Assembly: GCF_000403645.1 (NCBI RefSeq)
Contig: NC_021313.1
Location: 2,313,014 to 2,377,013 of the forward strand
DNA: 64,000 nt
DNA from: Salinarchaeum sp. Harcht-Bsk1
GTDB lineage: Archaea > Halobacteriota > Halobacteria > Halobacteriales > Salinarchaeaceae
Reading direction: 5' to 3'
In this document: piece after piece, positions 1 through 64,000 of the stretch
Layout of the letters: the number at the start of each line of letters is the position of its first letter
How positions within the stretch are numbered: the first letter of the stretch is position 1
Program-made: the position numbers and the translations under genes
The notes under the pieces: generated by a model
Databases searched by the model: none
What the model was told of the DNA's origin: nothing
What the model saw: the letters and a program-made list of their open reading frames with translations, nothing else

Positions 1-521
1 GCCTGGGCTCTCGAACGGAGGCCGTGCTGGGAACCGACGCCCCGAACCCCGTCGTCTGCGAGTGTGAAGGGGTCACCCGCGCGGAGCTCCAGCACGCGAT
101 CGAGGGCGCCGGCTCGGACCTCAACGACGTCCGCATCCGCACGCGGGCCTCGATGGGGAACTGCCAGGGCGGCATCTGCGCCCACCGGATGGCCGCCGAA
201 CTCCACCCCCGGTACGAGGCGAACGCGATCCGCGAGTCTCACGACGAACTGCTCCAGGAGCGCTGGAAGGGGGAACGCCACGCGCTCTGGGGCGACCAGC
301 TCGCCCAGGCCGCGCTGAACTACGCCCTGCACGCGACGACGATGAACCTCGATCGCGATCCGGCGCGGACCGGCGAGACGCCCGACTTCGAGGCCTTCGA
401 CGGGGGCCCGACCCAGACGGTCGCCCAGCCGGCCGCCGACGGCGGTCGACGAACAGGTCGAGGGGGGGACCCGCCGACCGATGGCGATCGCGACGACCGG
501 AGGCGGGACGATGGCGATTGA
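1..521 (+). CDS. glpA: Anaerobic glycerol-3-phosphate dehydrogenase subunit A, C-terminal part
   Basis: This is the 3' end of a gene that begins upstream of the window; 172 residues are visible, in frame from base 3. The visible part is the BFD-like [2Fe-2S] domain, with a CxC pair (VCECEG) and a CxxxxC pair (GNCQGGIC). This domain follows the FAD domain in GlpA, which is not visible here. GlpA is the catalytic subunit that oxidises glycerol-3-phosphate to dihydroxyacetone phosphate. The stop overlaps the start of glpB, and glpC follows, so the gene order is glpABC. Identity rests on the domain together with the glpBC neighbours. Confidence 0.88.
499..503 (+). promoter_or_regulatory. Ribosome binding site that fixes the glpB start
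   Basis: A GGAGG lies 7 nt before the ATG at 511, inside the end of glpA. It favours 511 over the in-frame ATG at 481, and it suits translation of glpB from a polycistronic message. Confidence 0.6.
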
Positions 522-1926
522 CTCCGACGTCGTCGTGATCGGCGGCGGACTCGCCGGCATCTCGGCCGCGCTCGCCGCCGCGGACGCCGGCGCGAAGACG
601 CGCCTCGTCACCGCCAACCAGAGCACGCTCCGGCAGGCCAGCGGTCTGATCGACGTCATGGGCTATCCGCCGGACGCGGCGGGCACGGACGCGTCCCAGC
701 GCGGCGCGCCGGCCCGTACCGACGGCGGACCGGTCGCCGACCCGTTCGAGCACATCCCCGACCTCCCCGAGGGCCACCCATACGAACGGGTCGGCGTCGA
801 CGCCGTCCGCGACGCCCTCGCCGCCTTCGACGAGGTCGTCGAGGGGTACACTGGGGAGCACACCGACGCGAACGCGCTCGTCCCGACCAACGGCGGCGCG
901 ATCAAACCGACCGCGCGCTATCCGGTCCACACCGCGGACGGGCTGGCCAGCGACGACCGGGACGCCCTCCTCGTCGGCTTCGAGTCGCTGACGGACTTCG
1001 ACGCGCCGCTGGCCGCCGAACACCTCCTGGCTGCGGGCGTCCCGTTCGCGGTCGAGGGCGTCACCGTCTCCTTCCCCGGCGAGTTGCGCGCCGACGCCAA
1101 GACCACTCGCTTCGCCGACCTGCTCGAGAACGACGAGATTCCGGCGGCGAAAGGCGGTACGAGCAGCGGTGGGACTGGTGGCGGGGCCGGAGGCGGTCGC
1201 GCTGGCGCCGTCCACCGCACGCGCACCGGTTCCTGCCGCGCCAAACTCGTCGAGCGGATCGACGACGCCATCGACGACGCGACGGTCGATCCCGAGCGCG
1301 TCGGCTTCCCCGCCGTCCTCGGCGAGGACCGTCCGAGCGCAGTTCGCATCGACCTGTCGGATCGACTTGGGATGCCGGTGTTCGAAGTACCGACGGGTCC
1401 GCCGAGTCTGCCTGGTATTCGGCTGGAGAACCAGCTCCACGAAGCGCTGGAAGCCCGCCAGGTCTGGGTCGCGGACGGCCAGGCGGTCGTCGACTTCACG
1501 GCCACCGACGGACGAGACGAGGACCGCCGGATCGAGCAACTCCAGGTCGAGACGCCAGGCGGTGGCACGACGCCAGTGTCGGCCGAGCAGTACGTCCTCG
1601 CGACCGGCGGGCTCGTCGGTCGGGGCATCGACTCCGAACGCGACCTGGTTCGCGAACCGATCTTCGACTGTCACGTGCCCCACCCCGAGGATCGGTACGA
1701 CTGGTTCGCCGACGACGCGTTCGGCGACCACCCGTTCGCGGCCTTCGGCGTCCACGTGGATCGGTCGCTCCGGCCGCTGGACGCCGACGACGGGATCGAG
1801 TTCGAGAATCTCCGCGCTGCGGGCTCGGTGCTCGGCGGCTACGACTTCGCCGCCGAGAAGTCCGGCGCCGGCGTCTCGATCGCGACCGGGCACGCGGCGG
1901 GGACTGCGGCAGCGGAGGAGATCTGA
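511..1926 (+). CDS. glpB: Anaerobic glycerol-3-phosphate dehydrogenase subunit B
   Basis: A 471-residue FAD flavoprotein. The N-terminus holds a dinucleotide-binding fold ([20 protein letters not shown], residues about 6-25), and a C-terminal FAD-closing segment ([11 protein letters not shown]) is visible. GlpB passes electrons between GlpA and the membrane-linked GlpC. The start at 511 is chosen over 481 because of the GGAGG at 499-503, and it overlaps glpA by 11 nt. Glycine-rich low-complexity sequence at about residues 214-230 interrupts the fold and looks like a flexible insertion. The gene sits between glpA and glpC in a tight operon. Confidence 0.9.
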
Positions 1927-1928
1927 TC

Positions 1929-3497
1929 ATGCACGGACAGCCACCAGCGGGCGACGATTCGGCGGACGGGGACGACGACCGATGCGACCACGGCTGCGCC
2001 GAGGACGCGGCGCACCGCTCCGCGGATCCGGCGGGCGGAGATTCGGCCCAGAACGCCGCCGATTCGGCGGACGGCGACGCGCCGGCACCCGCGACCGACG
2101 GCGGTGAGTCTCCAGGTGCGAGGCGAACCTCGTCGGAGCCCCGCTCCGACGGTGGCGTCGATTCCGGCGTCCCGGGCGAGGTCGGCTCGACGGCCGCAGC
2201 CAGCGCCGGCGCGGAGGGGACCGACGAGTTCGATCCCGTCGAGGTGTTCCCCGAGAGCGACGAGATGGACCTCCGGCCGGGGGCCGACAGCTGCTACAAG
2301 TGCTCGACCTGCGACACGAACTGCCCGGTCGCGGAGGTCGACGACGAGTTCCCCGGTCCGAAGTTCCAGGGGCCGGAACAGTGGCGCCTCTCTCGGAGCG
2401 ACGCGCCGGAGGTCGATCCCTCCATCGAGAAGTGCTCGAACTGCATGCGGTGTGACCACGCGTGTCCGACCGACGTGCCGCTCTCGCAGATGCACAACAC
2501 CGCCCGTGGGAAGTACGTCGACGACCAGCTCTCGCCGTACTCGCGGACGTACATCAGGAAGAAGCTGCTCTCGAACTACGGCCGACTCGGGCGGATCGGC
2601 GCGATGGTACCGCGGCTCACGAACGTCGCGTTGAGCAATCGCGCGCTGCGGTGGGTCGGCGACAAGGTGCTCGGGATCACCAACGAACGGGAGTTCCCCG
2701 AGTTCGCCGACCAGACGTTCCGGTCGTGGTGGGAGGAGCGTGGCGGCGCCCAGGTCGAGAGCCGGCGTCGCCGCGTCGCGTACTTCCACGGCGACTACGC
2801 GAACTACAACACGCCCGAGGTCGGCAAGGCCCTCGTCAAGGTGTTCGAGGACTTCGGCTACGAGGTCGCGGTCCCGCGCCAGCGCTGTTCGGGCACGCCG
2901 ATGTTCGCCAACGGGATGCTCGACGACGCGCGCCGCGCCGCCGAAGTCAACGTCTCGGAGTTCGCGTCGCTGATCGAGGAGGGCTACGACGTCGTCTGCT
3001 CGTGTACCTCCTGTTCGATGGCGCTGCGCCAGGAGTACCCCGAACTGTTCGACATCGAGGGCATCGATCGCGTCGCCGCCAACACCTACGACGCCGTGGA
3101 GTACCTCCGGATCAACGAGGACCTCTCGGCTGCGCTCTCCAAATCAGACGCCGACGTCCCGGACGTCGCCTACCACGCGCCCTGCCACGCGCGAAACCAG
3201 GGCCTCGCCGACCAGGCGCTGGAGGTCGGCGCGTCCATCGACGGCGTGCAGGTCCAGGACGTCGGCGACTCCTGCTCGGGCATCTCGGGCACCTACGGCT
3301 GGAAGTCCAAGCACTACGACACCTCGATGGCGATCGGCGAGGAGATGTTCGAGCACATGGAGTCCGCCGACGCCGACACCGGAATGACCGAGTGCCCGAC
3401 CTGCGCGATGCAGATGGAACATGGCACGGGCTACGAGGTGAACCACACGCTCCAGCTGATCGCCGTTGCACTCGACCTGGAGGGCGAGGCGTGGTGA
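1929..3497 (+). CDS. glpC: Anaerobic glycerol-3-phosphate dehydrogenase subunit C
   Basis: A 522-residue iron-sulfur protein that starts 2 nt after glpB. After about 105 residues of acidic low-complexity sequence come two 4Fe-4S clusters (CYKCSTCDTNCP near residue 121 and CSNCMRCDHACP near residue 169). Two CCG-type cysteine-rich domains follow (CSGTPMF...CSCTSC and APCHARNQ...CSGISGTYG...CPTCAMQ). GlpC links the GlpAB flavoproteins to the quinone pool. The N-terminal extension is absent from bacterial GlpC and may be a haloarchaeal disordered leader. An alternative start inside the extension cannot be excluded. Confidence 0.9.
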   Translation: MHGQPPAGDDSADGDDDRCDHGCAEDAAHRSADPAGGDSAQNAADSADGDAPAPATDGGESPGARRTSSEPRSDGGVDSGVPGEVGSTAAASAGAEGTDEFDPVEVFPESDEMDLRPGADSCYKCSTCDTNCPVAEVDDEFPGPKFQGPEQWRLSRSDAPEVDPSIEKCSNCMRCDHACPTDVPLSQMHNTARGKYVDDQLSPYSRTYIRKKLLSNYGRLGRIGAMVPRLTNVALSNRALRWVGDKVLGITNEREFPEFADQTFRSWWEERGGAQVESRRRRVAYFHGDYANYNTPEVGKALVKVFEDFGYEVAVPRQRCSGTPMFANGMLDDARRAAEVNVSEFASLIEEGYDVVCSCTSCSMALRQEYPELFDIEGIDRVAANTYDAVEYLRINEDLSAALSKSDADVPDVAYHAPCHARNQGLADQALEVGASIDGVQVQDVGDSCSGISGTYGWKSKHYDTSMAIGEEMFEHMESADADTGMTECPTCAMQMEHGTGYEVNHTLQLIAVALDLEGEAW

Positions 3498-3635
3498 CCG
3501 CGAGCACAGCGGGAGCGGGCCCTGCGATAGCGGCGGCTCAAGGCGGTACCGACTGCGAGGGAACCGCGCAGCCGGAACGGTCATGTCGGCGGACCGGGAA
3601 CCTGTCGCTCGACGCGTAGCCACCGACGATTCAGG

Positions 3636-4826
3636 ATGGACCTCAGCGAACGAATCGAACGGCGTCAGATGCGGACCCGAGACGATCGGCTCCTGCTCGA
3701 TCGATCGCTTCTCAGCCCGACGGTGCACCTCGACGAGCCCGTGGGTCGCGCTCCCGCACTCGAGTCGTTGCTCGACGCCGTCGAGCCGGTGTTCGAGGGA
3801 CGCCTCCCGCCGACGCTCGCGGTCGCGGGGCCGGCGGGCGTCGGGAAGTCCGCGGTCGTCGGCTCGCTGTTTCGAGCGCTCGACCAGCGCCTCGGCGTCG
3901 GCGGCTCGATAGCGACGACCACGCGTGGTGGCTCGCCCCAGCGGTCGTTCGCGACCGTCGACTGCAGGCACGCGCCGACGCCGTTCCGGTTCTACCGACA
4001 GCTCCTGTGCCAGCTCGGGGACGCGGAGGTACCGGCACACGGCGTCGGCACCGCACGGTTAAGGGAGGAGGTGATCGACCAGCTCGGACCCCAGGGTCGC
4101 TGGGCGGTGATCGCCGTCGATCACGTCGCGGAAGCCGCGGATCTCGATCCGACGAGCGTCCGTGAACTCCTCGACCCGGTCGCCGACAGCGTGTCGCTGA
4201 CCTGGGTCGGTCGGTCTCCCCCGGTCGACGCCGAACGGACCGTCCGGATCGAGCCCTACCGGCACCACGCGCTGACGGACGTCCTCGCGCATCGGTGCTC
4301 CAGGGCAGCCAGGACCGACGCCTTCGACCACGACGACCTCCGGACGATCGCCGCCCGCAAGGAGGGCAACGCTCACGACGCGCTGGCGGTGGCGCTGGGT
4401 GCCGCACTCCTCGCCGAGGCTGCGGGCGATTCCGCGATCGACCGGGAGCACCTGACGGCTGCGAGCGCGGCGGTCCCCGAAGGCACCGTCCACCTCGACG
4501 CCGTCCTGGCGCTCCCGGAGAACCGTCGGCGGGTGCTCGCCGAGTTGCTCCGACTCGATCCCGCCCCGACGGTCGGTGAGGCCGCCCGCGACATCGCCGA
4601 TCAAACGGACCTCACCGCCGGGACGGTTCGGCGCTTCTGCTACGAACTCTCCGACGCCGGCGTCCTCGCTCGCCACGGCGGCGACGCCGACGCCCGCGGT
4701 CGCGACCCCAGCCACCTCACGCCGGCGTTCCCGTGGCTGGCATTCGCTGGGGTCGACGACGTGCTCTCGGTCGCCGACGTCCGGGATCGGGTGGAGCGCG
4801 AGGCAGCACCGCTGGCCACCTGGTAG
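3636..4826 (+). CDS. Orc1/Cdc6-like AAA+ ATPase with degenerate Walker B
   Basis: A 396-residue protein. It has a Walker A motif (GPAGVGKS, residues about 65-72), a Cdc6-type core and a C-terminal winged-helix-like region (TAGTVRRFCYELSDAGVL). The family includes archaeal origin-binding initiators. However, the Walker B position reads AVIAVDHV, with His where the catalytic Glu normally follows Asp, so hydrolysis may be impaired. It is followed by three 27-nt tandem repeats but has no recognisable origin-type ORB elements. It may be a Cdc6 paralogue with a regulatory rather than initiating role. It lies 138 nt after glpC and may have its own promoter. Confidence 0.72.
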   Translation: MDLSERIERRQMRTRDDRLLLDRSLLSPTVHLDEPVGRAPALESLLDAVEPVFEGRLPPTLAVAGPAGVGKSAVVGSLFRALDQRLGVGGSIATTTRGGSPQRSFATVDCRHAPTPFRFYRQLLCQLGDAEVPAHGVGTARLREEVIDQLGPQGRWAVIAVDHVAEAADLDPTSVRELLDPVADSVSLTWVGRSPPVDAERTVRIEPYRHHALTDVLAHRCSRAARTDAFDHDDLRTIAARKEGNAHDALAVALGAALLAEAAGDSAIDREHLTAASAAVPEGTVHLDAVLALPENRRRVLAELLRLDPAPTVGEAARDIADQTDLTAGTVRRFCYELSDAGVLARHGGDADARGRDPSHLTPAFPWLAFAGVDDVLSVADVRDRVEREAAPLATW

Positions 4827-4852
4827 GCGGTGCTGGGCAGTTTCGTCGCCCG

Positions 4853-4933
4853 GCAATCGGTTCGGAGCAGCATCTTCGAGCAATGGCTTCGTAGGAGCGT
4901 CACCGAGCAATCGCTTCGCCCAGCGTCGCCGTC
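4853..4933. repeat. Three 27-nt imperfect tandem repeats
   Basis: Units begin at 4853, 4880 and 4907 with an exact 27-nt period. The shared core is GCAATsGsTTCG, followed by a looser AGC-rTC segment. They lie between the stop of the Cdc6-like gene and the stop of the convergent chemoreceptor gene, so they are intergenic. Confidence 0.7.
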
Positions 4934-4949
4934 GGACCGCCGGTGGTAC

Positions 4950-6566
4950 TCAGTCGTCGCCGTCCTGACTCGCGCTCGGCGCGGGCACGGCCTCGCCGCT
5001 GGACTGGAGTTGCTGGCGCGTCGACACGTCGAACTGCCCGACGACGTCGGTCAGCCGGTCGGCCTGGCTGTCGAGCGAGCGGGCCTTCGCCGACACTTCG
5101 CCGATCTCGACGGCGACGTCCGCGGAGGCGTCGGCGACGCGGTCGGCCTCCCGGGAGGTCTCGGCGGAGACCATGGCGACGTTCTCGACGAGTCCTGCGA
5201 GCGCCTCGACGGTCGACGCCTGGTCGTTGCTGACGTGGTCGATCTCGTGGACGCTGTCGCTGACGTTCTCGACCCGGTCGCTGACGGTCACGAGTTCGGC
5301 CTCGAGGTCGTCGACGGAGTCGACGGCCGCGGTGATCCGGTGCTCGACGGCGCCGATCTCGTCGGCGGTCTCCGTCGCACGGGCCTGGAGCGACGCGATG
5401 GTCTCCTGGATCTCGTCGACGGCCTCCTGGATCTCCGCGGAGAGCTCCTGGACCTCGTCGGCGACGACGTCGAAGCCGCCGTTGTCGCCAGTTCGGTCCT
5501 GGTCGGTCCGGGCGGTCTCGATCGCGGCGTTGAGCGCCAGCATGTTCGTCTGCTGGGCGATGTCGTCGATCAAGGTGATCGACTCGGCGATGCGCTCGGC
5601 GTCCTCGTTCAGCCGGGCGATCGTGTTCGCGACGCGGGCCGTGTGATCCTCGGCCTCGTGCATCTGGTCGGCCGCGGTGGTGGCGGTCGAGACGCCGTCG
5701 TCGGCGAGTCCGGAGACCCGCTCGGCCTCCTTCGCGATCGTGCTCGTCGTCGCCGCGACCTCCTCGATCGTCGCGGAGAGTTCCCGCACTTGCCCGGCGG
5801 CCGCCTGGAGGTCGTCGGTCTGGCGCGAGGAGCCCTCCGAGATCTCGCGGACGGACTTGCTGACGGCGTCGCTGGCCTCGCCGATCTCCTGGGCGCTGGC
5901 CTGGAGTTCGCTGCTCGCGTCGTCGACGACCTCGGCGAAGCGTGCGACCTGCACGACGGCACGCTCGAGTTCGGAGAGCATCCGGTTGACCGAGCCGGCG
6001 ACCTTCGCCATCGCCTCGTGGTCCGTCTGGGCGTCCAGTCGTCGGGTAAGGTCGCCGTCGGCACAGGCGTCGAGCACCTCGCTGAAGCGCTCGGCCTCCG
6101 CGAGCAGTTCGTCGTTGTCGACCTCCAGCGAGCGCCGCGCCGCCTCGACGTGCTGGCGTTCGGCTTCCAGTTCCTCGATCCGCGCTTCGGTCCCGTCCCG
6201 GAGTTCGGCGATCGCGTCGTGGGCGCGGCCGAGGTCGTCGATCCTGGCGGTCTCGACGTCCCGCTGGTAGTCGCCCGCGGCGATCGCCTCGGCGTCGTCG
6301 GCGAGCGAACGGAGCGAGCGACCGGTTCCTCGCCCGAGCACCACCGCGAGCAGGAGGAGCCCCGCGGCCGTCGCGCTGCCGATCCCGGCGATTCCGGTCA
6401 GAAGGGCGTCGGTCGTGACGGCATCGCCGTCCGCGCCGGCGAGCAGCCAGTACGCGACCCCGGCGTGCGCTGCGCCGACGGCGAGCCCGACGAGGAGGCA
6501 CCAGCCAGCGACCTTCGCGCCGTATCGCCGTCGGATGGCGGCGGGGACCACAGTGTGGAGTTGCAT
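4950..6566 (-). CDS. Methyl-accepting chemotaxis transducer, membrane-bound
   Basis: A 538-residue receptor. It has two transmembrane helices (about residues 17-43 and 55-80) with only a short loop between them. A HAMP region, a second HAMP-like helix pair (near DGDLTRRLDAQTDHEAMAKV) and a long coiled coil with the signalling hairpin follow; the tip reads QQTNMLALNAAIETA and FDVVADEVQELS. The tiny extracellular loop argues against a periplasmic ligand pocket, so it may sense membrane, redox or internal signals. The start at 6566 follows a TTATACC box about 45 nt upstream. No che genes are nearby. Confidence 0.88.
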   Translation of the reverse strand: MQLHTVVPAAIRRRYGAKVAGWCLLVGLAVGAAHAGVAYWLLAGADGDAVTTDALLTGIAGIGSATAAGLLLLAVVLGRGTGRSLRSLADDAEAIAAGDYQRDVETARIDDLGRAHDAIAELRDGTEARIEELEAERQHVEAARRSLEVDNDELLAEAERFSEVLDACADGDLTRRLDAQTDHEAMAKVAGSVNRMLSELERAVVQVARFAEVVDDASSELQASAQEIGEASDAVSKSVREISEGSSRQTDDLQAAAGQVRELSATIEEVAATTSTIAKEAERVSGLADDGVSTATTAADQMHEAEDHTARVANTIARLNEDAERIAESITLIDDIAQQTNMLALNAAIETARTDQDRTGDNGGFDVVADEVQELSAEIQEAVDEIQETIASLQARATETADEIGAVEHRITAAVDSVDDLEAELVTVSDRVENVSDSVHEIDHVSNDQASTVEALAGLVENVAMVSAETSREADRVADASADVAVEIGEVSAKARSLDSQADRLTDVVGQFDVSTRQQLQSSGEAVPAPSASQDGDD

Positions 6567-6607
6567 AGAGCGTGACGGGTATCTTGCAACTCCGTTGATT
6601 CGGGGGC

Positions 6608-6615
6608 GGTATAAC
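6608..6615 (-). promoter_or_regulatory. TATA box of the chemoreceptor gene
   Basis: On the minus strand the sequence reads GTTATACC, about 45 nt before the ATG at 6566. This implies a short leader of about 20 nt. Confidence 0.5.
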
Positions 6616-6838
6616 GCTTTGTGCCATCGTTGCTGGCTACTCTCGTCACGTTTCGCGTGACAACAGGGCGCTCGGAACTCGGTAGACGCGAGAAACGTTC
6701 CATGCAATCGGAGACGAAGCCGGATCTGGCCCGTTCGGGCGCTCGTGCGACGGGCTCCGTCCAACAGTCGAAAGCGCGAGAAGAGTCGAAAGCGCGAGAA
6801 GGATCGGCGGGGAACGCGACCGGGACGGGCGCTGCAGC

Positions 6839-7708
6839 CTACACCAGGTCCTCGATGGCTTCGGCGACCTGCTCGGGCGTGTCGCCGACCTGCGCGCCGG
6901 CCTCGTTCAGCGCGTCGATCTTGGACTGCGCGGTGCCGGTGCCGCTCCCGGAGACGATGGCGCCTGCGTGGCCCATGCGCTTGCCCGGCGGGGCGGTACG
7001 GCCGGCGATGAAGCCGACCACGGGCGTGTCCATGTACTGGCCGATGTAGTTGGCGGCCTGCTCCTCGTCCTCGCCGCCGATCTCGCCGCACATGACGACG
7101 GCGTGGGTCTCGGGGTCGTTTTCGAACGCCTCGAGGGCGTCGACGAACGTCGTCCCGATGATCGGGTCGCCGCCGATGCCGATGGCGGTGGACTGGCCGA
7201 GGCCACGCTCCGTGAGGTTGTCCACGACCTGGTAGGTGAGGGTGCCCGACCGGGAGACGAGGCCGACGTTCCCCTCGGAGAAGATGTTGCCGGGGAGGAT
7301 GCCGAGTTTGGACTCGCCGGGGGTGATGATCCCGGGACAGTTCGGGCCGATGAGGTTCGTGTCGACCTCGGTCAGGCGCTTGCGGACCCGCGCCATGTCC
7401 TGGGTCGGGACGCCCTCCGTGATCGCGACCGCGAGGTCGATCGGTGCGTCGAGGGCCTCCATCATCGCGTCACCGGCGAACGCCGGCGGCACGAAGATGA
7501 CGGACGCGTCGGCGTCTTCCTCCTTTGCGGCTCGCTCGACGGTGTCGTAGACGGGGACGCCGTGGACCTCCTGGCCGCCGCGGCCGGGGACGGCGCCCGC
7601 GACGACGTTCGTGCCGTAGTCGATCATCTGGCCGGCGTGGAACTTGCCCTCGCCGCCGGTGATGCCCTGCACGATGACCTTCGTATCCTCGTCGACGAAC
7701 ACGCTCAT
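6839..7708 (-). CDS. sucD: Succinate-CoA ligase, alpha subunit
   Basis: A 289-residue subunit of the TCA-cycle enzyme that interconverts succinyl-CoA and succinate with nucleotide phosphorylation. The CoA-binding Rossmann domain is at the start ([18 protein letters not shown]). The active-site histidine loop is [13 protein letters not shown], near residue 246. The start [10 protein letters not shown] at 7708 gives the usual family length. It lies 79 nt after sucC on the same strand, so the two are probably one transcription unit. Confidence 0.96.
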
Positions 7709-7787
7709 GCGAACCACCCCGTGGTGAGCATGAGGTCGTCGTGCGTGAGCGAACGAACGTCGTGAGTGAGCGAGCGTACTACGGAAC

Positions 7788-8936
7788 TCATGCTTCCACC
7801 TCCTGGGCGTACTCGACGGAACGCTGGACGGCGTCCTCGAGCGTCTGTTCGACGGTGACGAGGCTCTCGTCGAGGATCTCCATGCCCTCCTCCCAGTTCG
7901 TGCCCGCGAGGCGGACGACGACCGGCTTGGGAATCTCGTCGAACTGGCCGAGCGCCTCGTTGATGCCGCGGGCGACCTCGTCGCCGCGGGTGATGCCGCC
8001 GAAGATGTTGAACACGACGGCGTCGACGTTGTCGTCGGAGAAGACCATGTCGAGCGCATTGGCGATCCGCTCGGCCTTCGCGCCGCCGCCGACGTCGAGG
8101 AAGTTCGCGGGCTCGCCGCCGTAGTGGTCGACGAGGTCGAGCGTCGTCATCACGAGGCCCGCACCGTTGCCGATGATGCCGACGTTGCCGTCGAGGCGGA
8201 CGTAGTCGAAGTCGTACTCGTCGGCCTTCTGCTCGAGGGGGTCGTCGCTCTTGGTGTCCTCCTCGTACTCGGCGATCTTCGGCTGGCGGAAGAGGGCGTC
8301 CTCGTCGACGTTGAAGACGGCGTCCGCGGCGACGACCTCGTCGTCGCTCGTGACCATCAGCGGGTTGATCTCCGCGTCGGCGCCGTCGTTGTCGTCCCAG
8401 AGCTGGTAGAGCGTCTGGAGGACGCCGGCCACGTCGATCGCGATGTCGCGGTCGACGCCGGCCTCGAAGGCGGCCTTCCGGGCCTGGTAGGGATGCATGC
8501 CGAAGGCGGGGTCGACGTGCTCTCGCACGATCGCGTCGGGGTCCTCCTCGGCGACCTCCTCGATGTTGACGCCGCCGCGGGTCGAGACCATCGCGACGGG
8601 CTTGCCCTCGCCGCGGTCCATCGTCACGCCGACGTAGAGTTCGTTGACGAAGTCGACGGCGGCCTCGACGAGCACGCGGTCGACGTGGATGCCCTTGAGG
8701 TCCATCCCGATGATGGACTCGGCAGCTGCTTGGGCCTCCTCGGCATCTTCGACGAGTTCGATGCCGCCGGCCTTCCCGCGGCCACCGACCTGCACCTGGG
8801 CCTTCACCGCGACGGGATAGCCGATCTCCTCGGCCGCGGCGACGACCTCCTCGGGCGTCGCTGCGAGCTGGGAGTCCGGCGTCGGGATCCCGGCGTCGGC
8901 GAAGAGCTCCTTCGCCTGGAATTCGTGGAGTTTCAT
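7788..8936 (-). CDS. sucC: Succinate-CoA ligase, beta subunit
   Basis: A 382-residue ATP-grasp subunit that binds nucleotide and pairs with SucD. The family start [20 protein letters not shown] is intact. The ATP-grasp signatures ([41 protein letters not shown]) are all present. It is the first gene of the sucCD pair. The start at 8936 matches the family. Confidence 0.97.
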
Positions 8937-9088
8937 AGTGGGACGTGCTCGGGAATCCCCCGCGCGCGCAGTTAACGGCACCGAAACGTGTGACTACCTG
9001 GCTCGGTTGGCGATGCGGTCGTGTGACGATCGGTCGGTTCCCGGTGTGGCAGCAATCTCCTTGCGGCGACGCCAGAACCTTTCAGTCC

Positions 9089-9703
9089 TCACTCGGCCGT
9101 CGGTGGAACGCTTCGAACGAACCCGAGCGTCGCGGGATTGAACTCGTAGCTGGCGCCACACTCCGGACACTCCGCACGCAACAGCTTCCCGTGCTCGTAC
9201 TTCTGCCAGAGGTCCTTCTGGAGCTGGTCGATCTCCAGCTGGACCTCCGCGCGGCACTGGCCGTTGTTGCAGGGGAAGGCGACGTACCAGTTCGGGGAGG
9301 ACAGCGTGCCGATCGGCTCGAGTTCCGAACGAACCCTGCTGAGGAGGTTGAACACGGTGACCTCGGGGTTCTCCGCGTCGTACTGCACGCCGTCCGTCCC
9401 CTCGACGTAGCCCCGGAGGTAGGCGTCGTCCTCGACGATCGGGATGATCGGCAGCCCCTTCGCGACGGCGTAGCCGAGTTCCTGGTTCACCCAGTAGTCC
9501 GCCGCGCCCTCGTCGGTCAGGAGCGCGATCGCGAGGTCGCTGTTCCGGAGTTGCCCCTCGAGGTTCCGGCGCACGCGCCCGGGCTGGACCTCTTCGCCGG
9601 CGAGCGCGACCGTCAGCGGCAGGTTGCGAATCGACGAACAGAGGTTCTGTGCGACGTCGAGGTCGGCCGTCGCGTGCGAGACGAAGACGCGGGTTTCCGC
9701 CAT
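9089..9703 (-). CDS. TIR-domain protein with C-terminal zinc-ribbon-like module
   Basis: A 204-residue protein. The N-terminal 110 residues match the TIR fold: a beta-A strand with RVFVSHATAD and then a strand with LAIALLTDEG. A helix with YWVNQELGYA follows, then GLPIIPIVED. Glu75 in WVNQEL sits where catalytic NADase TIRs carry their glutamate. The C-terminal 60 residues hold CNNGQC and CPECG, an apparent zinc site around a charged helix. Prokaryotic TIRs often act in NAD-depleting defence, but no partner gene is adjacent, so that role is inference. The start MAETRVFVSH at 9703 fits the TIR strand. Confidence 0.75.
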   Translation of the reverse strand: MAETRVFVSHATADLDVAQNLCSSIRNLPLTVALAGEEVQPGRVRRNLEGQLRNSDLAIALLTDEGAADYWVNQELGYAVAKGLPIIPIVEDDAYLRGYVEGTDGVQYDAENPEVTVFNLLSRVRSELEPIGTLSSPNWYVAFPCNNGQCRAEVQLEIDQLQKDLWQKYEHGKLLRAECPECGASYEFNPATLGFVRSVPPTAE

Positions 9704-9806
9704 GCCCTGGCGTGCGAACCCGTCACACAAATTTCTTCCGTCGGTCCTCTGAAAGTTCCGCGTCGCTGTGGCCATCTCGGCCCGCTGCCCGGTGCCGTGG
9801 CGGGAC

Positions 9807-9815
9807 GCTTATACC
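9807..9815 (+). promoter_or_regulatory. TATA box for the 61-residue HEWDITG gene
   Basis: GCTTATACC is centred 26 nt before the ATG at 9837, the spacing of a leaderless archaeal transcript. Confidence 0.6.
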
Positions 9816-9836
9816 CGACCGTGTGAATCTCCCACT

Positions 9837-10022
9837 ATGGGCACGAGGCTCCGGACCCCCGAGGATCGGACCTGCGAGCGATGCGGGCGCGAGGAGACCT
9901 GGGACGAGGACGACGGCGTCTGGCGAATCGTTCGGGAGGACGGCGAGCGAAGGGTCGGCGATCCCTACTGCATCCACGAGTGGGACATCACCGGGGAGTT
10001 CTCGCCGATCGAAGAGTACTGA
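9837..10022 (+). CDS. Small HEWDITG-motif protein with CxxC
   Basis: A 61-residue protein with one CERCG knuckle (Cys13/Cys16) and a later Cys before a HEWDITGEFSPIEEY tail. The Cys-His arrangement could bind one zinc. The HEWDITG tail recurs in small haloarchaeal proteins as I recall, but no function is known to me. A clear TATA box 26 nt upstream supports expression. It is divergent from the TIR-domain gene, with starts 134 nt apart. Confidence 0.72.
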   Translation: MGTRLRTPEDRTCERCGREETWDEDDGVWRIVREDGERRVGDPYCIHEWDITGEFSPIEEY

Positions 10023-10124
10023 CGAGCGCAATAGGGGTGGGGCGTCGCCGATCGACTCCGTTCTGGCTACCGTCACGCCCACGAATCCGTGGCTACCGTC
10101 GACACTACGACGCCGTTGTGACCG

Positions 10125-11552
10125 CTATAGCTCGCCCGCGAGCACCTTTGCGCCAACGAGCACCGGGTCCCAGACCGGACTGAACGGCGGCGCGTAGCCC
10201 AGGTCGAGGCGCTCGACTTCGTCCACCGTCAAGTCGGCCTCCAGCGCCGTCGCGACGGTGTCGATCCGCACGGCAGCGCGGTCTTCCCCTGCGATCGTAC
10301 CGCCAATGAGCCGGCCCGTTTCCCGATCGGCAGTGAGGGTGACGACCGTCTCTTTCGCGCCCGGATAGTAGCCCGATCGAGAACCTGCGGTGATCGTCTT
10401 CGAGATCGGATCGAACCCGGCCTCGCGTGCTCGCTCGTGATCGACGATGCCAGAGCGACCGCACTCCATCTCGAAGGCCTTGAGCATCGCCGTGCCGGCG
10501 ATGCCGCCGACGTCGGTGGGATCGCCCGCGACCGTCGCGCCGATCGCACGACCCGCGCGATTGGCCGTCAGCCCGAGTGGGACCCAATCCGACTCGCCGG
10601 TGACGACGTGTTCCATCTCCGCGCAGTCACCGGCGGCGTACACGTTCTCGACGGAGGTGCGGCCGTAGTCGTCGATTCGGATCGCACCGCTGTCGCCCAG
10701 TTCGATCGGTGTGTTCTCGACGAGTTCGACGTTGGGCGCGATGCCGATGCCGACCAGAACCGCGTCGAGGTCGAGCGTGGTCCCGTCCCTGCAGGTCAGG
10801 CCACTCACTCGACCGTCCTCGCTCTCGAGCGCCTCGACGACCGTATCGAGGTGCACCTCCACCCCGTTCTCCCGGAGGGCGTCGGCCACTTCGTCCGCGA
10901 CGGCGTCGCCGAAAGCGGGGATCAGGTCCACGTCGCGCTGGAAGACGCGGACGTCGACGTCGTGGGCGTCGAAGGCCTCCGCCATTTCCACGCCGACGTA
11001 GCCGCCGCCGACGATCGCGACCGTCTCTGGTGGTGCCATATCGCCGAAGCGGGCGACGCGCTCCTCGTCGAGGTACGGGTCGCCGCCGAGGTCCGCAGCG
11101 GTGAAGGAGTCGGGGTCGGCGAGCATCGCCCTGATCGCCGCGGCGTCGGGGAGTCCGTGCAGCGAGAACACGCCCTCCAGGTCCGTGCCCGGGATCGGTC
11201 CGGTGATGGCGTGGGCGCCGGTCCCGATCAGGAGGTCGCCGTAGGGCTGGTCGAAGCGTCCGTCGGGCCCCTCGACGCTGACGACCTGTTCCCCCGTGTC
11301 GATCGCAGTGACCTCGTGTCGGCGTCGAAGGTCGATGCCGCGCTCCTCGGCTTCGTCCGGGGAGAGCGATAGGAGGTCGGTGAGGTGCTCGACCTCGCCC
11401 TTCACGAAGTAGGGCGTGCCACAGTGGGCGTACGAGACCCAGTTCCCCCGCTCGAAGACGATCACGTCTCGGTCGGGATCCTCGCGCTTGCACTTGCTCG
11501 CGGCGGAGAGGCCGGCGGCGTCGCCACCGATCGCGACGAAGGGATCGGGCAT
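10125..11552 (-). CDS. CoA-disulfide reductase/NADH oxidase-like FAD oxidoreductase
   Basis: A 475-residue two-dinucleotide-fold flavoprotein of the pyridine nucleotide-disulfide family. The FAD fold is at the start (VAIGGDAAGLSAAS), the NAD(P)H fold is TVAIVGGGYVGVEMAEA, and the second FAD motif is VYAAGDCAE. A single active-site cysteine (Cys44 in SYAHCGTPYF) takes the place of the CxxxxC pair, as in CoA-disulfide reductase and NADH oxidase. The dimerisation domain is intact. The substrate is unknown; CoA-disulfide, persulfide or oxygen are options. It begins at MPDPFVAIGG. Confidence 0.85.
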   Translation of the reverse strand: MPDPFVAIGGDAAGLSAASKCKREDPDRDVIVFERGNWVSYAHCGTPYFVKGEVEHLTDLLSLSPDEAEERGIDLRRRHEVTAIDTGEQVVSVEGPDGRFDQPYGDLLIGTGAHAITGPIPGTDLEGVFSLHGLPDAAAIRAMLADPDSFTAADLGGDPYLDEERVARFGDMAPPETVAIVGGGYVGVEMAEAFDAHDVDVRVFQRDVDLIPAFGDAVADEVADALRENGVEVHLDTVVEALESEDGRVSGLTCRDGTTLDLDAVLVGIGIAPNVELVENTPIELGDSGAIRIDDYGRTSVENVYAAGDCAEMEHVVTGESDWVPLGLTANRAGRAIGATVAGDPTDVGGIAGTAMLKAFEMECGRSGIVDHERAREAGFDPISKTITAGSRSGYYPGAKETVVTLTADRETGRLIGGTIAGEDRAAVRIDTVATALEADLTVDEVERLDLGYAPPFSPVWDPVLVGAKVLAGEL

Positions 11553-11727
11553 ACAGGACCAGGCGACGGCGCCTGGCCTCAAAGTTCTCCGGTCGTGGGA
11601 AGTCCGCGCCCGACCGCCGGCATCGTCGCGATCGATCGCTGCTCGTCGCCGCGGTCAGTCGGCGCCACAGCGCGGTGTTCACCGAACCCCGGTGCCGATC
11701 GTGACCGGCCCTTCCCCCGGTTGGGCG

Positions 11728-11940
11728 TTACTCCTTCTCCTCCTCTCGGTCCGCGTCGAGGTCTCTGGCGAGTTCGACGATCTGCACTTCCCAGTCGTAA
11801 GTCGAGCCGCCGGTCTCGAACTCCCACGCGCCACGAACGTCGACGTCGGCGTGGATCGCGGCCTCGACGACGGCCGCTAGCGCTGCCTCGAACTCTTCGG
11901 CGCTCGAAATCGAGCGGTCTGGACGGTGGTCATCTGTCAT
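11728..11940 (-). CDS. Small acidic protein, unknown function
   Basis: A 70-residue soluble protein with no Cys. The central part reads AALAAVVEAAIHADVDVRG and then WEFETGGSTYDWEVQIVELA, suggesting one helix followed by two beta strands. The charged C-terminus is EEEKE. I do not recognise a family. It is divergent from the Bat-type regulator at 12157, with about 215 nt between the two starts. Confidence 0.6.
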   Translation of the reverse strand: MTDDHRPDRSISSAEEFEAALAAVVEAAIHADVDVRGAWEFETGGSTYDWEVQIVELARDLDADREEEKE

Positions 11941-12070
11941 GTGGGTGCGGGCCGCCCGGCCTCGACGCGAAGTGTCGGCTGACCCCTCGTCTCGCTCGAG
12001 GTCGATCTCCGGACAGGGCGTTCGGTCCATCAATTCCGACCAGTCCCAGACGCAAAGCCCTGGCGTTATA

Positions 12071-12111
12071 CCTGGTGTACCATGCATAATCTGAGCGCCT
12101 GGCATACCAAG
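12071..12111 (+). promoter_or_regulatory. Paired operator-like sites TGGNNTACCA upstream of a Bat-type regulator
   Basis: TGGTGTACCA (12073-12082) and TGGCATACCA (12100-12109) are near-palindromes 27 nt apart. The first is also framed by TTAT and ATAA. The second ends 7 nt before the TATA-like CATATTTAC at 12117, which is where archaeal activators usually bind. Confidence 0.5.
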
Positions 12112-12116
12112 CAGGC

Positions 12117-12125
12117 CATATTTAC
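12117..12125 (+). promoter_or_regulatory. TATA box of the Bat-type regulator gene
   Basis: CATATTTAC lies about 36 nt before the ATG at 12157. It supports that start over the in-frame ATG at 12082, which lies upstream of the box. Confidence 0.5.
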
Positions 12126-12156
12126 CCGGCTCGAACCCCAAGTAGGACCGAGAGCA

Positions 12157-12837
12157 ATGACCGTCATCGCTCACCTCAGAATCCCTGCCGACTCCTTCGA
12201 ACTCGGGCGCATCCTCGAGCTCGAGAGTGGGACCACCGCGGAACTGGAGAACATGGTCCCGCTCGGTGAGCGGGCGGTCCCCTTCTTCTCGGTCAGCGAG
12301 GAAGTCAGGGCGGACTTCGAAGCGAACGTTCAGGACCATCCCTCCGTCGATCGCATCGTGGAGGTGACGCGCCACGAGGAGGAGCGGCTCTACTCGCTCG
12401 ACTGGAACGTCGGCCGCGACGTCTTCTTCCAGGGAATCGTCGAACTCGACGGTCAACTCCTGAGCGCTGCGGGCACGGCTGGCACCTGGGAGTTCGAGAT
12501 CCGCTTCCCCACCCACGAGACCCTCAGCGAGTTCCAGGACTACTGCGCCAGCGCTCACATCGACCTCGAGGTCGGACGCATCTACAATCCGACGCGCCCG
12601 GGGACCGGGATCTGGTACGGGTTGACCGCGGCCCAGCGCGACACGCTCATGCGGGCGGTCCATGGCGGTTACTACTCTATCCCCCGCGAGATGTCGACGC
12701 AGGACCTGGCCGAGCAACTGGGCATCTCGGACCAGGCGGTCACCGAGCGATTGCGACGGGCGATCGTCGGTCTCGTCCAGAACACGCTCATCGCCATGGA
12801 GGAAGACTCCGAGGAGCGCTTCGTCCCGGTCGAGTGA
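12157..12837 (+). CDS. Bat-type HTH transcriptional regulator (HTH_10)
   Basis: A 226-residue regulator. The N-terminal 155 residues form the GAF/HTH-associated sensor half typical of bacterio-opsin-activator-like proteins. The C-terminus has the HTH_10 signature (LTAAQRDTLMRAVHGGYYSI, then STQDLAEQLGISDQAVTERL). Start 12157 (MTVIAHLRIPADSFELG) matches the family; a longer in-frame start at 12082 lies before the TATA box and overlaps the operator-like sites. Autoregulation through those sites is an inference. The ligand and targets are unknown. Confidence 0.83.
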   Translation: MTVIAHLRIPADSFELGRILELESGTTAELENMVPLGERAVPFFSVSEEVRADFEANVQDHPSVDRIVEVTRHEEERLYSLDWNVGRDVFFQGIVELDGQLLSAAGTAGTWEFEIRFPTHETLSEFQDYCASAHIDLEVGRIYNPTRPGTGIWYGLTAAQRDTLMRAVHGGYYSIPREMSTQDLAEQLGISDQAVTERLRRAIVGLVQNTLIAMEEDSEERFVPVE

Positions 12838-12949
12838 CGAGCGTCGTCCGGGCGCCTCCCCGTCCCGACGACGGCCTCGCCATGTCACGTATTAACGACT
12901 TTGCTGACCAAGCAGGGTCGTGATGCGGCGAGCACCCTAGCGTAGAAAC

Positions 12950-13288
12950 GTGACCGATGTGAGAACTTTCGAAACCGCACTCGGTGCGCTGGGGCACACC
13001 TATCGACGCCGCGTGCTGACGGCCCTCCTCGAGCGGAACCCACTCGACGCGACGGATCCCTCGTTCGTCGACGGCGCGTTCGGGCAGTCGACCGACGGCT
13101 TCGTGGATCCCGAGCGCGCGAGGATCGCGATCCACCACACGCACCTCCCGAAACTCGAGGCGGACGGCTACGTCGAGTGGAACCCGGAGGACGAGACGAT
13201 CGTCAAGGGACCGAACTGGGAGGAAATTGCACCCCTCGTGGAGTTGCTCAGCGAGAACGAAGACGAGTTTCCGATGCAGTGGGCCTGA
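12950..13288 (+). CDS. DUF7344-like HTH protein
   Basis: A 112-residue protein with GTG start. It reads as a winged helix: ALGHTYRRRVLTALLERN is followed by the wing HTHLPKLEADGYVEWNPEDETI. The phrase RIAIHHTHLPKLEADGYVEW is a familiar feature of small haloarchaeal DNA-binding proteins. The acidic tail is LVELLSENEDEF. It stands alone between the Bat-type regulator and rpl11, and its targets are unknown. Confidence 0.78.
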   Translation: MTDVRTFETALGALGHTYRRRVLTALLERNPLDATDPSFVDGAFGQSTDGFVDPERARIAIHHTHLPKLEADGYVEWNPEDETIVKGPNWEEIAPLVELLSENEDEFPMQWA

Positions 13289-13417
13289 CCCGGAGACGAC
13301 GGCCTCTCGCGTCGCTGTGGATCCCGATCGATAGTTCGACGACCGACGGCGTCGCGCTGTTCTCGGTCACGGAACCACGGCCCCGTCGCGGCGCGCAGCG
13401 AGAAACGACGAAAAGCA

Positions 13418-13426
13418 ACCCTTAAC
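13418..13426 (+). promoter_or_regulatory. TATA box of rpl11
   Basis: ACCCTTAAC is centred 27 nt before the ATG at 13451, consistent with a leaderless transcript. Confidence 0.55.
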
Positions 13427-13450
13427 TCTCGCTGGCCGGTTCTGCCCTAC

Positions 13451-13939
13451 ATGGCTGGAACTATCGACGTGCTGGTCCCTGGCGGCCAGGCGAATCCGGG
13501 CCCGCCGCTCGGGCCGGAACTCGGCCCGACGCCGGTCGACGTTCAGGCGGTCGTGCAGGAGATCAACGACCAGACCGAGGCATTCGACGGCACCGAAGTC
13601 CCCGTCACCGTCGAGTACGAGGACGACGGCTCCTTCGAGATCGAGGTCGGCGTCCCGCCGACGGCGGAACTGATCAAGGACGAGGCCGGCTTCGACACCG
13701 GCTCCGGCACCCCGCAGTCCGAGTTCGTCGCCGACATCAGCGTCGACCAGGTCAAGCAGATCGCCCAGCAGAAGCTCACCGACCTGCTGGCGTACGACGA
13801 GAAGAACGCCGCGAAGGAAGTCGTCGGGACCTGCACCTCGCTGGGCGTCACCATCGAGGGCGAGAACCCCCGCGAGTTCAAGAAGAAGATCGACGAGGGC
13901 GAGTACGACGACGTCTTCGCCGAAGAAGCCGCAGCGTAG
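13451..13939 (+). CDS. rpl11: Ribosomal protein uL11
   Basis: A 162-residue 50S stalk-base protein that binds the GTPase-associated region of 23S rRNA. The N-terminal proline-rich motif (VPGGQANPGPPLGPELGP) and the rRNA-binding C-terminal domain (VVGTCTSLGVTIEGENPREF) are complete. The tail is acidic, as usual in halophiles. The other stalk proteins (L1, L10, L12) are not next to it here. An AT-flanked GC-rich inverted segment follows the stop. Confidence 0.97.
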   Translation: MAGTIDVLVPGGQANPGPPLGPELGPTPVDVQAVVQEINDQTEAFDGTEVPVTVEYEDDGSFEIEVGVPPTAELIKDEAGFDTGSGTPQSEFVADISVDQVKQIAQQKLTDLLAYDEKNAAKEVVGTCTSLGVTIEGENPREFKKKIDEGEYDDVFAEEAAA

Positions 13940-13995
13940 CGAGGCTTCGAGGCGAAGGCTCGAAAAACGACCGCAGGGAGTTTTTCGTAGTTTCT
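13940..13995 (+). terminator. Probable rpl11 terminator region
   Basis: A GAGGCTTCG...CGAAGGCTCG imperfect stem is followed by A- and T-runs (CGAAAAACG and AGTTTTTCG). This layout suits transcription termination, but no structure calculation was run. Confidence 0.35.
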
Positions 13996-14233
13996 CTGAG
14001 GCAGTGAGCGGAGCGAGCCGTCGAAGCGAATTCACGTCTCAGAACCGCTCTCATTTCCGTTCTCGATTGACACGTCCGGAGTCCAGGGTTCGACGATCGG
14101 TACAAACGGGAACGTGATTCGTCGAATCACTAGCTCGCTATGCCTTCCCCAGCGCTCTCATCGCTGCCCAAAGACCCAATCCGCCCTCCAAACCCTCTGC
14201 CCGCATTCGATTTCGACGGGCAACGTACCCGAG
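13996..14233. other. Gene-free stretch with a short perfect dyad
   Basis: I see no gene between the rpl11 terminator and the next TATA box. It contains the perfect dyad GTGATTC-GTC-GAATCAC at 14114-14130, a possible operator. The rest is ordinary sequence. Confidence 0.5.
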
Positions 14234-14240
14234 TTTTATG
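14234..14240 (+). promoter_or_regulatory. TATA box of the 77-residue HTH gene
   Basis: TTTTATG is centred about 33 nt before the ATG at 14270. Confidence 0.45.
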
Positions 14241-14269
14241 GTCGTCGAAGAACTCGAGAGTGAGTAGTG

Positions 14270-14503
14270 ATGGCAGTCGTGGAATCCGAGGCCCGCCGCG
14301 CGATGTGTTCCGAAATCGAGTCGCCGACAGCCAAGCTGGTCTACCTGTCGCTGGCCGAGCAGGGTCGCGCATCGGTCCAGGAGCTACAGGACCGGCTCGG
14401 CGAGCCACGCATCACGCTCTACGGGGTGCTCGACTCCCTCGTCGACTGTGGCGTCGTCGAGGTCGACCGCGGATCCGGCGGCTCCGTCTACGCGCCGGCC
14501 TGA
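14270..14503 (+). CDS. Small winged-helix HTH protein
   Basis: A 77-residue protein that is essentially one winged helix. Helices run through SPTAKLVYLSLAEQGRASV and then ELQDRLGEPRITLYGVLDSL. The wing is CGVVEVDRGSGGSVYAPA. It resembles TrmB/MarR-type DNA-binding domains without a sensor. The ATG at 14270 is preferred over the GTG one codon upstream. Its stop is 33 nt from the convergent HD-domain gene. Its targets are unknown. Confidence 0.75.
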   Translation: MAVVESEARRAMCSEIESPTAKLVYLSLAEQGRASVQELQDRLGEPRITLYGVLDSLVDCGVVEVDRGSGGSVYAPA

Positions 14504-14536
14504 TCGCGGCCGAGGAATCGACGGCGACGGACGGCG

Positions 14537-15355
14537 TTACAGCTCGATCCGCTCGACCAGCTGATCGTCCTCCTCACTCTGCGCGCTGATCGCGACGATG
14601 CGGACGTGTTCTTCGAGCCCGGAGTTCTGGAGTTTCGCTTTCAGCAGGTTGTCGACCTGGTAGACGCCGGCGGCGCTGGTCATCTGGATCTCGACGAGCA
14701 CCGCCGCTTCCTCGCCGGGCATCAGGGAGACCTGCTTGATCGCGCGACTGGAGATCGTGTTGATCCCGCGGCCGCCGGTCTCGTAGGGAATCCGGGAGCG
14801 CCCGCGTTCCATGTCCAGCGCATCGGCGACGCGGATCACGCCCGCTTCGAGCGTGAGGGGCTCCTCCTCAGTGTGGTGAGTGAGGATCGCGTGCAGGGTC
14901 TCCCCTTTGACGCGGACGGCGTCCCCCACGTCGTAGAACTGCGGGAGGAACTGGTCGAGGAGGTCCGCCGCCAGCGGGATCGAGTAGTACGGATGTTCGT
15001 CGCGGTGGACGACGTGACCGATGTCGTGCAGCGTCGCGGCGAGCGCGACGATCACCGCCTCGTCGGCCTCGTCGAGGCCCTGGTCTGCGGCGCCGTTGAA
15101 CTCGACGCCGGCGTCCTTCAGCAGGTCGTAGAGACAGAGCGCGCGGTGGCGAACGATCTGGACGTGCTTGGTGCCGTGATCGTTGTACCGCTTGCGCTTG
15201 ACCGGGTTGACGTTCTGGGCTTCGAGATACGCCTGGACCTCCTCGTCGCTCTCCAGCATCTCCAGGACGTCGTTGACGCGCCCGTCCGGAAAGGCGTGCT
15301 CGGCGTCCGGATCGTACCTGTGACCACCGTCTCCGTGCTCGACCTGCTCGCTCAT
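14537..15355 (-). CDS. HD-domain metal-dependent phosphohydrolase
   Basis: A 272-residue protein. The HD metal site is assembled from HGTKHVQIVRHRA, TLHDIGHVVHRDEH and the later ILTHHTEE plus RVADALDMERGR. This family hydrolyses phosphodiesters or nucleotides; the substrate here is unknown. The C-terminal 70 residues form an alpha/beta appendage (AAVLVEIQMTSAAGVYQVD). Start 15355 (MSEQVEHGDGG) is short and clean. It is convergent with the small HTH gene. Confidence 0.82.
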   Translation of the reverse strand: MSEQVEHGDGGHRYDPDAEHAFPDGRVNDVLEMLESDEEVQAYLEAQNVNPVKRKRYNDHGTKHVQIVRHRALCLYDLLKDAGVEFNGAADQGLDEADEAVIVALAATLHDIGHVVHRDEHPYYSIPLAADLLDQFLPQFYDVGDAVRVKGETLHAILTHHTEEEPLTLEAGVIRVADALDMERGRSRIPYETGGRGINTISSRAIKQVSLMPGEEAAVLVEIQMTSAAGVYQVDNLLKAKLQNSGLEEHVRIVAISAQSEEDDQLVERIEL

Positions 15356-15458
15356 GCAGCCAGGTACGGTCGAGACCCGCAAAAGGGCAGCGCCCGGTCG
15401 GAATTCCGCCGCTCGGCGTCTCCGGGCGTGCTATTGCCGCAGCGTCGGCGGTATCGGC

Positions 15459-15935
15459 TCAGTCCAGGTCCTCGACGGCCGCCAGGACCTCGTCGTAGTC
15501 GGGTTCGACGCCGGGGTCGTCGGAGACCCACTCGTACGCGATCTCGCCGTCGGTGTCGACGACGAACACGGAGCGCTTCGCGACGCCGTAGACGCCCAGT
15601 TCGTCGAAGTCCATCTCGATCCCGTACTCCTCGATGGCGTCGCGGTTCAGGTCGCTCGCGAGGTCGACCGCGACGCCGAGTTCCTGGCGGAACTCGTTCA
15701 GCGAGAACGGCGTGTCGCGACTGACGCCGACGACCTGTGCGCCGGCGTCCTCGAACTCTCCGAGGCGGTCGTCGAAGGCGCTGATCTCGTGACTGCAGAC
15801 GCTCGTGAACGCGCCGGGGAAGAAGGCGAGGACGACCGGACCGTGCTCCAGGGCGTCGGACAGGGAGAACGATTCGATGTCGCCGGTTGCGAGCGGTGCT
15901 GTAAACTCGGGGGCTACGTCGCCGTCTGCTGGCAT
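15459..15935 (-). CDS. Peroxiredoxin, 1-Cys type
   Basis: A 158-residue thioredoxin-fold peroxidase of the AhpC/TSA group that reduces hydroperoxides. The peroxidatic cysteine is Cys47 in FFPGAFTSVCSHE. No other cysteine is present, so it must be recycled by an external thiol or protein partner. The start at 15935 (MPADGDVAPEF) gives the normal family length. It is downstream of tRNA-Ser on the same strand, separated by the duplicated tRNA end. Confidence 0.9.
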   Translation of the reverse strand: MPADGDVAPEFTAPLATGDIESFSLSDALEHGPVVLAFFPGAFTSVCSHEISAFDDRLGEFEDAGAQVVGVSRDTPFSLNEFRQELGVAVDLASDLNRDAIEEYGIEMDFDELGVYGVAKRSVFVVDTDGEIAYEWVSDDPGVEPDYDEVLAAVEDLD

Positions 15936-16028
15936 CGACTGGGCGTTGTGGGTGGCGGCGGAAGGGGGTTTCGAGAGCGGCGAAGGACGTACGGCTCGCT
16001 TCGCTCGCCGTGTTCGTTCGAGCGGAGA

Positions 16029-16113
16029 ACGGTGGGGATGGGATTTGAACCGTTGCGAGAAATGCTCGCTCGCGGTACTCGCTGCGCGTTCCTCGCAGGG
16101 TTCAAATCCCACC
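16029..16113. repeat. tRNA-Ser 3'-end duplicate inside a long imperfect palindrome
   Basis: The 23 bases at 16029-16051 are identical to 16173-16195, which is the 3' end (T arm and acceptor strand) of the adjacent tRNA-Ser plus one flanking base. An inverted version (GGTTCAAATCCCACC, 16099-16113) closes an imperfect palindrome with inner arms TGCGAG/CTCGCA. It looks like an attachment-site or duplication relic. Confidence 0.75.
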
Positions 16114-16173
16114 GCCATCGTTCCGTCTCGTAGACGACTCGCACCGCTCGTCGTTGTTGCTCGACGGAACGGA

Positions 16174-16257
16174 CGGTGGGGATGGGATTTGAACCCATGA
16201 GTCCGTGAGGACACCTGCTCTCAAGGCAGGCGCGTTGGGCCGCTCTGCCACCCCACC
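16174..16257 (-). tRNA. tRNA-Ser (anticodon UGA)
   Basis: An 84-nt tRNA without encoded CCA. The acceptor arms GGTGGGG/CCCCACC pair fully and the discriminator is G, as expected for serine. The anticodon stem-loop is CCTGC-CTTGAGA-GCAGG with anticodon TGA. A long variable arm (TGTCCTCACGGACTCA region) and the T arm (GGGTTCAAATCCC) are present. The long variable arm confirms the class II serine type. Confidence 0.95.
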
Positions 16258-16360
16258 AGTTTCGATCGACCCCAGTTAGCAATGCGTACCGACTGGTCGT
16301 GGGGGTCGTGTTGACCGACGCGGACGCGAAAGTTGAAGCTATCGTTCCATCGGCCGCCCA

Positions 16361-17020
16361 TCACTCACTTTCCCAGTCGATGCCGTCGACGACGATCTCC
16401 TCCTCGAGATCTACTACGACGGAGTACTGGGTGTCGTCGTTCTCGTCTGCGATCCTGACGACTGCCTCGTCCTCGACGTACTCGGGCTCGCGATCGACTG
16501 TCACCGTGCCCTCCTGATCGCTTTCGATTACGAACGTCTCCGAGGTAGCGTTGCCGGTCATTGCGTCCTCGTGCTCGTCGGTAGGCGTGGCGTTTATCGA
16601 GAAATTCTCATTGACGGTCAACTTCCGGATCGGCTCCACGGAGAACTCGTAGTCGCCTAGCTCCGCCATCGCCTGTTGGACGCTCGCGTTATCGCGTGCG
16701 ACAGCCACTGCAGTCTCGCGTTCGGCGGCTGTGAACGGCTGGACGCGTTCGGTGTTGATCTGGAACGTCCCGTCTTCGGCTTGCTCGAATTCGATTCGCT
16801 CCAGATCGCTCACGTTCTGGACGACGGTCTCGTGACCGCCAGCGTGCCGGAACGTGACGTTCTCGTCCGAGACGACGAACTTCGGGCCGGTGCTGTCCGT
16901 CGTGAGCGCGCCGGTCGCTCCGACGGACGTGCCGGCGAACGCCATCCCGACGCCGATTGCGGCACAGACGACGAGCAGCAGCGCCCGGGAGCGTAGGACG
17001 GCGAGCATGTGATCGTTCAT
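16361..17020 (-). CDS. Exported protein with N-terminal membrane segment, unknown function
   Basis: A 219-residue protein. Residues about 8-35 (RSRALLLVVCAAIGVGMAFA) form a signal or anchor. The rest is acidic and predicted beta-rich, with no Cys beyond the signal region, so it should sit outside the membrane. It contains VARDNASVQQAMAELGDYEF and FVIESDQEGTVTVDREP. I do not recognise a family. It is divergent from the membrane HTH regulator at 17156, sharing a 135-nt spacer with a nested dyad, so it is a likely target of that regulator. Confidence 0.7.
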   Translation of the reverse strand: MNDHMLAVLRSRALLLVVCAAIGVGMAFAGTSVGATGALTTDSTGPKFVVSDENVTFRHAGGHETVVQNVSDLERIEFEQAEDGTFQINTERVQPFTAAERETAVAVARDNASVQQAMAELGDYEFSVEPIRKLTVNENFSINATPTDEHEDAMTGNATSETFVIESDQEGTVTVDREPEYVEDEAVVRIADENDDTQYSVVVDLEEEIVVDGIDWESE

Positions 17021-17047
17021 TGGGTGAAAGAGCGGATCAATCCTGTG

Positions 17048-17096
17048 CTGAAACGCGTTGGAAATGCATTACAAACGCGTTTCTCGGCCGTTTCAG
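17048..17096. promoter_or_regulatory. Nested inverted-repeat operator candidate between divergent genes
   Basis: GAAACGCGTT (17050-17059) and AACGCGTTTC (17074-17083) are perfect inverted repeats. CTGAAACG (17048-17055) also pairs with CGTTTCAG (17089-17096). The structure lies in the spacer between an exported-protein gene and a membrane-bound HTH regulator. Confidence 0.6.
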
Positions 17097-17122
17097 GCGG
17101 TGAGCACGGTGGGAGAGCGTTA

Positions 17123-17132
17123 CGCATTAAAC
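17123..17132 (+). promoter_or_regulatory. TATA box of the membrane-bound HTH regulator
   Basis: CGCATTAAAC is centred about 28 nt before the ATG at 17156. It supports that start over the long upstream in-frame extension. Confidence 0.5.
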
Positions 17133-17155
17133 GGGGACTCGAGATAGCTGTGCGT

Positions 17156-17749
17156 ATGGATCGGCCGGCCCTCCACGGCAAGCGATTGCTGGCTGCAGCG
17201 GTGTTCGTCGCCGCAACCCTCGTGCTTGCCGTCCAGTTGATCAACCCCTCGCCAGTGGTGGTCTCCGTCGGGGAGAACGGCGCCCAGACCGACGAGCTGG
17301 GCCAGTATTTCACCTACTCCGACGTCGGAACGATCGCCGGCGCCGCGCTCCTCGTGGGAGCGACCGGCACGTACATCCTTACGGGCCCGACTGCAGCGCG
17401 GTCCGAACCGTCGGCGCGCCAGTCCGGCTCGACCGACTCACGCGGGGTGACAGCTCCGGCGACCCCCGCGGACGGAGTGGTCGAGGACGGGGGCAGCACG
17501 GCGGCGACTTTCTCCGTCGAGCAGCAAGAACGCGAGGAATGGGAAACGGCGCACGAGGGGCTCTACGGTAACGAGAAGACCGTCTACGGCGTGGTCCTCG
17601 ACGCCGACGGGAAGCTCCCACAACGAGACATCGTGGAGAGGACGGATCTCTCGAAGGCGACCGTCAGCCGGACGTTGGATACCCTCGAGAGCAAGCGACT
17701 GGTCGAACGGAAACGCCGCGGGATGGGGAACGTCGTCGTCTTGCAGTAA
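17156..17749 (+). CDS. Membrane-anchored winged-helix regulator
   Basis: A 197-residue protein. Two transmembrane helices (about residues 7-27 and 55-78) flank a short external loop. A linker of about 45 residues follows, then a C-terminal MarR/IclR-like winged helix (KTVYGVVLDADGKLPQRDIV, SKATVSRTLDTLESKRLVER). Membrane-tethered one-component regulators of this type are common in haloarchaea, and their signals are mostly unknown. Start 17156 is chosen from the TATA box. The dyad just upstream is a plausible binding site. Confidence 0.78.
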   Translation: MDRPALHGKRLLAAAVFVAATLVLAVQLINPSPVVVSVGENGAQTDELGQYFTYSDVGTIAGAALLVGATGTYILTGPTAARSEPSARQSGSTDSRGVTAPATPADGVVEDGGSTAATFSVEQQEREEWETAHEGLYGNEKTVYGVVLDADGKLPQRDIVERTDLSKATVSRTLDTLESKRLVERKRRGMGNVVVLQ

Positions 17750-17960
17750 CGCTCTACAGCGTCCGAAACGCCCGACGAAATCGGTTTCGGAACACGTTTC
17801 CAATCAAACACTTTCTGGCCTTTCATCCAAGGGGTATACGAGAGCGATCCGGTGGACGTGCCCGGTCGGGCCATCGCCCGTGCGCCGGCCCGTCGGTTCC
17901 CGAACGGCCCTCCAGCCCGAGCCGATCACGTCCCGCGGAACGCTCTCGGAGTTCACACCA

Positions 17961-18611
17961 ATGAGATCGAAGCTAGTCGCACTCGCACTGGTTGCAGCGG
18001 TCGCCCTCGCCACGAGCGGCGCGGCGGCCGCGGTCGGTGCGAATCCCGCGATACAGGACGCAGACGAATCGACAGCAGAGCACCAACTTCCCGACGACTA
18101 CACCGTCGAGGTCACGGACCGCCACGGGGTCCTCAGCGACGCCGAGGTCGAGGCTGCGATCCAGGCCGCCTGGGCCGACGAGGAGGTCCGGAGCTACTTC
18201 GAGAACGCCGACGACGTTCACTTCGACCTGTGGGCGCCGGATGCCGACGAGGACCGCGTGATGGTCTCCGTCGCGCCGGCCGACGAACCGGGGCAGACGC
18301 GCGTCTACGGCAACTACCTCGTCGGTGCCGACACGTTCACCGACGTGCGCGAGCCGCTCACGGCGAACGAGTCCACGACGATGGACGTCCAGCGCACCGC
18401 TGACGGCAACTTCGAGGTCGAGGACGGCGGTTCCCTCGATCCGGCCGGGGACGAACCGACGAACCTGACGGCCGACGAGTCGGTGGACATCGACGTCGAA
18501 CTCGGCTCCGCCGCGGACGGCACGCTCACGGTCCAGTACGACGACGCAAACGCGACAATCGTCAGCGACGACGGTGCGGTGGCGTTCTCGCTCCCGGATC
18601 TGCTGACCTGA
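17961..18611 (+). CDS. Exported protein with signal peptide, unknown function
   Basis: A 216-residue protein. The Sec-like signal is MRSKLVALALVAAVALATSG with a likely cleavage after the AAAA stretch. The mature part is acidic, without Cys and probably beta-rich. DDYTVEVTDRHGVLSDAEVE and AAIQAAWADEEVRSYFE suggest one mixed domain. It ends near the membrane-HTH regulator and its divergent partner, so the three may form one envelope-related locus; the link is positional only. Confidence 0.7.
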   Translation: MRSKLVALALVAAVALATSGAAAAVGANPAIQDADESTAEHQLPDDYTVEVTDRHGVLSDAEVEAAIQAAWADEEVRSYFENADDVHFDLWAPDADEDRVMVSVAPADEPGQTRVYGNYLVGADTFTDVREPLTANESTTMDVQRTADGNFEVEDGGSLDPAGDEPTNLTADESVDIDVELGSAADGTLTVQYDDANATIVSDDGAVAFSLPDLLT

Positions 18612-18773
18612 TCCCCGTCGCGATACACGCTCCAGCGGGTTCCCGACTTCCTGACAGCGTCGGGGCCCATTACTCCGCTCTTCGAGCGACTATGCGGACT
18701 GGTTGCGAGGAAGCTATCCACCCGAACGCCCAACTGTTGGTACGAGTACCCTCGCTTCGGGTATCGACCGCAG

Positions 18774-19514
18774 TTACTCCTGACCGAGCCCGAGCTCCGA
18801 CACCACGTTCGCGGTCGCCTCAGGCACCAGCCCGTCGGCGCGAATCCGCGCTCGGAGCATCGGCAGCAGATCCCCGACGTCTCCGACCTCCTTCAGGAGC
18901 GGCTGCATCGCCTCGAAGTTCACGCCGAGGTCGGCGTCGGCAGCCCGGTCGGTGATCGTCTCGACGGCCGGCGCGGCGAAGGCGTCCTCGAAGTCGATCG
19001 GCTCGGCGAAGCCGGCGTAGTACACCCGGCCGCTCGGAGCGGGACCGAGGACCACCGGGTCGCTCCGGAGCTTCATCGCCGCGGCGTCGATCGCCGTGCG
19101 TCCGGCGAGCGGCGCTTCGGGCCGGAGGATCGCCGCGGTGTCGACGCCCTCCTCGCGGAGCAGGTGCGTAATCGTGTTGCCGATTCTGGCGGACTCCGTG
19201 GAGCCGACCTGCACCTCGTAGCGAACCGAATCCGGATCGTCGAGCACCGTCCCGACGACCTCGCGCAGTTCGGCCTCCGGATCGACGGCGTCGTGATAGT
19301 CCGCCGCCGGCGGGTAGTTCACGAGCAGGTCGCCGCCGCTGCGCGCGACCGTCGCGACCGCATCCTGGACCATCGCCTCGTACAGGGCCGCGGCCTCGTC
19401 GGGGGTACAGACGTCCGCCTCGACGAGGTCACTCAGGGCGTGGCCCGCTCGCGGCGGCTCGGCCGGCAGCGCGACGACTGTCATGACCGCGGGTCGGTCG
19501 CGGACGGCCTTCAT
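18774..19514 (-). CDS. DUF2064-like glycosyltransferase-fold protein
   Basis: A 246-residue protein with the DUF2064 (nucleotide-diphospho-sugar transferase-like) layout. After the N-terminal strand, TPDEAAALYEAMVQDAV matches the family helix, and VVLGPAPSGRVYYAGFAEP matches the GPa.dGGYy segment. The usual GsDsP metal motif is replaced by ILRPEAP, so activity may differ. The start at 19514 (MKAVRDRPAVMTVV) is used; 19484 is possible. Homologues occur in arsenosugar or cofactor contexts, but nothing here shows the substrate. Confidence 0.65.
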   Translation of the reverse strand: MKAVRDRPAVMTVVALPAEPPRAGHALSDLVEADVCTPDEAAALYEAMVQDAVATVARSGGDLLVNYPPAADYHDAVDPEAELREVVGTVLDDPDSVRYEVQVGSTESARIGNTITHLLREEGVDTAAILRPEAPLAGRTAIDAAAMKLRSDPVVLGPAPSGRVYYAGFAEPIDFEDAFAAPAVETITDRAADADLGVNFEAMQPLLKEVGDVGDLLPMLRARIRADGLVPEATANVVSELGLGQE

Positions 19515-19582
19515 CGTTCGGACTCTCGGTCGAATGGAGTTGGTATCGGTCGTTCTGACCGAATCGACCTGTCGAGAACAGT

Positions 19583-19742
19583 TTGGAAGCCCCCGACCGC
19601 TCGACTCGGGCGACTCGCTGCGCGCTTCCCTCGCTCACTTCGTTCGCTCGGTCCAGTGCTTACTTCGTCGTCCTTCGTCGAGCGGTCGGCCCCTTCCAGT
19701 CCCGCCCGATGGTGATTTTCCAAGCTGGCGAATCCCCGGTGG
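19583..19742 (+). repeat. Dispersed GC-rich repeat element, copy A
   Basis: About 160 nt share ordered blocks with 45587-45749. These are TTGGAAGCCCCC, TCGCTGCGC, CTCACTTCGTTCGCTC, GTGCTTACTTC, CGGTCGGCCCCTTCCAGTCC and a final CCCCGGTGG/TCCCGGTGG. TGGAAG at the left and CTTCCA near the right are inverted, giving a large stem. It fills most of the 349-nt spacer between the DUF2064-like and MscS genes. No gene is seen in that spacer. Confidence 0.75.
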
Positions 19743-19863
19743 ATCATGTGGGTTCGCGAATTCGCGGTGGCGAAGTCGTCTGCCTGGTGGCGGGAATCCA
19801 GACGCGCCGAATCCCGGGAATCGACGCCCGCGTTTTTCCGGCTGGCGGTTGTCACTGAATAGC

Positions 19864-20757
19864 ATGACGACCGCGCTCCTCGCCGCCGGCGTGCTCCAGC
19901 TCGCGGATCGCCTCGCGGACATCGGTCCCGAACTGATCGACGAGTACTGGCCGCTCGTGAAGCGGCTAGGCTGGTTCCTCGGCGTTGCACTGCTCGTCAC
20001 AGTTCCGGGCTGGTACCTGCTCGTGCCGTCGGTCTCCCGGATCGTCCGCCACCGCAATCGCAACAACCCGACGCTCGAGCAGGCCATCGCTCGTCACCTC
20101 AGATTGATCGTGGTCGTCTTCGGCATCGCCGTCGGTGCCGCGGTCGCCGGCTTCACTGGCTTTCTCACCGACTCTGCGATCGTGATCGCCGCGGCGACGC
20201 TTGCGCTCGGCGTCGCGGCCCAGTCCGTGGTCGGCTCCTTCGTCAGCGGGACGGTGCTCGTCGCCGACCCGGAATTCAACGTCGGCGACTACGTCAAGTG
20301 GGCGGACGGCGAGGGGACGATTCGCTCGATCACCCTCCGCGTGACCCGGGTGCAGACGCCGGACGGCGAACTCGTGACGATCCCGAACGACGTGCTGACC
20401 AAACAGGAGATCACCCGGCCCTTCGGGCACGGCCACTTCCAGGTCGTCCAGTACGTCAGTCTCTCCTACGACGACGATCTGGAGGCAGCGCTCGCCGGAC
20501 TCGAGACGGCTGCGGAAGGGCTCGAACAGAGTCTCGACGCACCCAGCCCGCAGGTCTACGTGGACGAGTTCGGTGGCGACGCCATCGTCGCGCGGGTGCA
20601 CTACTGGATCGACGAGCCGGATCGCCGCGAGGTGTTCGCCGCCCGGTCGACCTTCGCCCGCTCGGCGAAGCAGCGGCTGGAGGCCGCCGGACTCACGATC
20701 GCACCGGCAGCCAAGCGGAACCTCCAGGGCGCCATCGAGGTCGCGGACGCGGCCTGA
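19864..20757 (+). CDS. Small-conductance mechanosensitive channel, MscS family
   Basis: A 297-residue membrane protein. It has three transmembrane helices in the first 125 residues, the pore helix being AAATLALGVAAQSVVGSFVS. The MscS beta domain follows (FNVGDYVKWADGEGTIRSIT, then VTIPNDVLTKQEITRP) and the C-terminal alpha/beta domain. It releases solutes during hypo-osmotic shock. The ATG at 19864 is the first after the repeat element, and the protein is of the minimal three-helix size. Confidence 0.93.
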   Translation: MTTALLAAGVLQLADRLADIGPELIDEYWPLVKRLGWFLGVALLVTVPGWYLLVPSVSRIVRHRNRNNPTLEQAIARHLRLIVVVFGIAVGAAVAGFTGFLTDSAIVIAAATLALGVAAQSVVGSFVSGTVLVADPEFNVGDYVKWADGEGTIRSITLRVTRVQTPDGELVTIPNDVLTKQEITRPFGHGHFQVVQYVSLSYDDDLEAALAGLETAAEGLEQSLDAPSPQVYVDEFGGDAIVARVHYWIDEPDRREVFAARSTFARSAKQRLEAAGLTIAPAAKRNLQGAIEVADAA

Positions 20758-20822
20758 GATCGCCGCAGTCGACGTGGCCGAGATTGGCCGGATCGCCCTG
20801 CGCAAACCGGCCCGGAGCGCCC

Positions 20823-20894
20823 CGCGGGACGGTCCAGAACGGCCCACGCGGGGCGGCCTGGAACGGCCTGCGTGGAAGGGCCCGGATCGGGCGG
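20823..20894. repeat. Weak 24-nt GC-rich tandem repeat
   Basis: CGCGGGACGGTCCAGAACGG (first unit, 20823-20846) is followed by a 24-nt unit matching at 18 of 24 positions (20847-20870) and a weaker third unit. It lies in the spacer between mscS and the PUA-domain gene. Confidence 0.4.
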
Positions 20895-20939
20895 ATCGAG
20901 AGCGAAGCCCTTTCGCCGAGCCGATCCGAAGCGAGCCCG

Positions 20940-21443
20940 ATGCACGACGAGCCGCCGACGCCGACCGAACTCGACCGCATCCGCCGGGTGGCGAACTTCC
21001 AGTTCGGTCACGGGGGTGCGGCGGCCCTGTTCCCCGAGGTCGGCCCCCGCGGCACCGAAGCCGTCGGCGACGTCACGATCACGCGCACCGCCTCTGGCCG
21101 CGTCGAGCAGTGCTTCGACGACGGCGACCGGCTCTTCACCAAGGAGACCAACGGCCGGTTCGTCCTCTCCGTCGAGGGCGGCCGCCGGATCGTCGAGGGG
21201 CTGGACGCCCCCCGCCACCGCGTGGAGGTTGGCGAGGAGAGCGTCGAGTTCGTCAGGGACGGCCGCAACGCGTTCGCGAAGTTCGTCCGGTCGGTCGATC
21301 CTGACCTCCGACCCGGCGACGAAGCGGTCGTCGTGTACGACGGCGACGTGCTCGGGGTCGGGCGTGCCGAACTCTCCCCCGACGCGATGGCGGACTTCGA
21401 CACGGGCGTCGCGGTGTTCGTTCGACACGGCGCCGGCGACTGA
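20940..21443 (+). CDS. PUA-domain protein
   Basis: A 167-residue protein. The C-terminal 80 residues form a PUA RNA-binding domain (VDPDLRPGDEAVVVYDGDVL, then GVGRAELSPDAM). The N-terminal half (FQFGHGGAAALFPE, TKETNGRFVLSVEGGRRIVE) matches the pre-PUA region of archaeosine tRNA-guanine transglycosylase-type proteins. A tRNA- or rRNA-linked role is likely from the family. It is a stand-alone small protein, not a full transglycosylase. Confidence 0.8.
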   Translation: MHDEPPTPTELDRIRRVANFQFGHGGAAALFPEVGPRGTEAVGDVTITRTASGRVEQCFDDGDRLFTKETNGRFVLSVEGGRRIVEGLDAPRHRVEVGEESVEFVRDGRNAFAKFVRSVDPDLRPGDEAVVVYDGDVLGVGRAELSPDAMADFDTGVAVFVRHGAGD

Positions 21444-21526
21444 GCACCTGTCCCATCGCTATCGGCTGCTTCGGTCCTCACAGTGGCAACAGCAACCGCG
21501 GCCGCCGTGTCACCTGTTCACGAGAC

Positions 21527-21532
21527 TTTATG
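21527..21532 (+). promoter_or_regulatory. TATA box of the acyl-CoA ligase gene
   Basis: TTTATG lies about 28 nt before the ATG at 21558. This argues for that start rather than the in-frame GTG at 21483, which lies upstream of the box. Confidence 0.55.
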
Positions 21533-21557
21533 CCAAATCCGGACGATCGTTCGTGAC

Positions 21558-23585
21558 ATGAACTGGCGGGAGGCCGAAAGCACGTACGAGGGACCGGGCG
21601 TTGGCGAGTCGACGATTCCGGAGCTGTTCGAAGAGACCGCCGAGCGGAACGCGCATCGTCCAGCCCAGCGCTACAAGGGCGGCGTGTACGACCGGACGAT
21701 CACCGAAACCGTGCTGCCGGCGGCATCACCGGGCGAGTTCCGGTCGATCTCCTACGACGAGATGCGGGACATCGTCCACCACCTCGCTGCTGGCTTTCGC
21801 GACCTGGGGGTCGACGCCGGCAAGCGGGTCGCGATCTTCGCCCACACGCGGATGGAGTGGGCCCAGAGCGACTTCGGCGTGCTCGCAGCGGGCGGCGTCG
21901 TCACCACGGTGTATCCGGAGTCCTCCGAGGGGAAGGTCTCCTACCTCCTCTCCGATCCAGACGCGACCGGCGTCGTGCTCGAGGGCGACGAGCACCTCGA
22001 ACACGTGCTCGCCGTCCAAGACGACCTCGATCTCGAATTCGTCGTGCAGATGGACCGGCCCGGGAGCGGCAACGCGAGCGACGACTTCGACGCTGCGGCG
22101 GTCCACGACGAGCGCGACGACGTCCTCACGCTGGCCGAGGTCCACGACCGCGGCGCAGAGCTGTACCACCCGGAGGAGTACGAGGAGTGGGTCGCCGAGC
22201 GCGACCTCGACGACCTCTGCAGTCTCATCTACACCTCGGGGACGACCGGCAAGCCGAAGGGCGTCCAACTGACCCACTGGAACTTCCGCTCGAACGTCAA
22301 CCAGGTCCTCAGCCGCTACGGCGATCGGCCCGACAAGGACGTCCCCGCGCTCGACGCCGAGACGAGGACCGTCTCGTACCTCCCGCTGGCCCACGTCTTC
22401 GAGCGACTCGCTGGCCACTTCGTCATCTTCGCTGCCGGCGGCAGCGTGGCCTACGCCGAGAGCCCCGACACGCTCCAGGAGGACTTCGGCCTCGTGCAGC
22501 CGACCAGCGCGACGAGCGTCCCGCGCGTGTACGAGAAGATCTACGACGCGATCCGGGAGCAGGCCGCGAGCTCCGAGCGCAGGGAGCAGATCTTCGAGTG
22601 GGCCGTCGACGTCGGCCAGCAGTACCACGAGGCCGACTCGCCGGGCGTCGTGCTCCGCGCGAAGCGAGCGATCGCAGATCGACTGGTGTTCTCCAAGGTT
22701 CGCGACGCGCTCGGCGGGGAGATCGACTTCCTGTTGAGCGGGGGCGGGAGTCTCTCCGCCGAACTCTGCTCGCTCTATCACGGGATGGGGCTGCCGATCC
22801 TCGAGGGCTACGGCCTCACTGAAACCGCACCGGTGATCACGGTCAACCCGCCCGAGGAACCGAAAGTCGGCACGATCGGGCCGCCCGTCATCGACGAGGA
22901 CGTCTGGGTGGACGAGTCGATGGTCCCCGAGGGCCAGTTCCCGGAGGACGAGGGCACCGTCGGCGAGTTGCTCGTCCGCGGCCCGAACGTCACGGACGGC
23001 TACTGGAACAAGCCCGAGGAGACCGAGGAAGCGTTCCTCGACGAGTTGCCCGAGGGTGCCACCGAGGGGCCGGGCCAGGACTGGAACCAGTCCGGCAAGT
23101 GGTTCCGGACCGGGGACATCGTCCACCAGCGACCGGACGGGTACGTCGAGTTCCGAGAGCGCGCCAAACAGCTCCTCGTGCTCTCGACGGGGAAGAACGT
23201 CGCGCCGGGGCCGATCGAGGACGGGTTCGCGGCCAGCGAGGTCGTGGAACAGTGCATGGTCGTCGGCGACGGACGGAAGTTCGTCGGCGCGTTGATCGTC
23301 CCGAACTTCGAGGCCGTCCGTAGCTGGGCGGACTCCGAGGGGATCGAACTGCCGGAGGACGACGGAGCAGTCGCAGCCCATCCGGCCGTTCGTGAACGGA
23401 TTCAGGAGGAGGTCGACCGCGTCAACGAGCCCTTCGAGGAGTACGAGACGATCAAGCGGTTCGCGATCGCAACCGAGGAGTTCACCGAGGAGAACGACCT
23501 GCTCACGCCGACGATGAAGAAGAAGCGCCGGACGATCCTCTCACGGTACGAGGAGTCGGTCGAATCGCTCTACGAGGACGAGTAG
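21558..23585 (+). CDS. Long-chain fatty-acid-CoA ligase, AMP-forming
   Basis: A 675-residue adenylate-forming enzyme that activates fatty acids with ATP and CoA. Motifs in order: the P-loop LIYTSGTTGKPKGV, the ATP/acid-binding SGGGSLSAE with EGYGLTETAPVITVN, GKWFRTGDIV and the hinge lysine segment KQLLVLSTGKNVAPGPIE. It resembles bacterial FadD15-type ligases more than peroxisomal ones. The start at 21558 follows from the TATA box. It is a single gene, with an AT-rich gene-free stretch after it. Confidence 0.92.
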   Translation: MNWREAESTYEGPGVGESTIPELFEETAERNAHRPAQRYKGGVYDRTITETVLPAASPGEFRSISYDEMRDIVHHLAAGFRDLGVDAGKRVAIFAHTRMEWAQSDFGVLAAGGVVTTVYPESSEGKVSYLLSDPDATGVVLEGDEHLEHVLAVQDDLDLEFVVQMDRPGSGNASDDFDAAAVHDERDDVLTLAEVHDRGAELYHPEEYEEWVAERDLDDLCSLIYTSGTTGKPKGVQLTHWNFRSNVNQVLSRYGDRPDKDVPALDAETRTVSYLPLAHVFERLAGHFVIFAAGGSVAYAESPDTLQEDFGLVQPTSATSVPRVYEKIYDAIREQAASSERREQIFEWAVDVGQQYHEADSPGVVLRAKRAIADRLVFSKVRDALGGEIDFLLSGGGSLSAELCSLYHGMGLPILEGYGLTETAPVITVNPPEEPKVGTIGPPVIDEDVWVDESMVPEGQFPEDEGTVGELLVRGPNVTDGYWNKPEETEEAFLDELPEGATEGPGQDWNQSGKWFRTGDIVHQRPDGYVEFRERAKQLLVLSTGKNVAPGPIEDGFAASEVVEQCMVVGDGRKFVGALIVPNFEAVRSWADSEGIELPEDDGAVAAHPAVRERIQEEVDRVNEPFEEYETIKRFAIATEEFTEENDLLTPTMKKKRRTILSRYEESVESLYEDE

Positions 23586-24244
23586 CGACGAACGCGGACC
23601 GGGAACCGTACTGTTCTCGCTGGCGATTTCGCTCCGTCGTACACCGGGAGTAAATGGGGTTGCGCCAACCTGTCCGTGGTCACCGATCGCGTGCCGTACC
23701 CGAACAACCACTTCTGATCGTCTCGTCGATCGTTTGGACAACGGAAGCGCCGTCGAAATCGAGTTTCTACCACGCGATCGACTATCATAAAACAAATTTC
23801 AGTGACGAGTAAATCGTTTTTCTCATCAGAGTTCTTTCTATTCTACATTGGGTATTACCGTCTTCCATGGTGTTCGAGTACGCTCTTGACACGCAATGGG
23901 TGCTACCCGAGATACACAGAAGACGACGCTCTACGTCCCGATCTCGAACACCTGCCCGTCAACGGACCTATTTCCATCAAAAGTTTACTGGCAGATGAGC
24001 CAATATTTTGTTTTATATGTGAATAGTTCACCAAAGAATTTTAACCCTTGCCCAACTGTGACACGCTTGGTGACGACACTGCTGCCATGCGCTACCACAC
24101 CACGACGGTCGGACGGACGGTCTGGACACCGTCCGACGGGCGGAGATGGGGGACCTGTGTGGGAGTGGCGACGCACCACTGCGAGGGGGACGTCGGTACG
24201 CGAACCGGCCGCGGGCCAGTTCGTGCGGCGGAATACCTGAATAC
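23586..24244. other. 659-nt gene-free stretch, partly AT-rich
   Basis: No convincing gene is present. From about 23780 to 24060 the sequence is much richer in A and T than its surroundings (for example TTTTGTTTTATATG around 24008), unlike the window. AAAGAATTTTAACCC at 24034-24048 is a strong TATA-like block for plus-strand transcription toward the chitinase, which would imply a leader of about 180 nt. Open frames inside have non-haloarchaeal composition (Phe, Tyr, Cys-rich) and look like chance or decayed sequence. Confidence 0.6.
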
Positions 24245-26695
24245 ATGAACGAATCACGACGCAGCATACTACGCAAGGCATCGGCTCTGTCGGCGCTCGC
24301 GGTCGGCGCGAGCGCGACAGCATCGGCGGCGGACTGTAGTTCAGTATCGGACTGGCAAAACGACGTCTCCTACTCGAGCGGCGATCAGGTCCAGCACCCA
24401 GACACCGACGGTATCGAGTGTCTCTGGGAGGCGGCGCTCAACTCGCTGAACGCCGAACCGTCCCGTTCGAGCGCGTACTGGGACTACGTCGGCGACTGCG
24501 ACGGCAGCGGTGGCGGCAGCAACTCGGCACCGACCGCGTCGTTCACCACGAGCATCTCGAATCCGGCACCCGGCGAGGACGTCAGCTTCGACGGCAGCGG
24601 GTCGTCGGACTCCGACGGTTCGATCTCGTCGTACAGCTGGGACTTCGGCGACGGCTCGAGTGGCTCCGGCCAGTCGGTGACGCACAGCTACTCGTCGACG
24701 GGCGACTACACGGTGACGCTCACCGTCACGGACGACGACGGCGCGACCGACTCGGCGTCCCAGACCGTCTCGGTCACGAGCAGTTCGAACTCGGCACCGA
24801 GCGCGTCGTTCACGGTGTCGCCGTCCTCGCCGACGACCGGCGAGTCGACGACGTTCGACGCGGCGGACTCCTCGGACTCGGACGGCTCGATTTCGTCCTA
24901 CAGCTGGGAGTTTGGCGACGGCTCCTCCGGCAGCGGGCAGTCCGTCACGCACTCCTACAGCTCCACGGGCGACTACACGGTCACGCTGACGGTCACGGAC
25001 GACGACGGCGCGACGGACTCGAACGCCACGACGGTGACCGTCCAGTCCGACAGTGGTGGAGGCGGCGTGGACTGCTCCGGCGTCTCCGAGTGGCAGTCCG
25101 ACGTTGCGTACTCCGGCGGCGACCAGGTCACCTACGAGGGGGACCTGTTCACGGCGGAGTGGTGGACGAAGAACGACCCGCCGGACGACTCCAAAAACGT
25201 CTGGACGCTCGAGGGCTCCTGTAGCTCGAGTGGGGGCGGCAACTCCGACCCAGTCGCCTCCTTCACGAGCAGCCCGAGCTCACCGGATCCCGGAGAGCAG
25301 GTCGCCTTCGACGCGAGCGGCTCCAGCGACCCCGACGGAGACTCGCTGTCCTACAGCTGGGACTTCGGTGACGGTTCGAGTGGCTCGGGCCAGACCACTG
25401 GTCACACCTACTCCAGCGAGGGCGACTACACGGTCACGCTCACCGTCAGCGACGGCAACGGGGGCTCGTCCACCGACTCGACGACGCTCTCGGTCGCTAG
25501 CGGGGGCTCAACCGGTGGCAACCGCATCGTCGGTTACTGGATGCAGTGGGCGCAGTACGACCGCGACTACGTGCCCGCCGACATCCCGAAGGACCAGGTC
25601 ACGCACCTGCAGTACGCGTTCATGCGCCCCGAGTCCGACGGCACGATCTCCGGGCTCGGCGACTCGAGCGCACAGAAGTACCTGTTCCCGCAGTCCTGGC
25701 ACGACGTCACGAGCTTCGGCGACATCGCCTCGAACACCGACGTCACCTGCCTGATCTCGATCGGTGGCTGGAGCGACTCCGAGAACTTCTCCGACGTCGC
25801 CCTCGAGGAGTCGAGCCGACAGAAGTTCGCCGACGAGTGCGTGCGGATCGTCCGCGAGGCGGGCGTCGACGGCGTCGACATCGACTGGGAGTACCCAGGC
25901 GGTGGCGGCCACCCCGACAACACCGTTCGCGACGGCGACCAGGAACGCTTCACGCTACTGGTCCAGGCGGTTCGTGACGCCCTCGACGCCGCGGGCGCCG
26001 AGGACGGCAAGGACTACAAGCTGACCGCGGCGATGGTCTCCGGTGGATCGAAGGCCGAAGGGCTCGAGCACGGCACCCTCTCGGGCCTGTTCGACTTCGT
26101 CTCGATCATGACCTTCGACATGCGCGGTGGCTTCAGCGACTACACCGGCCACGCGTCGCCGATCTTCCAGAACCCGAACGATCCCTCGAGCAAGGCGTCG
26201 ACCTACAACGTCTCCTCGGGCGTGTCCTGGTACGTCGACAAGGGCTGGGACCCCGGCCAGCTGAACATCGCGACGCCGTTCTACGGCCGCAGCTTCTCCA
26301 GCGTCGAGGCACCCAGCGGCGACCTCGGGAACGGCACAGACGATGGCCTCTTCCAGAACTTCAGTGGCACGGGCGGGGGCTCCTTCCCGCCGGACACCGA
26401 GTCCAGTGGCATCTACGACTACTGGGACCTCTCGACGGTCGGCACCGCTCGCTCGACCAGTCAGGTCGACCTCTCGTCGTCGGACTGGACGACCAGCTAC
26501 GACGATACCGCAAAGGCGACCTGGAGCTACAACCAGACCGACTCGCTGATGATCAGCCATCCGACGCCCGATTCGGTCCAGCAACGGGCGAGCTGGCTGG
26601 CCAACAGCGACTACGGCGGCACGATGATCTGGGCGCTGTCACACGACACCGTCGAGCACCACCTGCTCGGCGAGCTCAGCAACGGCCTGCTCTAA
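24245..26695 (+). CDS. Secreted GH18 chitinase with CBM and PKD domains
   Basis: An 816-residue exported enzyme. The twin-arginine signal is SRRSILRKASALSALAVGAS. Domains in order: a CBM5/12-like chitin-binding module (about 29-85), two PKD domains (95-268), a second CBM5/12-like module (275-325), a third PKD (330-417) and the GH18 barrel (423-816). The catalytic DxxDxDxE is D542-GVDIDW-E549, with Glu549 as acid/base. It hydrolyses chitin outside the cell. Start 24245 is fixed by the Tat motif. A close paralogue follows, sharing the export and binding domains but with a different GH18 subtype. Confidence 0.93.
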   Translation: MNESRRSILRKASALSALAVGASATASAADCSSVSDWQNDVSYSSGDQVQHPDTDGIECLWEAALNSLNAEPSRSSAYWDYVGDCDGSGGGSNSAPTASFTTSISNPAPGEDVSFDGSGSSDSDGSISSYSWDFGDGSSGSGQSVTHSYSSTGDYTVTLTVTDDDGATDSASQTVSVTSSSNSAPSASFTVSPSSPTTGESTTFDAADSSDSDGSISSYSWEFGDGSSGSGQSVTHSYSSTGDYTVTLTVTDDDGATDSNATTVTVQSDSGGGGVDCSGVSEWQSDVAYSGGDQVTYEGDLFTAEWWTKNDPPDDSKNVWTLEGSCSSSGGGNSDPVASFTSSPSSPDPGEQVAFDASGSSDPDGDSLSYSWDFGDGSSGSGQTTGHTYSSEGDYTVTLTVSDGNGGSSTDSTTLSVASGGSTGGNRIVGYWMQWAQYDRDYVPADIPKDQVTHLQYAFMRPESDGTISGLGDSSAQKYLFPQSWHDVTSFGDIASNTDVTCLISIGGWSDSENFSDVALEESSRQKFADECVRIVREAGVDGVDIDWEYPGGGGHPDNTVRDGDQERFTLLVQAVRDALDAAGAEDGKDYKLTAAMVSGGSKAEGLEHGTLSGLFDFVSIMTFDMRGGFSDYTGHASPIFQNPNDPSSKASTYNVSSGVSWYVDKGWDPGQLNIATPFYGRSFSSVEAPSGDLGNGTDDGLFQNFSGTGGGSFPPDTESSGIYDYWDLSTVGTARSTSQVDLSSSDWTTSYDDTAKATWSYNQTDSLMISHPTPDSVQQRASWLANSDYGGTMIWALSHDTVEHHLLGELSNGLL

Positions 26696-28130
26696 CGCAG
26701 CGCCACCTGGGCGTCCAGACGACGGTGCGGGCCCGGCGTGCGGGAGCGACCCCTGCCATACCACCCACGCTCCCGCTCGTCGACAGGCCTGCGCCGGGAC
26801 GGCTGCCGACACGATCGACTGACACAGCACGCAACCACGACCCGATTACTACGACACATGGATCTCAACAGACGCAGCGTTCTTCGCAAGGCATCGGCAC
26901 TCTCCGCACTGGCGGTCGGCGCCAGCGGATTCGCAACAGCAGCGGACTGTAGCTCGGCCCCCGCGTGGGACGAGACGGTCCTGTACTCGACTGGCGACCA
27001 GGTGCAACACCCCGACGGCGACGGGATCGACGCGCTCTGGGAGGCCGAACTGGACTCCCGGAACGCGGAGCCGTCACGTTCCAGCTCGTACTGGAACTAC
27101 GTCGGCGATTGCGACGGCAGCGGTGGCGGCAGTAACTCGGCGCCGACCGCGTCGTTCACGACGAGCATCTCGAATCCGGAACCCGGCGAGAACGTCAGCT
27201 TCGACGGCAGCGGGTCGTCGGACTCGGACGGGAGCATCTCGTCGTACTCCTGGGACTTCGGTGACGGCTCGAGTGGCTCCGGACAGAGCGTGAGCCACTC
27301 CTACAGCTCCAGCGGGGACTACACGGTCACGCTGACGGTCACGGACGACGACGGCGCGACCGACTCGGCGTCCCAGACCGTCTCGGTCTCGAGTGGCAGC
27401 TCGAACTCGGCACCGACGGCCTCGTTCACGGTGTCGCCGTCCTCACCGACGATGGGCGAGTCCGCGACGTTCGACGCGGCGGACTCCTCGGACTCGGACG
27501 GGAGCATCTCGTCGTACTCATGGGACTTCGGCGACGGCTCCACCGCGACCGGCCAGTCGGTCACGCACAGCTACTCGTCGACGGGCGACTACACGGTGAC
27601 GCTCACCGTCACTGACGACGACGGAGCGACCGACTCCAACGCCACGACGGTGACCGTCCAGTCGAGTAGCAGCGGTGGCGCCTGTGACGGCGTCTCGGAG
27701 TGGCAGTCCGACGTCGCCTACTCCGGCGGCGATCAGGTGACCCACGACGGCTCCCTGTGGACCGCAGAGTGGTGGACGAAGGGCACCGAACCCGCCGAGA
27801 GCGAGAACGTCTGGACGCTCGAGGGCGCCTGCGACGGTGACGGCGGCGGGGGCGGCGGAAACGAGTCGCCGACGGCCTCCTTCACGTCCTCGCCGTACGC
27901 GCCAGCGCCGGACGAGACCGTCACGTTCGACGCGGCCGACTCTTCGGACGCCGACGGCTCGATATCCTCCTATTCGTGGGACTTCGGTGATGGTTCCTCG
28001 GGCTCCGGCCAGTCCGTCACCCACAGCTACGGATCGACGGGCGACTACACGGTCACGCTCACCGTCACGGACGACGACGGTGCGACTGCGACGGACTCGA
28101 CCACCGTCTCCGTCGAGACGGACTCCGGCG
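24520..28130 (+). repeat. PKD/CBM coding repeats shared by the chitinase pair
   Basis: Six PKD-coding units occur, three per gene, and short blocks such as GACTACACGGTCACGCTGAC recur with few changes in each. The two CBM-coding units per gene are also close copies. The similarity at DNA level suggests tandem duplication with continuing gene conversion. Confidence 0.7.
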
Positions 28131-29017
28131 GTGGCTCGGGCACCTCGACGTTCGCACCGTACAACCACATGACGACCCAGCCGGGGACGAGCCTCGTCGA
28201 CCACTACAACCAGGCCAGCAACGACGCGTTCACCCTGGCGTTCGTCCTCTCGGACGGTAACGGCAACGCCGCGTGGGACGGCGCGCCCGACCAGCTCGTC
28301 GGCGAGTTCGGACTGGCTTCCGAGATCCAGGACTACCAGGACACCGGTGGCGAGGTGATCATCTCCTTCGGCGGCGCAGTCGGGACGATGATCGCCCAGG
28401 ACACCACCGACATCGCGAAGATCAAATCGGAGTACGAGAAGGTGATGGACACCTACGGCGTCACGCACCTCGACTTCGACATCGAGTCGGTGAACCAGGA
28501 CGCCGTCGATCGGCGGAACCAGGCGCTCGCCGAGTTGCAGTCCGAGCGCTCGGACCTGAATGTGTCCTACACGCTACGGTGTCGGACCACCGGACTCACC
28601 AGCCACGGCACCTACGTCGTCGAGAGCGCCCGCGACCACGGCGTGGACCTGCAGTACGTCAACATCATGACGATGAACTACGGGTGGGTCGAGCCCAGCG
28701 CGAGCACGGTCAAGGACTCCGCCAACGGCACCCACTCCGACCTGCAGGAGATCTTCTCGGGCATCTCCAGCGACGAGGCCTGGAGCATGCTCGGCGTGAC
28801 GCCGATGATCGGCGAGAACAACTCCGGCGGGGCGCACCACCTCGACGACGCCCAGGAGGTCGCGACCTTCGTCCAGAACAAGGGCATCGGGCTCGTCTCC
28901 TTCTGGTCGATCGACCGCGACAACGGTAGTTGTTCGACCGGCACGGTCTCGGCGACCTGTAGCGGCGTCCAGCAGTCCGACTACGAGTTCTCCGGGATCT
29001 ACAACGACGTGCAGTAG
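26858..29017 (+). CDS. Secreted GH18 chitinase, second paralogue with divergent catalytic domain
   Basis: A 719-residue exported protein. The Tat signal is NRRSVLRKASALSALAVGAS. A CBM5/12-like module, two PKDs, a second CBM5/12-like module and a third PKD repeat the layout of the upstream gene. The GH18 domain (about residue 430 onward) is a different subtype, starting FAPYNHMTTQPGTSLVDHYN. The motif is T536-HLDFDI-E543: the DxDxE part is intact (D539, D541, E543), but the first Asp is Thr. Chitinase or chitin-oligomer hydrolase activity is expected. It lies 162 nt after the first chitinase. Confidence 0.9.
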   Translation: MDLNRRSVLRKASALSALAVGASGFATAADCSSAPAWDETVLYSTGDQVQHPDGDGIDALWEAELDSRNAEPSRSSSYWNYVGDCDGSGGGSNSAPTASFTTSISNPEPGENVSFDGSGSSDSDGSISSYSWDFGDGSSGSGQSVSHSYSSSGDYTVTLTVTDDDGATDSASQTVSVSSGSSNSAPTASFTVSPSSPTMGESATFDAADSSDSDGSISSYSWDFGDGSTATGQSVTHSYSSTGDYTVTLTVTDDDGATDSNATTVTVQSSSSGGACDGVSEWQSDVAYSGGDQVTHDGSLWTAEWWTKGTEPAESENVWTLEGACDGDGGGGGGNESPTASFTSSPYAPAPDETVTFDAADSSDADGSISSYSWDFGDGSSGSGQSVTHSYGSTGDYTVTLTVTDDDGATATDSTTVSVETDSGGGSGTSTFAPYNHMTTQPGTSLVDHYNQASNDAFTLAFVLSDGNGNAAWDGAPDQLVGEFGLASEIQDYQDTGGEVIISFGGAVGTMIAQDTTDIAKIKSEYEKVMDTYGVTHLDFDIESVNQDAVDRRNQALAELQSERSDLNVSYTLRCRTTGLTSHGTYVVESARDHGVDLQYVNIMTMNYGWVEPSASTVKDSANGTHSDLQEIFSGISSDEAWSMLGVTPMIGENNSGGAHHLDDAQEVATFVQNKGIGLVSFWSIDRDNGSCSTGTVSATCSGVQQSDYEFSGIYNDVQ

Positions 29018-29139
29018 CGGGACTGCACCGCCACCCGGTTCGCGGCGCGGATTTTTCTTCGGCAACGCTGGACGGTGGAGCCGGCGGCTCCGGCAGCGGC
29101 GTCAGCCGCGAATGTCTGCCCGCCACACGATCCGGGTCC

Positions 29140-29340
29140 CTGGTGGCCTGCGGAAATCAGAGATTTCCGGGCGGCCAGAAGACTGCGTCTTCTGGCAAAC
29201 TGAAAGGGCGAGGTCGGGTCCGGGAAGCACGGCGAAGCAAGCACGTAGCCGATCGAGCGTAGCGAGTGAGGCGCGGAGCGCAGCGAGCCGCGCGACCGGA
29301 GCCGATCCAGGGCTTTCGAGGCGGTTGAGGGTGCCGTACG
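29140..29340 (-). repeat. Spacer with two perfect hairpins and a GC-rich repeat-like block
   Basis: GGAAATC-AGA-GATTTCC (29152-29168) and CCAGAAGAC-TGC-GTCTTCTGG (29175-29195) are perfect dyads 6 nt apart. The sequence beyond (29200-29340), read on the minus strand, has blocks resembling the elements at 19583 and 45587 (CCTTTCAGT, TGCTTGCTTC, CTCGCTGCGC). It occupies the 407-nt spacer between the second chitinase and the arginase gene; no gene is seen there. Confidence 0.6.
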
Positions 29341-29424
29341 GTCGACTGCAACCCGGCGTCCGAAACTATTCCCTAGCGATTTCACCAACCACTATCACGC
29401 ACCACTGCAAACCTCACGAACGAC

Positions 29425-30333
29425 ATGGACAGACCGGTCCGCATCCTGGGCGTGCCGACGGACTACGGCGCGAACCGCCGCGGCGTCGACATGGGCCCGT
29501 CCGCGATCCGCTATGCGGGGCTCGAAGCGGCGGTCCGGCGGGTCGCCGACGAGGTGCTAGACGACGGTGACATGGAGGTCGTTCGCGCGGAGAGCACCGA
29601 TCCGGATCGCGCGCCGATGGATGGGCGGGCGAAGTTCCTCGCCGAGATCGAAGACGTCGCGGACCGACTGGCAGATCGCGTCGCTGCCGCCTGCGAGGCT
29701 GGCACGCTCCCGCTGGTCCTCGGCGGCGACCACTCGATCGCGATCGGATCGATGGCCGGCGCGGCCCGCGACGCGGACCTCGGCGTGCTCTGGTTCGACG
29801 CGCACGGCGACTTCAACACGCCGAGCACGACGCCATCGGGGAACGTCCACGGGATGCCCCTCGCGGCGGCGCTCGGCCGTGACGAGTTCGCGGAGATGGA
29901 GTGGGCCCAGGCGCCCGGTCTCGCCCCCGAGCGCGTCGCGATCGTCGGCGTCCGGAACCTCGATCCACCGGAACGGCAGGCAATCCGGGACTCGCCGGTC
30001 ACGGCATTCTCGATGTCCGATATCGACGAGCACGGGATCGTCGACGTCGTCGAGGCCGCGATTGCGGCCGCCAGCGACGGCGCGGACGGCCTGCACGTCA
30101 GTCTCGACCTCGACTGGCTCGATCCAAAGGAGGCGCCGGGCGTCGGGACGCCCGAACGCGGCGGCGTGACCTACCGGGAGGCCCACGCGGCACTGGAGGC
30201 AGTCGCCGCGGCGTCGACGCGGACGCGGTCGCTGGAGGTGGTGGAGGTCAATCCCGTCCTCGATCAGCACAACGAGACGGCCGAACTGGCCTGCGAGCTG
30301 GTCGCGAGTGCGCTCGGCGAACGGATCCTGTAG
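29425..30333 (+). CDS. Arginase
   Basis: A 302-residue ureohydrolase. The binuclear manganese ligands are seen in GGDHSIAIG, LWFDAHGDFNTP and SLDLDWLDP. The SGNVHGMPL and APGVGTPERGG segments fit arginase more closely than agmatinase. The expected reaction is arginine to ornithine and urea. The start MDRPVRILGVPTDYGANRRG is at the fold start. It stands alone, with a repeat-rich spacer upstream. Confidence 0.88.
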   Translation: MDRPVRILGVPTDYGANRRGVDMGPSAIRYAGLEAAVRRVADEVLDDGDMEVVRAESTDPDRAPMDGRAKFLAEIEDVADRLADRVAAACEAGTLPLVLGGDHSIAIGSMAGAARDADLGVLWFDAHGDFNTPSTTPSGNVHGMPLAAALGRDEFAEMEWAQAPGLAPERVAIVGVRNLDPPERQAIRDSPVTAFSMSDIDEHGIVDVVEAAIAAASDGADGLHVSLDLDWLDPKEAPGVGTPERGGVTYREAHAALEAVAAASTRTRSLEVVEVNPVLDQHNETAELACELVASALGERIL

Positions 30334-30375
30334 GAGAGCGACCGCGGTGGGTGCGCCGCCCGCGGCGAGCCGGAC

Positions 30376-30978
30376 TTACAGCTGTTCGACGCTTCCTTCG
30401 GCTTCGCGCTCGCGGAAGACTTCGCCCTCGAAGAGCGTGACGACGACGTCCTCTTGCTGCCAGGCGTTCGGCGGGAGACCGGCCTTCCGGCACGTGCGCT
30501 GGAGGTACTCCTCCTCGGTCCAGCGCTGTTCGAGCGGAACTGTCGGGTAGAGCCAGCCGTGCTCCGCGCCGCCGTCGACGGCGACGCCGTGGGTGCCGAG
30601 TTCGAGGTCGGCGAGCGGGTCGTCGGTGAGCAGGACGTTCGTGACTGCACAGACCGAGACGGTGAGGTTCGAAAGCTCGGGCGGGGAGACTTCCGAGCCC
30701 GCGGAGTCGCCGGAGGCCGCCTCGATGGCGGCGTCGACGATGACGTGGCCGAGACGTTCGCTGGCCTCGTAGCCGCCGGCGCAGCCACGGAGGCTTCCGC
30801 GGCCACGCGTCGATTCCAACCGGACGAACGCGCCGGTGCGCTGGTAGAAGGCGTCGCGCATGCTTCCGGGCTGTTCCCGCTGGCCGTTCCGGACGTAGAG
30901 CTCGACTGCCTCCCGTGCGAGCTCGACTGCCCGTGCCCCGTCCTCGTACGTGAGATCGACGGTCTGGGCGTCTGCCAT
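30376..30978 (-). CDS. AMMECR1-domain protein
   Basis: A 200-residue protein of the AMMECR1/TIGR00296 family. The hallmark LRGCxG loop is present as SLRGCAGGYEASERLG, and the C-terminal block (YLQRTCRKAGLPPNAW) is also typical. The cellular role of the family is unsettled; a metal- or redox-linked enzymatic role has been proposed. The start at 30978 (MADAQTVDL) is clear. It is convergent with the arginase gene. Confidence 0.92.
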   Translation of the reverse strand: MADAQTVDLTYEDGARAVELAREAVELYVRNGQREQPGSMRDAFYQRTGAFVRLESTRGRGSLRGCAGGYEASERLGHVIVDAAIEAASGDSAGSEVSPPELSNLTVSVCAVTNVLLTDDPLADLELGTHGVAVDGGAEHGWLYPTVPLEQRWTEEEYLQRTCRKAGLPPNAWQQEDVVVTLFEGEVFREREAEGSVEQL

Positions 30979-31184
30979 ACCCACTTCCAGGGGAGAATCG
31001 CCCTTCAAGGTGTCCCTTCGCGGCTAGGGATTGATGGTGAAAGTTTCCGGTTGTCGACTCGCAGGGTGCTCGCAGGTACGTGGCAGTACCCCGCAATCGC
31101 TTCGCACACCTGGAGTCTGGAGCACTTCCGGCGTCGCGGCATCGACGCGAAAGTTCTCGGCCCCTGAGGGACGCCGATCACGCA

Positions 31185-31721
31185 CTACGCCAGCGAACTC
31201 GCGAACGCGGCAGCGAACGCCTCGACGGAGTCCCAGTCGGTGTACTCCCAGTCGCGGCTGGTGTCGGTGTCGCCGCCCTCCTTCCGAGCGATTCGTTTCA
31301 TCATGAACTTCGTGAGGAGGCCGTACTCGCTGTACTTGAGCGCACCGGCGACGCTGAGCGTCCGATCCGGCTCGAACCCCGTCTCGTCGAGGAAGTCGTG
31401 GATCAGCCCCTCGGCATCGGCCTGGCCCTCCTCGTCGCCTGCAGCGCTCAGGCTGACCGAGAAGAAGGCCGTCGGCATCGCGTTCAGCGTCTCGACCGCC
31501 TCGTCGACGAGTCGCCTGATCGCCTCCGGCTGGCTACCCATGTGGATCGAACCGCCGATCATCGCGGCGTCGTAGTCGGCGAGCGAGAAATCGGCAGGAA
31601 GGTGTTTCGCGTTCAGCAGGGCGACGTCGTGGCCGGTCGCTTCGACGACCCCTGCCATTCGCTCGGCGACGGCCGCGGTCTGTCCCTCGCTCGTACCGTA
31701 GAGCATCAGGACCGACGCCAT
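31185..31721 (-). CDS. Flavodoxin-domain protein, HemG-like
   Basis: A 178-residue flavodoxin-fold protein. The FMN phosphate loop is LYGTSEGQTAAVAERM. The C-terminal ALKYSEYGLLTKFMMKRIAR with GGDTDTSRDWEYTDW is characteristic of menaquinone-dependent protoporphyrinogen oxidase (HemG). Oxidation of protoporphyrinogen IX is possible, but haloarchaea make haem by another route, so another flavin role may apply. No haem gene is adjacent. Confidence 0.8.
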   Translation of the reverse strand: MASVLMLYGTSEGQTAAVAERMAGVVEATGHDVALLNAKHLPADFSLADYDAAMIGGSIHMGSQPEAIRRLVDEAVETLNAMPTAFFSVSLSAAGDEEGQADAEGLIHDFLDETGFEPDRTLSVAGALKYSEYGLLTKFMMKRIARKEGGDTDTSRDWEYTDWDSVEAFAAAFASSLA

Positions 31722-31939
31722 CAGCGATCACCCGGGCGCTCGAGAGCGTTGCGGCCAGTGCTGGAGGGCGGCGAGTCCGCAGTTTGAGCGGTGGGGAACA
31801 TCGATCGCGGCTACGACGGCTGTCGGGAAAAGTGCGATCCCGGCGGGACCACCACCGCACTCACCGAGATCGATTCCGGTTTGTCACCAGAAGGGTCGCC
31901 ATGGAAACGACTTTGCCGAGGGATCGCTACGGGGGTCGT

Positions 31940-33829
31940 ATGGCCCTCGACGACTTCACCGAGTACGATCCCGACGAGGACGACGCGTCGGGCGACGCAG
32001 TCGAGGACGAGAGCGCGCGGGACGCCGACGAGGAGGCCACCGACGTCCACACAGCCTCGGAGGCGTCAGCCGACGACGCGGCGGGGCTCACCTACGAGAC
32101 GGCCGACGCCGAGGCGCCCGAGCGGGTGGACGGCCTCGGCATCCTCTCGACCTCGCGCGGGCTCAGGATCGACGAGACGGGCGAGGAGACCGAACTCCAG
32201 GCCTACGTTACGGCGCCGAACCGGAGCGACGTGCGCGTGGGATCGTACGTCCTCGTTCCGTATCCCGAGAGGGGCGATCCCGGGGCCTCCGGCGAGCGCC
32301 TGTTCTGTCGCGTCGCCGGCCTCGAGTACGCCCAGGAGTTCCAGAGCGACGACGCGACGGAGCTCCGGGCTCGCCGTGCGATGCGCGAGGGAGCCATCGA
32401 CGAGACCGACTACAAGTTCCTCGCCGACCTCGATCCCGTCGCGATCATCTACGAGGACGGCATCGACGAGGAGACCGGCGACCCCGAGCAGAAGCGTCGC
32501 GCGACCGATCGGGTCCCCAAACCGGAGACGACCGTCCACCGCGCCAGGGACGCCGACGAGATCAAGACCGGGCTGAAGATCCCCGGCGACGGCATCTTCC
32601 TCGGCCACCTCGCCGTCGGTGGCGAGCGCGTGACGACTGCCGCGGCGCCGCCCACCATCGACTACCGGCTCAACGACGACTACACCGCCGGCGACCCGCT
32701 GCTCTTCCGGCACACCCTGATCGCGGGTGGCACTGGCTCCGGGAAGACCCACGCCGCGAAGAACGTCCTCCGGCAGGTCCTCGACGACGAGCGGACGTAT
32801 CCGATGGGCGACGGCCGCGAGGTTCAGGCGGCCGTCGTGCAGTTCGACCCCCAGGACGAGTACGCCCAACTGCACGACGACAACCCCGATCTCGACGCCG
32901 ACACGGCCCGACAGTACGAGCGGGAGGGCATCGCCAACGGCGGCCACGACGACACGCTCGCCTTCGTCCCGAAGGTCGGTTCGGCGACCTACGACGGCGG
33001 CGGGCACCGCGCCGAGCAGGTGGAGTTCACCGTCCCCTTCTCGATGGTGCGGGGCAACCCCTGGCTCGTCGCGGGCAGCGGACTCAACGACAATCAGTAC
33101 CAGGCGCTCCACGAACTGCTCGACCGATTCTTCGGCCAGTACGGCAGTGATGGGACCTACGATCAGTTCACGGAATTCATGGACGACCCGGCGCTTCGCG
33201 AAGAACTCGACGAGACCGGGCGCGTCCACGAGGCGACGTTCGACGCCGTCTTCCGGCGCGTCCGTGGCTTCGGGCACGTCTTCGACCAGGACGCCCGGCC
33301 GATCACCGACCAGGTTCGGGACCTCGTGCGTCCCGGCGGGCTCTCCGTCGTCCCGACCTACCACATCTCCGACTCCCGGGCTGCGGAGGTCGTCGTGCTC
33401 GCCGTCGCGACGCTCCTCGTCGACGAGAAACTCTCCAGTGATCCGACCTACGACCGGATCAAGGATACCCCGCTGATCGTCGGGATGGACGAGGCTCACA
33501 ACTACCTCACCGACGCCGACAGCGTCCAGGCCCGGCGCGTGATCGGGACGTTCACCGACGCCGCGAAACAGGGCCGGAAGGAGCGCCTCGGCCTGTTCCT
33601 CGTCACGCAGGACCCCCAGGACATCCACGACGCCGTGTTCAAGCAGATCAACTCCACCGTCGTCCTCAACCTCGGCGACGAGGACGCCATTTCGGCGGTG
33701 AACATCCCGACCGCGCTCGAACAAAAGGTGCCCTACATGGAACAGGGGCAGATGGTCGTCTACTCGCCGGACAACTCCGAGCCAGTCGAACTCGTCGGTC
33801 TCGAACACTGTCTCGTCAAACACGAGTGA
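31940..33829 (+). CDS. HerA-type ATPase/translocase
   Basis: A 629-residue protein. An acidic N-terminal tail (about 60 residues) precedes a HAS-barrel-like beta region. The RecA-like core follows, with Walker A AGGTGSGKTHAAKN (near residues 262-275) and Walker B LIVGMDEAHNYL (near 513). An arginine-rich LVTQDPQDIHDAVFKQ segment follows. HerA proteins move DNA and often pair with the NurA nuclease, but no NurA is adjacent, so this may belong to another HerA clade. Start 31940 (MALDDFTEYDPDE) is chosen from the acidic haloarchaeal leader; ATGs upstream code poor sequence. Confidence 0.83.
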   Translation: MALDDFTEYDPDEDDASGDAVEDESARDADEEATDVHTASEASADDAAGLTYETADAEAPERVDGLGILSTSRGLRIDETGEETELQAYVTAPNRSDVRVGSYVLVPYPERGDPGASGERLFCRVAGLEYAQEFQSDDATELRARRAMREGAIDETDYKFLADLDPVAIIYEDGIDEETGDPEQKRRATDRVPKPETTVHRARDADEIKTGLKIPGDGIFLGHLAVGGERVTTAAAPPTIDYRLNDDYTAGDPLLFRHTLIAGGTGSGKTHAAKNVLRQVLDDERTYPMGDGREVQAAVVQFDPQDEYAQLHDDNPDLDADTARQYEREGIANGGHDDTLAFVPKVGSATYDGGGHRAEQVEFTVPFSMVRGNPWLVAGSGLNDNQYQALHELLDRFFGQYGSDGTYDQFTEFMDDPALREELDETGRVHEATFDAVFRRVRGFGHVFDQDARPITDQVRDLVRPGGLSVVPTYHISDSRAAEVVVLAVATLLVDEKLSSDPTYDRIKDTPLIVGMDEAHNYLTDADSVQARRVIGTFTDAAKQGRKERLGLFLVTQDPQDIHDAVFKQINSTVVLNLGDEDAISAVNIPTALEQKVPYMEQGQMVVYSPDNSEPVELVGLEHCLVKHE

Positions 33830-33880
33830 GTCCGTCGGCAGACGCCACGGTTCGTTCCCGAAAACTGCCGTCCGGCGACT

Positions 33881-33890
33881 GGTTTTAAGC
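33881..33890 (+). promoter_or_regulatory. TATA box of the UspA gene
   Basis: GGTTTTAAGC is centred 28 nt before the ATG at 33914. Confidence 0.6.
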
Positions 33891-33913
33891 CACCAGCGTC
33901 CGTCGGTTCACGT

Positions 33914-34333
33914 ATGAAACGCGTCCTCGTCGCGTACGACGGCTCACAGCAAGCAGACGCCGCGCTCGACCACGCGCTGGCGGAGTTCTCCGACGCCGAA
34001 CTCCACGTGCTCTGCGTGCTGGATCCAGCGGAAGCCACCTACGCCTCGACGGAGGAGATGCCCGCCGTCGCCGACGGCTGGTACGACGAGGCCACGGAGG
34101 AAGCCGAGCGCATCCTCGCGGAAGCCGAGGAGCGAGCGGGCGACCGCGAACTTGTCACGGCACACGTCGTCGGCCGACCCGGCCACTCGATCGTCGAGTA
34201 CGCAGAGGAACACGACGTCGACCAGGTGGTCACCGGCAGTCACGGTCGGACCGGCGTCGCACGGCTGCTCCTCGGGAGCGTCGCGGAGACGATCGTGCGT
34301 CGCTCGCCGGTGCCCGTGACGGTCGTTCGGTAG
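33914..34333 (+). CDS. Universal stress protein, UspA family
   Basis: A 139-residue single-domain Usp. The N-terminal strand KRVLVAYDGSQQADAALDHA and the nucleotide-binding GSHGRTGVARLLLGSVAETI (G-2x-G-9x-G-S) are complete, so it should bind ATP. It is monocistronic behind its own TATA box. The specific stress is unknown. Confidence 0.93.
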   Translation: MKRVLVAYDGSQQADAALDHALAEFSDAELHVLCVLDPAEATYASTEEMPAVADGWYDEATEEAERILAEAEERAGDRELVTAHVVGRPGHSIVEYAEEHDVDQVVTGSHGRTGVARLLLGSVAETIVRRSPVPVTVVR

Positions 34334-34386
34334 GGAGCAGTCGACGCGCTATCTGGAGCACTCGGTGCGGAGAATCGGACCGTCCG

Positions 34387-34557
34387 TCAGTGCGGCGAAT
34401 ACCCGTCGATGACGCCGTCACAGTCCGGGCAGGACACGAGCGACGCGCCCGTGTCTTTGGCCCCGGAGCTTCCCGCGGGGCCAGCGCCGCTGGATCTGGT
34501 TTGGCGGACGGTGCCGCTGCCGCGCAGTTCTGAGCCGCAGTAGGGACACTCGTACAT
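34387..34557 (-). CDS. Small two-knuckle zinc-ribbon protein
   Basis: A 56-residue protein: MYECPYCGSEL at the start and VSCPDCDGVIDGYSPH at the end, giving two CxxC knuckles around a Ser/Gly/Ala-rich linker. That is a complete four-cysteine zinc site. It may be an RNA- or protein-binding adaptor. Haloarchaea encode many such mini zinc-finger proteins. It is convergent with uspA and shorter than typical gene-finding cutoffs. Confidence 0.72.
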   Translation of the reverse strand: MYECPYCGSELRGSGTVRQTRSSGAGPAGSSGAKDTGASLVSCPDCDGVIDGYSPH

Positions 34558-34884
34558 CGGATGACCGCTCCACGTGTGGCGTGGTAGCGATACACATGAC
34601 GGCAGGAATCGGCATAAGCGTTGTGTCCACCTGTCACACTGGCCGAGTGCAGCGAGAAACCGGCCTACAGCGGCGGCATTCGACGTGCGACGAACACGTC
34701 GCTGGAGGGCACCGTTTCGCCTGGAAACCGCCGCGTGGGCGGCCGACGTGGGCGATAGGCTTCGACGAACGCTGCAGCTGGCGGGCGATCGTGAGTCGGT
34801 GGGGACGGGCGCGGCGGTCGTGATCCGGCGGGACGGGCGAGACGGTCGAGGGAGGCGGTGCGGACCGAGGCGGTACGGACCGAG
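34558..34884. other. 327-nt spacer without a visible gene
   Basis: No convincing coding frame, tRNA or strong hairpin is seen between the small zinc-ribbon gene and the RNA-binding protein operon. It may hold the promoter of the minus-strand zinc-ribbon gene. Confidence 0.5.
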
Positions 34885-35322
34885 TCAGGCCGCGTCCTGG
34901 AACTGCTGGAGCGCTTCCGCGGCGTTCTCGACGGCGGCCTCGCGCTTCGCGGGATAGGCCTCGACCTTCGCGCGGAGCGTGATGCCGTCGCCGAGGCGCG
35001 TCTCGCCGCCGAAGGCAGCCTGCTTGTCGAGGCTCACGAACAGTTCGCAGTTGTCGGTGACGCGATGGTCGAGTTCGTCCTCGAGCGTCCCGAAGTCGTC
35101 GCTCTCGGCGACGACGGAGAGCACGTGCCGGACGTCGTCGGCGTTCTCCAATCGCGTCGAGAGGACGAGGATGCGATCTCCGAGGTGGCCCTCGGTTGCC
35201 TGCCGCTCGAGTTCGGCGTCCTCGGGAAGGAAGTGCCGGAGGGCGTCCTCGACGCGCTGCTCGTGCTCCGTCGCGTAGACGAACGTCCGCAGGTCCACGT
35301 AGTGGAACGGGACGCTCGCCAT
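34885..35322 (-). CDS. RNA-binding protein, DUF54/PF01877-like
   Basis: A 145-residue protein. The sequence VPFHYVDLRTFVYATEHEQR with HFLPEDAELERQATEGHLGD matches the archaeal DUF54 family, which has a known RNA-binding-like fold. The C-terminal part (LFVSLDKQAAFGGETRLGDG) is also typical. A role in RNA metabolism is suggested by the family only. It starts 3 nt after the 71-residue upstream gene, so they are one operon. Confidence 0.85.
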   Translation of the reverse strand: MASVPFHYVDLRTFVYATEHEQRVEDALRHFLPEDAELERQATEGHLGDRILVLSTRLENADDVRHVLSVVAESDDFGTLEDELDHRVTDNCELFVSLDKQAAFGGETRLGDGITLRAKVEAYPAKREAAVENAAEALQQFQDAA

Positions 35323-35325
35323 CCC

Positions 35326-35541
35326 CTACTCCTCGTCGGCGTCGGACTCGTCGTCCTCGGCCTCGTCAGCGGCTTCGAGGTTGTCCTCGGGCACGCCGGT
35401 CTCCTGGCCGTCCTCGAAGCTGACGGTGTAGTTGGCGTCGCCGAACATCGTCTCGACGATCTGCGTGACCGTCCCCTGCTCGCCGTCGAAGTCGCTGTGC
35501 TCGTCGTGCAGGACCACTACGTCGTCCTCCTCGAAGCTCAT
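35326..35541 (-). CDS. Small SH3-like acidic protein
   Basis: A 71-residue protein. MSFEEDDVVVLHDEHSDFDG followed by QGTVTQIVETMFGDANYTV reads as a small SH3-like beta barrel (DUF1918-like), with an Asp/Glu-rich tail. It is the first gene of a two-gene operon with the DUF54-type RNA-binding protein. A role as nucleic-acid or protein adaptor is a guess. Start 35541 is clear. Confidence 0.7.
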   Translation of the reverse strand: MSFEEDDVVVLHDEHSDFDGEQGTVTQIVETMFGDANYTVSFEDGQETGVPEDNLEAADEAEDDESDADEE

Positions 35542-35743
35542 ACCCCTCGCTACCGCCGTCCCGGGCAAAAAGGGCGCGATTCCTCGTCGTGGCTACGGCG
35601 TAGCGAGGACGACCGCGGCCCAATTCCTCCCTTCCCAGCCAGACTTGCTCGGCTACTACCGAAGTTCGGTCCCCTTCCCGCCGCTCTGGACGGAGATGGA
35701 AAGTACTCGGCACTTATTCTTTCATCTATGAGATTCAAGTAAT

Positions 35744-35753
35744 AATTATACGG
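35744..35753 (+). promoter_or_regulatory. TATA box of the acidic repeat protein gene
   Basis: AATTATACGG is centred about 30 nt before the ATG at 35779, in a short AT-rich block. Confidence 0.5.
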
Positions 35754-35778
35754 GTGGGATTCGTAGGCACACCAGCCA

Positions 35779-38049
35779 ATGACGCGCTCACCGAATCGGC
35801 CGACGGACACCTATCTCGACGTGCTCCGGACGCTCGGCGTTACCGACGCCGCACTGGGACGCCATCACGACGCGGACGCCGAGGTGCCCGTTCGGCTCGC
35901 GATCGACCGGGATCGCGGATCGCCGACCGCGGACCTCCTCGACGCGCTCGCGGCAACGGGTCGCATGCTGGACCTCCGGGACGGGCTCGACGCGGCCGAC
36001 GACGCCGGCCTTGGCGACGCGCTCGCTCGATTTGGCTTCCGCGTCGACCTCGCCGACCCGGACGCAGACGGTGGCGGCGAGGAAGTCGTGCTGACCGTCG
36101 CCGACGCGGTGACCGGCGCCACCGATCGCGTCGACACGGCGCAGGACGGAGACGCCGCCGAGAGGACGCTCCGGTCTGCGCTCCTCGACCCGGCCGGCAT
36201 CGAACTCCGTGCGCTGCTCGACGGACGCCACCTCGTCGCCGAGAAGCGCGAACTCGCGACGCTGGCGGAGCGCTACGGCCCGCGAATCGAACCGTTCGAC
36301 GATCCGCTGTTGACGCCCGAAGCCGCTATCGACCGCGACGAGTTCGAGCATGCCATCGCGGACCGCACCGAGGAATCCCACATCGGCGACTCGGTGGATC
36401 CACCCACAGAACCAGCGAACCCGGACGCCATCACCGAACCCGGGAATGCGGACGCCATCTCCTGGACGAACCCCACCGACGCGGATGGACCTGCGTCGGA
36501 AGCAGTCGACGCCGCACTGGCGGACTCCGGTCCGCGGACTCACACGATCGAGGACGACGGCCTCGACGACGCGCCGGCGGTCGGCGGCGGCCCGAAGCGC
36601 ACCGTTTCCACGAGCGGAATCGACGGCGTGTTCGACAAGCTCGAGTCCGGAACGACCGACGACGCTCCAGCCCACACAGCTATGTCAGATTCGATAGACG
36701 CCGACACCGACGCCGCGACCGACGAAGACGAATCGAGCACCGACCCCGTCGAGACGCCGCAGGGCCTCACGGGCGGACCGACCCGGACGGTCTCGTCCAC
36801 GAGCGCCGACGACATCCTCCAGCGAGCCACGGGGAGCGACGACTTCGATTCGATCGCCGCCGAGGAAGGGGAGGCCGACCCGGACGCGGTCCTCGCCGAC
36901 GCCGACGGGGTCCCGGAAGCGATCGAGGACGAGGTCGAGACCGGCAGCGGCGACGACGGTGCGGACGAACGTGCGGAGGACGCCGAACGGCCCCAGCACG
37001 CCGAAGCGGAGTCGGACTCCGAGACCGAGCGCGGTGGCGCTACGCCGCCGACGGTCGACCCCGCGGCGCCGGAACCCGCCATCCCAGCGGACGACGAGCA
37101 CCCGACCGGTCCACAGACGCGCCGCGTGGAGGACATCGGTGCCGCCGAGACGTCCGAGACCGAGGAGGACGACGAGCAGGACGCTGCTCGCGACGGCGGC
37201 AGCGAGCCGGTGGCCGAGGGGTCAGGAGACGGCGATCTGCCGGTGGTCAGCACGTCGAGACGCTCGGCGAGTGATGCCGCTCACGACGATCGCCGTGACG
37301 CCGGGGGTGCCGAAGGCGCGTCTGGCGGCACCGATCGCGGCGCACCGACGGACGATGCCGAGTCGCCGTCGCTGGGCGACCGAGGCAACGCCGAGGACGC
37401 GACGGCCTCCGACGAACCGAGCAGCGCCGCCGATGCGAGCCCGTCTATCGATGCGACCGAGTCTCCCGAAGCGAGCGGTGCCGCCGATGCGAGCCCGTCT
37501 ATCGATGCGACCGAGTCTCCCGAAGCGAGCGGTGCCGCCGATGCGAGCGCGTCTTCCGATACGACCGAGTCTGCCGATGTCAGCGGTGCCTCCGATGGGA
37601 ACGAGTCCGCCGATGCAGGCGCGACCTCGGAAGCGAGTAGATCCTCGGACGATCACACCGCCGGTGCGCCCGAGCGTGGTGACGGCATCGGCGCCGACCT
37701 GCACGGCGACGACGTCGAACTCCGGTGCGGCACCCAGACGGTCGATCGGGGTAGCGATCCGGCACCCGACCTCTCGGCGGTCGAAGCCGAGGACGGGACG
37801 GGTGCCAGTGCGGACGGCCCACTGGCTGGCGCCGGCGGCCTCCGGCCTGACGACGGCCCGCTGGCTGGCGCCGGCGGCCTCCGGCCTGACGACGGCCCGC
37901 AGGCCGACGCCAGCGACGACGCGGCGCCGTCGGACGCCACGGCCGCTCCCGCTTCCGATGGCGATCAGTCTGCAGCGGAGAACGCGGAGTCCACGGAGTC
38001 GGGGCAGGGGCTCGTCAGCCGAATCGCGTCGCGACTGTTCGGCGAGTGA
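35779..38049 (+). CDS. Large acidic repeat protein, unknown function
   Basis: A 756-residue protein. About 200 N-terminal residues are ordinary alpha/beta sequence (TYLDVLRTLGVTDAALGRHH; LVAEKRELATLAERYGPRIE) and may be a folded domain. The remainder is Asp/Glu/Ser/Ala-rich and probably disordered. A short motif recurs: GGPKRTVSTSGIDGVFDKL near 270, GGPTRTVSSTSADDILQ near 333, and GPQTRRVEDIGA near 444. DNA tandem repeats code ADASPSIDATESPEASGA (two copies) and DGPLAGAGGLRPD (two copies). The C-terminus ends in an amphipathic GLVSRIASRLFGE helix. There is no signal peptide. I do not recognise the family; it could be an intracellular scaffold. Confidence 0.75.
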   Translation: MTRSPNRPTDTYLDVLRTLGVTDAALGRHHDADAEVPVRLAIDRDRGSPTADLLDALAATGRMLDLRDGLDAADDAGLGDALARFGFRVDLADPDADGGGEEVVLTVADAVTGATDRVDTAQDGDAAERTLRSALLDPAGIELRALLDGRHLVAEKRELATLAERYGPRIEPFDDPLLTPEAAIDRDEFEHAIADRTEESHIGDSVDPPTEPANPDAITEPGNADAISWTNPTDADGPASEAVDAALADSGPRTHTIEDDGLDDAPAVGGGPKRTVSTSGIDGVFDKLESGTTDDAPAHTAMSDSIDADTDAATDEDESSTDPVETPQGLTGGPTRTVSSTSADDILQRATGSDDFDSIAAEEGEADPDAVLADADGVPEAIEDEVETGSGDDGADERAEDAERPQHAEAESDSETERGGATPPTVDPAAPEPAIPADDEHPTGPQTRRVEDIGAAETSETEEDDEQDAARDGGSEPVAEGSGDGDLPVVSTSRRSASDAAHDDRRDAGGAEGASGGTDRGAPTDDAESPSLGDRGNAEDATASDEPSSAADASPSIDATESPEASGAADASPSIDATESPEASGAADASASSDTTESADVSGASDGNESADAGATSEASRSSDDHTAGAPERGDGIGADLHGDDVELRCGTQTVDRGSDPAPDLSAVEAEDGTGASADGPLAGAGGLRPDDGPLAGAGGLRPDDGPQADASDDAAPSDATAAPASDGDQSAAENAESTESGQGLVSRIASRLFGE
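37429..37555 (+). repeat. 54-nt tandem repeat inside the acidic repeat protein gene
   Basis: Two identical 54-nt units (37429-37482 and 37483-37536) are followed by a partial third. The units are in frame, so copy number can vary without breaking the reading frame. Confidence 0.9.
37813..37905 (+). repeat. 39-nt tandem repeat inside the acidic repeat protein gene
   Basis: Units at 37813-37851 and 37852-37890 differ at a single base, and a partial third unit follows. They code DGPLAGAGGLRPD twice. Confidence 0.9.
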
Positions 38050-38088
38050 CCCGGACGGGCCCCACTGCCGGTCGAACGGCCGGCCGTC

Positions 38089-39276
38089 TCAGGAGTCGAG
38101 GAACGCCTCGATGCGGTTCGTCGCTTCCTTCAGGTCGTCGAGCCCCGTCGCGTAGGAGACCCGGAGGTGGCCGGCGCCGCCCTCCCCGAACACGTCGCCG
38201 GGGACGGCCGCCACGCCGGCCTCGGTGAGGAGGTCCTCGGCGAAGGCCTCCGCGTCGCCGCCGGGCACCTCCGGAAACACGTAGAAGGCGCCCTTGGCCT
38301 CGAAGCAGTCCATCCCCAGTTCCTCGAATCGGGAGAGGACGAACCGCCGCCGTCGATCGTACTCGGCGACCATGTCCTCGACCTCGTCGTCGCAAGAGCG
38401 TAGCGCCTCGATCGCGGCGTGCTGGGCGGTCGTCGGCGCCGAGAGCATCGTGTACTGGTGGATGCGATTGAGGGCCGCGATCACGTCCGGCGGCCCCATC
38501 GCGTAGCCGAGCCGGAGGCCGGTCATCGCGTGGGCCTTCGAAAAGCCGTTGAGGACGATGGACCGCTCGCGCATGCCGGGGAGCGTCGCGATCGAGACGT
38601 GCTCCTGGCCGTAGGTGAGGTCCGCGTAGATCTCGTCGGCGAGGACGACGAGGTCGTTTTCCCGGCAGAACTCGGCGACTTCCCGGAGTTCCTCCTCCGG
38701 CATAATCGCCCCGGTGGGGTTGTTCGGGTAGCAGTAGAGGAGGACGTCGGCGTCCTCGGCACCGGCCTCGCGCATCGCTTCGGGCGTGAGCCGGAAGTCG
38801 TCCTGCGCGGTCGGGATCGGCCACGACTCGCCGCCGGCGAACCGGACGCCGGGTTCGTAGGAGACGTAGGTCGGGTCCGGGACCGCGACGACGTCGCCGG
38901 GATCGACGATCGCCCGGAGCGCGACGTCGACGGCCTCGCTGACGCCCGTCGTCACGAGAATCTCGTCGTCGGGGTCGTACTGGAGGTCGTAGGAATCGTC
39001 GACGTGCTGGCTGATCTCCTCGCGGAGTTCCCGCTTCCCGCGGTTGGCGGTGTAGGACGTCCGCCCCTGCTCCAGCGAGTGGATCGCAGCGTCGCGGGCC
39101 GCCCACGGCGCGGAGAAGTCCGGCTCACCGACGCCCAGCGAGATCACGTCCTCGGCCTCCTCCGCGAGTTCGAAGAAACGTCGGATGCCCGACGGCGGCG
39201 TGTTCTGGACGCGCTGAGAGATGGTGAACTGGTGGCCGGGTTCTTCGCGACTTCGTGAGTCTTCCTGCTCGCTCAT
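38089..39276 (-). CDS. Class I/II aminotransferase, PLP-dependent
   Basis: A 395-residue enzyme of the aspartate-type fold I family. The PLP lysine is in NGFSKAHAMTGLRLGYAMG, and the YPNNPTGA and DEIYADL motifs are intact. It probably transaminates an amino acid with 2-oxoglutarate; the substrate is not evident. It overlaps the upstream Lrp gene by 4 nt, so the two are translationally coupled and the regulator may act on this gene. Start 39276. Confidence 0.9.
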   Translation of the reverse strand: MSEQEDSRSREEPGHQFTISQRVQNTPPSGIRRFFELAEEAEDVISLGVGEPDFSAPWAARDAAIHSLEQGRTSYTANRGKRELREEISQHVDDSYDLQYDPDDEILVTTGVSEAVDVALRAIVDPGDVVAVPDPTYVSYEPGVRFAGGESWPIPTAQDDFRLTPEAMREAGAEDADVLLYCYPNNPTGAIMPEEELREVAEFCRENDLVVLADEIYADLTYGQEHVSIATLPGMRERSIVLNGFSKAHAMTGLRLGYAMGPPDVIAALNRIHQYTMLSAPTTAQHAAIEALRSCDDEVEDMVAEYDRRRRFVLSRFEELGMDCFEAKGAFYVFPEVPGGDAEAFAEDLLTEAGVAAVPGDVFGEGGAGHLRVSYATGLDDLKEATNRIEAFLDS

Positions 39277-39758
39277 GGCGACACGGAGAGGCGCTCGTCG
39301 TCGTCGCCGTCGCCGAAGTTCACGCCGCGGTCCTTGTACGTGTCCATGACGTAGTGGGTGACCGTCTGCGTGATCTCCGGGACGGGCGCGACCTTGTCGC
39401 TGATGAACCGGGAGACCTCGCGCATCGAGTCGCCCTCGACGCGCATGTCGAAGTCGTAGTCCCCCGATACCAGCTGGAGCGTCTGGACTTCCGGGAAGCG
39501 GGCGAGCCGCTCCGCGATGTCGGCGTAGCTCGTCTCGCGGTCGAGGGTGACGTTGAGTTCGACGAGTGCGACGACCCGCTCCTCGTCGACCTCGCCCCAG
39601 TCGACGATCGCCGAGTAGCCGCCCACGACGCCCTCGTCCTCGAGGCGCTCGATGGCGTCGGCGACTGCTGCCTCGTCGGCGTCGAGCATCCGGGCGAGGT
39701 CCTCCGTCGATCGACGCGCGTCGGCCAGCAGCAGGTCGAGCAGCTCCCGCTCGTTCAT
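39273..39758 (-). CDS. Lrp/AsnC-family regulator
   Basis: A 161-residue regulator. The N-terminal winged helix (MNERELLDLLLADARRSTED, then AVADAIERLEDEGVVGGYSA) is followed by a RAM effector domain (VVALVELNVTLDR, TLQLVSGDYDFDMRVEG). It senses amino acids in this family. The last bases overlap the first bases of the aminotransferase gene (ATGA), making it the first gene of a two-gene operon. The ligand is likely linked to the aminotransferase substrate. Confidence 0.92.
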   Translation of the reverse strand: MNERELLDLLLADARRSTEDLARMLDADEAAVADAIERLEDEGVVGGYSAIVDWGEVDEERVVALVELNVTLDRETSYADIAERLARFPEVQTLQLVSGDYDFDMRVEGDSMREVSRFISDKVAPVPEITQTVTHYVMDTYKDRGVNFGDGDDDERLSVSP

Positions 39759-39964
39759 ACCCGTTGTGGGTGCCACGGCGTGCATAAGGGTTTCCACGCC
39801 CATCGGTGTGGTAGCGAGCCACGTGGCTCCGGGAGGTCGTCGACCGGCGCGTTCGGGGCTCGTGCGTATCTTGGACTCGAATAGGATTGCGCCCGCATCC
39901 ACCCACCGGCACGATCCACTTGCCGTGAGAACGCACTTCAGTTTCCCGCGTGAACGTTCAGGGG

Positions 39965-41425
39965 ATGACGGAGCCCGGGCGCGAAGCGGCGGACGACCCG
40001 TCGGATCCCGAGGTGGGGGCCGCTCGCGACGAGCGGATCGCTCCCGACAGGGAGACGGACCCCGACGACGTCGCGGAGACGGACGAGGCGACCTACACGA
40101 AGGAGGGCGAACTCGAGCGGACGATCGGGCTCACCGGCGGGCTCTCGATCGGGATCGGGACGATGATCGGCGCGGGGATCTTCGTGTTTCCCGGCATCGC
40201 CGCCGGCGAGGCCGGCCCCGCTGCCGCCGCCTCGTTCGCCATCGGCGCGGTCGTCGCGTTGCTCGTCGCGCTGCCGGCCTCGGAGCTCGCGACCGCGATG
40301 CCCCGCAGCGGTGGCGGCTACTACTTCATCTCCCGCGGGCTCGGCACGCTGGCGGGCTCGGTCGTCGGGCTCTCCCTGTGGCTCGGGCTGGTCTTCGCCT
40401 CCGCGTTCTACCTCGTCGGCTTCGGCTACTACGCGATCGACTCGCTCGCCGAGGTAGGCATCGTCGTCGACGCCGCGTTCGTCGTGCCGATTGCGCTCCT
40501 GTTCGGCGCCGGATTGACCGTTCTGAACGTCACCGGGACCGAGAACGCCGCGAAGCTCCAGAACGGCGTCGTCGCCCTGTTGCTCTCGCTGCTCGTGGTG
40601 TTCCTGGGGGCGGGGATCGCCGACGCCGTGGGGCTGACCGGCCAGTCGAGCGCTCCCGAGACGTTCGCGCCCTTCGGGGCATTCCCGATCGTCACGACCG
40701 CCGCGCTCGTGTTCACCTCCTATCTCGGCTTCGCGCAGGTGGCGACCGTCGCCGGCGAGATGAAAGCCCCCGGCCGGAACCTCCCGCTCGCGATGGTCGG
40801 CTCCGTCGTGATCGTCGGCGTGCTCTACGTCGCGACGGTGTTCGTGGCGACCAGCGCCTTCGGGAGCGAACGGCTCGCCACCCTCGGCGAAACGGCGATG
40901 GTCGAGGTCGGACGCAACTACCTCGGCGCCGCCGGCGCGATCGCGATCCTCCTCGGCGGCCTGCTCGCGACGGTGTCCAGCGCGAACGCGTCGATCCTCA
41001 GCACCTCGCGTGCGGTCTACGCCGTCTCCAGGGACGGCGTGATTCCCGAGTGGGCGAGTCGAATCAACCTCCGGTTCGGTACGCCCCACGTCGCGCTCGG
41101 CCTGGCCGGTGGCCCGATCCTCCTCCTGACCGCGACCGGCCAGGTGACCGTGCTCGCGGAGGTCGCCTCCTTCCTCCACCTCGTGATGTACGGACTGCTC
41201 TGCGTGGCGCTGCTCGCGCTCCGCCGGAACGAGCCCGAGTGGTACGATCCGGCGTATCGGGTGCCCGGCTACCCAGCCGTCCCGATCCTGGGGGCCATCG
41301 GGAGCTTCGGGATGCTCGCATTCATGCAACTGGCCTCCCAAGTGATCGGACTGGGAATCATGCTCGCAACCGCCGGGTGGTACGCCTACTACGCGAGAGA
41401 CGTCGAACTCAAGGGGGTGCTCTAG
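39965..41425 (+). CDS. APC-family amino acid permease
   Basis: A 486-residue transporter with about 12 transmembrane helices after an acidic N-terminus of 45 residues. The first helix has the APC signature [20 protein letters not shown]. The consensus amphipathic loop includes [20 protein letters not shown]. The substrate is an amino acid or similar compound, not resolved. The ATG at 39965 is chosen; the in-frame GTG at 39950 is a possible start. It is followed 3 nt later by a Usp-domain gene. Confidence 0.88.
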
Positions 41426-41428
41426 CCC

Positions 41429-42196
41429 GTGGTGCGCGTCGTCGTCCCCGTGGAAGTACTCGAAGGCGAGACGGTGTCCGCGGGACTCGTCGGCCTCCTC
41501 GCGTCCGCGGACATCACGGTCCTCGGCTACCACGTCGTTCCCGAGCAGACCACGCCCGAGCAGATGCAAGCGCAGTTCGGCGAGCGGGCGAGGGATGCGC
41601 TCGCGGACCTCACCGACGAGTTCCAGACCGCTGGCGGCCAGGCCGACTTCCGCCTCGTGTTCACGCACGATCGCGAGCAGACCGTCGACCGCGTCGTCGA
41701 CGAGGTGGACGCCGAGGCGGTCGCCATCACGGGCACTACCGGCGAGGTGACGCGCCTGCTCGTCTCGCTGTCGGGCGACGTCGCCGCCGACCGGATCGTC
41801 GCATTCGTGACGGCGGTCGCTGCCGACCGACCGATCGAGGTGACGCTGCTCTCGGCGACCGAGGAAGAGACTGCCGACCCTGGCCGGATCGAGGCCGTCG
41901 CGGACGCGCTCGCGGAGGCTGGCGTCGACGTCGTCGCGGTGACTGCCGCAGACGACCCGCCGCTCGACGCGCTCGTCGACGCGGTGCCGGGCCACGACGC
42001 GGTCGTGGTCGGCGAGCGCGCTCCCTCGCTGTCCTCGATTCTGCTGGGCGACTTCGAGGAACGCGTGGCGGCCGCGACCGTCGGGCCGGTGCTCGTCGTC
42101 CAGCGACCCGCGGCCGAACCAGGAGACGAGGACGAGCAGGAGGAGTCCCCGCACTCTGGAGAGCGAGCAACAGACCGAGAGGATTCGGGGGAGTAG
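41429..42196 (+). CDS. Usp-domain protein coupled to the permease
   Basis: A 255-residue protein, GTG start. Two Usp-like halves are visible: VRVVVPVEVLEGETVSAGLV and AVAITGTTGEVTRLLVSLSG, then IEVTLLSATEEETADPG with AVVVGERAPSLSSILLGDFE. The second half lacks a clean G-2x-G-9x-G motif, so nucleotide binding is uncertain. The C-terminus is disordered and acidic. It starts 3 nt after the permease stop, which suggests that it regulates the transporter, as Usp domains often do next to APC permeases. Confidence 0.8.
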   Translation: MVRVVVPVEVLEGETVSAGLVGLLASADITVLGYHVVPEQTTPEQMQAQFGERARDALADLTDEFQTAGGQADFRLVFTHDREQTVDRVVDEVDAEAVAITGTTGEVTRLLVSLSGDVAADRIVAFVTAVAADRPIEVTLLSATEEETADPGRIEAVADALAEAGVDVVAVTAADDPPLDALVDAVPGHDAVVVGERAPSLSSILLGDFEERVAAATVGPVLVVQRPAAEPGDEDEQEESPHSGERATDREDSGE

Positions 42197-42234
42197 CCCG
42201 CTGTCACCGGGGCCGCGGCGATCGCATCGCGAAC

Positions 42235-42242
42235 GCATAAGC
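42235..42242 (+). promoter_or_regulatory. TATA box of the nop5-flpA operon
   Basis: GCATAAGC is centred 28 nt before the ATG at 42266. Confidence 0.55.
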
Positions 42243-42265
42243 GACCCCCGGTGTAATGGGCGGCT

Positions 42266-43159
42266 ATGAGCGACGAGACGGCCGGATCGGGCTGGTTCGC
42301 GGGCCTCGATCCCGGCGACGCGTCCGGTGCCGCCGAGCGGATTCGCCGCGGATCGGCGGCCGAACCCGCCGACTGGCCGGCGGCCGCCGTCGAATCCGGC
42401 ACCGTGCCCGACGAGGACGCCTACTACGATTTGCTCCACGAGACGACCGTCGCGGCGACGCGATCGGCCGTCGCCGAGGCGGAGGGTGCAGACGACCAGC
42501 AACTCGCCCACCTCGTGCGGGCGATGGACGACTGCAACCGGATCGCGAACGAACTGGCCGAGCGCGTCGCGGAGTGGGCCGGCGCGCGACTCGGCGAGTC
42601 CGGCAGCGGCGTCGGGTTCGCCCGCAGAATCGCGAATCGCGATCCTGGAACTGGCGACGCCGGTGCGGACGCCGGCGAGAAACGCCTGATCGGCCTCGCC
42701 CAGCGCTGTGCCGACCTCGACGACGAGGCCGAAGCGCTCCGCGCGGAGATCGAGCGCTCGGCACCGCAGGTCGCCCCGAACCTGAGCGCACTCGCGGGAC
42801 CGGTGCTCGCTGCACGACTGATCTCGCTGGCCGGCGGCCTCGAGGACCTCGCGAAGTCGCCGTCCTCGACGGTTCAGGTCCTCGGCGCCGAGGACGCCCT
42901 CTTCGCGCACCTCCGCGGACAGGGCCCCTCGCCGAAACACGGCGTGATCTTCACGCACGACGCGGTCCGCGGGATGCCCCGCGAGAACCGGGGTTCGGCG
43001 GCACGCGCCCTGGCCGGGAAGCTAACCCTCGCCGCGCGCGTCGACTACTACTCCGGTGAGCGCAAGCCCGAACTCGACGAACAGCTCGACGCCCGGATCG
43101 AGCGGATCCGCGCGCGGACCGACGACGCTGATTCGGAGTCCGGGGGTGACGATCAGTGA
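42266..43159 (+). CDS. Nop5/Nop56-family C/D RNP core protein
   Basis: A 297-residue protein. The NOP domain is clear: APNLSALAGPVLAARLISLA, then GGLEDLAKSPSSTVQVLGAE. The segment GVIFTHDAVRGMP is also family-typical. It binds the box C/D guide RNA with L7Ae and holds fibrillarin. The short acidic tail is haloarchaeal. It overlaps flpA by 4 nt, so the pair is coupled. Confidence 0.93.
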   Translation: MSDETAGSGWFAGLDPGDASGAAERIRRGSAAEPADWPAAAVESGTVPDEDAYYDLLHETTVAATRSAVAEAEGADDQQLAHLVRAMDDCNRIANELAERVAEWAGARLGESGSGVGFARRIANRDPGTGDAGADAGEKRLIGLAQRCADLDDEAEALRAEIERSAPQVAPNLSALAGPVLAARLISLAGGLEDLAKSPSSTVQVLGAEDALFAHLRGQGPSPKHGVIFTHDAVRGMPRENRGSAARALAGKLTLAARVDYYSGERKPELDEQLDARIERIRARTDDADSESGGDDQ

Positions 43160-43785
43160 GCCTCCCCGACGGCGTCGAACGCCGACAGTTCGATAACGAG
43201 GAACGCCTCGCGACCCGTGGCCCGTCGGTCTACGGCGAGCCGACCGACGGCGCGTGGCGCGCCTGGGACGCCCGCCGCTCGAAACTCGGTGCGACCCTGG
43301 AGAAGGGCATGGAAACCGGCCTCGACGGCGGCGATTCGGTTCTCTACCTCGGCGCGGCGAGCGGGACGACGGTGAGCCACGTCGCGGACTTCGCCGGCCC
43401 GACCTACGCCGTCGAGTTCGCCCCGCGGCCGGCACGCGACCTCGTTGGTGTCGCTGAGGATCGCGACCGGCTGTTCCCGCTCCTGAAGGACGCACGGAAA
43501 CCCGAAACCTATGCCCACGTCGTCGAGAGCGACCTGGACGCGATCGTCCAGGACGTCGCGACGCGGGGGCAGGCTCGCGTCGCCCTCGAGAACCGACAGT
43601 TCCTCGCGGAGGACGGTCGGCTGATCGCGGCTATCAAGGCCCGGAGCGAGGACGTGACCGCCGAGCCCGCGGACGTGTTCGAGGACGTGCTGGGCGATCT
43701 CGAAGACGGCTACGAGGTGCTCGACACCGAGCGACTGGAGCCGTTCCACGACGACCACCTCGCCGTCGTCGCGCGGCCGAAGTAG
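43156..43785 (+). CDS. flpA: Fibrillarin-like rRNA 2'-O-methyltransferase
   Basis: A 209-residue S-adenosylmethionine methyltransferase. The SAM site is VLYLGAASGTTVSHVADFAG, with later FAPRPARDL and the catalytic-region IKARSEDVTAEP. It works with Nop5 and box C/D guides to methylate rRNA and tRNA ribose. It starts at a GTG inside the nop5 stop (GTGA overlap). Confidence 0.95.
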   Translation: MSLPDGVERRQFDNEERLATRGPSVYGEPTDGAWRAWDARRSKLGATLEKGMETGLDGGDSVLYLGAASGTTVSHVADFAGPTYAVEFAPRPARDLVGVAEDRDRLFPLLKDARKPETYAHVVESDLDAIVQDVATRGQARVALENRQFLAEDGRLIAAIKARSEDVTAEPADVFEDVLGDLEDGYEVLDTERLEPFHDDHLAVVARPK

Positions 43786-43819
43786 TCAATCTGTGTCGGT
43801 AACGCAGCCACGCCCCCGC

Positions 43820-44368
43820 TCAGAAGTAGTCAGTGTAGTCGACCGTGCCAGCGCTGGGCTCGCGGTCGCCGAGGATCGCGGCGCGGATCTCCCCTGCGAC
43901 CTCCGACGGGGTTCGGTCCGTGGTCTCGATCTCGTAGACGGCGTCGCGGCCGTGGCGATCGACGGCCTCCGCGAGGATCACGTCGAGCGCCTCGCTCTCG
44001 GCGTTCTCCGCGATACTGGCGTCGGACTCGGCCCTCGAGGGATCGTCTTCGCCCCGCTGTTCGAGTCGGCGTTCGAGTTCCTCGGGTGCACACCGGAGGA
44101 CGATCACCCGATCCACGTCGAGGTGGTGGGCGAGGTGGGACTCGATGAGGACGTGCTCGCGGTCGGCGAGAAAGTCGGCGATCGCCTCGAAGTCGACGAC
44201 GAGGCTGTCCCGCTCCTCGTCGAGTTCCTCGTAGAGGCCCTCCGGCTCGATGACTTCGTTGAGGTGGACGACCTCGAGGCCGTTCGGGACGCCCTCGTCG
44301 CTCCCTTCGAGGGCGTCGACGGCGCTGGTCTTGCCGGTGCCGGGGGTGCCGGTGACGGCGACTCTCAT
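43820..44368 (-). CDS. Fap7-like adenylate kinase
   Basis: A 182-residue P-loop kinase. Walker A is VTGTPGTGKTSAV. The segments LNEVIEPEGLYEE, VLIESHLAHHL and LRCAPEELERRLEQRG match archaeal/eukaryotic adenylate kinase of the hCINAP/Fap7 type, which is linked to small-subunit assembly. It overlaps hisC by 4 nt, so translation is coupled even though the functions differ. Start 44368. Confidence 0.85.
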   Translation of the reverse strand: MRVAVTGTPGTGKTSAVDALEGSDEGVPNGLEVVHLNEVIEPEGLYEELDEERDSLVVDFEAIADFLADREHVLIESHLAHHLDVDRVIVLRCAPEELERRLEQRGEDDPSRAESDASIAENAESEALDVILAEAVDRHGRDAVYEIETTDRTPSEVAGEIRAAILGDREPSAGTVDYTDYF

Positions 44369-45492
44369 CGGTCTGTGGCTGCTTCGGCTTCGGCGTCTCC
44401 GGCTGCGCCGCCATCGCCTCGGGCCGCGAGCACCTCGTTGACGGTTTCGACGGCCTCCCTCGTCTGGTCCTCGGTGCCGCAGGTGATCCGGATGCACTCC
44501 CGGAGCCCGAAACTCGTGCAGTCCCGGACGATCACGCCCTCCCGTTTCAGGGCCTCCGCGACCGCTCCGGCGTCGCCGACCTCGACGAGGAGGAAGTTCC
44601 CGCCACTGGGCCAGGTCGGCGCGTCGATTTCGTTCGCCATGTACTCGCGGGCCCACTCGACGGTCTCGACGGAGCGCTCGACGTGCGCTTCGTCGTCCAT
44701 CGCAGCGAGTCCGGCCCGGCAAGCCAACTCGCTGACCGCGAAGGGCGTGTTGACCCGGGCGTAGGCGTCGGCCCAGTCGTCGGGAACGAGGGCGTAGCCG
44801 AGGCGGAGGCCGGCGAGGCCGTAGGCCTTCGAGAAGGTTCGGAGGATCGCCACGTCGTCGCGCTCGTCGAGCAGGCTCCGGGCGCTCTCGACGTCGGCGA
44901 ACTCGCCGTAGGCCTCGTCGACGACGATCAGGGTCTCCTCGTTTGTGCGATCGGCGATCGCCTCCACGTCGTCGAGCGGGACGGTCGCCCCCGTCGGGTT
45001 GTGCGGACTCGTCAGGTAGACGACGCGCTCGCCGTCGTAGGCGTCGAGGACGACGTCCGGGGTGACCTGGAAATCACGCTCTTTCGCTACTGGGTAGGTC
45101 TGCACCTCGCCGTGGTGGTACCGGGCGCTCATCGGGTAGTAGGCGAACCCCGGTTCGGGGACGAGGATCTCCTGGTCCGGCTCGATCGTGGCGCGGTGGA
45201 GGAGATCGATCGCACCGTCGGCACCCGGCGAGAGCCACACCTGCTCGTCGTCGAGGTCCCAGTGCGCGGCGATGGCGGCGGTGAGATCCGAGTGCGCCGA
45301 CGTCGGGTAGGCGGAGATCCGATCGGCGTGGTCTCGGAGGGCCTCGACGGCGTCCGCCGGCGGGCCGAAGGGGTTCTCGTTCGAGGCGAGTTTCGTGAGA
45401 TCGGCCGGATCCATTCCGAGCTCGCGAGCGACCTCCTCGATGCCCTCGCCGGGCACGTACTCCGCGTGCGAGGACAGATCCCGTGGTTGCAT
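44365..45492 (-). CDS. hisC: Histidinol-phosphate aminotransferase
   Basis: A 375-residue fold I aminotransferase. Hallmarks are LASNENPFGPPADAVEAL, TSPHNPTGATVP, VVDEAYGEF and the PLP lysine in RTFSKAYGLAGLRLGYA, followed by the arginine in LRECIRITCGTEDQT. It converts imidazole acetol-phosphate to histidinol phosphate. It is first in a pair with the adenylate kinase. Other his genes are not in the window. Confidence 0.93.
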   Translation of the reverse strand: MQPRDLSSHAEYVPGEGIEEVARELGMDPADLTKLASNENPFGPPADAVEALRDHADRISAYPTSAHSDLTAAIAAHWDLDDEQVWLSPGADGAIDLLHRATIEPDQEILVPEPGFAYYPMSARYHHGEVQTYPVAKERDFQVTPDVVLDAYDGERVVYLTSPHNPTGATVPLDDVEAIADRTNEETLIVVDEAYGEFADVESARSLLDERDDVAILRTFSKAYGLAGLRLGYALVPDDWADAYARVNTPFAVSELACRAGLAAMDDEAHVERSVETVEWAREYMANEIDAPTWPSGGNFLLVEVGDAGAVAEALKREGVIVRDCTSFGLRECIRITCGTEDQTREAVETVNEVLAARGDGGAAGDAEAEAATDR

Positions 45493-45586
45493 GCTCGAAT
45501 CGTGGGTGGGTCGGCACGTAACGGTTTTCGTTCCGTGGGACGCTGGGACAGGAATTGCATCTGAAACAGGTACTGCAGCGAACCGC

Positions 45587-45749
45587 TTGGAAGCCCCCTC
45601 CCGCTCGCGGATGCTGAGTCGCTGCGCTCCTCGGCTCCGCTCACTTCGTTCGCTCCACCTGCGGTGCTTACTTCCTCAGAATCCGCGACCGGTCGGCCCC
45701 TTCCAGTCCCACCCGGATGAAAATCCGGGCATCACGAAATCCCGGTGGT
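45587..45749 (+). repeat. Dispersed GC-rich repeat element, copy B
   Basis: About 163 nt share ordered blocks with 19583-19742: TTGGAAGCCCCC, TCGCTGCGC, CTCACTTCGTTCGCTC, GTGCTTACTTC, GGTCGGCCCCTTCCAGTCCC and TCCCGGTGG. Flanking bases differ, so the element itself is the repeated unit. It also contains a short hairpin GGATGAAAATCC. Confidence 0.75.
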
Positions 45750-45979
45750 CCGCGTCGGCGCGCGCTCGCGCCGGTGAGCCGAGCGAAGCGAGGCGATCCT
45801 CGTCGGAGCTCGCTCCGACGTAGGCTGCGAGCCCCATGCGGGCGAGCAGCCAGTCGCGCGGCACCGTGCGAGGGGCGAGCGAGCGCTGTTTGCGAGCGAG
45901 TCGGTTGGGGAGGACGTGGGCTGTCTGGGGGACTTTCGGACGGAGCAGTACTCAAGACTGTTTCGAACGAATTCGACAG
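45750..45979. repeat. GC-rich palindromic spacer next to repeat copy B
   Basis: Within the 487-nt spacer between hisC and the M24 peptidase gene, this part holds several inverted segments, for example CGGCGCGCGCTCGCGCCG and GTCGGAGCTCGCTCCGAC. GAGCGAGC-type strings are dense. It resembles intergenic repeat tracts I recall from other haloarchaea. I see no gene. Confidence 0.5.
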
Positions 45980-47215
45980 CTACTCGATGCGAATCGTGTT
46001 GCCCTCGATCGATCGCGGGAACGTCGTCAGCCGGTCGATGCCGTCCTCCGTCACCGCCACAGTATCGGAGTGCCGGTACCCCGCCGTCTCCGTGTACAGC
46101 CCCGGTTCGATCGTCCAGATCATCCCCGACTCCATCGTCGCGTCGTCGGGATCGTAGTCGGTGGCCTCGCTCTCGCAGTGCTCGGACCAGCCGAGGTCGA
46201 TATATGGCGGCTCGTGGCCGTCGAGGCCGATGTTGTGCCCGACGTGGTGCCGGGCGAGGTCGGCGACGCCCTGCTCCTCGAAGTACTCCGCGACGACCTC
46301 GTCGACGTACGAAATCTCGACCCCCGGGCCGAGCGCGTCGATCGCCAGTTGCTGGGCCTCCGTCGCCAGTTCGAAGTAGTGGCGTTGCTCCTCCCCGGGC
46401 TCGCCGAGGAACATCGTTCGCTCGAGTTCGGAGAAGTAGCCGTCGACGTTCGCGGTCGCGCCGGTGATCATCACGTCGCCGGGCTCCAGCCGTCGATTCG
46501 CGGTGTGTCCGTGGGGCAGGGCGGTCTGCTCGTCGGTGATGTAGCCGGCGTGGACCGGGCCGTCGCCGCGAGTCCGCGCGACGTACTCCTCGCCGAGGGC
46601 GTCGAGCATCGCCCGGGAGCCGTCCATCGAGGCGCGCTGGCTGACCGTAGCGGGATGGGCGCCGACTTCGGTGTAGTCCGCGAGGTAGCGATGCGCGAGG
46701 TTGGCCCAGCGTGCGGACTCCCGGACGAGGTCGACCTCGGCGTCGGACTTGGCCCAACGCATCTTCGGGATCCAGGCCTGCGTCTCGACCGTTAGTTTCC
46801 CGTCCGTCGCGTCGGCCCGCTCCCAGGCGTCGGCAAAGCTCGGGCCGGCGTAACCCATCACGCCGGGTGCGCCCTCGCCGTCGGCGGCGATCGATTCCAC
46901 GTCCAGTCCGTCGAGCATCTCGACCACGACGCCGATCGGATTGCCGCCGGGGTAGTCCCGGTAGTGGTGCACGTGGTCGATGCGGGGGTTGGACTCGACG
47001 CGCTCGACCTCGAGACGCGGGACCGTCAACTCGATCCGATCCTGGGTCACCGCGAGGACGACCGGCCGCTCGGTCTGGATGTGCGCGAAGCCGGTGAGGT
47101 ACTCGATGCTCGTCGCGGAGACCCACACGCCGGCGTCGACCTCGGCGTCGGCGATCCGGTCGCGGACGGCGTCGAGGCGGGTCGCAAACTCGCTGGCTGG
47201 AAGCTGCGTCGGCAT
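45980..47215 (-). CDS. M24-family metallopeptidase (Xaa-Pro aminopeptidase-like)
   Basis: A 411-residue peptidase. The N-terminal creatinase-like domain (about 1-150) is followed by the pita-bread catalytic domain. Metal-site segments include HGHTANRRLEPGDVMITGAT, HHVGHNIGLDGHEPPY and MIWTIEPGLYTETAGYRHSD. It should cleave peptides with proline at P1'. The ligand in the usual first Asp position (TGATANVDGYFSELERT) is shifted, so strict Xaa-Pro activity is not certain. Start 47215. Confidence 0.86.
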   Translation of the reverse strand: MPTQLPASEFATRLDAVRDRIADAEVDAGVWVSATSIEYLTGFAHIQTERPVVLAVTQDRIELTVPRLEVERVESNPRIDHVHHYRDYPGGNPIGVVVEMLDGLDVESIAADGEGAPGVMGYAGPSFADAWERADATDGKLTVETQAWIPKMRWAKSDAEVDLVRESARWANLAHRYLADYTEVGAHPATVSQRASMDGSRAMLDALGEEYVARTRGDGPVHAGYITDEQTALPHGHTANRRLEPGDVMITGATANVDGYFSELERTMFLGEPGEEQRHYFELATEAQQLAIDALGPGVEISYVDEVVAEYFEEQGVADLARHHVGHNIGLDGHEPPYIDLGWSEHCESEATDYDPDDATMESGMIWTIEPGLYTETAGYRHSDTVAVTEDGIDRLTTFPRSIEGNTIRIE

Positions 47216-47331
47216 ACCGAACCCACGACCAACGGCCGAATAAGGGTTGGTGGCCCGGCAGTCTGGACGACGTGGTATGCAAGTGGTGAGTATAAGCAAC
47301 GATACGACCAAGTACGAGGGCTGTGTAACGA

Positions 47332-47568
47332 ATGCGCATGGATCGCGAAATCACTCCCGAAACACTGCAGGGTACCCTCGAGGAGCTCTCCTACCCCGCC
47401 CTCCGGCCCGACGCGGCGGCAGAACTCAAGGACGTTACCGTCGACTTCGGCGACGAGACGCTGAATCTCGGTGCGATGATCTCCGAGACCGGTCCCGACT
47501 CCTACAAGACGCCCGAAGAGCTCAAAGCGGCTATCGAGGAGCGCATTCCCGACGCGATGCCGCCCTAA
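47332..47568 (+). CDS. Small DUF5789-like protein
   Basis: A 78-residue acidic protein (76 from the second ATG at 47338). LQGTLEELSYPALRPDAAAE is the family-like helix, and the end (GAMISETGPDSYKTPEELKA) is also typical of small DUF5789/DUF2795-like haloarchaeal proteins. The role is unknown. A TATAAGC about 38-44 nt upstream fits a short leader. Confidence 0.7.
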   Translation: MRMDREITPETLQGTLEELSYPALRPDAAAELKDVTVDFGDETLNLGAMISETGPDSYKTPEELKAAIEERIPDAMPP

Positions 47569-47626
47569 ATCTCCGCACGAGCCGCTCGCAGCTTGTTGCT
47601 CCGCTGGGCCACCAGAAAGCGGACCG

Positions 47627-47633
47627 CTTAACT
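47627..47633 (+). promoter_or_regulatory. TATA box of the TFS gene
   Basis: CTTAACT is centred about 31 nt before the ATG at 47661. Confidence 0.45.
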
Positions 47634-47660
47634 GCGCCACCGGCGCAGTACTGACAACCG

Positions 47661-47984
47661 ATGCAATTCTGCGACGAGTGCGGTTCGATGATGAAAGCCG
47701 AGGACGGTGTCTGGGTCTGTGGCAGTTGTGGCTACGAAGAGGCCCGCGACTCCGATGCCGAGGCCGCGATGGTCACCACGGAGGGCCAGGAGGAGTCCCA
47801 GGTCGTCGACACCTCCGACGTCGACGTCGAGGACATGGGGCCGACGACCGGCGCGATCTGCCCCGAGTGTGGCAACGACCGCGCATTCTGGGAGATGAAG
47901 CAGATCCGCGCCGCCGACGAGTCCGAGACCCGCTTTCTGACGTGCACGGAGTGCGAGCACAAGTGGCGGGAGGACGATCACTAA
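47661..47984 (+). CDS. Transcription elongation factor TFS (TFIIS-like)
   Basis: A 107-residue factor. The N-terminal zinc ribbon (FCDECGSMMKAEDGVWVCGSCG) is linked to a C-terminal ribbon (CPECGNDRAFWEMKQIRAADE, then TRFLTCTECEHKW). The acidic DE hairpin that enters the polymerase active site to stimulate RNA cleavage is intact. The stop codon lies in a 90-nt sequence that is repeated, inverted, after the pan gene. Confidence 0.93.
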   Translation: MQFCDECGSMMKAEDGVWVCGSCGYEEARDSDAEAAMVTTEGQEESQVVDTSDVDVEDMGPTTGAICPECGNDRAFWEMKQIRAADESETRFLTCTECEHKWREDDH

Positions 47985-48137
47985 CTCCCACCTTTTTTCT
48001 CGTCGGGTTTCCTCGGTCGCTCTTCGAGCGACCTGCGGGAACCCTCCTCGAAAAAATCTGGACCAAAAAAGACTGACAGCTCGGAGCTTCGCTCCTCGCT
48101 GTCAGGGAACCGTTCGCTCCCTGCGGTCGCTCGCGGA
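47980..48137 (+). repeat. Inverted repeat arm 1: shared 3' end and terminator of the TFS gene
   Basis: Bases 47980-48069 are a perfect 90-nt reverse complement of 49499-49588, and include the TFS stop codon. A diverged hairpin of about 35 nt follows, then a 33-nt block (48105-48137) matching 49437-49469 with one change. Inside are a T6 run (CCTTTTTTCT) and the stem GGTCGCTCTTCGAGCGACC nested in GGGTT...AACCC, a plausible terminator. Confidence 0.95.
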
Positions 48138-48157
48138 TGCTCTCCGCAAGAAGACCG

Positions 48158-48913
48158 CTACCGCCGAGCGAACACGAGGTAGCCGGTGTGGCCGACGCCG
48201 CGCGTGGACGGACGGGTCCCGCGCTCGTCGACGTCGAGGTCGCGCTGGATCGTCTCGCGAGCCCGGATCTCCCGGAGGCCTGCTGCTCGTGCCGCCTCGA
48301 CGACCTCCCGGGTCGCTTCGACGAAGGGCGAGTAGACCGCGAGCGCGCCGCCCTCGACGAGTAGTTCGGGAGACCGCTCGACGACGGCTGGCGCGTCCTG
48401 CGTGTCGAGGGTGAGCACGTCGAACGGTACCGAGGCGTCCCCGTCGTCGGCCGTCCCCTCCTCGAGGAGGCTGTCGATTTCGTCGGTCAGGTCGCCGGCG
48501 CGAACCTCGACGGCGTCGGCGAGGTCGGCGCGCTCGAAGTTCTCGCGGGCGTTCTCGGCGAACCCCTCGTCGCGCTCGTATGTGAGCACGTCCGCGCCAG
48601 CGTTGGCGAGGTACGCCGCGAGCACCCCCGTGCCGGTGCCGGCGTCGAGCACCCGATCACCCGATCCGGCACCCGTCTCGCCGAGCACGAGGCCGGCGTC
48701 CCGGGGCATCATCGGCGCGCCGGTGCGCTCGAAGTGGTCGAAGAAGTCGGGGAGGCGGGGCTCGCGGATCGTGAACGCTTCGCCGATGTGAGTCTCGACG
48801 GTCTCACCGCTCGTGGGGTCCGATGGGACCTCGAGAATCCCGAGATCGGTCTCGAGTCGCTCCCCCGGTGCGAGGAGGTACTCCCGATCGTCTCGCACCA
48901 GGAGCACGTGCAC
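48158..48913 (-). CDS. trmI: tRNA (adenine-58-N1)-methyltransferase TrmI-like
   Basis: A 251-residue SAM methyltransferase, GTG start. SAM site VLDAGTGTGVLAAYLANAGA, with TIREPRLPDFFDHFERTGAP and MMPRDAGLV upstream and SPFVEATREVVEAARAAGL downstream, fits TrmI. It makes m1A in tRNA. It follows nac with a 2-nt gap and lies between the two inverted repeat arms. Confidence 0.9.
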   Translation of the reverse strand: MHVLLVRDDREYLLAPGERLETDLGILEVPSDPTSGETVETHIGEAFTIREPRLPDFFDHFERTGAPMMPRDAGLVLGETGAGSGDRVLDAGTGTGVLAAYLANAGADVLTYERDEGFAENARENFERADLADAVEVRAGDLTDEIDSLLEEGTADDGDASVPFDVLTLDTQDAPAVVERSPELLVEGGALAVYSPFVEATREVVEAARAAGLREIRARETIQRDLDVDERGTRPSTRGVGHTGYLVFARR

Positions 48914-48915
48914 CG

Positions 48916-49311
48916 TTACTCCAGCTGGGCGACCGCGGCGGCGAGGTCGCCGTCGTTGTCCTCGAGCGCCTCGCGAGCCTCGGCCTCGCTCGCGCCGGTC
49001 CGCATCTGGACCATCTCGACGTCCTCCTCGGGGATGCCGCCCTCGTCAGCAGCGGCGTCCTCGTCGGCGGACTCGACCGCACTGGCGTCGCCTCCGGCGC
49101 CGCGGGGACGCTCCTCGGGATCGCCGACGACGGTGTAGGTCGCCTGGCCCCGGGCGTCCATCTTCGTGACGTCAGGCGCGTCGAAGACGAACTCCGAATC
49201 GGCGGTCTTGATGACGACCTCCTCGGCGTCGAGTTCGTCCATGTCGATGCCCATCTGCTCCATCATCTGTTCCATCTTGCGCGGGTCGAACCCGCCGCCG
49301 CCTCCGAACAT
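48916..49311 (-). CDS. nac: Nascent polypeptide-associated complex protein
   Basis: A 131-residue archaeal NAC. The N-terminus MFGGGGGFDPRKMEQMMEQM is family-typical, the NAC domain covers AEEVVIKTADSEFVFDAPDV with TKMDARGQATYTVVGDPEE, and the C-terminal UBA domain ends AREALEDNDGDLAAAVAQLE. A homodimer binds nascent chains at the ribosome. It is first in an operon with trmI. The linker is acidic and long. Confidence 0.94.
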   Translation of the reverse strand: MFGGGGGFDPRKMEQMMEQMGIDMDELDAEEVVIKTADSEFVFDAPDVTKMDARGQATYTVVGDPEERPRGAGGDASAVESADEDAAADEGGIPEEDVEMVQMRTGASEAEAREALEDNDGDLAAAVAQLE

Positions 49312-49436
49312 GCGCGAGGAATCGGTTGCCGCGGGCAAATACCTGACGCACCGCGGATCTGAGGAGTTTGCGACCGCTCACAAGGTTCATCGGTGAACCG
49401 GAGGACTGCGGCGGTACGGTGGCGGTTGCACTACTG

Positions 49437-49588
49437 TCCGCGAGCGACCGCAGGGAGCGAGCGGTTCCCCGGTGGCGAGCGCAGCGAGCCACCGGCTATT
49501 TTTGGTCCAGATTTTTTCGAGGAGGGTTCCCGCAGGTCGCTCGAAGAGCGACCGAGGAAACCCGACGAGAAAAAAGGTGGGAGTTAGT
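49437..49588 (-). repeat. Inverted repeat arm 2: shared 3' end and terminator of pan
   Basis: Read on the minus strand, this carries the pan stop codon followed by the same 90 nt as the TFS 3' end, then a different hairpin and the same 33-nt block. The identical part ends at 49499. Together the arms bracket trmI and nac. Confidence 0.95.
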
Positions 49589-50819
49589 ACGCGTAGTCCG
49601 CGTACCCGTCCGACGTGATCGCGTCCGTCGTCGTCGAGTCCTGCAGTTTCTGGAGGGCGTCGTGGAAGTCCTGTTCTCTGACCACGGTGCGGTCGTCGCG
49701 GATGGCGAACATTCCGGCCTCGGTCGTGAGGGAGTTGATGTCCGCGCCGGAGAAGCCCTCGGTCTCGGCGGCCAGCGTGGCGAAGTCGACGTCGTCGGCG
49801 ACGTTCATGTCGCGGGTGTGGATCTCGAGGATCTTCTCGCGTCCCTCGGCCTCGGGCTCGGGCACCTCGATCAGGCGGTCGAAGCGACCGGGACGGAGGA
49901 TGGCGCGATCGAGCATGTCGAAGCGGTTCGTCGCGGCCATGATGCGGATCTCGCCGCGCTCCTCGAAGCCGTCCATCTCCGAGAGGAGCTGCATCATCGT
50001 CCGCTGGACCTCGGCGTCGCCGGAGGTCTTCGACTCGGTACGCTTGGCGGCGATGGCGTCGATCTCGTCGATGAAGATGACGGCGGGCTCGCGCTCGGAG
50101 GCGAGTTCGAAGAGATCTCGCACGAGGCGGGAGCCCTCGCCGATGAACTTCCGGACGAGTTCGGAACCGGCCATCTTGATGAAGGTGGCGTCGGTCTCGT
50201 TGGCGACGGCCTTCGCGAGCATCGTCTTGCCGGTCCCTGGCGGGCCGTGGAGCAGGACGCCGCTCGGGGGCTCGATGCCGACCTCGTGGAACTGCTCCGG
50301 GTTCTCGAGGGGCTGTTCGACGGCCTCGCGTACCTCGCGAACCTGTTCGTCGATGCCGCCGATGTCGGCGTAGGAGACCTGTGGGGAGGCGTCGACCTCC
50401 ATCGCCTGCGCCCTCGCGTCGGTCTCCTGATCGAGGACGGTCTTGACGGTGAAGGAGTCGTTGACGGCGACGCGGTCGCCGGCGTCGATCCGCTCGCCCA
50501 TGCGCTCGGAGACCTCGGTGAGGACCTCCTGGTTGTTGCCGTGTTGCTTGACGATCGCCTCGCCGTCGTCGACTTCCTCGACGGTGGCGACGTACAGCGA
50601 GGTGGTCTTGAGCGTCTCGTTCTCGCGCTCGAGCCGATCGGCCTCCTCCCGGAGTTCGCGGCGCCGCTCGTCGGCGCTTTCGAGCTGCTCGCGGAGCTGG
50701 CGGTGGACCTCGAGGATCTCGACGTAGTGATCGCGGAGCGCGGAGAGGCGCTCCTCGTCGTCCATCTCTGGATCGAGTTCCAGCCGCGGGCGGTCCGGGA
50801 GCGAGGGACTGTGCGACAT
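49584..50819 (-). CDS. pan: Proteasome-activating nucleotidase
   Basis: A 411-residue AAA+ unfoldase that feeds the 20S proteasome. An N-terminal coiled coil (about 20-75) is followed by an OB domain, then Walker A GPPGTGKTMLAKAVA, Walker B AVIFIDEIDAIAAKR and arginine fingers in RFDMLDRAILRPGRFDRLIE. The C-terminus reads DGYADYAY; the penultimate residue is Ala, so the usual Hb-Tyr-X docking motif is not evident. The gene ends in the inverted 90-nt repeat. Confidence 0.95.
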   Translation of the reverse strand: MSHSPSLPDRPRLELDPEMDDEERLSALRDHYVEILEVHRQLREQLESADERRRELREEADRLERENETLKTTSLYVATVEEVDDGEAIVKQHGNNQEVLTEVSERMGERIDAGDRVAVNDSFTVKTVLDQETDARAQAMEVDASPQVSYADIGGIDEQVREVREAVEQPLENPEQFHEVGIEPPSGVLLHGPPGTGKTMLAKAVANETDATFIKMAGSELVRKFIGEGSRLVRDLFELASEREPAVIFIDEIDAIAAKRTESKTSGDAEVQRTMMQLLSEMDGFEERGEIRIMAATNRFDMLDRAILRPGRFDRLIEVPEPEAEGREKILEIHTRDMNVADDVDFATLAAETEGFSGADINSLTTEAGMFAIRDDRTVVREQDFHDALQKLQDSTTTDAITSDGYADYAY

Positions 50820-50973
50820 CAGTTATCTTCGATAATGGGGCGGCGTAGAAGTGCCTTTTGGGTCCGGTGATGTTCGCAGGGGGCGACACCGTCGGACGGG
50901 TGGCAGACGCCCGGCAGACTGCAGGCGGTTTTCGGCGAGTGGGACGCTCCCACGTGGTCGGTAAGCGGTTGCT

Positions 50974-52785
50974 TCAGAGCGTCTCCGCCACGTCGTCGAG
51001 GCGCTCGTCGTACTCGGCGATCGCTGCCTCGACCGCCTTGCCGGACTCGACGTCGACGCCCACGATCTCCAGTAGCTCCGGCGGGGAGCCGCGGCCGCCA
51101 CGGGAGAGGAACTCGAGGTAGTCCTCGGTGGCGTCGCCAGGCGTACTCGTCTCCGCGTCGAAGTCCGCGGCGATCTCCCGCGCGATGGCGACCGCCGAGG
51201 AGATGCCCGTCGCGTACTGGTAGACGTAGAAGGCCCAGTAGAAGTGGGGAATGCGCATCCACTCGCGGGTGATGTGGTCGTCGATCACCGTGGGCTCGTA
51301 GTAGTCGGCCTTCAGATCGCCGTAGAGTTCGTCGAGCCGGTCGGGCGTCAGGGACTCGCCCTCCTCGACCAGCCGGTGGGTCTCGTGCTCGAAGTGGGCG
51401 AACATCGTCTGGCGGAACAGCGTCGAGCGGAACCGTTCGAGGTACTCCTCGAGGACGCGCGCCCGGAACGCCTCGTCCTCGACCGTATCGAGGAGGTGCC
51501 GCGTGAGGAGCGTCTCGTTGACCGTCGAGGCGACCTCCGCCACGAAGATTTCGTAGTCGCTGTAGACGTAGGGCTGGGCGTCGTTCGTCAGCTCCGAATG
51601 CATCGAGTGCCCCAGCTCGTGAGCCAGCGTGAACATCGAGGAGACGTCGTCCTGGTAGTTCATCAGGACGAACGGCTGCGTGTCGTAAGTGCCTGCGGAG
51701 TAGGCGCCGGAGCGCTTGCCCTTGTTCTCGTAGACGTCGACCCAGCCGCCCTCGAGGCCGGCCGCGACGCGATCCTGGTACGCCTCGCCGAGTGGCTCGA
51801 TGGCGGCGAGCACGTGATCGGTCGCCTCCTCCCAGGTGACCTCGGGCTCGTCGTCGCCCGTCATCGGCGCGTAGATGTCCCACATCTGGAGGTCGTCGAC
51901 GCCGAGCGCCTCCCGCTTGAGTTCGGCGTGGCGGTGGAGCACGTCCAGATTGTCCTCCACCGTCTCGACGAGCGCGTCGTAGACGGAGACTGGCACGTTC
52001 GAGCCGTCGAGCGCGGCCTCCCGCGCGGTGTCGTAGTTCCGGGCCTCCGCCAGTCGAACGTCGGCGGTAACGCTGTTCTCGTAGGAGGCACCGACGGTGT
52101 TCCGAACCGTCCCCCACTCCTCGTAGAATGACTCGTGGACGGTCTGGCGGAACTCGCGATCCGGGCGCTTCAGGAGGTTCGTCAGGTTCGCCTGCGAGAT
52201 CTCGACGGCCTCCCCGTCGGGATCTTCGACGGTGGGAAACTCCATATCGGCGTTCGCGAGCAGCTGGTAGATGTCGCCGGGCGCGCCGGTGACCTCCGAG
52301 AGGTCGGCGAGTAGCTCCTCGACCTCCGGCGATCGCGTGTGAGGCTTCATCCGAAGGACGTCCTCGAGGTGGAACTCGTAGGGTTCGAGCCCGGGTTCGT
52401 CGGCGATCAGGTCCTCGAGGTCGTCGCGGTTCCACTGCTGGATTGCAGGTTCGAGGAAACTCGCTGCGCTCCTGGCCTCGGCGGAGAGGGTCTGGGCGCG
52501 GCCCTGCATCGCCTGGTACTCCTGGTCGCGCGTGTCCTCGTCGCTCCGGAGTCGGGCGTAGGTCACGACCTGCGAAACGGTACGCATCGTGTCGTCGCGC
52601 AGTTCGAGGAGGTCGAGGAGCGCCGTCGCGTCTGTCACGTCGGTTTCGTCGTACTCGTCGAGTTCGGCGACGGCGTCCCGGGCGTCCTCGAATGCAGCCT
52701 CCCAGTCCTCGTCGGAGGCGTAGATGGATTCGAGATTCCAGGTGTCGGCGTCGTCGAGTTCGGATCGTTCGGGAACGGTAGCCAT
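50974..52785 (-). CDS. pepF: Oligoendopeptidase F
   Basis: A 603-residue M3 metallopeptidase. The zinc motif HELGH (His389, His393) is in FTLAHELGHSMHSELTNDAQ, and the helix EVASTVNETLL supplies the third ligand. SAVAIAREIAADFDAETSTP and the family-length C-terminus are present. It degrades short peptides in the cytoplasm. Start 52785 (MATVPERSELDDADTW) is typical. It is divergent from the histidine kinase, sharing a 112-nt spacer. Confidence 0.95.
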   Translation of the reverse strand: MATVPERSELDDADTWNLESIYASDEDWEAAFEDARDAVAELDEYDETDVTDATALLDLLELRDDTMRTVSQVVTYARLRSDEDTRDQEYQAMQGRAQTLSAEARSAASFLEPAIQQWNRDDLEDLIADEPGLEPYEFHLEDVLRMKPHTRSPEVEELLADLSEVTGAPGDIYQLLANADMEFPTVEDPDGEAVEISQANLTNLLKRPDREFRQTVHESFYEEWGTVRNTVGASYENSVTADVRLAEARNYDTAREAALDGSNVPVSVYDALVETVEDNLDVLHRHAELKREALGVDDLQMWDIYAPMTGDDEPEVTWEEATDHVLAAIEPLGEAYQDRVAAGLEGGWVDVYENKGKRSGAYSAGTYDTQPFVLMNYQDDVSSMFTLAHELGHSMHSELTNDAQPYVYSDYEIFVAEVASTVNETLLTRHLLDTVEDEAFRARVLEEYLERFRSTLFRQTMFAHFEHETHRLVEEGESLTPDRLDELYGDLKADYYEPTVIDDHITREWMRIPHFYWAFYVYQYATGISSAVAIAREIAADFDAETSTPGDATEDYLEFLSRGGRGSPPELLEIVGVDVESGKAVEAAIAEYDERLDDVAETL

Positions 52786-52867
52786 ATGTCGGCGAGAGAC
52801 CGCGACCGCCGAAAGCCTTCTGCAGTCATGGTCGAGTGGCGGCACGTGGCCCGGGACGGCGAGAGCG

Positions 52868-52874
52868 TTTATAT
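52868..52874 (+). promoter_or_regulatory. TATA box of the histidine kinase gene
   Basis: TTTATAT is centred 27 nt before the GTG at 52898. This supports that start and a leaderless message. Confidence 0.65.
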
Positions 52875-52897
52875 CGGTTGCATCGCAACCTGAGGTA

Positions 52898-54916
52898 GTG
52901 ACATTCGCGCGAGGCTACCTCCAGGGGGAGCCGACAGTTCTCGTGGCCGCGGACGGAGCGGCCGCGCGGTCGATCCAAGCCGTCCTCGAGGCGTCGTTGT
53001 CCGGGTACCGAATCGCGAACGCCGACTCGATCGCAGCAGCGACGGACGGGCTCGACGAGGCGGTCAGCTGCGTCGTGACGCCGGGGACCCTTCCCGACGG
53101 TTCCGGCGTCGACCTCGCAGCCCGGATTGCCGATCGCGAGCGCTCGCCGCCCGTCGTGCTCGTCCCCCGAGAAATCGACGAGACCGTGGCACTCGCCACG
53201 ACGGACGGGGTCGCGGCGATCGTTCCTGCAGAACACGAGGACCGCCTCGCGGCCGCGGTCGACGACGTGGCGTCGTCGTATCTGGAGCGCTTCGGGAAGG
53301 AACTCCAGCTCGAGGCCGTCGAAACGATGTTCGGGGCGATCGAAGACGTCTTCCAGATCAAGGACGCCGACGGCCGCTACCTCCGGCTACTGAGCAACCG
53401 TGAGTGGCCGTCGGAATCCGACGCACTGGGCCGGACCGACCGGGTCCTGCACGACGACCAGTTCGGCGTGAACGAAACGTACTACGCCGAGGACCAGCAG
53501 GTACTCGACAGCGGCGACCCGATCCTGGGCGAGGTGACTGCCTACGGTGACGGGCCGCTGTTCTGGCTCGAAACGACGAAGGTTCCGCTCCGGGACGACG
53601 ACGGCACCGTTCGCGGTCTCGTGGGCCACGTTCGGGACGTCTCCGATCGGATGCAGGACCGCTCGGAACTCGAGCGCAAGAATCAGCGACTCGATCGCTT
53701 CGCCGGGTACGTGACCCACGACCTCCAGAATCCCCTCTCGATCGCGACGGGCTACCTCGAACTCGCCAAAGAGGGCGACGAGGAAGCGCTGGCCGCCGTG
53801 GAGGACGCCATCGAACGGATGCAACAGCTGATCGACGACATCGAGATCCTCGCACGCGGCGAACAACGGATGCTCCAGACGGGTGACGACGGGACGCTCG
53901 TGGCCGCCCAGCAGCACGTCGTGGAGATCGTCCGGAACGTCTGGTCGGTACTCGCCCCCGAAACGGCCACGCTCGAGATCGATCTCCCGGAGGGAACCGT
54001 CCTGTACGCTGGCGAGCAGGAGTTCCGTTCGATGCTCGAGAACCTCCTCAAGAACGCGCTCCAGCACGGTGGCGAGGACGTCACCGTCCGGATCGGACGG
54101 GTCTACGGCGGAATGTACGTCGAGGACGACGGTCCCGGCGTTCCCGTCGACGAGCGCGACGAGATCTTCGAACAGGGGTACTCGACGGCGAAAGGGGGTA
54201 CCGGGACCGGCCTGGCGATCGTCGACGAGGTCGCTACTGCTCACGAGTGGGACCTGGAGGTCGAGACGGGCACCGACGGCGGCGCGCGGTTCGTGATCGG
54301 CAACTGTCTCCTGATCACCGATCGCGATCACATCGCTGCACCTAGCGAGTCGATCGAACTTACCGAGCGAGCAGACGTCGGCGAACCGGGCACGCCTGGC
54401 CGATCTCACTTCGATCCGGACGACGAGACCTGGACGATAGAGAGTGCCGGCGAGGACATCTGGGGGTGGGAGAACGACTTCCACTTCGTACACGCCACGT
54501 GCTCGGGCGACGTCCGGATCGAGGCCCGTCTTCGGGACGCGCTCGACCGCAACGAGTTCTCGAAGACCGGTATCATGGTCAGGGACGATCTGGCCGAAGA
54601 CAGCGCACTCGGCTACGTCGGCCTGACGAGGGACACCCTCGAGGTGCTGTGGTGTTCCGAGGCCGGGGAACGCACCCGGAGTCAGCAGATCGGGGACACC
54701 GAAGGCCGCTACGACTGGCTCCGCCTCGATCGGGAGGGCGACCTCCTCACCGCGTTCGTCTCGGCGGACGGTGCGGAGTGGTTCCCGATCGATCAACGCC
54801 GGGTCGCCCTCGGGGAGACGGTCCACGCGGGGTTGGCCGTCTGTAGTGCCGTCCACCGCGACTCCTGCACTGCGACGTTCTCGGACGTGACCGTCCACAG
54901 GCTCACGTCGGAATGA
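52898..54916 (+). CDS. Histidine kinase with degenerate receiver and C-terminal DUF1349-like beta-sandwich
   Basis: A 672-residue protein, GTG start, no transmembrane helix. Domains: a receiver-like fold (about 10-125) whose phosphoacceptor position reads SCVVTPGTLPDGSG, with Thr instead of Asp; a PAS domain (about 140-255, VFQIKDADGRYLRLLSNREW); HisKA (H-box RFAGYVTHDLQNPLSIATGY); and HATPase (NLLKNALQHG, VEDDGPGVP, GGTGTGLAIVDE). Unusually, residues about 505-668 form a LamG/DUF1349-like beta-sandwich (FDPDDETWTIESAGEDIWGW; SKTGIMVRDDLAEDSALGYV; FVSADGAEWFPID), a domain normally found in exported carbohydrate-active proteins. No partner regulator is adjacent. Confidence 0.82.
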   Translation: MTFARGYLQGEPTVLVAADGAAARSIQAVLEASLSGYRIANADSIAAATDGLDEAVSCVVTPGTLPDGSGVDLAARIADRERSPPVVLVPREIDETVALATTDGVAAIVPAEHEDRLAAAVDDVASSYLERFGKELQLEAVETMFGAIEDVFQIKDADGRYLRLLSNREWPSESDALGRTDRVLHDDQFGVNETYYAEDQQVLDSGDPILGEVTAYGDGPLFWLETTKVPLRDDDGTVRGLVGHVRDVSDRMQDRSELERKNQRLDRFAGYVTHDLQNPLSIATGYLELAKEGDEEALAAVEDAIERMQQLIDDIEILARGEQRMLQTGDDGTLVAAQQHVVEIVRNVWSVLAPETATLEIDLPEGTVLYAGEQEFRSMLENLLKNALQHGGEDVTVRIGRVYGGMYVEDDGPGVPVDERDEIFEQGYSTAKGGTGTGLAIVDEVATAHEWDLEVETGTDGGARFVIGNCLLITDRDHIAAPSESIELTERADVGEPGTPGRSHFDPDDETWTIESAGEDIWGWENDFHFVHATCSGDVRIEARLRDALDRNEFSKTGIMVRDDLAEDSALGYVGLTRDTLEVLWCSEAGERTRSQQIGDTEGRYDWLRLDREGDLLTAFVSADGAEWFPIDQRRVALGETVHAGLAVCSAVHRDSCTATFSDVTVHRLTSE

Positions 54917-54952
54917 CGGCCCCGCTCGGTCCCCACAGCGGGTCGGGCCCGT

Positions 54953-55333
54953 TCAGGGAACCTCCTCCCAGAGGCTGAACTGGTTCCCCTCCGTGTCCAG
55001 GCAGTACGCGATTCGTCCGGCGCGCTCGAGGTCCATGACCTCCGTCGTCACGACACCGCCGGCTGCCTCGACGTCGTCGACGACGGCCTCGACGTCGTCG
55101 ACCTCGATCGCACACACGAAGGCGTTCGCTTGCCCGTCCACGGGAGCGTCGTCGCCACGTCGGGCGAGCCCGCCGTCGATGCCAGGACCGTCTCCGTCGC
55201 CGGTCCGCACCAGCCAGTACTCCATCTCGTCGCCGTTCCACTTCTCGATCGACCAGCCGAATACATCGGTGTAGAACTCGATCGCCCGGTGGGGATCGTC
55301 CGCCATGATATCGAAGTGAACCACGCGGTGCAT
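54953..55333 (-). CDS. VOC-superfamily (glyoxalase-like) protein
   Basis: A 126-residue protein with the two-module VOC fold: VVHFDIMADDPHRAIEFYTD and VDDVEAAGGVVTTEVMDLER. Metal-ligand-like positions are His6 and the C-terminal Glu in FSLWEEV. The substrate is unknown; the family includes glyoxalases, dioxygenases and resistance proteins. Start 55333. It is convergent with the histidine kinase gene. Confidence 0.85.
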   Translation of the reverse strand: MHRVVHFDIMADDPHRAIEFYTDVFGWSIEKWNGDEMEYWLVRTGDGDGPGIDGGLARRGDDAPVDGQANAFVCAIEVDDVEAVVDDVEAAGGVVTTEVMDLERAGRIAYCLDTEGNQFSLWEEVP

Positions 55334-55565
55334 CGTGCGAACCGAGAGGCAACGGGAGGCAATTAGAACGTGGACCGTACCGACGGTACGGTGATCGTAC
55401 GTGTGAGTAACACGGGAAAACGATCACTCGACGACGTACTGGTGGGCTGGCAAAAAACGGTCGCTGGACGTACGAGCGAGTGTCGGCGGGACGGTCGGTG
55501 GAGTGACGGATCCACCGGCAGGAAAAATCCAGTCTCGGTAGGCGCTCGCGGCTGCCCGAGACGGC

Positions 55566-55615
55566 AATCATGGCAGCCGCTCACATCGTAAATCATGGGA
55601 GCCGCTCAGGTCGTA
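55566..55615. repeat. Two 25-nt direct repeats beside tRNA-Gly
   Basis: Adjacent 25-nt units (55566-55590 and 55591-55615) match at 22 of 25 positions, each beginning AATCATGGNAGCCGCTCA. They lie 15 nt beyond the tRNA-Gly 3' end in a spacer without a gene. Confidence 0.8.
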
Positions 55616-55630
55616 ACGAGCGGAAGGAAG

Positions 55631-55701
55631 TGCGTCGGCCGAGATTTGAACTCGGGTTGCGACCGTGGCAGGGTCACGTGATACCACTACACTACCGACG
55701 C
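55631..55701 (-). tRNA. tRNA-Gly (anticodon GCC)
   Basis: A 71-nt tRNA, no encoded CCA, discriminator A. The acceptor arms GCGTCGG/CCGACGC pair perfectly. The anticodon loop CTGCCAC carries GCC, and the T arm has the GAGTTCAAATCTC consensus loop. The D arm TGTAGTGGTATCA is normal. Confidence 0.95.
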
Positions 55702-55791
55702 CTTTCGCAGTCTGATATTCCGTCGAGTGCCGTATAAGGGTTGCGGATCGGGAGAGGGCGTGGGGCCCAGTGACGAACTGGCGAGGCGTCG

Positions 55792-56961
55792 TCAGGTCGC
55801 TCCCGAACCGGCCTCGACGCCGAATCCGACCCGCTCGGCGTCCGCTCGCGCTCGATCGGTGGCCGATTCGAGGTCGACGTCGCCGACGACCTCGCCGTCG
55901 CGGACGAGCGGTTCCAGCAGCGAGTTCCCGCCCTCGGGTGCAGGAGCGTCCGCGAGCGCGACGTGGTGGCCGCCGTCGGGGGTCCGATGGACGGCCTTTC
56001 GGCCGGGGAGCTTCCCTCGCTTGGACACCGGATCGCCGTCGACCTCGACCACGTCGAGCGCGAAGTCGATGGGGGCGGCGCTCGTGAGATAGCTTCCGAC
56101 GCCGAACCCCTCGACGTGGTCCCGGAGTCGCACCATCGCCTCGCGGTCGATGCCACCGCTGACGAAGATGCCAACGTCCTCGTGGCCTTCGGCGTCGAGT
56201 TCGAAGCGAACTTCCCGGACGATGTGTCGGAAGTCGCCGCGACGTGAACCGGTCGTATCGATGCGGACGGCGTCGAGGGCGTCGCCGAGTGCCTCGGCCG
56301 CCTCGCGGGCCTCCACGGTCTCGTCGTAGAATGTGTCGACGAGCGCGACCCGCGGAACGTCGGGCCCGACGCCCTCGTCGAACGCTTTCCAGCCCGCCGC
56401 CTGGTTCCCCTCGCCGAAGATCATCAGGAGGGCGTGGGGCATCGTGCCGCCGGCTTCCTCGCCGAGTCGCTCGCCAGCGGCGACGTTCGAGATGCCGTCG
56501 AGTCCGCCGACGAGGGCGGCGCGTTCCAGAACTGGCGCGATCGAAGGATGGATGTGTCGGCTGCCGAAGGAGAGGACCTGGGAGTCCGGCGCGGCCCGCC
56601 GGGCACGAAGCGCTCTCGTCGCATACGCCGACGCCTGCGAGAGCACGCCGAGCAGGGCCGTTTCGAACCGTGCGAACGCCCGATAGCGCCCCTCGATCTG
56701 CAGGACTGGCCCGCCGTCGAAGCACTGTCCCGGCGGCAGCGCGTCGACGTCGACCGGGACGCCCTCGAACAACGCCGCGACGTCTGACAGTCCAGCGAGC
56801 ACCTCGAACTCTCCGGTCGGGAACTGATCGGCCGTCACCTCTGCCACCACAGTCGGATCACGACCCGCCGCTGCGAGCGCTTCTTCGGTCCGCAGAAAGT
56901 ACGCATCGGTCGCCTCTCCCGCCCGGATCGTCGCGGGATCGAGGCTATCCAGCCGTGGCAT
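55792..56961 (-). CDS. Nicotinate phosphoribosyltransferase
   Basis: A 389-residue NAD-salvage enzyme. The family segments TADQFPTGEFEVLAGLSDVA, FGSRHIHPSIAPVLERAAL, DTTGSRRGDFRHIVREVRFE and SGGIDREAMVRLRDHVEGFG are intact. It converts nicotinate and PRPP to nicotinate mononucleotide. Start 56961 (MPRLDSLDPATIRAG). A nicotinamidase-like gene lies 2.1 kb away, beyond the surface-protein gene, which is consistent with a salvage pair. Confidence 0.9.
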   Translation of the reverse strand: MPRLDSLDPATIRAGEATDAYFLRTEEALAAAGRDPTVVAEVTADQFPTGEFEVLAGLSDVAALFEGVPVDVDALPPGQCFDGGPVLQIEGRYRAFARFETALLGVLSQASAYATRALRARRAAPDSQVLSFGSRHIHPSIAPVLERAALVGGLDGISNVAAGERLGEEAGGTMPHALLMIFGEGNQAAGWKAFDEGVGPDVPRVALVDTFYDETVEAREAAEALGDALDAVRIDTTGSRRGDFRHIVREVRFELDAEGHEDVGIFVSGGIDREAMVRLRDHVEGFGVGSYLTSAAPIDFALDVVEVDGDPVSKRGKLPGRKAVHRTPDGGHHVALADAPAPEGGNSLLEPLVRDGEVVGDVDLESATDRARADAERVGFGVEAGSGAT

Positions 56962-57038
56962 ACGCGGGGATTCGACCGCCGGTGCGAAAAATCCCGGTAC
57001 TGCCGTTCCGCGGACCGGCGGCCCCGTAGACCGACGGT

Positions 57039-58928
57039 TCAACGACGACGCGCCGCGACGACCCCGATCAGTCCGATCGCGACGAGGATGCCGATGGCCG
57101 CCCCCAGTCCACCGGGCCCTGATAGCGCGTCCTCGGCCACGCGTTTGGACGTGCCGAGGCTAGTCATCGACGAGGAGGATCCCTCACTCGGTTCGCGGGC
57201 TGCAAGGGGGTCGAGTGCGCGAACCGCAGTGAGGTTCGGCCCCTGCACGATCGTGACCGTCGATCCGTTCTGCCTGATCGCGTATCGGCCGTCGTAGCCG
57301 TGCTCCGGCGGGAAGTGGTAGGTGCCGACGAAGTTTCTGGAGCTCGCGGCGCCCCGGGTGTCGAGGAGCTGGACGTATCGCTCGCGGAACGTCGCGGCTG
57401 CAGTCGCACTCTCCCACTCGGTTCGCCAGCGCGCCGCGGTCTGGTTCGCCTCGTTGCTGTAGACCTCCAGCTGGCCGCCCTCCCAGCCGGCCGTCGCGTC
57501 GACGGCGTAGTCGTATGGTTCGAGCGGATCGAGCGTCGACTGGTCGACGTTGTTCGTGACGTGCTGGGCGCTGTAGATGTTGTCCGTCTCGGCGTCGAAC
57601 GTCGGCGCGATCATCGCCGCACCGATCGTCCCGGGGCCGAGCACGTCGAAGTCGGATTGGCCGCCCGGATCGACGCGTTGCCAGGCTGGATCCGTCACCG
57701 GTTGGAAGCTGACGGTCGCGGGTTCGAAGGCAGTCGACGTCGTCGGGTAGAGCAGTTCCTTCGTCGACGTGGGTGGATCGTCGTAGCGGTCGTTCACGGC
57801 CGCCCAGCCCCCCTCGGCGTAGAGCGCCTCGGCGTAGGCGCCACCCTCGTTGTACGGCTGGTAGAGGAGTAGCTGCAGTCCCAGGTACTCGCTGTTGGTG
57901 CCTGCCGTAGACTGCCCCTCGAAACAGTCGCTCGCCCAGTCGCCATCGGCGCAGTGGATCCGGTACTGGTGAGCCACGAGCGACGCGTCACCTTCGATCA
58001 ACGCACTCTCGGCGAGCGCGGCGTCGGTTCGGCTTGCGTCGAAGCGATCCAGTTCGAAGTGCCGGGTCTGGAGGGCGTGGACGAGTTCGTGCGCCAGCGT
58101 CGCCTCGTCGACGTTCGACGCGGTCCCATTGTCTACGACCACGACGATCGAATCCGTCGCTGGATCGTAGTACCCGAGCGTCGCCGACGCCGTCGTCCTG
58201 GCTCGGGCCTCGTTCGCGCTCGTCGCGTCGCCGAGCAACAGTGCGGTCGAGAGCCGTGCGTCGTCGAACCGCTCGGCGCTGACGGGCCTGTCGGCGATGG
58301 CGTCGTGCTGGGTTGCCCGGACCGTGCTCCGGTTCTCGAGGCGAACCGTCGGCACGGACGCGAACGACAGGCACCGAACGGTCTCGACCCGTGCGGCCGT
58401 CCTGGCGACGACGGCCTCCAGTTCCCGATCGTTCAGCCCGTCGGTGGCGTCGAACTGGTTCGTCGAGTTCGTCGGTTTCGCGTCAGTCGAATCGTTCGAC
58501 GTCGCGTTCTCGCCGCCGCCATTTGTTTCGTTCGTACCGGCGTCCGTTTCGTTCCCCCCCTCGTCGGTGTCGTTGCCGTCAGTATCGGTCCCGTTGGTAT
58601 CGACAGTTGTCTCGTTGCCACCGTCGTCGGTGTCGGCGCCACTGGGATCGGTGTCGTTCGTTTCGACGGTGCCGTCGTCCGCAGCGGGGAGCACGATCGG
58701 CTCGTCGTACCAGTAGCCGTCGACGTAGCCGATTGCGTCGCCGCCGGCTGGGGCCCCGAAGTCCTCCGGCGAGTCGGCCGCACAGGACTCGATGGAGGGG
58801 GCCATGTTGTTGCCAGCGTCGGCGGTTGCGGTGCCGGATTCGAGCGCGGTTGCGCCGCCGCTCCCGGCGACGAGCGCCACCACCAGGACGCCCACGAGCG
58901 CGACTGCGACTGTGGGGCCCGTTCGCAT
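57039..58928 (-). CDS. Hvo_1808-family surface protein
   Basis: A 629-residue exported protein. N-terminal signal TVAVALVGVLVVALVAGSGG; a Thr/Asp/Asn-rich acidic stretch (about residues 85-160, repeats of the type ETDxxTNxTD) that may be glycosylated; a zinc-peptidase-like motif in EATLAHELVHALQTRHFE; and a C-terminal helix (LGAAIGILVAIGLIGVVAAR) that anchors it to the membrane. HELVH suggests metal binding, but activity is unproven. The layout and sequence match the family described from Haloferax. Confidence 0.86.
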   Translation of the reverse strand: MRTGPTVAVALVGVLVVALVAGSGGATALESGTATADAGNNMAPSIESCAADSPEDFGAPAGGDAIGYVDGYWYDEPIVLPAADDGTVETNDTDPSGADTDDGGNETTVDTNGTDTDGNDTDEGGNETDAGTNETNGGGENATSNDSTDAKPTNSTNQFDATDGLNDRELEAVVARTAARVETVRCLSFASVPTVRLENRSTVRATQHDAIADRPVSAERFDDARLSTALLLGDATSANEARARTTASATLGYYDPATDSIVVVVDNGTASNVDEATLAHELVHALQTRHFELDRFDASRTDAALAESALIEGDASLVAHQYRIHCADGDWASDCFEGQSTAGTNSEYLGLQLLLYQPYNEGGAYAEALYAEGGWAAVNDRYDDPPTSTKELLYPTTSTAFEPATVSFQPVTDPAWQRVDPGGQSDFDVLGPGTIGAAMIAPTFDAETDNIYSAQHVTNNVDQSTLDPLEPYDYAVDATAGWEGGQLEVYSNEANQTAARWRTEWESATAAATFRERYVQLLDTRGAASSRNFVGTYHFPPEHGYDGRYAIRQNGSTVTIVQGPNLTAVRALDPLAAREPSEGSSSSMTSLGTSKRVAEDALSGPGGLGAAIGILVAIGLIGVVAARRR

Positions 58929-59105
58929 GGATTCGAACTGGGGACCCACGAGTAAAAAGTATGCTCCCCGTGCGAGCGCGCCGGTTTCGACGTTCGACGG
59001 ACGCCGGTCGGAGCACTCGGAGCGGCTCCCGCCCGCCGTGCCAGGGGGTGAGTGCGATCTCCCGACCGGCGACCGACTTTTTGCCGCCGCCGACCAAGCG
59101 TACGT

Positions 59106-59681
59106 ATGGATCTCTCCACGTCAGACGGCGCACTGGTCGTCGTGGACATGCAGAACGGCTTCTGTCACCCCGACGGGAGCCTCTACGCGCCCGGCAGCGA
59201 GGCCGCGATCGAGCCGGTCGCCGACCTCGTCGACCGCGCCCACGACGCTGGCGTTCAGGTCGTCTTCACCCGGGACGTCCACCCGCCCCAGCAGTTCGAG
59301 GACGCCCACTACTACGACGAGTTCGAGCAGTGGGGCGAGCACGTCCTCGATGGTAGCTGGGAGGCCGAAATCGTGGAGGAAATCGACGTCCGCGATGTGG
59401 ACCACGTCGTCGAGAAACACACCTACGACGCCTTCCACGAGACGGAACTCGACGGGTGGCTCTCGGCCCGCGGCATCGACGACCTCGCATTCTGTGGCAC
59501 GCTCGCGAACGTCTGCGTGCTGCACACCGCCGGTTCGGCCGGCCTCCGGGACTATCGCCCGGTGCTGATCGAGGACGCGATCGGCGCCATCGAGGACGAC
59601 CACCGCGAGTACGCGCTCGAACACGCCGACTGGTTGTTCGGAGAGATCGGGACGAGCGATTCGCTCAGCATGGGGGAGTGA
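59106..59681 (+). CDS. Isochorismatase-family hydrolase, nicotinamidase-like
   Basis: A 191-residue cysteine hydrolase. The catalytic triad is Asp in LVVVDMQNGF, Lys in VVEKHTYDAF and Cys in GTLANVCVLHTA. Nicotinamidase is likely because a nicotinate phosphoribosyltransferase is close by, but other isochorismatase-type substrates are possible. TTTTTG about 28 nt before the ATG is a weak promoter box. Confidence 0.82.
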   Translation: MDLSTSDGALVVVDMQNGFCHPDGSLYAPGSEAAIEPVADLVDRAHDAGVQVVFTRDVHPPQQFEDAHYYDEFEQWGEHVLDGSWEAEIVEEIDVRDVDHVVEKHTYDAFHETELDGWLSARGIDDLAFCGTLANVCVLHTAGSAGLRDYRPVLIEDAIGAIEDDHREYALEHADWLFGEIGTSDSLSMGE

Positions 59682-59702
59682 CCGCGATCGGCCGCGGTGG
59701 TC

Positions 59703-59843
59703 TCAGGCGAACGTCGCGAGGAAGGCGTCGCTGAAGAAGATCAGCGCGACGCCGGCCGCGACGATGATGCCGAGCCAGAGCGCCAGGAGCCGGGCGGAGC
59801 GGCGCATGAAGTCCTCGTCGACCTGTGTAGCAGCGTCTGCCAT
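59703..59843 (-). CDS. Tiny single-helix membrane protein, 46 residues
   Basis: Reads MADAATQVDEDFMRRSARLL, then one transmembrane helix (ALWLGIIVAAGVALIFFSDA) and FLATFA. It has a soluble acidic N-terminus and a short external tail. It resembles the 51-residue protein 130 nt upstream on the same strand in layout and ending (LVLFGDVLMEAFV versus ALIFFSDAFLATFA). The two are probably paralogues or partners. Function unknown. Confidence 0.65.
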   Translation of the reverse strand: MADAATQVDEDFMRRSARLLALWLGIIVAAGVALIFFSDAFLATFA

Positions 59844-59972
59844 TATTCGAAGGTTTGCGTCAGAACGGAAAACGACGCCGGTTCGCCCCGACTTCGTCAT
59901 GCCATTTCACACCACGGTCAGCACGGCCGACGGCAACTCTCCCCAGCGACCGTTCTCGGCGAGACCGATCGG

Positions 59973-60128
59973 TCAGACGAAGGCTTCCATCAGCACGTCG
60001 CCGAAGAGCACCAGCCCGACACTGGCGAGGAAGAAGACGACGATCCAGCCGATCGTGATCCCTGCGATGAGCTTCGCTAGTCCCTCGTCGGCCGCTTCGA
60101 CGTCGCGGTTCGTGGCACTCTGTGACAT
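59973..60128 (-). CDS. Tiny single-helix membrane protein, 51 residues
   Basis: Reads MSQSATNRDVEAADEGLAKL, then a transmembrane helix (ITIGWIVVFFLASVGLVLFG) and DVLMEAFV. The N-terminus is soluble and polar. It forms a same-strand pair with the 46-residue gene. Possible membrane-complex subunit; this is inference only. Confidence 0.65.
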   Translation of the reverse strand: MSQSATNRDVEAADEGLAKLIAGITIGWIVVFFLASVGLVLFGDVLMEAFV

Positions 60129-60268
60129 GAGGGATCGTTATGGTTCGAGGTACGTAAGTGGTGTCCCGAACCGGTTTGGTCGCGGGCAGTGCCGGGCCGT
60201 GGGGCCGTCGGGCTGGGGCGTTGTCGAACCGTGGCGCTGCCGTGGGTAGAGCGCCACCGGGCAGTCGC

Positions 60269-61450
60269 TCAGGGGAGGAGAGCACGGAGCTGCTTCGCCG
60301 AAAACAGCGACGTCGGCCGATCCATGTGGACGCCGATCTCCCCGGAGAACGCTCGGAGTCCAGCGCGCTGGACGGTCGTCGGGAGCGAGTACGCCCGTCG
60401 GATGGCGTGCCCGAGTCTGATCTCCCGGGCCAGGTCGTCACGCCACGCAGTTTCGTAGTCCGCCAGCGTGCCGGGGTCGTCGGGATCGATCGTCGCGATG
60501 GCGTGGTCGGCACAGGTCGTGCCGTAGCGGATACCACCGCCAGTGAACGGCTTCGTCTGGCCCGCCGCGTCGCCGATCAGGAAGCCCCGATCGCCGGTGA
60601 CCTCCGACGGCGGGCCGATCGGAATCGCACCCGAGCAGCGCCGCGACACCTCGACGCCGTAGGCCTCGCAGAACGACTCGAACGCCTCGCCGGCGTGCTG
60701 GTCCGGCGGCGTCGCGAGCCCGAACTCGACGCCCGCATCGCCGCGGGGGATCCGCCAGGCGAAAAAGCGCGGCGGCGTGAGGTGGACGTCCACGAAATCG
60801 GCGTGGTCCGGATCGTCCGTGAAGCCGAGGACGCCGTGGAGGAACTCGTCGGGCTCGGGGAGATCGAGGGCGTCCCGAACCCTGGAGCGGGGGCCGTCAC
60901 AGCCTGCGACCATCTTTGCGTCGAACGTTTCGGTGCCGTCAGGGCCGCGGACGGTCGCCGTCACGTGATCGGCGTGCTCCTCGACCGCCGTGACGGTGTG
61001 TTCTTCGCGGCAGTCGGCACCCGCCTCCCGCGCCAGATCGGCGAGGTGGCGATCCAGTCCGACGCGGTCGATGACGTTCGAGACTGGCTCGTCCTTGTAG
61101 AAGGGGTACGCGCCGTCGAGGTCGTGGCCCTCCGTTCGCGCGCTGTCGTCGGGCGTCCGTTCGTCACCCGCCGCGTTCGCGGCTCCCTTGCCGCCGTTCG
61201 GTTCGGCGCCCCCATCCGCTGCCGGGCCGTCGACGTGGAATCGCGCACCGTAGACCTCGTTCTGGAGCAGTTCCTCGCGGGCGCCGTCGCCCGTGATCTC
61301 CCAGACGTCGGTGCTGACGTGACCAGAACAGGCCAGCGGCTCGCCGACCTGTCCCTGCTCGAATCCGATGACGTCGTAGCCTTCCTCGGCGGCGCGGCGG
61401 GCGAAGCGCGAGCCGGCCGGGCCGAGCCCGACGACGACGAAGTCGTACAC
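60269..61450 (-). CDS. Geranylgeranyl reductase-family FAD oxidoreductase
   Basis: A 393-residue flavoprotein, GTG start. The FAD fold opens YDFVVVGLGPAGSRFARRAA. Family segments include VAGCDGPRSRVRDALDLPEP, FLIGDAAGQTKPFTGGGIRY and the N-terminal EPLACSGHVS. The family saturates isoprenoid double bonds, as in archaeal lipid or menaquinone side chains. An inserted Gly/Ala/Glu-rich loop near residue 80 is a haloarchaeal feature. The substrate is uncertain. Confidence 0.85.
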   Translation of the reverse strand: MYDFVVVGLGPAGSRFARRAAEEGYDVIGFEQGQVGEPLACSGHVSTDVWEITGDGAREELLQNEVYGARFHVDGPAADGGAEPNGGKGAANAAGDERTPDDSARTEGHDLDGAYPFYKDEPVSNVIDRVGLDRHLADLAREAGADCREEHTVTAVEEHADHVTATVRGPDGTETFDAKMVAGCDGPRSRVRDALDLPEPDEFLHGVLGFTDDPDHADFVDVHLTPPRFFAWRIPRGDAGVEFGLATPPDQHAGEAFESFCEAYGVEVSRRCSGAIPIGPPSEVTGDRGFLIGDAAGQTKPFTGGGIRYGTTCADHAIATIDPDDPGTLADYETAWRDDLAREIRLGHAIRRAYSLPTTVQRAGLRAFSGEIGVHMDRPTSLFSAKQLRALLP

Positions 61451-61579
61451 GTCGATGGCTACGTGAGCCAGCGCTTACGTGTTTCGACGCTGGACGGCGG
61501 GAGCCGTGGGCCTGGGACCTGCCCGATCGGTCGCGTGCAGCCTCGGCACGGATGATCGACGTCCACGGGATCGACGGCA

Positions 61580-62602
61580 TCAGGACGGGACGACCGCGAG
61601 CCCTCGTGCAGTCTGTTCGCGGCAGGCGTCGGGCCACTCGACGTCGAGCCGGGTCCACGACGAGCCGAAGTCCTCGCTTCGATAGCACCCGCGGTTCGTC
61701 GCGGCGTACGCGTGGCCGGCCTCGCCATCGCTCGCGAGCACGCCCCGGAGGACGCCCTCGCCGCTGAGCGGGCCGTCGAGGCGCTCCCAGGTGCCGTCGT
61801 CGGCGGAGGATTGGTACGATCCGTGGCCAGTCCGACGGTAGCAGTAGGACTCGCCGGGCATGCTGTGGGCCGATCGTGGCCCCGAGGCCGCGGTGACGAG
61901 CACCCGGTCCGGATCGCCGGGATCCGGCAGGACGCTCCAGACGTAGCGGTGCTCGAGCCCCGTCTGGTAGAGGGTCCACGACTGGCCGCCGTCGGTCGAT
62001 TCCGCGTAGCCGTCGCCGGCCGCCGAGTAGACGCGACCCGGGGCGTCGGGGTGGGTCGCGAGCTGGTGGTTGTCCCGCCTGGAGCCCGGTGGGCGATCGG
62101 TCCACGTCTCGCCGCCGTCGGTCGTCACCAGGAGTGTGCCCGCTTCGATGCCGACGTAGACGCGGTGGGGATCCGCGGGATCGGGCTCGATCCAGCGGAC
62201 GTGATGGGTGTGTGGCCGCGGCGGGAAGGCCCACTCCTCGGCGGAGGGAACCGCGTCCATGCCCTCGATCTGCTCGAACGTCGCGCCGCCGTCGCGGGAG
62301 CGATAGAGCCGGCTCGGCTCGGTGCCGACCCAGATTTCGTCGGGATCCCGGGGCGCTATCGCGATGGCCATCACGGCGTCTGGTTCGATCGCCGTGCCGA
62401 TCCGGTCGATCGTCGCTCCGCCGTCGGTCGTTCGGAACAGCCCGGCGTCGAACGTCCCGACGTAGGCTCGCCCGGGTGCGGACGGATGGCTGGCGACGCA
62501 CTCGACGGTCCGGCCCTCGAGATGCTCGCTGTCGATCGCCGCCGCTCCATCGGCTTCAGAAATCGTCAGGAGGCGATCGCGGTGAGCGAGGTAGGCTCGC
62601 AC
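61580..62602 (-). CDS. BNR/Asp-box repeat protein, cytoplasmic
   Basis: A 340-residue propeller-type protein. SxDGGxTW-type blades recur: FRTTDGGATIDRIG, YRSRDGGATFEQIE, LVTTDGGETWTDRP, AESTDGGQSWTLYQ and YRSEDFGSSWTRLD. There is no signal peptide. It looks like the photosynthesis-assembly/WD40-YVTN class often labelled glycosyl hydrolase, but no enzymatic residues are evident. The GTG at 62602 (VRAYLAHRDRLLTI) is used since no in-frame ATG exists nearby. Confidence 0.8.
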   Translation of the reverse strand: MRAYLAHRDRLLTISEADGAAAIDSEHLEGRTVECVASHPSAPGRAYVGTFDAGLFRTTDGGATIDRIGTAIEPDAVMAIAIAPRDPDEIWVGTEPSRLYRSRDGGATFEQIEGMDAVPSAEEWAFPPRPHTHHVRWIEPDPADPHRVYVGIEAGTLLVTTDGGETWTDRPPGSRRDNHQLATHPDAPGRVYSAAGDGYAESTDGGQSWTLYQTGLEHRYVWSVLPDPGDPDRVLVTAASGPRSAHSMPGESYCYRRTGHGSYQSSADDGTWERLDGPLSGEGVLRGVLASDGEAGHAYAATNRGCYRSEDFGSSWTRLDVEWPDACREQTARGLAVVPS

Positions 62603-62655
62603 GGAGCGAGGTACGAACCCCGCCGCCAAGTCGCTGTGGGTACTCCGATCATGAA

Positions 62656-62663
62656 CCCTTATG
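62656..62663 (+). promoter_or_regulatory. TATA box of grpE
   Basis: CCCTTATG is centred about 28 nt before the ATG at 62688. It supports that start over the in-frame ATG at 62661, which lies inside the box. Confidence 0.6.
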
Positions 62664-62687
62664 CTCCCCGACCGGTTGCTCACGGAC

Positions 62688-63998
62688 ATGAGCGACGACG
62701 AGGGTCCCGACAGCGGGACCGAGGCCGACGCCCCGGCCGGGGCGGACCCGGACGACGCCGAGGACGCGGCGACGGAGCAGTCGGATGGATCCGAAGCCGC
62801 CGCGGACGCCGAATCCACCGAGGCGGCTGGAGCCGACGCGTCGCCGGACGCCACTGCGAACGGCGACGCCGGATCGAATGCCGCCGAGGCGGCCGCTGTC
62901 GAATCTGAGGCACCGGCGATCGGCGAGGACCTCACGCAGCGGATCGCCCAGTACGACGAGTCGCTGGCGAGCGAGGTCAGTCTCGTCGTCGAGAAAGCCA
63001 TCGAACTCAAGAATCGGGTGGACGAGCAGGCCGAGGAAATCGAGGAGCAGGCCGAACGCATCGACGACCTCGAGAGCGCGCTCGCCCGCTCGAAGGCGGA
63101 CTTCCAGAACTACAAGAAGCGCCAGGACCGCGAGAAAGATCGCATTCGCGAGCGCGCCACCGAGGACCTCGTCGAGCGCCTGCTCGACGTTCGCGACAAC
63201 CTCACGCGAGCCCTCGAGGACGACCACGACGACGTCGACTCGCTGAAGGAGGGCGTCGAGATGACCCTCCGGGAGTTCGACCACGTCCTCGACGACGAGA
63301 ACGTCTCCGAGATCAGCCCCGACCTCGGCGACGACGTCGACCCCCAGCGCCACGAGGTGATGATGCGCGTCGACAGCGACCAGCCCGAGGACTCCATCGC
63401 CGACGTGTACTCCTCCGGCTACGAGATGGCGGACAAGGTGCTCAAGACCGCACAGGTCACCGTCAGCGATGGCCCTGCCGACGACGCGACCGACGATGAC
63501 GAGGAGACTGAGGCTGGGGCCGAAGGCGAGGACGGTGCCGACGACGGTGACGCAGACGCTGCCGGTGACGGTGACGCTGCCGGCGAGGGTGGCGCTACAG
63601 ACGACGGGGCCGCTGCCGACGACGCGGATGCGCCCGATGACGACGCAGACGCCGTCGACGAAGCCAAGGACGCTGTCGACGAGGCCGATGACGACGTCAA
63701 CGAGGGCGGTGCAGCCGACGAAGCCGATTCGAGCGACGAAGCGGACGATGGTGCCACGGCCGCGGAACCGGCACCGGCTGCAGAACCGGTCGAACCCGCC
63801 AGCGAGGACGCCATCGCAGCCGAGCCAGTCTCCGAGGAAGCGGACGCTCCGGCCGACGATGGGGACGGCGACCGAGACGGGGACGACACCGACGGGAGTG
63901 GCGATGGAGCCAGCAGCGAGAATTCCGCGGACGGTGACGCCGACGAATCCGCGGATTCCAAAGCTAGCGACGCCGATGCGTCCGAATCCAAGGAATAA
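62688..63998 (+). CDS. grpE: Nucleotide exchange factor GrpE with long acidic C-terminal tail
   Basis: A 436-residue protein. After an acidic leader (about 75 residues), the GrpE core (about 78-262) begins with a long coiled coil (EIEEQAERIDDLESALARSK), then FQNYKKRQDREKDRIRERAT, and ends with HEVMMRVDSDQPEDSIADVY and the hallmark GYEMADKVLKTAQVTVS. It exchanges nucleotide on DnaK. Unusually, 174 further residues (263-436) are almost entirely Asp, Glu, Ala, Gly and Ser, with no fold. A dnaK gene is probably next, outside the window. Confidence 0.9.
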   Translation: MSDDEGPDSGTEADAPAGADPDDAEDAATEQSDGSEAAADAESTEAAGADASPDATANGDAGSNAAEAAAVESEAPAIGEDLTQRIAQYDESLASEVSLVVEKAIELKNRVDEQAEEIEEQAERIDDLESALARSKADFQNYKKRQDREKDRIRERATEDLVERLLDVRDNLTRALEDDHDDVDSLKEGVEMTLREFDHVLDDENVSEISPDLGDDVDPQRHEVMMRVDSDQPEDSIADVYSSGYEMADKVLKTAQVTVSDGPADDATDDDEETEAGAEGEDGADDGDADAAGDGDAAGEGGATDDGAAADDADAPDDDADAVDEAKDAVDEADDDVNEGGAADEADSSDEADDGATAAEPAPAAEPVEPASEDAIAAEPVSEEADAPADDGDGDRDGDDTDGSGDGASSENSADGDADESADSKASDADASESKE

Positions 63999-64000
63999 CA

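Follow-up and report, generated by a model that had tools for sequence, protein, structure and literature searches.

A C-terminal DUF1349 beta-sandwich in a family of cytosolic haloarchaeal histidine kinases

Results

The kinase gene and its upstream region

The window that we analyzed is a stretch of 64,000 nucleotides from Salinarchaeum sp. HArcht-Bsk1, corresponding to bases 2313014-2377013 of a single 3,255,260-base contig. At 52898..54916 on the forward strand it contains an open reading frame that begins with a GTG start codon at 52898, ends with a stop at 54916 and encodes a 672 amino acid histidine kinase, in which reading of the frame and Pfam searches place REC-like, PAS, HisKA, HATPase_c and DUF1349 parts. 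The original prediction had called a gene with these same limits, and it is real.

A TATA-box-like sequence, TTTATAT (52868..52874, forward strand), lies ~27 bases 5' of the start codon and would form a leaderless-type promoter, its position being as expected of a leaderless haloarchaeal transcript. The GTG start is supported by AT-rich boxes at a similar distance upstream of the start codons of several relatives. A perfect inverted repeat, GGTTGC-ATC-GCAACC (52876-52890), separates the TATA-like box from the start codon; it was considered as an operator-like element and set aside, as it is absent upstream of the sister-species gene. Of the two genes that flank the kinase gene, the divergent one is presumably oligopeptidase-like and the convergent one glyoxalase-like.

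Domain order and kinase core

The protein begins with a receiver-like domain (residues 12-110, 52931..53227), followed by a PAS_4 domain (residues 148-251, 53339..53650; Pfam 42 bits), a HisKA dimerization domain (residues 265-323, 53690..53866; 46 bits), a HATPase_c domain (residues 374-467, 54017..54298; 65 bits), a linker between HATPase_c and the conserved sandwich (residues 468-486, 54299..54355) and a DUF1349 concanavalin-A-like beta-sandwich (residues ~487-670, 54356..54907), all on the forward strand, with the last identified by Pfam, AlphaFold, Foldseek and conservation. This order, from degenerate receiver to DUF1349, is the one that had been proposed originally, and Pfam and AlphaFold both bear it out. 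The kinase had also been described as soluble, and indeed it has no membrane segment and no N-terminal signal, with a maximum 19-residue hydropathy of 1.1.

Phospho-acceptor His274 is present within the sequence VTHDLQNPL, which contains the H-box THDLQNPL, and the ATP-binding boxes are all intact (N-box NLLKNA, G1 DDGPG, G2 GTGTGL), so that the kinase core of the window's copy is, judged by its motifs, intact. In the PAS_4 domain, residues K155 and G178-x-T180 are invariant across the 46 full-length relatives described below. The protein is not a hybrid histidine kinase, as its receiver-like domain is N-terminal and its C-terminal domain is all-beta. The full-length AlphaFold model has a mean pLDDT of 84.9 and a pTM of 0.56, and the latter value means that the relative placement of the domains is not fixed by this model.

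The N-terminal pseudo-receiver

The receiver-like domain adopts an alpha/beta fold in the model, but its Pfam match (Response_reg, residues 21-100) scores 25.4 bits, under the cut-off of 30.2. Alignment with relatives places Pro62 at the position of the phospho-accepting Asp, Ala18 in the acidic pocket and Pro110 at the position of the Lys, and thus none of the three features of a functional receiver is found in the window's copy, which, from these residues, cannot use standard phospho-Asp chemistry. The loss of the Asp had been predicted correctly, although the residue named at the time, Thr61, precedes the one that aligns. Asp is kept at the Pro62 column in 11 of the 46 relatives and Lys at position 110 in none, and a complete receiver phosphorylation site was found in no member of the 46-kinase family.

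The C-terminal beta-sandwich

DUF1349 (PF07081) matches residues 524-667 over profile positions 35-177 of 179, at 35.2 bits where the cut-off is 32.4, and this match is not due to chance, because 44 of the 46 full-length relatives match DUF1349 independently. Residues 481-670 are all-beta in the full-length AlphaFold model, mostly with pLDDT above 85, and when the C-terminal domain was modelled alone the pLDDT was 94.7 and the pTM 0.91. The sandwich that had been proposed to follow the ATPase core is therefore predicted with confidence. Its best Foldseek matches in the PDB are two solved DUF1349 proteins, 3O12 (yeast YJL217W) and 3MEP, with TM scores of 0.74-0.78 for most chains; next come the C-terminal sandwiches of GH43 beta-xylosidases, ERGIC-53, CBM66 and PRY/SPRY domains, the last including that of TRIM25 and being intracellular protein-binding domains. 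Searched against the PDB, the sandwich sequence alone gave no meaningful match, and a profile search gave 3O12 weakly. The yeast protein is named as a regulator of enolase. In the Salinarchaeum genome, the third sandwich kinase has an enolase-like gene (L080:10102-11301) ~2.5 kb away, most likely by coincidence.

The original prediction had also called the sandwich extracellular in type, and this held only in part. Its closest sequence relatives are indeed secreted DUF1349 domains, haloarchaeal and bacterial, including those of GH5-like enzymes, but DUF1349 also occurs in the cytosol and the closest solved fold is the yeast member. The Salinarchaeum genome itself encodes a stand-alone DUF1349 protein (L126:2511-3068, a 186-amino acid open frame with 219 bits to PF07081) that is related to 3MEP and 3O12 and has no signal and no membrane or other hydrophobic segment, and therefore the fold is not confined to the cell exterior. 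The kinase, for its part, has neither the signal peptide nor the anchor of a secreted or surface glycan-binding protein. A gammaproteobacterial surface-type protein of 2302 amino acids (L101:3-6908) has three DUF1349 domains amid fibronectin-like and PASTA-like stretches.

Conservation and selection

Kinase and secreted or bacterial DUF1349 domains have in common a set of fold-forming positions (G558, R562, W607, S622, D624, G625, W628 and G645). A second set, D520, D526, H529, D538 and K556, is near-invariant in secreted haloarchaeal and bacterial DUF1349 domains and relaxed in the kinases, whereas the kinases alone show strong conservation at D632, Q633, R634, E582, G575 and W512. Together with the shared W628, three of these make up a kinase-specific signature, W628-x3-D632-Q633-R634, and D632, Q633, R634 and E582 are largely fixed even in catalytically degenerate copies. 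The shift in conservation between secreted and kinase sandwiches looks like a changed binding surface, and with the residues of the secreted set relaxed and the kinase signature conserved, the sandwich need not bind glycans.

Pairwise Nei-Gojobori estimates per domain, in which dS is close to 1 in some comparisons and some comparisons rest on few changes, gave dN/dS values against the sister-species orthologue of 0.10 for PAS, 0.23 for HisKA, 0.36 for HATPase, 0.28 for the sandwich and 0.62 for the receiver, making the receiver the least constrained part. Most other pairs give ~0.1-0.5 for the sandwich, and it is usually the receiver that evolves fastest. By these ratios the sandwich is under purifying selection.

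Distribution and history of the family

A search of the Salinarchaeum genome with the C-terminal domain found three sandwich kinases, and the wider search for the same domain order across Halobacteria found at least 46 full-length kinases in at least 24 of 392 genomes and at least 10 of 86 genera, a lower bound, with no more than eight candidates scored per genome. Pfam matches among the 46 number 45 for HisKA, 45 for PAS_4, 44 for DUF1349 and 42 for HATPase_c. Carriers, for part of which the domain order was read, include Salinarchaeum laminariae, Natrialba swarupiae, Natronobiforma cellulositropha, Halosimplex species and a Halovivax. When 295 genomes of the phylum were searched with a combined HATPase and DUF1349 profile, matches covering both domains came from Halobacteria only, and bacterial matches in a contig scan were secreted enzymes or surface-type proteins.

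The possibility that the C-terminal part was joined to the kinase by a frameshift or an annotation artefact is ruled out by the 46 collinear full-length open reading frames without internal stops; we found nothing in its favor, and the three kinases of the same order in the Salinarchaeum genome and a collinear orthologue at the same locus in the sister species also speak against it. In an unrooted tree of 76 sandwich sequences, with limited sampling, the 46 kinase domains lie on one side of a branch (support 91/84), with nearly all secreted domains on the other, and in a similarly unrooted and sparsely sampled tree of kinase cores, comprising the 46 and 20 kinases without the sandwich, the 46 again lie on one side of a branch (96/94). 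Because both trees group the 46 together, the simplest reading is that the sandwich was acquired by a single fusion, followed by duplication and loss.

Degenerate paralogues

Comparison of the catalytic boxes indicated that several family members have lost catalytic residues. Four copies, the orthologous L081:5434, L085:7804 and L087:7566 together with L090:5517, have no His, no N-box Asn and no canonical ATP boxes, and yet retain the sandwich, with the signature or one close to it. An intact paralogue directly adjoins each of them, forming tandem pairs in two lineages (L081:5434-9415, L085:5778-9759, L087:5540-9524 and L090:5517-9802). The degenerate copies of the first three loci group with the neighboring intact copies in the trees and are therefore duplicates whose catalytic part has decayed. 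No such pair includes the kinase gene of the window. Close to their tandem pairs, L081 and L085, which are orthologous to L087, also have a PrkA-like serine kinase gene.

Genomic neighborhood

As had been predicted, no response regulator is adjacent to the kinase, which is therefore an orphan: the nearest of the genome's 14 Pfam receiver matches over cut-off is ~143 kb away, and HATPase_c matches number 37. When conserved neighbors were listed across the sandwich-kinase loci, no gene families were shared beyond local orthologous blocks and synteny, and no carbohydrate genes were consistently next to the sandwich kinases. The Salinarchaeum genome has three GH18 matches over cut-off, two outside the window and one within it, the latter a chitinase-type domain at 25523-26647 (G000:C1:2338536-2339660) in an 873-amino acid open frame. 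GH18 is present in 7 of 24 carrier genomes and 43 of 368 others (Fisher p = 0.022, kinship ignored), an association that we judged too weak to link the kinases to chitin use.

Discussion

In histidine kinases, input domains are almost always found before the catalytic core. A known case of a domain behind the core is the P5 domain of CheA, an SH3-like beta domain that follows the ATPase domain and couples the kinase to protein partners. The sandwich kinases resemble CheA in having a C-terminal beta domain behind a histidine-kinase ATPase domain, but the likeness is one of working and not of descent, since P5 has a different fold and belongs to another kinase class, and the sandwich kinase has no chemotaxis partners.

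The remainder of the protein is more conventional. An N-terminal receiver followed by PAS/GAF, HisKA and HATPase_c is also the arrangement of archaeal REC-HisK proteins (PMC5847659), which are likewise cytosolic, but the sandwich behind the ATPase domain sets the window kinase apart from them. The same survey, in which 62% of archaeal kinases are without membrane segments and phosphorylation may not occur in up to 40% of REC-HisK receivers, makes no mention of DUF1349 in its main text, and by its figures the absence of a membrane segment and the pseudo-receiver are ordinary among archaea (PMC5847659). The DUF1349 structures 3O12 (YJL217W) and 3MEP (ECA2234) have the same fold, with TM scores of 0.75-0.76, and belong over cut-off to the same Pfam family, PF07081, but are stand-alone proteins with identities of only 16-17%, and the D-Q-R signature is specific to the kinases. 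Secreted haloarchaeal DUF1349 proteins (e.g. L106-L125) share the GGGxDIW, KAGLMVR, DGxxW and GLAVxS motifs, though these have signal-like N-terminal segments or are long surface-type proteins and form a separate group in the tree. The occurrence of degenerate copies beside or among intact ones recalls the pseudo-histidine-kinases DivL (4Q20) and the pseudokinase version of ChrS (PMC9491836), with the difference that only some of the relatives are degenerate and the catalytic boxes of the window's copy are intact. A literature search found no relevant paper joining DUF1349 and a histidine kinase, and thus while the parts are known, their combination is undescribed in the literature searched.

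We tentatively propose that, in this cytosolic orphan HisKA kinase, the sandwich is tethered to the catalytic domain and serves there for docking or ligand binding, a reading that we rate as slightly less likely than not but above the alternatives. The PAS domain would be the main input, and the pseudo-receiver may be a weakly constrained dimerization or partner-binding part. On the C-terminus of the ATPase domain, an occupied sandwich could restrict or release the swing of that domain onto His274, which would set the balance between kinase and phosphatase activity, or it could place the kinase beside a partner; the phosphate would then be received by a response regulator whose gene lies elsewhere in the genome, unlinked to the kinase. 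Tuning of phosphorylation by the sandwich is plausible as a conjecture, and for what the sandwich binds we favor a protein partner over a glycan. Counting against docking are the full-length model's pTM of 0.56, which does not establish contact of the sandwich with the ATPase domain, the secreted best relatives, some of them glycan-active enzymes, which favor glycan binding, and the somewhat greater frequency of GH18 in carrier genomes.

These same observations could point instead to an intracellular sugar or oligosaccharide sensor, in which imported or metabolic glycans would gate a kinase controlling polysaccharide or sugar use. The fold matches to CBM66, ERGIC-53 and GH43 sandwiches fit such a sensor, as does its occurrence in an organism with three GH18 matches that grows on various sugars (PMC3715672). 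We nonetheless think it unlikely, as D520, D526, H529 and D538 of the secreted set are not conserved in the kinases, the GH18 association is weak and ignores kinship, and carbohydrate genes are not consistently adjacent. Slightly less probable still, the sandwich might be a structural or dimer-stabilizing appendage, for example against high salt, that provides no signalling input. Its C-terminal position, its retention in catalytically degenerate copies and a fold in common with GH43 accessory domains are consistent with this, but a family-specific conserved signature is not needed for the fold in the secreted relatives, and most of the haloarchaeal kinases found match up to the ATPase domain only and manage without a sandwich.

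A more far-reaching extension of the docking proposal, which we regard as improbable, is that this is a once-formed haloarchaeal family in which a secreted-type lectin-like domain was turned inward as the partner-binding module of a cytosolic kinase, with intact kinases working with neighboring pseudokinases, reduced to sandwich and sensory parts, as regulators. With a sandwich behind the ATPase domain that is conserved in 46 proteins, catalytically degenerate copies among them, these kinases provide a simple test system for the control of a kinase from its C-terminus, and DUF1349, a family of unknown function, gains a concrete intracellular setting in which its role can be tested.
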